IMG/VR virus record: IMGVR_UViG_3300021093_000291
Span: 1-28,575 of that record
Origin: a virus
Reading direction: 5' to 3' (one strand)
Length of the DNA: 28,575 nt
Positions 1 to 28,575 of this stretch are shown here, in pieces. Numbering within the stretch: the stretch's first letter is position 1; each line of letters starts with the position of its first letter. The notes under the pieces were generated by a model, which was given only the letters and a program-made list of their open reading frames with translations, had not been told where the DNA came from and made no database searches. The position numbers and the translations under genes are program-made.

Positions 1-122
1 CCCGTGAACGAGCATATTGGCAATTCAAGGCAGAATGCTACAAGAAAGATATCACAAAGCTTTCAACAGAACAAGCACTTGAGAAGATGACCAGACTGGA
101 TGAAGATATGGGACTACTTTAA
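1..122 (+). CDS. C-terminal fragment of an unidentified protein
   Basis: An open frame enters from the left edge (first full codon at 3) and ends at TAA 120-122. The 39 visible residues begin RERAYWQFKAEC and end RLDEDMGLL. They are charged and probably helical. The stop codon overlaps the AAGGAGAT Shine-Dalgarno of the next gene, so the two are probably co-transcribed. Too little is visible to name a family. Confidence 0.6.
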   Translation, partial: RERAYWQFKAECYKKDITKLSTEQALEKMTRLDEDMGLL

Positions 123-131
123 GGAGATATT

Positions 132-224
132 ATGAGTCGCAAAGGAACACATACAAAGTTTGGGCGCCGTCGTAAGATGGGTTCAAAGAAGCGTCGTGCA
201 ATGAAACTCGCTCGGATGAAGTGA
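132..224 (+). CDS. 30-aa highly basic peptide
   Basis: An ATG at 132 follows an ideal Shine-Dalgarno (AAGGAGAT, 121-128), and the frame ends at TGA 222-224. The product is 30 residues, with 14 Lys/Arg and one His and no acidic residue. It begins MSRKGTHTKFGRRRK and ends MKLARMK. The composition suggests binding to nucleic acid or the ribosome, but I recognise no family. The strong ribosome-binding site and tight spacing to the upstream stop (9 nt) argue that it is translated. It lies just before a late promoter and 32 nt before the next gene. The main doubt is its small size. Confidence 0.6.
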   Translation: MSRKGTHTKFGRRRKMGSKKRRAMKLARMK

Positions 225-231
225 ATTCGAT

Positions 232-239
232 TATAAATA
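232..239 (+). promoter_or_regulatory. T4-type late promoter (TATAAATA)
   Basis: An exact match to the T4 late-promoter octamer. If the start site lies 6 nt beyond the element, the mRNA begins near 245 and keeps the GAGGT Shine-Dalgarno (246-250) of the gene at 256. It may also supply the transcript from which the tmRNA is processed. Confidence 0.8.
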
Positions 240-255
240 TCCTTTGAGGTACTAT

Positions 256-900
256 ATGAAAACACTCAGAGGACTTTTAGAATCGTTGGTCAAATCAGGT
301 GCTTGGGGATCTTTACAGGAAAGTTCTCCAAAGATGTTTAGACAAGCAAGGCGGCACCAAAAGGGCAGGGAAGATGAAAATGCTGCTATTAGATTGGCTC
401 AAGAAATTAGAACTGGTCAACTTGCTCGGGATAAAAGAAATCAAGAAGTAAGAGATAATAAAGCTGCGCGAGCTGCAGCTGCCGAAATCGCAGCTGCAAG
501 GCAAGAGGCACACGCCAAACGACATAGAGAGACTCTAGATCTTCTAAAAGGATTGCAACACGGTGATGTTGGGTCTGTCATAATTAGAGATAAGAAAACA
601 GGAAAGCCTGGAGAAGAACATCATATTGTCAATCATCAGGGTAGTTTTTACTTAGTAGGCCCAAGAGGCAACACAAGGCAAATTTCACCTCAGTTTGCTA
701 GTGTAGTAAATGGTGCAGTAAATTTAATGAGCATACCAAAAGGTAGAGGAAATGCTAAAGTTATTGCACAAATAGAAGCAAGTGCCCGTAAAGGTGGAGT
801 TGAAGGAATTGATCCAACAAGAGAAAAACCAAATAAATATTCGTATGCAATATTACCAGGCGGTAAATTTGTTATCAAAAGTAATATACGAGGGGGCTAA
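256..900 (+). CDS. 214-aa protein of unknown function, Ala/Arg-rich helical middle
   Basis: I chose ATG 256 (MKTLRGLLESLV) over the upstream in-frame TTG at 244 because GAGGT at 246-250 is well placed for it. A basic, helix-prone segment of roughly residues 40-100, rich in Ala, Arg, Glu and Gln, looks like a coiled coil. It is followed by a compact C-terminal region containing HHIVNHQGSFYLVGPRG. I recognise no catalytic motif, signal peptide or membrane segment. A late promoter lies 16 nt upstream, so a virion or late-assembly role is plausible but inferred. The last codons and the stop (898-900) lie inside the 5' acceptor strand of the tmRNA, so tmRNA 5' maturation would cut this mRNA just before its stop codon. 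Confidence 0.85.
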   Translation: MKTLRGLLESLVKSGAWGSLQESSPKMFRQARRHQKGREDENAAIRLAQEIRTGQLARDKRNQEVRDNKAARAAAAEIAAARQEAHAKRHRETLDLLKGLQHGDVGSVIIRDKKTGKPGEEHHIVNHQGSFYLVGPRGNTRQISPQFASVVNGAVNLMSIPKGRGNAKVIAQIEASARKGGVEGIDPTREKPNKYSYAILPGGKFVIKSNIRGG

Positions 901-1265
901 TCGGATTCGATATTCTAGACAAATGTAGAAGAGCATGACGAAGATGGTTGATGGCTTCGTTAAAAACAACCAAACCACAAATGCCAATACTAGAGCATTT
1001 GCAATGGCTGCTTGAGAAACAGTCGATCCTTAATTCACTAGGACCGTCAAGAGGGTACAGGAAGTGACTCAGATAATTCCTGACTTCTCAAAATCTGATA
1101 GAATCGTTAAAACTAATTGACTTAGGAAACGATTTAAAAAATAAAAGTCAAGACAATTCGTAAGTTTGTTTCTTACCTTACGAAATTGTTTATGAAAAGA
1201 AACTAATCATGTAGTGCTTATACATAAGTATAGGGTACACGGGGGTTCGACTCCCCCGGCCTCCA
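892..1265 (+). ncRNA. ssrA: Transfer-messenger RNA (tmRNA), one-piece, four pseudoknots
   Basis: tmRNA with SmpB rescues stalled ribosomes and adds a degradation tag. The 374-nt RNA closes with a 7-bp acceptor stem: GGGGGCT (892-898) pairs with GGCCTCC (1258-1264), followed by A at 1265. It includes the G3-U70 wobble that marks alanine-accepting RNAs. The T arm is GGGGG-TTCGACT-CCCCC (1241-1257), and the conserved GGATTCGA is at 903-910. Four H-type pseudoknots are visible. PK1: ACGAAG 938/CTTCGT 955 with TGGTTG 945/CAACCA 967. PK2: CAGGAA 1058/TTCCTG 1077 with TCAGAT 1069/ATCTGA 1093. PK3: AATCGT 1102/ACGATT 1129 with TTGACTT 1117/AAGTCAA 1145. PK4: TTCGTAAG 1157/CTTACGAA 1177 with GTTTCTT 1168/AAGAAAC 1197. 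CCA is not encoded. No separate promoter is obvious. Confidence 0.97.
983..1015 (+). other. tmRNA tag reading frame (predicted tag ANTRAFAMAA)
   Basis: Just after PK1 a short frame runs from GCC 983 to TGA 1013-1015 and encodes ANTRAFAMAA. With the alanine carried by tmRNA the tag would be AANTRAFAMAA. It has the same length as the E. coli tag (ANDENYALAA), begins with Ala-Asn, and ends in a hydrophobic residue plus Ala-Ala, as expected for ClpXP-type recognition. An A stands at -4 from the proposed resume codon. ACA (977) is a possible alternative resume codon, giving a tag two residues longer. The frame is sure; the exact resume codon is inferred. Confidence 0.8.
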
Positions 1266-1282
1266 TTATAAAGGATGTTTTT

Positions 1283-1504
1283 ATGAGCAATGAATATATT
1301 CATGTAAAGAAAGTGATTGATGGTAGATGTGTTGATCTTCTGTTTACAGAAGATGAATTCATTGAAGCATCATCCCGTGCAATTGATATCAAAAATTCTA
1401 ATTGCTTAGAAGATGTAACTGGTCAATGTTGGCCGGTAGATAAACCACCAAAGTGTTCGCTTTGGGATCGTATTATGGGTCGTTGTTGCCAGTGTGAAAA
1501 TTAA
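1283..1504 (+). CDS. Small Cys-rich protein of unknown function (73 aa)
   Basis: ATG 1283 (MSNEYIHVKKVIDG) is preceded by AAGGAT at 1271-1276, only 6 nt past the end of the tmRNA. In-frame codons further upstream fall inside the tmRNA and are not used. The first 45 residues alternate strands and acidic helix. The C-terminal third carries six cysteines, including a CCQC close to the end, which could bind a metal. The stop (1502-1504) overlaps the Shine-Dalgarno of the Sm-like gene, so the two are translationally linked. I recognise no family. Confidence 0.75.
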   Translation: MSNEYIHVKKVIDGRCVDLLFTEDEFIEASSRAIDIKNSNCLEDVTGQCWPVDKPPKCSLWDRIMGRCCQCEN

Positions 1505-1513
1505 GGAGATAAT

Positions 1514-1828
1514 ATGGCTAATATTGTTATTACTCGTCTTGTTAGTGGTGAAGAAATTATTGCGAATGTTACTGAGGGAGAAGGTACTCTCACTCTAAAG
1601 GATCCGGCAGTTCTTCTGCCCACCCCCGAAGGTAAGCTCATGTTTGCGAAGTGGCTACCATATGCCGATATTGAAGATGGAATTACTGTAGATACCAAGC
1701 ATGTTCTTTTTACAGTTCCTGCACAGAAGGAACTTGAAGAACACTACAGCACCGTCATCGTTGGTGGTCTTTTTGTGCCACCCGCCAAGAGCATTATCAA
1801 TCCGGCAGATCTGAAACTTAGCGTTTAA
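1514..1828 (+). CDS. Sm/LSm-like small beta-barrel protein (104 aa)
   Basis: ATG 1514 follows AAGGAGAT with good spacing. The protein (MANIVITRLVSGEEIIANV...) begins with the pattern of an Sm fold: strand, a G-E-E turn as in the Sm1 motif, then a chain of strands (TLTLKDPAVLL, LMFAKWLPYAD, KHVLFTVPA). It ends with a helix and a last strand (STVIVGGLFVPP). From memory, proteins of this size and pattern recur in T4-like cyanophages and marine metagenomes, where an Sm-like fold has been described. Sm-like proteins usually form rings that bind RNA. That is an inference here, but the setting between a tmRNA and a tRNA fits. The stop lies within a 7-bp inverted repeat, CGTTTAA-TAAT-TTAAACG (1822-1839). 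Confidence 0.6.
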   Translation: MANIVITRLVSGEEIIANVTEGEGTLTLKDPAVLLPTPEGKLMFAKWLPYADIEDGITVDTKHVLFTVPAQKELEEHYSTVIVGGLFVPPAKSIINPADLKLSV

Positions 1829-1842
1829 TAATTTAAACGGAC

Positions 1843-1871
1843 TTGATTATGGACATGGTATCTAGTATACT
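1843..1871 (+). promoter_or_regulatory. Sigma70-like promoter before tRNA-Arg
   Basis: TTGATT (1843-1848), a 17-bp spacer and TATACT (1866-1871). Transcription would begin near 1878, giving a leader of only about 6 nt before the tRNA. The layout resembles the promoter before gp32 (TTGAAC, 17 bp, TATACT). Confidence 0.65.
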
Positions 1872-1883
1872 ATGTCCATAATC
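1845..1883. repeat. Perfect 12-bp inverted repeat abutting the tRNA
   Basis: GATTATGGACAT (1845-1856) and ATGTCCATAATC (1872-1883) are perfect inverted copies separated by 15 nt. The right arm ends at the base before the tRNA. The repeat spans the -10 hexamer and overlaps the -35. There is no T-run, so it is not a standard terminator. It could be a repressor operator or, on read-through RNA, a processing hairpin. Confidence 0.85.
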
Positions 1884-1957
1884 GTTTCCGTAGCTCAGTT
1901 GGATAGAGCAGCCGCCTTCTAAGCGGCAGGTCATTGGTTCGAACCCAATCGGAAACG
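1884..1957 (+). tRNA. tRNA-Arg(UCU)
   Basis: A full cloverleaf folds in 74 nt. The acceptor stem is GTTTCCG (1884-1890) with CGGAAAC (1950-1956), discriminator G 1957. The D arm is GCTC/GAGC, the anticodon stem GCCGC/GCGGC with loop CTTCTAA (anticodon TCT at 1918-1920). The T arm is ATTGG-TTCGAAC-CCAAT (1933-1949). CCA is not encoded. It reads AGA and AGG, the Arg codons that dominate the phage's virion genes but are absent from gp32. Confidence 0.97.
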
Positions 1958-1964
1958 CTTCAAT

Positions 1965-2366
1965 ATGATTCTCGACTTCAATGATATTCTTCGTGATGTG
2001 AAGCCTATTTGTCTTGGTCTTCAACGACAAAAGAAGCATGTAAGTTTAATCTACCACAAGAGCAAACTTGTCTCTGTTGGTACAAATGTTTTTAAAACTC
2101 ACCCATTGGCAAATAAGTATGGATATGTCATTGGGTGTGTCCATTCCGAACTAGATGCCTTCAACAAACTTCCAAAGAAGTACAAGAAGGATCTTCGTAA
2201 ACTCAAACTGGTTAATATCCGTATGAATCGATTTGAGGAACTTCGTAACTCCAAACCATGCAAGCATTGTTTGCCTTGGTGCATTGAAATGTTTGATGAG
2301 ATTTGGTATACTACGGATATTGGTTTTGAACTACTCTCTGATTATGAAAGGAAACTCTATGAGTAA
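1965..2366 (+). CDS. Cytidine/deoxycytidylate deaminase-fold protein (133 aa)
   Basis: The protein carries the zinc signature of the cytidine-deaminase superfamily: H60-S-E62 (ligand and proton shuttle) and P98-C99-K-H-C102 (two Cys ligands). A strand-rich start (HVSLIYHKSKLVSVGTN) precedes the first motif, as in the family. At 133 residues it is shorter than T4 dCMP deaminase (about 190 aa) and close to a minimal catalytic domain. Substrate cannot be read from sequence: free cytidine or dCMP is the conservative guess, and a nucleic-acid substrate is possible given that the gene begins 7 nt after a tRNA. ATG 1965 has no clear Shine-Dalgarno. The 3' end overlaps the next gene by 8 nt. Confidence 0.75.
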   Translation: MILDFNDILRDVKPICLGLQRQKKHVSLIYHKSKLVSVGTNVFKTHPLANKYGYVIGCVHSELDAFNKLPKKYKKDLRKLKLVNIRMNRFEELRNSKPCKHCLPWCIEMFDEIWYTTDIGFELLSDYERKLYE

Positions 2367-2691
2367 AATTAGGATTTTGAATCTATTGGCGTGTCTTGGA
2401 CTTGGTGTTGGTTGTGGTGCATTTCTTGGAAATAATGAGGATGCTGTGTTTATATGCCTTGTGTTTTCTTGTCTGATGAATACTTGGGCATTTATTCTTC
2501 TACCACATGAACTCTATGTGACTAAGAAGGAATTGATGGACGAGATGGCTTATTGTAAGCTAGACACTGATACTCTTTTCAATCGTTACTACGATGTTAA
2601 AGAGCAAATGGAAAATGTTAATGATCGAGTGAAAAAGATTACTTATGAACTGCCGAAGAGCAATAAGGTTAAGTCGGTTCGTAAGGTTTAA
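2359..2691 (+). CDS. Small membrane protein with two predicted TM helices (110 aa)
   Basis: ATG 2359 has AAAGGA at 2347-2352 and overlaps the deaminase gene by 8 nt. Residues about 5-24 and 29-50 are hydrophobic and look like two transmembrane helices with a short loop (GNNEDA) between them. The rest is a charged, probably coiled-coil cytoplasmic tail containing VKEQMENVNDRVKKI. Holins share the two-helix layout, but no lysis gene is nearby, so that is only a possibility. The stop (TAA 2689-2691) overlaps the stop of the convergent minus-strand gene by 4 nt. Confidence 0.7.
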   Translation: MSKIRILNLLACLGLGVGCGAFLGNNEDAVFICLVFSCLMNTWAFILLPHELYVTKKELMDEMAYCKLDTDTLFNRYYDVKEQMENVNDRVKKITYELPKSNKVKSVRKV

Positions 2692-3713
2692 AATATCTTA
2701 CCAGACTTCGGATTAATTGATATAGTTTTTGATATGTCGTTTAAAAGTCTAACAACAATCTCGTCGGAAGATGGAGTCGCCGGCACCACTTCACTTGGAA
2801 TTATATTCCTATTGGAAGCGTCCACGCATTCATTGTTTTCCGTAAATTTTGTTTTAAGATTTCCACTAACACGCAATAGACACTGAGACTTTGTTTGGTT
2901 ATTGTAACAAATATCTCCAACTGTACATGACCCTATTGTAGTATCATTTACATTAATATCTGAAGACGCAACATTTGGTGCAACTTTTATTTTAAGTTGC
3001 ACCAATGTTTTTATTCCAACTCTATTTTCTTCTGTCAATTCACCTTTAATTTTTATTATTTCTTTACCTTCAGAGTCTATTGTTATTTCTTCTATCTCAT
3101 ATGAAGACTCTTCTCCTTGTAGTAAAATATAATCTCCAACACTAGCGCCCATGTAGGTGAATGATGTTTTTGTATTTTGTCCAAATGTATTTATTATAAA
3201 AGTAGAAGTACTATCACTACTCACTGGAGTTGAAGTAAATTCAAAGATGGGAGTTTGATTGAATTGTTTTTTAGAATAAAGACTTATGTTTTCATCTTTA
3301 TTTGTAATTGATACTACAGAACTTATAATAATAAGATTTTCTTTTTCAGTTAGAGTATATGTTCCAGATAGATCATACTTTTTATTATTTTTTTCATTAT
3401 ATAATTCTGCATTAGAAACCGTGAAAGATGCTCCTATTGGAACATTTTTCCAAAACTTTATGAATTCATTTTCCGTTGAAGAAGTATTTTTCCAGTCGGA
3501 GAAATCAAAAAACGCTCCAGTTTCTCCACTATTAAAAATTATGTTTGGAGTAGCAACTAATCCAGAAACTGTGCTGACTTTATTTGTTAATGATTTTTTA
3601 TATTCAAGTCCATAAAATAAACTAACTCTAGCAGTTACTAAATTTGAATTTGGTTTAGCACTACTTTTTACTGTGCTTACTTTTACTGATTTTTTACGAT
3701 TTCCTGGGTTCAT
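2688..3713 (-). CDS. Probable virion structural protein, unknown (341 aa)
   Basis: The N-terminus is basic and Ser/Lys-rich (MNPGNRKKSVKVSTVKSS). The body is beta-rich with many Ser, Thr and Asn. A Cys-containing segment near residues 265-295 (GSCTVGDICY, then QCLLRVSGN and NNECVDAS) may hold disulfides or a metal. The last 30 residues include PATPSSDEIVVRLLND. The start overlaps the stop of the upstream gene by 4 nt (ATGA), so the two minus-strand genes are coupled. Composition and AT content match the tail genes. I recognise no domain; the structural role comes from context. Confidence 0.7.
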   Translation of the reverse strand: MNPGNRKKSVKVSTVKSSAKPNSNLVTARVSLFYGLEYKKSLTNKVSTVSGLVATPNIIFNSGETGAFFDFSDWKNTSSTENEFIKFWKNVPIGASFTVSNAELYNEKNNKKYDLSGTYTLTEKENLIIISSVVSITNKDENISLYSKKQFNQTPIFEFTSTPVSSDSTSTFIINTFGQNTKTSFTYMGASVGDYILLQGEESSYEIEEITIDSEGKEIIKIKGELTEENRVGIKTLVQLKIKVAPNVASSDINVNDTTIGSCTVGDICYNNQTKSQCLLRVSGNLKTKFTENNECVDASNRNIIPSEVVPATPSSDEIVVRLLNDISKTISINPKSGKIF

Positions 3714-4969
3714 GAAGCAATGAAGTTAATTGTTCCATTTCCGGTAGAAGATCTTACATATATTGATGTTAATGCACCAGTTTCTATAAATAAAGACTCT
3801 CCTGGCTCTAATGGATATCCTTCAGTAGATCTGGTTAATAGCGTTGATCCACCAACAAATATAGTAGTAGTGTTGTTTAATGCAGATTTAATATGAACAC
3901 CCGAAACTAATCTATTTGTAAGTGTTGATAACTGAGATGCAGCAATTGTAGAAAGTTTAGAACCACTATAAACAGTAGATGGTTTAGTGCTATCTACTAT
4001 TTTTACTTGTATAGTTCCATTTCCTAATTTTTCATTTATACTCGATACTGGATTTGTATTTGTTTTAATGTTATTTAAAACTGTATAAATTGAACCTGTT
4101 GCTCCTAAGTATGGAATCAATGAAGATAGATCTACATCTATATTATTTTCAACAGTTACTGGTAATGCTTCTGTTGCAGTTACTTCTATACTTCCATCTG
4201 CGGCCGCGCCCTGAACTATTATAGGGTAGTCTGAAGTGACACCAGTACCCATAATCATTAGTCCACCGCCATAATTTGCAACTCCTACCGTTGCTCCTAT
4301 GCTTACACTAAAGGTAAATCCTGCATTAGTTACTGCTACTTTAAGTGCATCACCAGAAACGCCAAGAGTTGTGCCGTCTGAAGAATATATTTTTGATGAA
4401 AGTTTAAGATCGCCGTCGTGGCCATATACTCGTATGCTGTCTGTAGATTCAGTTAAGTTAATACTACCACTAATACCAACATTTCCATATACAGATACAG
4501 AATCAGTGCTATAATTTAATCTTCTTCCTCCGGTTATTCCTATTGCTGTTGCTCCAGAAATACCAAACATACCAAATTCTGTGGTTCTTAAACCTACAGT
4601 ACCAGTAACACCAACTAAAATTCCATTAGTTATACCTTGTATTGTTCCGCTTATTCCTACTGGAATTGTTGAGAATGTAGTTCCTGCTATTTTAAGGAAT
4701 GCACTTTCTGCCGATAACCCTACAGTGAATATTCCTCTTCCTGCAACGCTACCAGTAATTCCAATATTAGTTCCAGTCCAACCATAGATGCTTATGGGTA
4801 AAGGAGTAGATGTTGTTACTCTAGTCGTTGTACTGTCGTCGCCATACGCAATTTTATTTATTGGAACGTGTGACTGTGTAAAACCAGTACCACTGGTTCC
4901 CCAGTCTGTTGCTAGATACGCATCTCCGGTAGCAGTGGTAACTAAAATATTATCTAATGTGTATGGCAT
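3710..4969 (-). CDS. Probable virion structural/fibre-type protein with GITG-like repeats (419 aa)
   Basis: The start MPYTLDNILVTTATGDAYLATDWG resembles virion proteins of marine T4-like phages. Between about residues 60 and 215 there are repeated short glycine motifs (GITG, GISG, GVTG) and paired VYG motifs after DS, as in beta-helical or beta-prism fibres. A coil-like stretch near 285-315 leads into a C-terminal domain with LEPGESLFIETGALTSIYVRS, a jelly-roll-like pattern. An Ala triplet is encoded by a NotI octamer (4200-4207). No TATAAATA element is seen upstream on this strand. A role in fibre or head decoration is inferred. Confidence 0.7.
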   Translation of the reverse strand: MPYTLDNILVTTATGDAYLATDWGTSGTGFTQSHVPINKIAYGDDSTTTRVTTSTPLPISIYGWTGTNIGITGSVAGRGIFTVGLSAESAFLKIAGTTFSTIPVGISGTIQGITNGILVGVTGTVGLRTTEFGMFGISGATAIGITGGRRLNYSTDSVSVYGNVGISGSINLTESTDSIRVYGHDGDLKLSSKIYSSDGTTLGVSGDALKVAVTNAGFTFSVSIGATVGVANYGGGLMIMGTGVTSDYPIIVQGAAADGSIEVTATEALPVTVENNIDVDLSSLIPYLGATGSIYTVLNNIKTNTNPVSSINEKLGNGTIQVKIVDSTKPSTVYSGSKLSTIAASQLSTLTNRLVSGVHIKSALNNTTTIFVGGSTLLTRSTEGYPLEPGESLFIETGALTSIYVRSSTGNGTINFIAS

Positions 4970-4971
4970 CC

Positions 4972-4999
4972 TTGATTCCTTCTAGAAGCTATGTATAAT
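4972..4999 (+). promoter_or_regulatory. Sigma70-like promoter of gp33
   Basis: TTGATT (4972-4977), a 16-bp spacer and a consensus TATAAT (4994-4999), 25 nt before the gp33 ATG. This suggests expression before the late phase, as expected for a late-transcription co-activator. Confidence 0.6.
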
Positions 5000-5013
5000 G
5001 GTAATATACATAG
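4989..5013. repeat. 9-bp inverted repeat over the gp33 promoter
   Basis: CTATGTATA (4989-4997) and TATACATAG (5005-5013) are perfect inverted copies with a 7-nt centre (ATGGTAA). The left arm contains most of the -10 box. It lies in the short gap between the divergent minus-strand structural gene and gp33, so it could be an operator for either. Confidence 0.75.
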
Positions 5014-5024
5014 AAAGATAACAT

Positions 5025-5252
5025 ATGTTCATTGAATTAACCAAAGAAGACTTTTCTAAGAAAGTCGAAAATAGAGTAAAAGAAAAAGAATGCTCCTACA
5101 TGGACGCGATAATTTATATTTTGGAGGAAAACTCTATTGATATAACAGTGTCCCCTAAACTATTATCACAACCAATAGTTGAGAAATTACAGGAAGAGGG
5201 ACAGAAGTTAAATCTTTTACCAAGAAAAAAGAACTCATTACCTTTTGCTTGA
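5025..5252 (+). CDS. 33: Late-promoter transcription accessory protein gp33
   Basis: gp33 bridges host RNA polymerase and the sliding clamp so that the phage sigma factor (gp55) can fire late promoters. The 75-aa product has the core of the short marine type: CSYMDAIIYILEENSID, a strand-to-helix link with SPKLLSQPIVEKLQEEGQ, and the tail LNLLPRKKNSLPFA. The last hydrophobic and basic residues would be the clamp-binding end. It is shorter than T4 gp33 (112 aa). It lies just upstream of gp32, close to the T4 arrangement. The ATG at 5025 has only a weak GAAAGA ribosome-binding site. The TATAAATA elements elsewhere in the window are its expected targets. Confidence 0.85.
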   Translation: MFIELTKEDFSKKVENRVKEKECSYMDAIIYILEENSIDITVSPKLLSQPIVEKLQEEGQKLNLLPRKKNSLPFA

Positions 5253-5277
5253 ACGGCATATGGTAGTGTGGTATACT
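5249..5277 (+). promoter_or_regulatory. Sigma70-like promoter of gp32
   Basis: TTGAAC (5249-5254), a 17-bp spacer and TATACT (5272-5277). The -35 overlaps the gp33 stop codon. Transcription would begin near 5284 and give a leader of about 65 nt that contains two hairpins. Confidence 0.65.
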
Positions 5278-5289
5278 TGTCTTGTCAGT

Positions 5290-5343
5290 GGTGGGGAGTT
5301 CCCACCGGTCAGTTTTAGTCCGAAGGAGATCTTCGGGAAGGAG
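5290..5343 (+). promoter_or_regulatory. Structured gp32 leader: two hairpins and Shine-Dalgarno
   Basis: Hairpin 1 is GGTGGG (5290-5295), loop GAGTT, CCCACC (5301-5306). Hairpin 2 is CCGAAG (5320-5325), loop GAGAT, CTTCGG (5331-5336), and buries an AAGGAG-like decoy. The functional AAGGAG (5338-5343) begins 2 nt after hairpin 2, 5 nt before the ATG. In T4, gp32 represses its own translation through a 5' leader structure; a similar role here is inferred. Confidence 0.7.
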
Positions 5344-5348
5344 AGTTT

Positions 5349-6260
5349 ATGAGCTCATTTAGCGATTTTAAGAAGAAGTCAAAGACCAGCATTGATGTTC
5401 TGGTCAAGAAGTTTGCAGAAGAAGAAGGCGGCAAGAAGGATTACAAGGACGAGCGTTTCTGGCGTCCTACTCTGGATAAGGCAAAGAACGGTTTTGCTGT
5501 TATTCGATTCCTCCCAACAGTAGACGGTGAGGACATTCCGTGGGTAAAGCTTTATTCTCACGCATTTCAAGGTCCAGGTGGTTGGTATATTGAGAATTCA
5601 CTCACCACTCTTGGAAAGCAAGATCCTGTTTCAGAAATGAACAGCCTACTCTGGAAGAGTGGCATGGATAGCGATAAGGATCTCGCTCGGCAGCGTAAGC
5701 GCAAGTTGAACTACATCTCCAACATTCTGGTTGTCAGTGATCCTGCCAATCCTCAGAATGAAGGAAAGGTCTTCCTGTTCAAGTACGGACAAAAGATCTT
5801 TGAAAAGGTTCAGGAGGCAATGCAACCTGAATTCAAGGACGAAGATCCAATCGATCCGTTTAATTTCTGGACTGGAGCAAACTTCAAGCTCAAGGTTCGT
5901 AATGTTGGTGGATATGTCAACTACGACAAGTCTGAGTTTGATTCACCATCACCACTCGTCGGTGGAGATGACGCGCAGTTGGAGAAGATTTGGCGTTCTC
6001 AGCACTCATTGAAGGAACACACCGATCCTTCAAACTTCAAGACCTACGAGGAACTGAAGACAAAGCTTGAGAGTGTACTCAAGGGTGATATTCGTGGTAA
6101 GGCCCCAATGGGTCAGCGAACGGCAGAAGATGTTGATGAAGAAGAACTCGCTGAAAAGCAGTGGGGTGGAACTCCAAAGACGAAGAAGCCTCCAGTTGAG
6201 GATGAGGTGGATGACTCAACTGATGCTCTTGAATATTTCAAGAAGCTCGCAGACGACTAA
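5349..6260 (+). CDS. 32: Single-stranded DNA-binding protein gp32
   Basis: gp32 coats single-stranded DNA during replication, recombination and repair. At 303 aa it matches T4 (301 aa). The N-terminal basic patch KKKSKTS (8-14) is the cooperativity (LAST) motif. The core aligns through NGFAVIRFLP (48-56), GPGGWYIE, NILVVSDPANPQNEGKVFLFKYG and FWTGANFKLKV. The C-terminus is acidic (DEVDDSTDALEYFKKLADD), the tail used to recruit partners. The T4 zinc site is gone: H71 remains, but the Cys positions hold Ser and Asp, and the protein has no cysteine at all. Cyanophage gp32 looks the same. Codon use (Lys AAG, Arg only CGN, Leu CTC) differs sharply from the tail genes. Confidence 0.97.
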   Translation: MSSFSDFKKKSKTSIDVLVKKFAEEEGGKKDYKDERFWRPTLDKAKNGFAVIRFLPTVDGEDIPWVKLYSHAFQGPGGWYIENSLTTLGKQDPVSEMNSLLWKSGMDSDKDLARQRKRKLNYISNILVVSDPANPQNEGKVFLFKYGQKIFEKVQEAMQPEFKDEDPIDPFNFWTGANFKLKVRNVGGYVNYDKSEFDSPSPLVGGDDAQLEKIWRSQHSLKEHTDPSNFKTYEELKTKLESVLKGDIRGKAPMGQRTAEDVDEEELAEKQWGGTPKTKKPPVEDEVDDSTDALEYFKKLADD

Positions 6261-6264
6261 CCCC

Positions 6265-6285
6265 ACGAGAGATAGCATCTCTCGT
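6265..6285 (+). other. 9-bp RNA hairpin after gp32
   Basis: ACGAGAGAT (6265-6273), loop AGC, ATCTCTCGT (6277-6285): a perfect 9-bp stem just after the stop, without a T-run. It probably protects the gp32 mRNA 3' end or helps the terminator that follows. Confidence 0.8.
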
Positions 6286-6288
6286 CCG

Positions 6289-6332
6289 ACACCCCCGCCA
6301 GCTGCAGCTGGATCACGGGGGTGTTTCTTTTT
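6289..6332 (+). terminator. Rho-independent terminator of gp32
   Basis: ACACCCCCG (6289-6297) pairs with CGGGGGTGT (6316-6324). Inside is a second stem-forming palindrome, CCAGCTGCAGCTGG (6298-6311). A T-rich run (6322-6332) follows. The T-run overlaps the stop codon of the convergent minus-strand gene. Confidence 0.9.
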
Positions 6333-7878
6333 ACATATGTTGAGTTCTCCACACCGGCATTACACCAATTGCAGTTCGTTTGAACGATTCTATTATTAGA
6401 GATTTATTATCTGTTTTTATACTTGCTGGCCTTGCTGTACTTTTTCTTTTACCTTTATCTGGAGTTATATCTCCTCCTGCATTTTTTAATTCACTAATCA
6501 TATCCTTTGTATCGTTATTTTTATTTGTCTCTAAAGCTTTATCTGAAGTTAATTCTTTCTTTTTAGTCACATTATCTTCTATTGCTTTTGAAACTTTATC
6601 ATTTGAACCTGCTTTAATTTCAGCAGGAGCTTCTCCTCTTAGGGACGCAGCTGGATTTGAAGATATAGCAGAACCTGAATCCTTTTGTGGTATTACTTGA
6701 AAACTTTCAGTTCCTCTTTCCCCTACAACAATTGGGGTTGTACTACTAACAATACCTTCGCCGCCGCCTGCAAACGCAGGAACAACTATTTTGTTTTCTT
6801 TATTGTATGTTATAGTCTTTGCTTGTACTCTATTTACCGTTCTTTGATTTAATTCATTGAATGTTAGTCTTTTAATATCTTGTAGGGTTTCACCTTTAGA
6901 CTTGTCTATGGTAATATATTGTTCTTTATTTGTGAAAGAATAATTGGGATCATCTAATTGTGTTATATTGTGTTTGAAAATTTTATTTTCAGTTTGTTTA
7001 TTAAGTTCAATATTTTTTGTATTAAAGATATTAGTTTGATCGTTGTTTACTAAAGTATTAGAAGGCTCATTCTTTAGCAACACTGTTTTATTTGTAATAT
7101 TTTCTGTATTAATACTTTTTTCTATTTTATTCTCAATACTGACGGTTCCATCTTCGTTTCTAGTTAAACTTGAAATGTTGTTATTTATTAATTCTTTGAA
7201 GATATTTTCAGATGGATTTATAGATGTATAGTTGTTTTCATTTGAAGTAATATTACTATTAGTGTCTCTCACAATAGATCGTGAATCCTGTCTTGATAAG
7301 ACAGTACTATTACTGTAGTAATTGTTTGTTTTATTTTTATTTAAGTTATTTTGTGTATTTTTAATGTAGTAATTGCCAGTGTTTGTATAAAAACTATAAG
7401 GAGTATCGAATATAAAATTCATACTTTCTACTGGTTTTTTACTTTTTTCTTTTTTCTTTTTTTGTGCTTGCGTTAATGTAAAATTATTATTAAATTGTAA
7501 ATTATTAGATGGATTTACTATTTTATTAATATTAAGTGGAGTTATATTTCTAATAAAAGTAGAATTTAATATCTGATCTACTGGTTTATTTTTTTTTAAT
7601 TTAACATCATATGTGTTTGTGTTATTATTAAATACAACAACTTTTTTGTATTCGTTTACTGTATTTCCATTTGCACCTTCTACTTTTACATTAATATTGA
7701 TTTCTTTGTTAGAACCAAATCCTGTCTTATTATTATTTAACTGAAGTTCATCTATAGGAGGAGATTTTATTGCTATATCTTCTTCGGTGAATCTAGATAA
7801 ATTATTTAAATTAATAGAGCTAGAAAATATGTTCAAAAACTGTTCTTTTAATTTTTCTATGTCTTTTGATTCTTTCAT
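6331..7878 (-). CDS. Asn-rich tail protein, tape-measure candidate (515 aa)
   Basis: The N-terminal 45 residues look helical (MKESKDIEKLKEQFLNIF). Residues about 45-345 are Asn/Lys/Thr-rich and probably disordered or repetitive, with a poly-Lys patch QAQKKKKEKSKK near 140-150. After them come AGGGEGIVSS and IVVGERGTESFQVIP, a pattern common near the C-terminus of tape-measure proteins. A Lys-rich helical segment follows, then SFKRTAIGVMPVWRTQHM. It follows gp26 and the gp51-like frame, the slot that tape-measure genes occupy after the tail chaperones in many tailed phages. Its length is near T4 gp29 (590 aa). No helical heptad pattern is obvious, so the role is an inference. Its ATG overlaps the preceding stop (ATGA). 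Confidence 0.5.
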   Translation of the reverse strand: MKESKDIEKLKEQFLNIFSSSINLNNLSRFTEEDIAIKSPPIDELQLNNNKTGFGSNKEININVKVEGANGNTVNEYKKVVVFNNNTNTYDVKLKKNKPVDQILNSTFIRNITPLNINKIVNPSNNLQFNNNFTLTQAQKKKKEKSKKPVESMNFIFDTPYSFYTNTGNYYIKNTQNNLNKNKTNNYYSNSTVLSRQDSRSIVRDTNSNITSNENNYTSINPSENIFKELINNNISSLTRNEDGTVSIENKIEKSINTENITNKTVLLKNEPSNTLVNNDQTNIFNTKNIELNKQTENKIFKHNITQLDDPNYSFTNKEQYITIDKSKGETLQDIKRLTFNELNQRTVNRVQAKTITYNKENKIVVPAFAGGGEGIVSSTTPIVVGERGTESFQVIPQKDSGSAISSNPAASLRGEAPAEIKAGSNDKVSKAIEDNVTKKKELTSDKALETNKNNDTKDMISELKNAGGDITPDKGKRKSTARPASIKTDNKSLIIESFKRTAIGVMPVWRTQHM

Positions 7879-8096
7879 CTAAATTTACCCTTTCTTGAAA
7901 GCGCATTTATCATATTTTGTTCGTTAGCAATTTTATTATTTTCACTTTCGATTTCTTGCCTCAGTAACTCTAAATATATGTCTCTTTCCCAAGGTATCAT
8001 TGATTCAAATTCATTTAAACTGTAGTGATAATGGTGTACTAGTTTAAAATTAATATTAAAGAAAGAATTTAATGTTATGTGACTGAGGCTAACCCG
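7875..8096 (-). CDS. 51: gp51-like frame, probably made by -1 frameshift from gp26
   Basis: A 73-codon frame fills the gap between gp26 and the tape-measure candidate. It runs from RVSLSHITLNSFFNINF through YHYSLNEFESMIPWERDIYL and ELLRQEIESEN to a TGA overlapping the next ATG. The SLNEFESMIPWERDIY core resembles the small protein that follows gp26 in marine T4-like phages, and the second tail-chaperone type in general. No ATG or GTG with a Shine-Dalgarno opens it: the first ATG is inside the conserved core. The frame is closed upstream by TAA 15 nt before codon RVS. A slippery T TTT TTC lies exactly at the join. A gp26-gp51 fusion of about 308 aa is the simplest reading. The gp51 label is moderate. 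Confidence 0.6.
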   Translation of the reverse strand, partial: RVSLSHITLNSFFNINFKLVHHYHYSLNEFESMIPWERDIYLELLRQEIESENNKIANEQNMINALSRKGKFR

Positions 8097-8800
8097 AAAA
8101 AATCCTTAATCCCCCTTAAAACTATTGATCTATTTTCTCCATCGGATGTTTTATAATTTACAGTTTTTTCTAGTTTAGGCATAGTAGCAAAAAAATCAAT
8201 TATCTTGTCAAACTGTTGTTTTGTCATATTATCAACAAATTGTTTTAATTCATTTTTTTCTATACTTGAACAATCAATTTTTTCTTCTTTAGTTTCTATG
8301 TAATCTATACAATTTATTGCAAGTTCGTAGAAATCCATTAATTCCATAGATTCTATATTATTTTCTAAAAATATTGAAATAGATGGATATTTCATTCCTA
8401 TGACTATATCATCTGATAACTTTATTTTATTGCTATGATTTTTATCCTCTACAATTTTTATTTCTTGTAGATTTATTTTAAGTTGAATTTCTTCTGAAGT
8501 TACCGGACAAATTAAAATAGGAATAGCAATTTCTTGAACTGATTTTGCTCTAAGTTTTATAAAAAGATATTCTAAGTCAAAAATTGGAATTTTTGAAGCA
8601 TCACCCAATCCTTCAAAACAAGATTCTACTACCTCCTTTACTGCTTTCATTATTCCACCATCGCCACCCATTTCTTGTGCGATTAATAGAATTTTTTCTT
8701 CTTTAACTAAAAATGGTCTGTACCATATTTTTTTTCTAGTAGAAGGGACAATATCGTGATATTTTGGTGTTGTAGATTTAAGTATATCAGAAAGACTCAT
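8075..8800 (-). CDS. 26: Baseplate hub subunit gp26
   Basis: gp26 acts in assembly of the baseplate hub. The 241-aa protein begins MSLSDILKSTTPKYHDIVPSTRKK and has the T4-baseplate family core: YRPFLVKEEKILLIAQE near 27-43, a CFEGLGDASKIPIFDLEYLFIKLRAKSV segment, then ICPVTSEE and a helical C-terminal half. T4 gp26 is 208 aa. ATG at 8800 has GGAG (8807-8810), right after the stop of the gp54-like gene. Codons 234-235 (TTT TTC) preceded by T form a slippery heptamer; six more residues (GLASVT) complete the zero-frame product. The set of genes around it is the tail-tube/hub assembly cluster. Confidence 0.85.
   Translation of the reverse strand: MSLSDILKSTTPKYHDIVPSTRKKIWYRPFLVKEEKILLIAQEMGGDGGIMKAVKEVVESCFEGLGDASKIPIFDLEYLFIKLRAKSVQEIAIPILICPVTSEEIQLKINLQEIKIVEDKNHSNKIKLSDDIVIGMKYPSISIFLENNIESMELMDFYELAINCIDYIETKEEKIDCSSIEKNELKQFVDNMTKQQFDKIIDFFATMPKLEKTVNYKTSDGENRSIVLRGIKDFFGLASVT
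8096..8102 (-). other. -1 frameshift slippery site T TTT TTC
   Basis: On the minus strand the last bases of codon 233 and codons 234-235 of gp26 read T TTT TTC. An AAGGA ends at the base before it and an AGGGGG ends 8 nt upstream. These Shine-Dalgarno-like stretches are positioned like the stimulator of the dnaX -1 frameshift. Only a weak downstream stem (GTTA/TAAC) is visible. Confidence 0.65.
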
Positions 8801-8811
8801 TATTTACTCCA

Positions 8812-9462
8812 TTATAATTGTGTAGGACATTCAAACAGATAATCTCTAAATGTAAATATTGCAACAAATGTTCCATATCCAGAAGCTTCCGAGCTCAATG
8901 TTGTTGGGGTTATAGACATTGGGAATACATCGTTCAGTGTGATTTTTGCAGTTACTCTTTTTCCATCTACCTTTCCTCCGGGAGAACCAGAAGAATTTGA
9001 TGTTACAGATAAACAATTTATTTGTATGTTTCCAGAAAATACAGAATATGGATTTGTATAGTCAGCAAAATCCGCAGCAGATGGTGCGGCAGACCCACCC
9101 CCGCCACCACCGCCACCTACAGATTTTATTCCCGTTGGTATTACTTTATCCATCCAAGACTCAATATATTTTCTTTCGTACCAATCCTGATATATTATAA
9201 ATGACATTGCACATTCACCATATTCTCTTTTTACTGGAATATTGAAATCGGGGCCCCAGTTACTAAAGGGAGTTGAGATGAAAGATCTTGGTGGTAGTGC
9301 AACATTTTCTGGATATGTTACAAACGCGGGCAAGCCTCCAGGACCTTGTAGTAGAACTTCATATCTACTAACTTGTTGCAACCCCCCACCAAAGGTTAAG
9401 ATTTTTTTCTTAAAATCGGTTACAGTTTGACCTGGACTAAATGCTCTATTGAATTGGCTCAA
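8812..9462 (-). CDS. 54: Tail-tube-fold protein, gp54-like baseplate-tube initiator
   Basis: The 216-aa protein has the tail-tube pattern: FKKKILTFGGGLQQVSRYEV and LLQGPG at the start, ENVALPPRSFIST, then REYGECAMSFIIYQDWYERKYIESWMDKV. After a flexible Gly8 stretch near residue 120 come strands and the C-terminal AKITLNDVFPMSI and FRDYLFE. It starts at TTG 9462, which overlaps the gp4 stop (TTGA); GAGGAGG at 9473-9479 supports it, and the next Met is deep in the fold. Neighbours gp4, gp26 and divergent gp48 favour gp54 (which seeds the tube) over the main tube protein gp19, though the fold is shared. T4 gp54 is longer (320 aa). Confidence 0.6.
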   Translation of the reverse strand: MSQFNRAFSPGQTVTDFKKKILTFGGGLQQVSRYEVLLQGPGGLPAFVTYPENVALPPRSFISTPFSNWGPDFNIPVKREYGECAMSFIIYQDWYERKYIESWMDKVIPTGIKSVGGGGGGGGSAAPSAADFADYTNPYSVFSGNIQINCLSVTSNSSGSPGGKVDGKRVTAKITLNDVFPMSITPTTLSSEASGYGTFVAIFTFRDYLFECPTQL

Positions 9463-9890
9463 AACAGTTCCTCCTCTGTCAGTATCTTAAATGATATTTC
9501 GTGTTTATCGCAAAACTGTTTTGCTGATTCCCATTTTGCAGTGTTTATGGCAAAAGTTATACTTTCCGAAAGCATTGTTCTTTTTGACTTCTTGAGTTTT
9601 TGTGGTTCTTTTGTTTGCTTTTTTGGTTTTATTTCAATTATGCTAGTTTTTATGTTTCCATCTTTGTCTTTTGTTTCCACTAAAAAATCAGGAATATAGT
9701 TGTGTACCTTTTTATCCACAGGAGAAAAGTAAGGTATTTTAATTGCCTCAAATGACCATCTTACAACATTTTTATTGTTGTCCAGATATTTGCAAAATTT
9801 TCTTTCCCACAATGATCTGCATAAAATATTGTTTGTATCTCCTATATACTTTGTGGGGTTTTCTGGAATGTATTTTGTTTTGTATGGCAT
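9459..9890 (-). CDS. 4: Head completion protein gp4 (nuclease fold)
   Basis: gp4 (also called gp50 in T4) finishes the DNA-filled head so the tail can join. At 143 aa it matches T4 (150 aa). The N-terminus KYIPENPTKYIGDTNNILCRSLWERKF is characteristic. Residues E29, D68 (in YIPDFLVE) and E86-I-K88 form a PD-(D/E)XK-type catalytic set, as in TnsA-like nucleases. The C-terminus is helical with a KPKKQTKEPQKLKKSKR basic patch. The ATG has no Shine-Dalgarno; a TATAAATA late promoter ends 6 nt upstream of its A, so the mRNA may start at the ATG. Its 3' end overlaps the TTG start of the tube-fold gene. Confidence 0.93.
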   Translation of the reverse strand: MPYKTKYIPENPTKYIGDTNNILCRSLWERKFCKYLDNNKNVVRWSFEAIKIPYFSPVDKKVHNYIPDFLVETKDKDGNIKTSIIEIKPKKQTKEPQKLKKSKRTMLSESITFAINTAKWESAKQFCDKHEISFKILTEEELF

Positions 9891-9895
9891 CAGTA

Positions 9896-9903
9896 TATTT
9901 ATA
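9896..9903 (-). promoter_or_regulatory. T4-type late promoter of the gp4-gp26 operon
   Basis: The plus strand reads TATTTATA, so TATAAATA faces left. Five bases separate it from the gp4 ATG (9890). With the usual 6-nt distance to +1, transcription starts on the A of the ATG. Confidence 0.85.
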
Positions 9904-9920
9904 ACAGATTGGTAAAATAA

Positions 9921-10778
9921 ATGGCAACTTACATATATCCAGCATCTCCCGGATTACAACAAAGAATACCTCTTTGGTTAAAGTTTTTTGTCTACGAATA
10001 TAATAGTAACTCGGTAATGAGATCTACTGCAAATTCTGGAGATGGTTCTTTGCCCAGTGGAATTATACTTGATGAAATATATGTTCCTGCTCCATCTGAA
10101 TTCTCTACATTCGCAGATGCAGCATACAATACAGCAATTAATTCTGAAGACACAGCAACTAAAGCAGACCCTAGAGCAACTATTGGAATGATTGGTAATT
10201 TTATACCAGGTCTTGGTGGAGCATTAGTCAAGGGAGCACTAGCAGTGATGGATGCAGCTGAAAATATAGGTCAAGCAGTTTCAGATCTAACAGTTGGTAA
10301 CATAACGAGTATGGACATGTCAGATACAACATTTCAAGGGGTAAACAAACGGGTATATACCTTTAGAATTTTGTTTGGATCTTTGACACCTGCCGATTCG
10401 GCGGCCGCATCAAAAATTTGTCAGGCATTTCAAGCATACCAATTACCAACTGTACTAGGATACCCCCTAGCATCTAAAGTTAGACACCCACCTCTGTGGA
10501 GATTTGGGATTGGTGACAAGAATAATGCAAATGTAGATCCAGATTGGTGTGGTCAACCACAGTGGGCACTAATGGATGGTTGTACAATCAATAAGTCTGC
10601 ATTTAAAAATTCATATGCAATGTCTGAAGGTGGTAAGTTGAAACCATTGGCACAATCTGCAACTTTAACTTTTGTTGAATTGGAACCGGCTCTAAGATCT
10701 GCTGGTAGTACAGGGATAATTTCAAGATCGACTGCACTGGTGACTGGTGGTGCATCTGGGGTAGTAGCAGGAGGTTAA
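9921..10778 (+). CDS. 48: Baseplate tail-tube cap protein gp48
   Basis: gp48 sits on the hub below gp54 and starts the tail tube. The 285-aa protein begins MATYIYPASPGLQQRIPLWLKFFVYEY. It has a Gly/Ala-rich hydrophobic middle (GMIGNFIPGLGGALVKGALAVMDAA, about 90-115), then the tube-like VNKRVYTFRILFGSLTPADS, QAYQLPTVLGYP and a C-terminal half with LAQSATLTFVELE. T4 gp48 is longer (364 aa). It is divergent from gp4 across 30 bp and followed directly by gp53, an order typical of T4-like phages. One Ala triplet is a NotI octamer (10401-10408). No late promoter or good Shine-Dalgarno is visible for it. Confidence 0.75.
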   Translation: MATYIYPASPGLQQRIPLWLKFFVYEYNSNSVMRSTANSGDGSLPSGIILDEIYVPAPSEFSTFADAAYNTAINSEDTATKADPRATIGMIGNFIPGLGGALVKGALAVMDAAENIGQAVSDLTVGNITSMDMSDTTFQGVNKRVYTFRILFGSLTPADSAAASKICQAFQAYQLPTVLGYPLASKVRHPPLWRFGIGDKNNANVDPDWCGQPQWALMDGCTINKSAFKNSYAMSEGGKLKPLAQSATLTFVELEPALRSAGSTGIISRSTALVTGGASGVVAGG

Positions 10779-10779
10779 T

Positions 10780-11727
10780 TTGTTTTTTAATTCATTTCCC
10801 ACAATAGATTATAATTTCCCAAATGGTAAAACTTTACCAATTCTTGATATATTTAAAAGAGTATCACTAACACAAGAAACCCTAGAAAATAATAAACTAT
10901 TTGACACTTATTTTATTACTGAAGGATTTAGTCCAGAAAAAATAGCATTTGATTACTATGGAGATCCTAAATTTTCTTGGTTTTTATTCATGATGAATTC
11001 AATAGTAGATCCACACACAGAGTGGCCGATGGATTACGATAGTTTCCTCACTCATCTCAATAACAAGTACAAAGGAATTTCATTTTTTATAGTTGCTACT
11101 CCAGAGTTACTACCGGGTGACATAATAATTAAAAGCAATAGTAGCGGAACCACTATAGATCAAGATAATTATTCTGTTATTTTGGATTGGAGAAGAGAAA
11201 CAAGAAATATTGTAATATATGGGGGAGAAGGAACATTATCAAATAGCGACTATGTGATGTTTTTAAGAAAAGAAGGAAATGCATTTACTATACTGAATAC
11301 TAACACCTCAAACAATGTTGTTCAATTAGCAAGAAGAACAGTTCCAAATTTACAAACTCCAAGATATTTTATATTTAGAAGAAACTCGTTTGATGAAATC
11401 ATAAGTCCATATAGAATTCTAAATGGAACCAATTTAACAACTTATAGCGCAGATCCTAATAGTAATAGTGTAGCAGTTCCCGGAAGTTATACAGATACAA
11501 CTACATTATATAACACAGTATTATATAAGTACATAACAAACGGGTTAAGCAGTGCTACTGGAATTAGTGTAAAAACATTTCAGCAATATGAATTGGATGA
11601 ATTAAATAAAAGACAAACAATAAAAATACCAAAACAGCAAACTATACCTCTATTATATGATCTGTATAAGAGAGCTATAAATACTGATACATTAGGAAGA
11701 TCCCTAACAATAACGGTAAATACTTAA
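10780..11727 (+). CDS. 53: Baseplate wedge subunit gp53
   Basis: gp53 closes neighbouring wedges around the hub. The first 110 residues carry the family core: a DIFKRVSL segment, then FDTYFITEGFSPEKIAFDYYGD and PKFSWFLFMMNSIVDPHTEWP, a LysM-like fold. The rest, to 315 aa, is an extension relative to T4 gp53 (196 aa), with strand-rich middle and a C-terminal KTFQQYELDELNKRQTIKI helix. The start is TTG 10780, supported by a perfect AGGAGG (10769-10774) at 5 nt spacing that overlaps the end of gp48; there is no better ATG nearby. It is 1 nt from the hub gene and surely co-transcribed. Confidence 0.85.
   Translation: MFFNSFPTIDYNFPNGKTLPILDIFKRVSLTQETLENNKLFDTYFITEGFSPEKIAFDYYGDPKFSWFLFMMNSIVDPHTEWPMDYDSFLTHLNNKYKGISFFIVATPELLPGDIIIKSNSSGTTIDQDNYSVILDWRRETRNIVIYGGEGTLSNSDYVMFLRKEGNAFTILNTNTSNNVVQLARRTVPNLQTPRYFIFRRNSFDEIISPYRILNGTNLTTYSADPNSNSVAVPGSYTDTTTLYNTVLYKYITNGLSSATGISVKTFQQYELDELNKRQTIKIPKQQTIPLLYDLYKRAINTDTLGRSLTITVNT
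11676..11683 (+). promoter_or_regulatory. Possible late promoter before the giant hub gene
   Basis: An exact TATAAATA inside the last codons of gp53 (Ala-Ile-Asn-Thr), 45 nt before the next ATG. In AT-rich DNA a chance match is possible, so this is weaker than the intergenic ones. Confidence 0.45.
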
Positions 11728-11728
11728 T

Positions 11729-14700
11729 ATGAATGAAGAATTAAACGAATTAGCAAAAGATCAGCCAAGTCCATTTGTATCATTTCTTTCAAGTATCAAG
11801 ATTGAAAAGATTGATAATATTCTAGAAGAAAAGTCTAACTGGAATGTTCTTAGTACATTTGAAGTAGTAGATGCACAAAATTCTGGATTGGGTCAGTCAA
11901 GATTGATGGGTCTTCATATTACGGAAAGTATGTTTACTCCGTTCATATCCGGTCACATCGATGTCATGGATAAACATGACTGGATCGCTCAAATGAACTT
12001 GAACGGTAGTGAAAAAATAACAATAAAATTTTCATTTATCGATAGTCTTGAACCTTTAACTTTAGAGTTTTTCGTTTTCTCTGCTAGAATTATTAATGAC
12101 TTTGCAGGAGTAAATTCACCAAAGATTGAAACTGGAGAAAAGGCTACAATCTATAGATTAGAATTTTTATCCGATGAAATTTTTAATGCAAATTTTAACA
12201 AGTCTATTTTAGAATTAGATAAAGATTTCATAGGATTGATAGCAAAAGGCGGAAATGGTGGAGCAGGATCGGGGGCAGTTCAAAATTTAAATACTGTTCC
12301 AGGTTTAATTGAAACCATAGCAACTAAACTAAAATTAGAACCAATAGAAATAGAAGGAACCAAAAACGGTATTTGGCTAAAGAGTGACGAAATCAGCTAT
12401 CCAAGTGGCATTCAACAAGGACAAATCAACATAGCAAATTTAATGAGTTATGTTACTAATAATGCCGTTCCTAAAGAAAACACAAAAGCACCAAACTTTT
12501 TCTTTTGGAAAGATAGAGATGGTTGGCATTTTAAGTCGGTAGAGAAAATTATAAAAGAAAGTGAAGAGTCCGATGAACTTGTAACTTTCGAAATGAATAC
12601 CGATAATCTTCAAAACAAATATAGAATTCTTTCTGTAGAAGTAGATAAACTTTCTGATAAATTGTCAATGTTCCAAGATAGTGCGTTTATGTCGCATTAT
12701 ATTAAAATGGAACCAAATTATGAAAATTTGTATTCTGATTTTTTAAGTAGTAAAGCAGGATTTACATATTCTACAGTTGACTATGATTATCATAGAGATT
12801 TTCCGTTAGTTAAACATATAGAAAAATATAAACTAATACCAGATCAAGTTCCAACTAATCCTGTTAAAATTCTTTCTGGCGATAATAAAAAAATACCAAT
12901 GCCGGCGACTCGGCTTAGAGATAATACATTTGGGTATTATAAAACTAATATATTAAATACACCATTTGAATACAACATTCATCATTCATCCGATGTCGGG
13001 TTTGGATCTAAACCCGACAATCCAAATTTTGTTTGGTGGGATTACTTAGATAGAGAAAGAGATTCTAGATGGTCGAATGTTGCTTGGCAACCGCAGTTTG
13101 ATATAACAGAATTAGAAATTCAAAAACTATATACAATTTATACAAAAATTCGTCAACCTTTAGAAGAAAAGAGAAAAGAGTTTGTAAAACTCAAGAATCT
13201 AAAAAGGGAATGGGAAGTTTATAGATGTGTTGTATGTTGTGCTACTAACTCTATTGGAAGCACAGCAGATGTTAAATTATTTAATGATCCATCAGGTATA
13301 ACAAATCCAGATGAATTTAAAATGCTTTTTGGAAATGATGGAATATTTGGCGGAGAACAAGAATACAAGATTGTTGCCGCGGGATCTTTCACTGATACTA
13401 TAAATTATGATTCTGCATTTTCCGAAATACAGCATGGATTAAGTTTAGCAATAAATGTAAATAATCCATCTTTCATGCTGCCTCAAGGTGTAAATGGAGA
13501 AGACTACAAACCAAACGAATGGTATAAGTCTTCAATAGGACAATTCTTTAATTTAAATGATACCATAACAAGTTATACACAAGGTGTTTTGTCTAGAGGC
13601 CTCGTGCAATATGAATTTGAAAAACAAGTACTTAATACAAAATTAACAAATGCTAAAACATTTTTAGAAAAAGTACCAAATTATATTGAAAAAGCAAATC
13701 AATGGATAGAAAGTAGATTGCTAGATTGTTGTAATAAATTAGAATCAACCGCATCTGAAGAGATTCAAACATTTACATCTTCCCTTGCTGATGATGTTGA
13801 TTATTCTGCACTTTGTAATGTTTTACCATCACCAGCAGGACAATTAATATTTGCAACTGATCCTAGTAATTTCTATGACTATTTTTCTAATTCATATTCA
13901 GGTGAGTTTGCTGGAGGAAACGGAGAAATACTACCATATCCTGACTCAAATTTTGATGCAACTGATAGTTGTTCCGTTGATGCTTGGGGATATCAGGTTG
14001 GTCGCCGTGGGTCATCTAGGTACAAAAATTATTATGATTCACATAATAATTTTAATACTTACTACTATACTGATTATAATTATAATTTTAATACTCCTCA
14101 CACTGAGATTTATAATTGGATACAACATATTCTATCTGGTGAGGAAAGTGTTTATGATCCTGAAGCTGATGATGGAAGTCAAATTCTAAAGTATGAAAAG
14201 TGTAGAGCCACAGGGGTAATTCGTTATTCTGGCTCCTATGGTCAACTGAATTGGTCAAATTCAAAATATAATGGACTTAACATACCAGAAGTGCGTCAAG
14301 ATGAAATTCAAAATCTTGGTGGTATTCCTACTCTTAGAAGATGTACTGGTGCGGCCGCAAGAAATTCTTTTATAACTATTTCGTTTGGACAATTTAATTT
14401 TGTTCCATGTGGTGCTCAAAATGTTTTACTGAGTGATTTAGATGCATCGGCGGCCGCGAGGGCGCTTGCTAATGATGGTTACATCTATGGAGATGCCGCA
14501 AAAAACGGAACATCATCTGTAATTCCATATACATTTCCAATCGGGGGATTTTATTGCTTTGGTGATCCAAGAAAACAAGAAAATCAAACATCAACGGCGG
14601 ATAAATGGTTTGCTTATGATCATAATTGGTGTCAACAGTGTAGATGGCAAACAGATAACTTTACAGATTTAGAATCGCAATGTTATCTTGTAGATAAATG

Positions 14701-17700
14701 GATGACAGAAATATATGGAGTATCTGGGGCATCTGCTCCTCCTGAAGAAGTATTTTTGTGGGAGAGTTTTAGAAAAAAATTAGAAGATAAAATAAATCAA
14801 GATACACAAAGTTCTTGCGGTAGATATATCGTACAACCACTTACTAGATTAATTTTTTCAACCATTGGTGAAGGTATAGACACTGGCACAGATATCTCTC
14901 CCCCTATATTTAATCAGTCACAGAGCCTTCTTTCAACCGTTTTAGGCCAATGTGCCATGAGAAAAACAAAAAGTTTAGTTCCGAAAGGCGATATCACAGT
15001 ACTAAATGATATAACTCGCGGACCTTGTAGTGATGAGCCAACTTTTTATAATGGAAAACCCTGTGATCATGAATATGATACTAATGATACAACCTGGAAC
15101 GTAGGGTACGAAGTATATAATCAACCATATATGTCATGTGCCGAGTGTGGATATGTTGGTGGACTTTGGCTTCCATTATTTTCTGTACAAAAAGTACTGA
15201 CAAGTGTGGAAGGAGAAACCAGTTGTCAACCAGGAGGTCCTGCTTGCTTAAACAAAGGATGTACTGATACATTAACTGGAAGTGTATTTAGTAGAGAACC
15301 ATCCGCTTGTGTTGGATTTAATTATGTGGATGGTCTTGGAGAAATTCCTTTAATAGTTCTACCTTCCAATAAATGTATAAAATGTAACAATTTCTTAGAA
15401 TCAGAGAATGATAAGGAATTTGATAAATCTAATTGTTGCAATTGTTCTCCCGAACAAGAAAAATCTTTTGTTGACTATAAAACAGATGAAACCCTTGAGT
15501 GGTGTAGAGAATGCTCAAAGGATCAATTTGTCAATCTATTAGCACAATACATTGGTTCTGAAGATAATTGGTATAACTCTTATGGGTATATTCCTGGTGG
15601 TGGATCTGGATTTACAGATCTTGATGAATATATCGGTCTTAATTCAAATTTACAAGTGACAAGACAATGTTTACAAGATGATAATTGTTATAATAAATTA
15701 TGTTTCAATCCATTATATCTTGAAGCAGAAGCCCGAAGAGCGAAACAAGAAATTAAAATACTAGAAGCTCAAATAAAATTATTAGATTATACAAAAAACA
15801 TAGTACAACAAGGACTTGTTTCTCAATTTAATACACTATATCAAGAGTGGTGGAATAGAAAAGCATTCTTTTATTCTAAGATTCCCGGTAAAAATATATT
15901 TACTGATGTTTCAACTGGTATAACAGGAAGCATCGAAGGCGGAAGAACCGGTCCAGTTATATCTGATTTATCTTTGTTCAATATTAAGTCCATAAAGAAA
16001 AAATCAATTAGAGGTAGTCGTTATGAGTTGTTAGCAAAAAATAAAGGTATAACCGGAGCACAAATAGGAGAATGGTTATATAACTTTGCATGGAATATAC
16101 CGGCTCAAGACGAACCAGTATCTACCCAAGCAAATACTAAACACCCATATTATTCTCAAAAATATCAATCTAATTTTATATCACAAAGACAAGTGTTTAA
16201 AAATTATAATTATTTAAATTATAATAAATTTAATGATTTTCCATTTGGTGAGTATGCAGAACAACCATATGCACCAGATGAAAAATTTTGTTTTAATATT
16301 GTTAATGCAGAAAGCACAATAATTTCATTACCAGAAACTCAAGTTAGTTTAATAGATAACATTGAATTAGAAGTAAATGAACAATTGCAGTTTACTCAAA
16401 ATGATTTATCTCAAGGTGTTGATCCGGTAAATTATCACAATACATTTAATATTTTTAATATTAATGAAAATTCAATACCAGCAAACCTAAAGAAAGAGCA
16501 ACTTTCAACATATGTCAGAATTGAATTTGAAACACCAATAGGACTGGATAGAATCATAGACTTCCCTGATGGGTTTGTTCGTGATGCAGGAACAGAGTAT
16601 TTCTTACCATATCTGGTATCTTTAACTGCGGGTCCAACCGGTCGTCAAACTATAAGAAATAATGTAGTTGTTATTGGTATGGATCCCTATGGGTTTGATG
16701 TTGCTGTTAAGAAATCTCCAATTTCAGATGAAGAAACCGATAAACAACAACACTGGTGGGATGAATATAGAAATCTAAATGATACTTCATTAACAAACAA
16801 CGGAATGGATCTTTGGCCAGAAGTTGGGTTTGAAACTAACTATCCATATTATGCATCAGATCCAAAGGGTTGGTGGTGGAAGTCATCGTGGTATCATGGA
16901 GAAGGAACTCCAGATCTGAAGTTGGAAAATACAAATAGTTATGATATATTCTCTAGATCCGCAGATGTAGATCCAGAGTATAAAGAAAGTGCTCACGGTA
17001 GTGGTTATCTACAATACTCGTATAGAAAAGTAAAACCACATAGATCATGGTGGTCTTTCCATATCCCAAAGAATATATTCATACCACAAAAACTATTCCC
17101 AATATTAGCAAAGAAATTTGGATCAATGACAGGATCTTCTAGTGGTGTTCTTGGTGATATTTACGCATACAAGTATCAAGATTACTACTGGTGGTATGGC
17201 GACGACTTAGACCGTTGGTTGAGATTAACGGAAGATGGAAAAAATCTAGCAGAAGGCATTAAAATGCTAAGTGTTAGATCGGCTGAATTTGGAGGAACAG
17301 AACCACTTTCAAATTATGCACATGTACACAATGAGGATTCTTTAGATCTTGTTGATGGTGCAGTAGAAAAATACTTCTACGAAACTACACTTCACTGGTT
17401 AAGAGGTGACTTTGTAATGTATAAACCAGGTTTATTAACTGAAGATGTATGGAAATATGACTTAACTGGGGAAACTGAGTACGGTTTAGTATCTCCAAAA
17501 ACAATGGCACCAAACTACGATGTATTTGATGATAATTTCTCAGCACAGTTCATAGTTTTCTCCAGAGATACAAAAAATCTTTGTAAAACTTTCACTTGTG
17601 CAAATCCAAATGGAACAGTTTCAAATTCAATTTGTCCTCCAAATGATCCTTATTGTTTGTGTCCTGCAAAAGATAGAATGCCAAAGGAAAATGAACCTAG

Positions 17701-18217
17701 TTACTTGGAACTTTATAGAAAATATAAAGAAATCAAAGAATGTGAACTAATCAAGAAAAATCTAGGAGAACAATATCTTGGATGCATATGGAGCGATCCA
17801 TCAAACCCATGCAGTTGTAATTGTCCAGAGGTAGGAGAAAAGTTTGTTGATTACTTAAAGTATACTAGAACCTATGCAACATTCTGGGATACTCCTAGAG
17901 CAACACCACTTATCAGAAAAGCACTAATGACGCAACTTGCCTCTCAGCAAATTTCTGTTCAAATTCCTGCTACTAGTAAGGTTAAAATTGGTAACATTAT
18001 CCAAATAAATCACTACGCAGGAATAAATCTAAGTTTTGAAAGACAAGAGAAAAACTTACACGGTAAATGGTTGGTTGCTGAAATTGTAAACTCATTCTAC
18101 AAGGATGCGAATCAAAGCATGAGAATGACTCTAATACGAGATTCGTCTCCAGTTGAACCAGATTACACCTACAGTATAATCAGAGATTTATTAGGGGGAG
18201 CAGGCTTTTTAATTTAA
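11729..18217 (+). CDS. Giant baseplate hub-type protein, gp27/VrlC-like (2162 aa)
   Basis: Residues about 40-370 look like the paired barrels of a gp27-type hub (FEVVDAQNSGLGQ, GLHITESMFTPFISGHIDVMDK). The last 100 residues (KALMTQLASQQISVQIPATSKVKIGNIIQI, then GKWLVAEIVNSFY) look like the hub's closing barrel. Between them lies an insertion of roughly 1600 residues: a helical stretch near 465-500 ending CVVCC, Tyr/Asn-rich repeats near 755-790, Cys-rich segments (WCQQCRW, CAECGYVGG, CIKCNN, CCNCSPEQ, WCRECS), a coiled coil near 1327-1363, and Cys clusters at about 1955-1985 and 2020-2035. Giant ORFs in this slot of marine T4-like phages are often labelled VrlC. Cysteines may bind zinc or cross-link. 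Two NotI octamers lie at 14351 and 14450. Confidence 0.65.
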   Translation: MNEELNELAKDQPSPFVSFLSSIKIEKIDNILEEKSNWNVLSTFEVVDAQNSGLGQSRLMGLHITESMFTPFISGHIDVMDKHDWIAQMNLNGSEKITIKFSFIDSLEPLTLEFFVFSARIINDFAGVNSPKIETGEKATIYRLEFLSDEIFNANFNKSILELDKDFIGLIAKGGNGGAGSGAVQNLNTVPGLIETIATKLKLEPIEIEGTKNGIWLKSDEISYPSGIQQGQINIANLMSYVTNNAVPKENTKAPNFFFWKDRDGWHFKSVEKIIKESEESDELVTFEMNTDNLQNKYRILSVEVDKLSDKLSMFQDSAFMSHYIKMEPNYENLYSDFLSSKAGFTYSTVDYDYHRDFPLVKHIEKYKLIPDQVPTNPVKILSGDNKKIPMPATRLRDNTFGYYKTNILNTPFEYNIHHSSDVGFGSKPDNPNFVWWDYLDRERDSRWSNVAWQPQFDITELEIQKLYTIYTKIRQPLEEKRKEFVKLKNLKREWEVYRCVVCCATNSIGSTADVKLFNDPSGITNPDEFKMLFGNDGIFGGEQEYKIVAAGSFTDTINYDSAFSEIQHGLSLAINVNNPSFMLPQGVNGEDYKPNEWYKSSIGQFFNLNDTITSYTQGVLSRGLVQYEFEKQVLNTKLTNAKTFLEKVPNYIEKANQWIESRLLDCCNKLESTASEEIQTFTSSLADDVDYSALCNVLPSPAGQLIFATDPSNFYDYFSNSYSGEFAGGNGEILPYPDSNFDATDSCSVDAWGYQVGRRGSSRYKNYYDSHNNFNTYYYTDYNYNFNTPHTEIYNWIQHILSGEESVYDPEADDGSQILKYEKCRATGVIRYSGSYGQLNWSNSKYNGLNIPEVRQDEIQNLGGIPTLRRCTGAAARNSFITISFGQFNFVPCGAQNVLLSDLDASAAARALANDGYIYGDAAKNGTSSVIPYTFPIGGFYCFGDPRKQENQTSTADKWFAYDHNWCQQCRWQTDNFTDLESQCYLVDKWMTEIYGVSGASAPPEEVFLWESFRKKLEDKINQDTQSSCGRYIVQPLTRLIFSTIGEGIDTGTDISPPIFNQSQSLLSTVLGQCAMRKTKSLVPKGDITVLNDITRGPCSDEPTFYNGKPCDHEYDTNDTTWNVGYEVYNQPYMSCAECGYVGGLWLPLFSVQKVLTSVEGETSCQPGGPACLNKGCTDTLTGSVFSREPSACVGFNYVDGLGEIPLIVLPSNKCIKCNNFLESENDKEFDKSNCCNCSPEQEKSFVDYKTDETLEWCRECSKDQFVNLLAQYIGSEDNWYNSYGYIPGGGSGFTDLDEYIGLNSNLQVTRQCLQDDNCYNKLCFNPLYLEAEARRAKQEIKILEAQIKLLDYTKNIVQQGLVSQFNTLYQEWWNRKAFFYSKIPGKNIFTDVSTGITGSIEGGRTGPVISDLSLFNIKSIKKKSIRGSRYELLAKNKGITGAQIGEWLYNFAWNIPAQDEPVSTQANTKHPYYSQKYQSNFISQRQVFKNYNYLNYNKFNDFPFGEYAEQPYAPDEKFCFNIVNAESTIISLPETQVSLIDNIELEVNEQLQFTQNDLSQGVDPVNYHNTFNIFNINENSIPANLKKEQLSTYVRIEFETPIGLDRIIDFPDGFVRDAGTEYFLPYLVSLTAGPTGRQTIRNNVVVIGMDPYGFDVAVKKSPISDEETDKQQHWWDEYRNLNDTSLTNNGMDLWPEVGFETNYPYYASDPKGWWWKSSWYHGEGTPDLKLENTNSYDIFSRSADVDPEYKESAHGSGYLQYSYRKVKPHRSWWSFHIPKNIFIPQKLFPILAKKFGSMTGSSSGVLGDIYAYKYQDYYWWYGDDLDRWLRLTEDGKNLAEGIKMLSVRSAEFGGTEPLSNYAHVHNEDSLDLVDGAVEKYFYETTLHWLRGDFVMYKPGLLTEDVWKYDLTGETEYGLVSPKTMAPNYDVFDDNFSAQFIVFSRDTKNLCKTFTCANPNGTVSNSICPPNDPYCLCPAKDRMPKENEPSYLELYRKYKEIKECELIKKNLGEQYLGCIWSDPSNPCSCNCPEVGEKFVDYLKYTRTYATFWDTPRATPLIRKALMTQLASQQISVQIPATSKVKIGNIIQINHYAGINLSFERQEKNLHGKWLVAEIVNSFYKDANQSMRMTLIRDSSPVEPDYTYSIIRDLLGGAGFLI

Positions 18218-18225
18218 TATAAATA
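18218..18225 (+). promoter_or_regulatory. T4-type late promoter of gp25
   Basis: TATAAATA immediately after the hub stop codon, with 5 nt (GTGGC) before the gp25 ATG at 18231. The expected +1 is the A of the ATG. Confidence 0.85.
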
Positions 18226-18230
18226 GTGGC

Positions 18231-18632
18231 ATGCAATTAACCTCAAATCTATATTCAGATATACCTTTTTTTCTGACAAAAAATTCATTTACAAATGATA
18301 TTAATGTCAAGAAAGATTTAAACTGCATAAAACAGTCAATCAAAAATATAATTTTGACTAGATTTGGTGAAAAACCATTTGATTATAGATTTGGTAGTTT
18401 GATATATTCATTGCTATTTGAAACAATAGACAACAATGACATGAGGATGACCCAATATAAAGTTCAAATGCAATCTGTTATCAATACATATGAACCAAGA
18501 GTAGTAGTTACCGATGTTAATTATTCTATAAGCACCGTAGATACTAATTACCTCGATATAGAAATTGTTTATGCAGTACAAAATCCAAGAACTGTTCAAA
18601 CATTGGTTATAAGCGTAGAGAGGACTAGGTAA
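18231..18632 (+). CDS. 25: Baseplate wedge subunit gp25
   Basis: gp25 joins the wedge to the sheath and primes sheath assembly; it has a lysozyme-like fold without that activity. At 133 aa it matches T4 (132). The diagnostic E88-P89-R90 motif (TYEPRVVV) is present, preceded by IKNIILTRFGEKPFDYRFGS, the conserved helix-turn, and followed by the strands NYLDIEIVYAV and TLVISVER. There is no Shine-Dalgarno at the right distance; the late promoter ends 5 nt before the ATG. The stop TAA overlaps the gp6 ATG (TAATG), and gp6 translation is probably coupled. Confidence 0.93.
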   Translation: MQLTSNLYSDIPFFLTKNSFTNDINVKKDLNCIKQSIKNIILTRFGEKPFDYRFGSLIYSLLFETIDNNDMRMTQYKVQMQSVINTYEPRVVVTDVNYSISTVDTNYLDIEIVYAVQNPRTVQTLVISVERTR

Positions 18633-20362
18633 TGGCCAATACACCAGAAAAGATATTAGGTAATTTAGATTTTAATGATATTAAAAACAGTCTAATAGAC
18701 TACCTAAAAACACAAGCAATAATAAAAGACTACAATTTTGAAGGATCCGCAATAAGAACATTAATAGATCTTATGGCATATAATACATTTTATTATGCTT
18801 ATTATATGAATATGGTATCTAGTGAAATGTTTATTGATTCTGCACAAAGAATAGAATCTTTAATTTCTTTAACTAAACCTTTAGGGTTTACTGTTCCTGG
18901 CAGAAAATCAGCAAGAGCAAAAATTCAAGTATCTGGTGTAACTTCAAATGAAATTGCAAAACACTCCACATTTTATGGAGTAAATTCAGATGGCATTGTC
19001 TATACGTTTAGAAATTTATTATCAGGAAGTATGAGTGATAGTGATGTCGTATTGGAGGTAGTAGAAGGCACACTAGTAGTTGACAGTTCTGCACAATCAA
19101 CTATAAACACTACTAGTCAGAAATATTTTATACAAAATCCAAATGTAGACTTAAGTACTATAAAAGTTTTTGTTTCTGAAAATGGAGCAGATGCAAAAGA
19201 ATGGAAATTAACTGGAAATATAGGATCTAATTTAACTGATGATAACATATATTTCATCGAACGGCTCAGTACCGGAGGATTTGCTATACAATTTGGTATT
19301 GAAAACAATTTAGGAAAATCAATAAATCCAGATGTAGATGTAGTTGAAGTAAATTACATGGTATCTTCTGGAAATGCTGCTAATGATATTTCTTCTTTTA
19401 GTAACGATACTTCTAACATCTTTTCGTTCAGCAACTTATCAATAAATGTATCTTGTCCAGAATGTTATAGATCAAGTGGCGGGTTAAATCAACCTAATAT
19501 AAATTCAATAAAAATGTTAGCACCAAAGTGGTTTTCTGCTCAAGGAAGAGCAGTAACAAAATCTGACTATACCGCACTGATATATGAAGCAGGAATTGAT
19601 TTCGGTAAATTTAGTGTATTTGGAGGGGAAGAAGCATATCCACCAAAGTATGGTAGAGTATTTGTTTCCATTTCAAATGAAATAGAAGACCAAAAGAAAA
19701 AAGATATAATTGCTTTACTACGAGAATATTCAGTAATTACAATTTTTCCCGAATTAGTACAACCAAAAACAGTATCATATAGAATTTCTATTAGAGCATT
19801 AACAAATAATCCATATGCCACGCTCAAACAAAAACAAGATATATCTAATAGAATTAAATCTTATATTTTAGATAATTATATAGAATATAATAGATTAGAT
19901 ACTTCTTTTTATGCTGATGAAATATCAGATGATATTCAAAGTACTTTTGAATCAGATAAAATAGAACTAAGTCAAGATGATTTTGTATTTAAATTAACTG
20001 CTACTGGAAATGCAAATCAAGAACTGAATATAAGTAGCGGAAATAAATTTAAAATAGAAAATTCTCAAACTGTACAAATAACTGACGATTTTATTGATGT
20101 TCTTGGTAGAAATATAATTTTATATGCTAGAACAAATTCAAATACAAATAAAGCAAATTTTATAAAGTTGATAGCATATGACGCAAATGGAAATTTGTTA
20201 ACTGGTGATTTCGGATTAATCAATATCGACCAAGGAATATTAACAATACCACCAATATCTTCCGAAGAATATACAGTTTCTATAGAACTTGAAAAGAAAT
20301 TCATTAAACCATTTGCTAATAATTTAAATAATATCTTTATAGATGAGGTTGTAGTTACATGA
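18632..20362 (+). CDS. 6: Baseplate wedge subunit gp6
   Basis: gp6 forms the inner iris of the baseplate and triggers the hexagon-to-star change. The N-terminus has the baseplate-J-like pattern: NSLIDYLKTQAIIKDYNFEGSA, RTLIDLMAYNTFYYAYYMNM, then SLTKPLGFTVPGRKSARAKI. The middle (CPECYRSSGGLNQPNINSIK, APKWFSAQGRAVTKSDYTAL) is the conserved link. FGGEEAYPPKYGRVFVSI and the C-terminal strands follow. At 576 aa it is a little shorter than T4 gp6 (660). The Shine-Dalgarno GAGAGGA lies in the last codons of gp25. The ATGA at its end overlaps the next start. Confidence 0.93.
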   Translation: MANTPEKILGNLDFNDIKNSLIDYLKTQAIIKDYNFEGSAIRTLIDLMAYNTFYYAYYMNMVSSEMFIDSAQRIESLISLTKPLGFTVPGRKSARAKIQVSGVTSNEIAKHSTFYGVNSDGIVYTFRNLLSGSMSDSDVVLEVVEGTLVVDSSAQSTINTTSQKYFIQNPNVDLSTIKVFVSENGADAKEWKLTGNIGSNLTDDNIYFIERLSTGGFAIQFGIENNLGKSINPDVDVVEVNYMVSSGNAANDISSFSNDTSNIFSFSNLSINVSCPECYRSSGGLNQPNINSIKMLAPKWFSAQGRAVTKSDYTALIYEAGIDFGKFSVFGGEEAYPPKYGRVFVSISNEIEDQKKKDIIALLREYSVITIFPELVQPKTVSYRISIRALTNNPYATLKQKQDISNRIKSYILDNYIEYNRLDTSFYADEISDDIQSTFESDKIELSQDDFVFKLTATGNANQELNISSGNKFKIENSQTVQITDDFIDVLGRNIILYARTNSNTNKANFIKLIAYDANGNLLTGDFGLINIDQGILTIPPISSEEYTVSIELEKKFIKPFANNLNNIFIDEVVVT

Positions 20363-21507
20363 TTCCCATCATAACAACCATATCACAAACATCTTTAAAA
20401 TCAGAGTTAGATAATTTTTTTCTAAAAATAGAAACCACGGAAGAGTTAACTCAGGTTTTAGATGGATTTGTTCCTAGTGATGTCGGTTGTTCTACTCTTC
20501 ACGATATAACCAAGTATATTCCTTTGTGGGTAGTTTATGAAAAGCAATCTTTAGAAGAAGAGGGCCAAACTCCTATAAGTGTTTTTGACTTTTTGCAAAA
20601 ATACTATGATTGGTTATATTGTGATAATGATTCTGGTGCTCAATATTTTTTATCAAGTAACCTTTTAGATCTTATTGATATTGAAAAAACCAAACAGAAT
20701 TATTATGAAAGTTTTGCTAAAACATTTGCAGATGGATTTGATGTAAAACTAATTCAAGGAGCAAATCCAGATGTATCCAATCAAGCATTTATAACCTTTA
20801 TAAAAAACATAAAGAAAAATATACATCAAAGAAAAACTACAGTTGAAGCAATTAAATATTTCTTTCTAACATTGTTTGGAGTAGAGGATGTTTATCTTTA
20901 TGAACCTAAAAGAGATATTTTACGATTAAACGGCGGCGCATTTCAAAATGACAAATTTTCATTTATAAATGAAGGAATAACTGGTGATTATGAAACTAGA
21001 AGCGATTTAGCAGGTTCATATTTGAATCACTCTAGAATGCAAGATTCGAATTGGATTCAAGAGTATTCGTATTTACTCAAAGCAGGATATACTGCTGAGA
21101 TATATCAAAATACTTATTTAGATATGCTACACCCTGCTGGAATTAAAGTTTTCATAGAAAAAACTATAGAAGATTATCAGGGTCCAGAGAACCCAGAAAT
21201 CATACAAAATATTTCAGAGATACCTTTATTAGAAAATTATGCAGCATATGAGTTTAGTACTTCATATACTACTGGAATTTCTTCATTTAATGGAATAACT
21301 TTGTACGGTTTAACTTTTTGTACTGGTTGTACTGGAAAATTTATTCCATTTGATGCGGCAACTCATTTCTTTCCCAAATGGACAGGTTCTATAGACAATT
21401 CAATAACTAGTTTTTGGAATATAAATATAGATAATATGTTTGGACTATTTTATGAACAGGGTGCTACTAGTCCAAACTACGGTCTTACTTGTGGAAATTG
21501 TCCATAA
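20359..21507 (+). CDS. Baseplate/tail structural protein in the gp7 slot (382 aa)
   Basis: The first 150 residues are helical (SDVGCSTLHDITKYIPLWVVYEKQ, FDFLQKYYDWLYCD). A segment near 150-180 (KNIKKNIHQRKTTVEAIKYF) leads to LFGVEDVYLYEP. Residues about 225-270 carry a pattern common in phage structural proteins: NWIQEYSYLLKAGYTAEIY, then DMLHPAGIKVFIE. The C-terminal 100 residues hold paired Cys (FCTGCTG, CGNCP). T4 places gp7 after gp6, but T4 gp7 is far longer (1032 aa) and I cannot show homology. Position (ATGA overlap with gp6, 14 nt before gp8-like) supports a wedge role. Confidence 0.6.
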   Translation: MIPIITTISQTSLKSELDNFFLKIETTEELTQVLDGFVPSDVGCSTLHDITKYIPLWVVYEKQSLEEEGQTPISVFDFLQKYYDWLYCDNDSGAQYFLSSNLLDLIDIEKTKQNYYESFAKTFADGFDVKLIQGANPDVSNQAFITFIKNIKKNIHQRKTTVEAIKYFFLTLFGVEDVYLYEPKRDILRLNGGAFQNDKFSFINEGITGDYETRSDLAGSYLNHSRMQDSNWIQEYSYLLKAGYTAEIYQNTYLDMLHPAGIKVFIEKTIEDYQGPENPEIIQNISEIPLLENYAAYEFSTSYTTGISSFNGITLYGLTFCTGCTGKFIPFDAATHFFPKWTGSIDNSITSFWNINIDNMFGLFYEQGATSPNYGLTCGNCP

Positions 21508-21521
21508 TTTTAGGAGAATAA

Positions 21522-23282
21522 ATGGCAAAGAATACAGTATCTAAGTACATAATAGACTATGGAGTAAAATATATCAGGTATCTCCTACTTGGTAATACTG
21601 ATTCTACATTTAATAACGATACCACCGATTCATTTAAAACTGGGTGGAGAGATGCACACATCTCGTATAAAGTAACAAAAAATGATATAATAGGTGTAGT
21701 TCCAAATAATTCATGGAATAGTAGTTCATTCTATACCGCGTGGACATCTAATTTAAGTTCATCTATTACTAATTTTTATGTCTATGTTCCCGAGACAGGA
21801 ATAGTTTATTTGTGCATTTCAAATAATCCATATAATGATGAAGCTTTATCGGGTAATTATGTTTCAACACATAAACCAGTGCATCAATATGGAATAGTTA
21901 AATACGATGATGGATATTCTTGGTTGTCTTTATATAAAATTACACCAGATCTTTATAAATTTGTAAATTCAAGTTGGATACCAGTTATAAGTTTTGATAA
22001 TTTAGATCTAAGCAATGAGACAAATCAGTATAGAAGAGCCGTTAGTTTCTGCGAAGGTTATTCTACCAGTGAAGTAGGAAACTGTGGAATATATTTTAAT
22101 TCAGATACAAGACTACCAATAACAGACAGCACATATGAAACTTATTCTAAGGGTGATCTGTTTACTACTCTTTCAAACACAACATGCAATGAGTGTTTTT
22201 GGTTGTTTGAAGGAAAAAACGACAATTATACTTCTGTATTTTATGGATCTTCTTCGGTTGAAACTAGTATAACTATACCAGATACAATAACTGAAATAGA
22301 ATCATACATTAATAGCAATAAAATTTCTCCAAATTCTGCATATTATAAACTATACGATTATTATATGCAAAATGGATTATTGGATGGGTCAATAATTTCT
22401 GCAACTATTGATTTATCTGGTTTAAGTGTATCTGAAAAAACAGTAACAGAAGCAAACCCATCGATTACTATAAATTCTGGTTCAGGCACTGGAGCAGAAA
22501 TGAGATTGACTACATTTATAAATTCATTAGGAAATTATGAAATAAATGGAATTGAAATAGTAGAACATGGTCAAGATTATAACGATTATAATCTAGATAT
22601 AGATTCAAGTATACTTTCTGGCATGTCAGAATCTACTTTATTATCTTTAATAACATTAAACCTCGATGTTTATGATGGAATGGGGTTTGATCCTATTACC
22701 GTATTAAATTGTAAAAATATTCAAACTAATGTATCAATTGAAACACAAACTCTGATTGATGATGGTATAACAATACCAGATTCTATAAATTATTATATGT
22801 TGGTAGATAATCCAACACAAGAAGTTGGGGATTTGGAATTATTAGCAGGTAAATCAAATACAACTAAGTTTACAAGAGTAATCGAAAAACGATACACAGA
22901 AATACCACTACTTCTGTACTCTTCCGGTTCTCCCGAAAGAACAAAATTAGAAAATAAAGCAAATTGGTCTGCTATAAATGTAAATTTAACTGGATCCAAA
23001 ATACAAAAAACTAAAATTGTAGATGTAAAATTCAACACAATATCAGGGAGAACATTTGTTAAATTGGTAGGTGATATAAAGAATGAAGCAGAAAATATAA
23101 CCGATTTTAGCATAACTGGAACAAAATATGAAATAATAGGACCAGCAGTAATTCCAACAGGCCTTAAACAGTTTAGTGGATCTCTATCAAAGGCAAATAA
23201 ATTTATAGAAAGAACAATTGCATCATCGGAAAGTCCAACGATCAACATAGGAATGAACTTAAATATAGTAACACCAATCTGA
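21522..23282 (+). CDS. 8: Baseplate wedge protein, gp8-like (586 aa)
   Basis: The start VKYIRYLLLGNTDSTFNNDT and the segment WRDAHISYKVTKNDIIGVVPNNSW match the opening of gp8-type wedge proteins. VYLCISNNPYNDE, then PVHQYGIVKYDDGYSWLSLYKITPDLYKF correspond to the T4 gp8 GDGYVWEYLFEI region. The C-terminal half adds further beta domains, making it longer than T4 gp8 (334 aa). A pair of Cys is seen near 220 (TTCNECFW). It has a good Shine-Dalgarno (TAGGAG). Order after gp6 and the gp7-slot gene fits. The large C-terminal part is unassigned. Confidence 0.65.
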   Translation: MAKNTVSKYIIDYGVKYIRYLLLGNTDSTFNNDTTDSFKTGWRDAHISYKVTKNDIIGVVPNNSWNSSSFYTAWTSNLSSSITNFYVYVPETGIVYLCISNNPYNDEALSGNYVSTHKPVHQYGIVKYDDGYSWLSLYKITPDLYKFVNSSWIPVISFDNLDLSNETNQYRRAVSFCEGYSTSEVGNCGIYFNSDTRLPITDSTYETYSKGDLFTTLSNTTCNECFWLFEGKNDNYTSVFYGSSSVETSITIPDTITEIESYINSNKISPNSAYYKLYDYYMQNGLLDGSIISATIDLSGLSVSEKTVTEANPSITINSGSGTGAEMRLTTFINSLGNYEINGIEIVEHGQDYNDYNLDIDSSILSGMSESTLLSLITLNLDVYDGMGFDPITVLNCKNIQTNVSIETQTLIDDGITIPDSINYYMLVDNPTQEVGDLELLAGKSNTTKFTRVIEKRYTEIPLLLYSSGSPERTKLENKANWSAINVNLTGSKIQKTKIVDVKFNTISGRTFVKLVGDIKNEAENITDFSITGTKYEIIGPAVIPTGLKQFSGSLSKANKFIERTIASSESPTINIGMNLNIVTPI

Positions 23283-23292
23283 AAGATTACAA

Positions 23293-23997
23293 ATGAATAA
23301 ATTTCCACTTTCCACTTCCCCATACAATAGCAGAAATAATCAATTTCTTGAGCAAAGAAATCTTTCAGAATCGGATGATGAAATGTATAAAAATTATGTT
23401 TATACTTCTTTCACTCCCGGTTATCCACTTCAAGCTCAGGAATTGAATGAAATACAGGAAAGATGGCAGCAACAAATGTCATTTAGTTACCAATTTATGA
23501 CAGAGTATTTTACCAAGGCATCAAGTGGTGAATCATTCTATGTCACATCTAGCAATGGAGTTTTAGTTATTAATGATCAAGCACTTTCTGTCGAAATAGC
23601 TTCTTTAACCGCAACAGTGGGAACCATAACTGGTGAATCAAATTATGTTTCAGTATATGACAACGGAATGAGATATTGGGTAAAATTGCCAACCCTTCAG
23701 TTAACAGTAAATATGGCGAACACCGATACTCGTTATGTAAAACTAAATACTCAAATATCATACATCAATTGTTCATCTATACCAGGAAATGAAGGATATT
23801 TTTTCAATGATAATTCAAGTGGAAATTATATTGCAGGAACGTGCGGGGCGGGTAGAGTTAAAGTTGAAATTATATCCTTAACAGAAAGTTCTTCGGCTAC
23901 TGATTCTAATTTAATTTTTAGAATTGAAAAAACACCAAATGGTATAAAAGTTTATAATATAGGTACAGGTTTTGAGATAACGAATTCACAGTCATGA
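23293..23997 (+). CDS. Structural protein, first of two tandem paralogues (234 aa)
   Basis: After an N-terminal arm, residues 37-60 carry FTPGYPLQAQELNEIQERWQ, a pattern seen near the start of wedge or fibre-attachment proteins. A beta-rich domain follows, with GNEGYFFNDNSS near 172 and then GRVKVEIISL. The next gene has the same two anchors in the same order (FKPGIALQAAELNEMQE and GDEGYFFHDRSN), so the two are duplicates that diverged. In T4 the slot after gp8 holds gp9 and gp10, which attach fibres, so such a role is possible. Weak Shine-Dalgarno; its stop overlaps the next ATG (ATGA). Confidence 0.7.
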   Translation: MNKFPLSTSPYNSRNNQFLEQRNLSESDDEMYKNYVYTSFTPGYPLQAQELNEIQERWQQQMSFSYQFMTEYFTKASSGESFYVTSSNGVLVINDQALSVEIASLTATVGTITGESNYVSVYDNGMRYWVKLPTLQLTVNMANTDTRYVKLNTQISYINCSSIPGNEGYFFNDNSSGNYIAGTCGAGRVKVEIISLTESSSATDSNLIFRIEKTPNGIKVYNIGTGFEITNSQS

Positions 23998-24743
23998 CAC
24001 TTACAAATGATATACTTACTAGACAAGCAGGTTATAGGTTAAATCCATATCCACTTGGGAGTAGAGTATTTGAATCTCTAACTAGACTTAAATCAAATTA
24101 TTTTCTTTTAGCATTCAAACCAGGAATTGCACTCCAGGCTGCAGAATTAAATGAAATGCAAGAGATTTTTAATTTATATAATACTTTAAACTTACATTTT
24201 TATTCTCAATGGCCAATCGTTGGAGATAATATTTCAACAGATCTTCAAGAACAATTAACAGGTATTTCTGGGGTAAATTATACTAATCCAAATATAATTT
24301 CTCAGAATTTTCCATTAATTTCCTCACAGATTCAAATGACAAAGGAAAATGATAAGATCAAGTTAACATTTAATACTGGGTGGTTTACTATTGCAAATCC
24401 AGAAACTAGTAGAAATTATTGGTTTTATAATTTTGAAACAAAAGATTTACTGATTGATCCTCCATCAACTACTACACCAAAACAAGTTTATTTGAATTAT
24501 GAATCTCAAACTATTACCAGTTCATTTGTGGATGGAGACGAAGGGTATTTCTTTCATGATCGTTCAAACAGATTTATTAACGACATAACAGACGGAGCAG
24601 ATAGACTTAAATTAGTAATAACCTCCTTTTCAGAGATTAATGATTCAGATCCAAACACACCAATTTGCAAGGTTATTAATACTGGAGAATCATTTATTCT
24701 AAGTGCAATAAACAATTATGCTATTAGCAAAATAGACATATAA
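23994..24743 (+). CDS. Structural protein, second of two tandem paralogues (249 aa)
   Basis: It shares the layout of its upstream neighbour: an N-terminal arm (ILTRQAGYRLNPYPLGSR), FKPGIALQAAELNEMQEIF near 42-60, a beta domain, GDEGYFFHDRSN near 179, and DRLKLVITSFSE. The overlap with the preceding stop suggests coupled translation and perhaps an obligate heteromer. The stop codon TAA lies inside the late promoter that serves the next gene. Function is inferred only from position between the wedge and the fibres. Confidence 0.7.
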   Translation: MTLTNDILTRQAGYRLNPYPLGSRVFESLTRLKSNYFLLAFKPGIALQAAELNEMQEIFNLYNTLNLHFYSQWPIVGDNISTDLQEQLTGISGVNYTNPNIISQNFPLISSQIQMTKENDKIKLTFNTGWFTIANPETSRNYWFYNFETKDLLIDPPSTTTPKQVYLNYESQTITSSFVDGDEGYFFHDRSNRFINDITDGADRLKLVITSFSEINDSDPNTPICKVINTGESFILSAINNYAISKIDI

Positions 24744-24746
24744 ATA
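24739..24746 (+). promoter_or_regulatory. T4-type late promoter of the fibre genes
   Basis: TATAAATA overlapping the upstream stop codon (24741-24743). The predicted +1 (24752) leaves a 13-nt leader containing AAAGGA (24754-24759) before ATG 24765. Confidence 0.85.
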
Positions 24747-24764
24747 AGCAAGTAAAGGAAAAAA

Positions 24765-27032
24765 ATGCCAATTGATACAACCACAGTTATAAGCAGTCTA
24801 GATCCAAAAGATACTTTCTACGATTGGTGGACCAAAACCAATGATGAAATTATCGAAAAACTCAATATCCTTAAGGTTTTTGGGTTAACTCATGGATCTG
24901 GTATATCTTTGGATGGACCAACAAGTGGTACATGGAAAATTGCAATAGGGGGAACTTTACCAATAACTGCTGGTCTTACCTTTACTGGGAATGTAGACTT
25001 TAACGGACAAACAATTCTTCCAAATTTATCATTTAAAGTTACAGGTATAACCACAGGAACATCTGGATTTACTTTTGGTACTCCTGTATATTATAATCAA
25101 ACACATGGATATACTGCATCTAATGGTGGAGATCCATGTACTGCTGAAGTTTTAGGAGTAATTAGTGGTCAAACAAACACATACTCTGTCATAACAACAA
25201 TAGGTAAAATTGATGGTAATTTTAGCGGAGTTGCAGGATCTGCATTAACACCAGGGAAGATTTACTTTTTAAGCGATACAATAACTGGTGGAATCACTAC
25301 CGCAGAACCAAATACAACAGGAACAGTTTCTAAACCAGTCATTTATGCTCTTGGGGTAACATCTGGAGTAGTTTTACATTATAGAGGTAATTATTTAAAC
25401 AGTGCAGTTGGAGCAGCAGGAGTTACTGGAACTAATAGAATATTTGTTGCATTAGCAACTTCTGGAGCCAGTACCGCAGGAATAGTATCAGGAAAAGTAG
25501 TTTCGTATAACCCAAATATAGGATCTCTTGAAGAGTTTCAAGAGTATCTAACAGCCAATGGTAATAGGAATCATGTCAGTCGTTGGTTTTTGAGTAGATC
25601 TTCTATAAATCAAAATTCTGATATTGGCCATGAAGAAGATTATATTATTGGTGTAGTTGTTGATTCTGTTGTAGATGGAGCAAATACAATATTTGAAATA
25701 GCAACAGCAGGCGATGTCGCCGGAACTATAGGATCTGGAGTTTTAGGTAATCACTACTTAAGTAATGATTGGACTAGCTCTGCTAATCAATTAGTTACCA
25801 ATGTTGCTCCAACATATAATGGAAAAATAATAGCATCACAATACATTGCAAATAGATTTACAGTATTAAATCAAAATAAAAAGAATTCAACTTCCTCCGC
25901 CAATTTGGTTTCAGCAGTTCAAGCATCTCAATCTACAACAATAGAACAAAGCAATAACTTACTGTTAAATGGTAATTTTGATATATGGCAAAGAGATACC
26001 GGGAAAAACACAGGATATACTGGTGCTGAAAATTTAGCGTTTGCTGATATGTGGAGAAGAACAGATGGAATAACTTCTTCTGCAACAAAAGCATTTTCTA
26101 TAGAAAGAAAAACATTTGATGATTACCAAGATGATGTAGAAGGATCACCAACATACTATATCGATGTAAAATGTTTGGGAACCACATATGCTTCTAGTGA
26201 TTACATCACAATAGGTCATGTAATTCCATCAGCAAAAGCACTAAATGATCAAGAAGTAACTTTAAGTTTCTATGGAAAATGTAGTTCGAATGGATTGAAT
26301 ATCCAAGTTTATAATGCGAGATATGTGGATGGAGTTCAAGAAGATTACGATGCTGTCCAAGAGTTTACATTAGGAACTTCTTGGGAAAGATTTAATGTTT
26401 CATTTACTATAGAAAATCTAGCAACACTAGGTGGTGCAAGACAAAATGATTATACAGAGGTTGGATTTGATTTCATACCATTGATAAAGACTACAGTTGG
26501 AGCAGGATCTCCTTTATCTGCTTCTGCTACTGTAAGTATTGCTTCTGTTTGTCTTGTTCATGGAAACAATCTAGAGTTTAATCATAATCATGGAAACAAA
26601 GAATATAATCTAGCAGAATGTAGAAAATATTTCTATAGCAGTTATCCATCAAATAATATTGCAGAAGATAATACTATGATTGACAGAACTATTCCAGATT
26701 ATGGAATATTCAATCATATCATTATACCAACACAAAACTGCAACTATGTCAAATATCCAGTAGAAATGAGAACAACCCCAACACTTATAATTTATTCACC
26801 ATCAACTGGAGCAAATGATGCATTCAATCAAACCTCTGGTAGAGATTGTAGGTTGTCCGGTGGAACAATAGGATATAATAATAGAAATAGAGTTGTTAGA
26901 GCAGGAGTAAATGTAATAACAACAGATACTACTAGAAATGGATTTAAAATTTGTGCAGAACAAGGAATAGTAGAGTATGATCGAATCTACTACCACATAA
27001 TAGCAGACGCTGATTTCCCACTATCAAGTTAA
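24765..27032 (+). CDS. Tail fibre / receptor-binding-type protein (755 aa)
   Basis: The N-terminal 40 residues (DPKDTFYDWWTKTNDEIIEKL) look like a virion-attachment segment. About 65-215 is a module shared with the next gene: TPVYYNQTHGYTAS, CTAEVLGVISGQ, KIYFLSD and KPVIYALG. After a linker comes NGNFDIWQRDTG near residue 402 with ENLAFADMWRR, the hallmark start of a carbohydrate-binding jelly-roll in many phage fibres. The strands EVTLSFYGKCSS and TLGTSWERFNVSF follow. The end has LAECRKYFYSS near 616 and a final beta domain, as in host-range tips. It is led by a late promoter and AAAGGA. Sugar or surface binding is inferred. Confidence 0.75.
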   Translation: MPIDTTTVISSLDPKDTFYDWWTKTNDEIIEKLNILKVFGLTHGSGISLDGPTSGTWKIAIGGTLPITAGLTFTGNVDFNGQTILPNLSFKVTGITTGTSGFTFGTPVYYNQTHGYTASNGGDPCTAEVLGVISGQTNTYSVITTIGKIDGNFSGVAGSALTPGKIYFLSDTITGGITTAEPNTTGTVSKPVIYALGVTSGVVLHYRGNYLNSAVGAAGVTGTNRIFVALATSGASTAGIVSGKVVSYNPNIGSLEEFQEYLTANGNRNHVSRWFLSRSSINQNSDIGHEEDYIIGVVVDSVVDGANTIFEIATAGDVAGTIGSGVLGNHYLSNDWTSSANQLVTNVAPTYNGKIIASQYIANRFTVLNQNKKNSTSSANLVSAVQASQSTTIEQSNNLLLNGNFDIWQRDTGKNTGYTGAENLAFADMWRRTDGITSSATKAFSIERKTFDDYQDDVEGSPTYYIDVKCLGTTYASSDYITIGHVIPSAKALNDQEVTLSFYGKCSSNGLNIQVYNARYVDGVQEDYDAVQEFTLGTSWERFNVSFTIENLATLGGARQNDYTEVGFDFIPLIKTTVGAGSPLSASATVSIASVCLVHGNNLEFNHNHGNKEYNLAECRKYFYSSYPSNNIAEDNTMIDRTIPDYGIFNHIIIPTQNCNYVKYPVEMRTTPTLIIYSPSTGANDAFNQTSGRDCRLSGGTIGYNNRNRVVRAGVNVITTDTTRNGFKICAEQGIVEYDRIYYHIIADADFPLSS

Positions 27033-27044
27033 AAGAGGTAAAAA

Positions 27045-28376
27045 ATGCCAAGTTGCGGTAATAGTTCAAATATACTTTCAACTCAAAATAATATAACATT
27101 ATCTACTTCTGGAGCAGGATCTAGATTAGAATGCCAGATTACATCTGGATCTTATGTATCTGGAATAACATCTGGTGATGTTATATTTTATAATACTACA
27201 ACAGAAAAATATGAAAAATCTAAAGCAGATGATCAAGTAACTGCTGAAGTTTTTGGAGTAGTCGAAAGTTATAATGCCGCGAGCTCATCATTGAGTGTAG
27301 TAATAAGTGGATCTATAAATTTACCAGATGCTTTTTTAGAAATTTCAGCAGAAAATGGAGCTTCTGGTGGAAAAGATGTTTACTTTTTAAGTGCGGCAAC
27401 CGCAGGAAAACTTCAAGATATTGCTCCAACTGAAACTGGAAACATAGTAAAACCAGTATATCAAGTAGGACCACATGGTTCTGGTTCTTATACTGGAATT
27501 GTAAACAATTATATTGGGTATGTTGTTGGCGGAGAAGCAGAAGTTCAATTTGATAGATTGTTAGGTGGGGGTGTTGGTACTTTTGCATTATTCATGTCTG
27601 GTGCAGAAATTACAGATGAATATTCTCCATGTGATGGAGAAACTTTAGTAACTGCGGCAGATAATCCTAAATTTATAGAGAAGTTCGATTTATCATTGCC
27701 TTATATAATGAAGGTTCAACCTCTAAATAGCGATGGGTCAGCCAAAACACCAGATGCTAGTTTTATAGGAAAAAGAGTTGCCGCAGATACTAAATCTTCA
27801 TTTGCTTCAAGGGCACAAAAAGCACAATTCTCGTTTCCCGCAGTTACACTTTGGAGTGCAGACTCTACATATTATTACTTTAAAGTAGATCCTCTTGTAT
27901 ATTCATATAATGCAAATTCAGAAAAACCAGTTTCAAAAAGAAATACATCAGAACACATACTATCACCACAGTCTAATGTACCAGCGACTGGATTTAATTA
28001 TAATTGGTTTTTCTTTGGCGGAAGCAACGAAACATTTGGTGGAAATTTTTATGTAAATAGTCAGTTCACTTTACATGGATTGCTAACTCCAAAAGTTTCA
28101 TTTAGTAATGATATACTGACTAGTGATAATAGAAAACTACAATCTTTTTCTTCCAATTTTTCAGGAGGAAGAGTACAAGAAGCAGGTCCATTAAAAGTTT
28201 ACATAAAAACTAAAAGCTCAGAAAGCAAATCTCTAATTGTTCCAAAAAATCTAACAATTAATAGTTTAACGGTAAGCGGATTAAGTCTTGGTAGTTACGA
28301 TCTGGCAGCAAAAATTGCAAACATTGAAACTAATTTAAATACATGTCTAGCTCGACTAAGAATAACTCCGGTATAA
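27045..28376 (+). CDS. Fibre-type structural protein sharing a module with its neighbour (443 aa)
   Basis: The first 170 residues repeat the module of the upstream fibre: DVIFYNTTTEKYEKS, VTAEVFGVVES, KDVYFLSAATAGKL and NIVKPVYQVGP. This is followed by FALFMSGAEITDEYSPCDGE, recalling the collar-type domain of short fibres, then LPYIMKVQPL and beta-rich sequence. The last 40 residues form a probable coiled coil (DLAAKIANIETNLNTCLARL), suited to trimerisation. AGAGG gives a good ribosome-binding site. Likely a fibre or fibre-adaptor; the exact role is unknown. Confidence 0.7.
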   Translation: MPSCGNSSNILSTQNNITLSTSGAGSRLECQITSGSYVSGITSGDVIFYNTTTEKYEKSKADDQVTAEVFGVVESYNAASSSLSVVISGSINLPDAFLEISAENGASGGKDVYFLSAATAGKLQDIAPTETGNIVKPVYQVGPHGSGSYTGIVNNYIGYVVGGEAEVQFDRLLGGGVGTFALFMSGAEITDEYSPCDGETLVTAADNPKFIEKFDLSLPYIMKVQPLNSDGSAKTPDASFIGKRVAADTKSSFASRAQKAQFSFPAVTLWSADSTYYYFKVDPLVYSYNANSEKPVSKRNTSEHILSPQSNVPATGFNYNWFFFGGSNETFGGNFYVNSQFTLHGLLTPKVSFSNDILTSDNRKLQSFSSNFSGGRVQEAGPLKVYIKTKSSESKSLIVPKNLTINSLTVSGLSLGSYDLAAKIANIETNLNTCLARLRITPV

Positions 28377-28380
28377 TATT

Positions 28381-28575
28381 ATGCCATCTAGTCAAGGTAG
28401 TAGTAGATTATTTCGAACAACAATTCAAAGAATCGTTGGGTACACTGGCCCAACAGGTCCTATAGGTCCTACTGGTTCAACTGGATCTACTGGAACTACA
28501 GGATACGGCCCAACAGGAAATACTGGACCTAGTCTAGTAAATATAACATTAAATGATAAAAGAATAGTAAGTTCT
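28381..28575 (+). CDS. Start of a collagen-like fibre protein (runs off the window)
   Basis: ATG 28381 opens 65 codons to the right edge. After a 19-residue basic start (MPSSQGSSRLFRTTIQRIV) come Gly-X-Y triplets from G20 to about G49 (GYTGPTGPIGPTGSTGSTG), with one break at G41-Y42-G43. Phage fibres often use such collagen-like shafts as trimeric stalks. After it begins a strand-rich segment (LVNITLNDKRIVSS). There is no clear Shine-Dalgarno and the gap to the upstream gene is 4 nt. The frame is incomplete, so length and C-terminal domain are unknown. Confidence 0.8.
   Translation, partial: MPSSQGSSRLFRTTIQRIVGYTGPTGPIGPTGSTGSTGTTGYGPTGNTGPSLVNITLNDKRIVSS

Follow-up and report, generated by a model that had tools for sequence, protein, structure and literature searches.

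A one-piece tmRNA gene with clade-specific tags in T4-like phages

The tmRNA locus and the phage that carries it

The window analyzed here is an entire IMG/VR record of 28,575 bases and represents a phage fragment. Its proteins match the PHROG families of gp33, gp32, tail tube gp19, head closure gp4, and the gp53 and gp25 baseplate types. A gp6 is also present, whose nearest matches are cyanophage baseplate wedge proteins at <34% identity, while gp32 is nearest to cyanophage gp32 at ~59% identity. These matches agree with the T4-like affiliation that had been proposed in an earlier reading of the sequence alone. The features around the tmRNA gene, together with a late transcription regulator encoded further downstream, are as follows:

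232..239, + strand: T4-type late promoter motif TATAAATA, 16 nt before the upstream ORF
256..900, + strand: upstream ORF, 214 aa (MKTLRGLLESL...), with its stop TAA at 898-900 inside the mature tmRNA
892..1265, + strand: one-piece tmRNA gene (ssrA), 374 nt, CCA not encoded (ARAGORN and RF00023)
983..1015, + strand: tag frame ANTRAFAMAA with TGA stop, conserved in close relatives
1283..1504, + strand: downstream ORF, 73 aa, a conserved syntenic neighbor
1514..1828, + strand: PHROG 527 protein, 104 aa, a conserved syntenic neighbor
1884..1958, + strand: tRNA-Arg (TCT) downstream of the tmRNA (ARAGORN), conserved in relatives
5025..5252, + strand: gp33-like late promoter transcriptional regulator (PHROG 254, E 3.9e-22)

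The upstream ORF has no PHROG or Pfam match. It evolves fast, with 56-74% identity in close relatives and just a MKTLRDIL-type start retained in distant ones, and its N-terminus is one that we take to resemble the capsid-targeting leaders of T4 internal head proteins. Elsewhere in the window, positions 11729-18217 encode a 2162-aa tail protein with an N-terminal PHROG 350 match and a long Cys-rich middle. Frames with collagen-like GPTGPTG repeats occur among putative tail-fibre genes, both at 28381-28575 and in a related contig (L317:3220-12618). The gene content of the wider clade is best seen in a 156.7 kb record from it, which encodes ThyX, an IMPDH/GMP reductase-type enzyme, glycosyltransferases, 11 tRNAs and the tmRNA.

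A tmRNA releases ribosomes that have stalled and marks their incomplete products for degradation. ARAGORN reports a single tmRNA in the window at 892-1265 (+) with the tag ANTRAFAMAA*, and the Rfam model RF00023 matches 892-1268 over its complete length (model 1-374), scoring 116.4 bits where the cut-off is 47 (E = 3.7e-45). A complete one-piece tmRNA had been read from the letters at this position, with a covariance model and ARAGORN suggested as the check, and the two detectors agree on 892-1265. The tag frame reads GCC AAT ACT AGA GCA TTT GCA ATG GCT GCT TGA. Its resume codon lies downstream of pseudoknot 1 and is preceded by an A at -4, and the tag closes with the hydrophobic-Ala-Ala and stop pattern looked for in one-piece tmRNAs. 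The order of 5' acceptor strand, tag and 3' acceptor strand recovered by ARAGORN and Rfam is the one-piece arrangement, which excludes the permuted, two-piece form (RF04321) for this gene, although RF04321 does give weak sub-threshold echoes on its relatives.

A 3' CCA is not encoded: the gene closes with ...CCTCCA, after which the window has TTA and its relatives have TTA, TTC or CTA. Encoded CCA ends are common but not universal in tmRNA genes and can be added by a host enzyme, so this feature is not decisive.

Secondary structure and covariation

The helices of the window's tmRNA, all on the + strand, are:

892..898: acceptor stem, 5' strand, pairing with 1258-1264 (7/7), including G3-U70
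911..1237: long helix P2 (911-917/1231-1237, 924-927/1221-1224, 933-937/1208-1212)
939..971: pseudoknot 1 (939-943/955-959, 946-950/967-971)
1006..1024: helix 5, in which the tag end GGCTG (1006-1010) pairs with CAGTC (1020-1024)
1058..1098: pseudoknot 2 (1058-1063/1077-1082, 1069-1074/1093-1098)
1102..1151: pseudoknot 3 (1102-1108/1128-1134, 1117-1123/1145-1151), with other letters but the pairing kept in relatives
1154..1203: pseudoknot 4 (1154-1164/1177-1188 with one bulge, 1168-1174/1197-1203), with compensatory changes
1241..1257: T arm GGGGG-TTCGACT-CCCCC, 5/5 pairs
1258..1265: acceptor stem, 3' strand, with discriminator A (pairing check)

Every helix written down for the acceptor, P2, both stems of each of the four pseudoknots and the T arm pairs fully in the window. 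The minimum free energy fold, in which pseudoknots are ignored, is 3.8 sd better than those of shuffled sequences. The G3-U70 pair, the TTCGACT T-loop and the four pseudoknots with paired stems had all been named in the sequence-only reading and are all present. With two detectors in agreement and every helix pairing, that reading of the gene was right in all points tested.

Comparison with relatives showed that the stems are conserved as pairs rather than as letters. Among the ten sequences with the tag ANTRAFAMAA, G3-U70 is invariant and 93.8% of pair cells are standard pairs, falling to 34-45% once the partner columns are shifted by 1-3 positions; 20 cells have changed on both sides, and P2a carries a compensatory change. 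These counts come only from the ten-member alignment, since an alignment of 17 sequences misplaced the acceptor stems of three members (L130, L131 and L147), and within the ten-member alignment the second stem of pseudoknot 3 is misaligned (48% paired) though present in each sequence. In two further lineages with other tags, pseudoknots 1 to 4 are rebuilt with different sequences while pairing is retained; in pseudoknot 2, for example, GGAAAG/CTTTCC replaces CAGGAA/TTCCTG. A chance match or a misread tRNA is ruled out by ARAGORN, RF00023 and these pairing statistics.

Pseudoknot 3 (1102-1151 in the window) occurs in two unrelated-looking versions within the ANTRAFAMAA group. The window has the same version as L130, while in acceptor variant and upstream ORF it goes with L129. 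This mixed sharing suggests recombination inside the tmRNA gene.

Distribution and inheritance in the phage clade

Across related IMG/VR contigs, 17 tmRNAs occupy the same genomic place, with a MK-L-LLE-type ORF on one side and homologs of the 1283-1504 ORF and of the PHROG 527 protein on the other. They encode three tags, ANTRAFAMAA, ANNTLALAA (L147) and ANNNNYMAIAA (L151 and L152 according to ARAGORN, and L139-L143 as read off the alignment), each of which is restricted to its own subclade in a tree of gp32. Every tmRNA contig falls in one clade of this tree (SH-aLRT 96). The locus is visible and lacks a tmRNA in 23 contigs, most of them outside the clade, and the 98.7 kb record G036 has none either. 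Within the clade, the gene is missing from the visible loci of two subclades (L067/L072 and L073), and it is therefore dispensable in some hosts. Given a distribution confined to one clade and tags sorted by subclade, one gain followed by a few losses is the simplest history.

Origin of the tmRNA

The tag had been described as unlike that of any familiar host group, and this holds in far larger sets. ANTRAFAMAA followed by a stop was found in none of the 84,980 GTDB species genomes scanned, and in a scan of 2.9 million viral contigs it occurred in nine, all from this clade. The tag search proposed as a route to the source lineage thus returned no bacterial genome. In a tree with 75 bacterial tmRNAs, a branch of SH-aLRT 100 sets nine phage tmRNAs apart from these, a result to be read with the provisos that the bacterial tmRNAs were picked by sequence pattern, that base composition differs, and that the tree program warned of odd composition. 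Matches to the same 75 sequences are local, at 63-81% identity; only short stretches at the 3' end are nearly identical. No similar bacterial sequence was found in 11 named genomes. BLASTN at E 1e-4 likewise gave no match in any of 399 genomes from the phylum of the SAR86 reference, which is a weak result, since a distant blastn query will usually miss a bacterial tmRNA.

The one-piece form had been taken to argue against simple capture from marine picocyanobacteria or alphaproteobacteria. This is reasonable and is helped by the absence of psbA in the clade: the gene was found in 5 of 21 related records scanned, all 5 outside the tmRNA clade, and not in the 156.7 kb clade record.

Since tmRNA genes often serve as integration sites, the phage could in principle have picked up a host tmRNA recently, either as passenger DNA or as a remnant of past integration at ssrA, and exchange with a temperate phage was proposed for the tmRNA of phage Melnitz by its authors (PMC9004378). 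We regard such a recent capture as very improbable here. The gene is full length rather than a 3' fragment, it lies among the same neighbors in at least nine independent contigs, it has split into three tag lineages whose stems are compensated, and no integrase was found among the scanned window proteins. The GTDB tag scan, the 75 bacterial tmRNAs and the 399 genomes searched at E 1e-4 also yielded no close bacterial sequence. The variants of this lineage thus argue against the gene being an integration scar. The shared position, the clade-sorted tags, the compensated stems, the grouping of the phage tmRNAs with one another and the absence of the tag from species genomes instead show it to be a maintained phage gene, mostly inherited vertically, in a lineage that has kept its tmRNA for long enough to develop tags of its own.

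A distant relative (L160) carries a permuted tmRNA at 2172-2491 (RF04321, 80.8 bits), about 1.3 kb upstream of a homolog of the window's 1283-1504 ORF. The presence of this second type near the homologous spot indicates that tmRNAs have been acquired more than once in the wider phage group. The apparent tag end of the permuted gene, ...MRMAA, was read by eye; ARAGORN does not report this gene. Among bacterial sequences, the tmRNAs of two freshwater proteobacterial MAGs (L182 and L198) were both assigned the tag ATTSARPSRLS by ARAGORN, without an -AA end, which is probably a misread frame.

Expression and the upstream stop codon

The motif TATAAATA is the core of the T4 late promoter. In relatives whose locus reaches that far it lies 545-663 nt before the tmRNA. 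The motif is not enriched overall in the AT-rich window (7 seen, ~9 expected), and 4 of the 7 copies fall in the last 30 nt ahead of a gene start (binomial ~1e-6). Directly before the tmRNA we found no convincing sigma-70 promoter. Taken with the gp33-type regulator, this arrangement suggests that the tmRNA is probably co-transcribed late with the upstream ORF and then released by RNase P.

The upstream ORF ends close to the mature tmRNA. Of 17 tmRNAs, 14 have a gap of 0-1 nt between this stop and their 5' end, and these 14 cover all three tag lineages. L137 has a gap of +10; the window and L129, at -9, have the stop inside the tmRNA. The predicted RNase P site in the window, 891/892, is a codon boundary following CGA. 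In the same loci, the spacing between a tRNA gene and the ORF before it is mostly 6-55 nt; larger gaps also occur, and some tRNA genes seem to overlap unverified ORFs. One reading of this abutment is that maturation of the tmRNA creates its own substrate: if the cut at 891/892 came before translation ended, the upstream message would be stripped of its stop, and ribosomes there would be rescued and their products tagged by the same tmRNA. The output of tmRNA would then be coupled to loss of the upstream protein. We think this improbable, and the abutment may be mere compactness.

Proposed function

We know of no established purpose for phage tmRNAs, though they have been listed for years. For the gene described here, we consider it likely that it is a functional, phage-maintained tmRNA which is transcribed late and, with the assistance of the host, rescues ribosomes during infection. 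No SmpB gene was found among 21 related phage records, so SmpB must come from the host, and with it AlaRS, EF-Tu, the addition of CCA and proteases. Transcription would begin late at the TATAAATA promoter (232) and run through the upstream ORF, and host RNase P would free the tmRNA 5' end. Host enzymes would add CCA, and AlaRS would be expected to recognize G3-U70 and charge the molecule with alanine. The alanyl-tmRNA, bound to host SmpB and EF-Tu, would move into ribosomes that had stalled on mRNAs broken or lacking a stop, which build up during infection. It would append A-ANTRAFAMAA and release the ribosome at the TGA, and ClpXP or another host protease would receive the tagged protein. The phage would likely gain a continued supply of free ribosomes for its late proteins. 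Keeping ribosomes moving late in infection had been offered as a function in the sequence-only reading and is the one that we favor, with the late promoter motif supporting the timing. In other systems, mycobacteriophage Wildcat expresses its tmRNA more highly than any other gene during lytic growth (PMC7474061), and host SsrA is abundant throughout T4 infection (PMC9697503).

Selection could instead have acted on tagging rather than on rescue, with the phage tag giving stalled host or phage proteins a fate other than that given by the host tag, such as another protease or adaptor, or slower decay. The tags are private to the clade, they differ among subclades while their ends stay -AA, and ANTRAFAMAA lacks an ANDENY part, the portion of the tag bound by SspB in E. 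coli. Bacterial tags are equally variable, however, with only the -AA end kept (ANTQLSMAA, AESQLSMAA), and -MAA is still a plausible ClpX signal. We consider the tagging explanation unlikely.

The phage tmRNA could also be a decoy, binding to host SmpB or to the ribosome and thereby inhibiting trans-translation in the host. A molecule consisting of the TLD only strongly inhibits tmRNA, perhaps by titration of SmpB, and a decoy-like role has been suggested for the TLD-only molecule of mycobacteriophage DS6A (PMC4131195). The clade's genes conserve the whole mRNA-like domain, the tag, the stop codon and the pseudoknots with compensation, none of which a decoy would need, and this makes a decoy role hardly credible here. 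Ribosome rescue and tagging, or both together, can be told apart by experiment once a member of the clade is cultured, since this one T4-like lineage offers close variants with the tmRNA, with a changed tag and without the tmRNA, along with a putative late promoter.

Comparison with known tmRNAs

The window's tmRNA shares with the bacterial one-piece form (RF00023) the tRNA-like domain, G3-U70, P2, four pseudoknots and the tag frame ending in -AA and a stop, over 374 nt. It differs in being carried by a phage, in not encoding CCA, in its private tag, and in grouping with phage tmRNAs rather than with any bacterial one sampled.

Among phages, ssrA had been described as rare. This needs qualifying, as tmRNA was found in 402 of 18,146 phage genomes (2.3%) in a 2021 set, where one-piece forms are seldom marine (PMC9004378), and a 2014 list included ssrA in eight mycobacteriophages and Bacillus phage G, with only the tRNA-like part in DS6A (PMC4131195). 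A one-piece form in marine phages does look uncommon in the 2021 set. The complete ssrA genes on the 2014 list come from phage groups that are not T4-like, and blastn against 50,697 phage records returned only a match of 27-32 nt at the tmRNA 3' end.

A further parallel is Melnitz, also a T4-like aquatic phage with a full tmRNA that is patchily distributed among relatives. Its tmRNA is permuted and two-piece, has alphaproteobacterial affinity, lies near a glutamine riboswitch and was placed after an early promoter by its authors, whereas that of the window is one-piece and lies behind a late promoter motif (PMC9004378). Phage tmRNAs were thus known before; what is new is the clade, its private tags, the late-promoter setting, and an upstream stop codon that abuts or lies inside the tmRNA.
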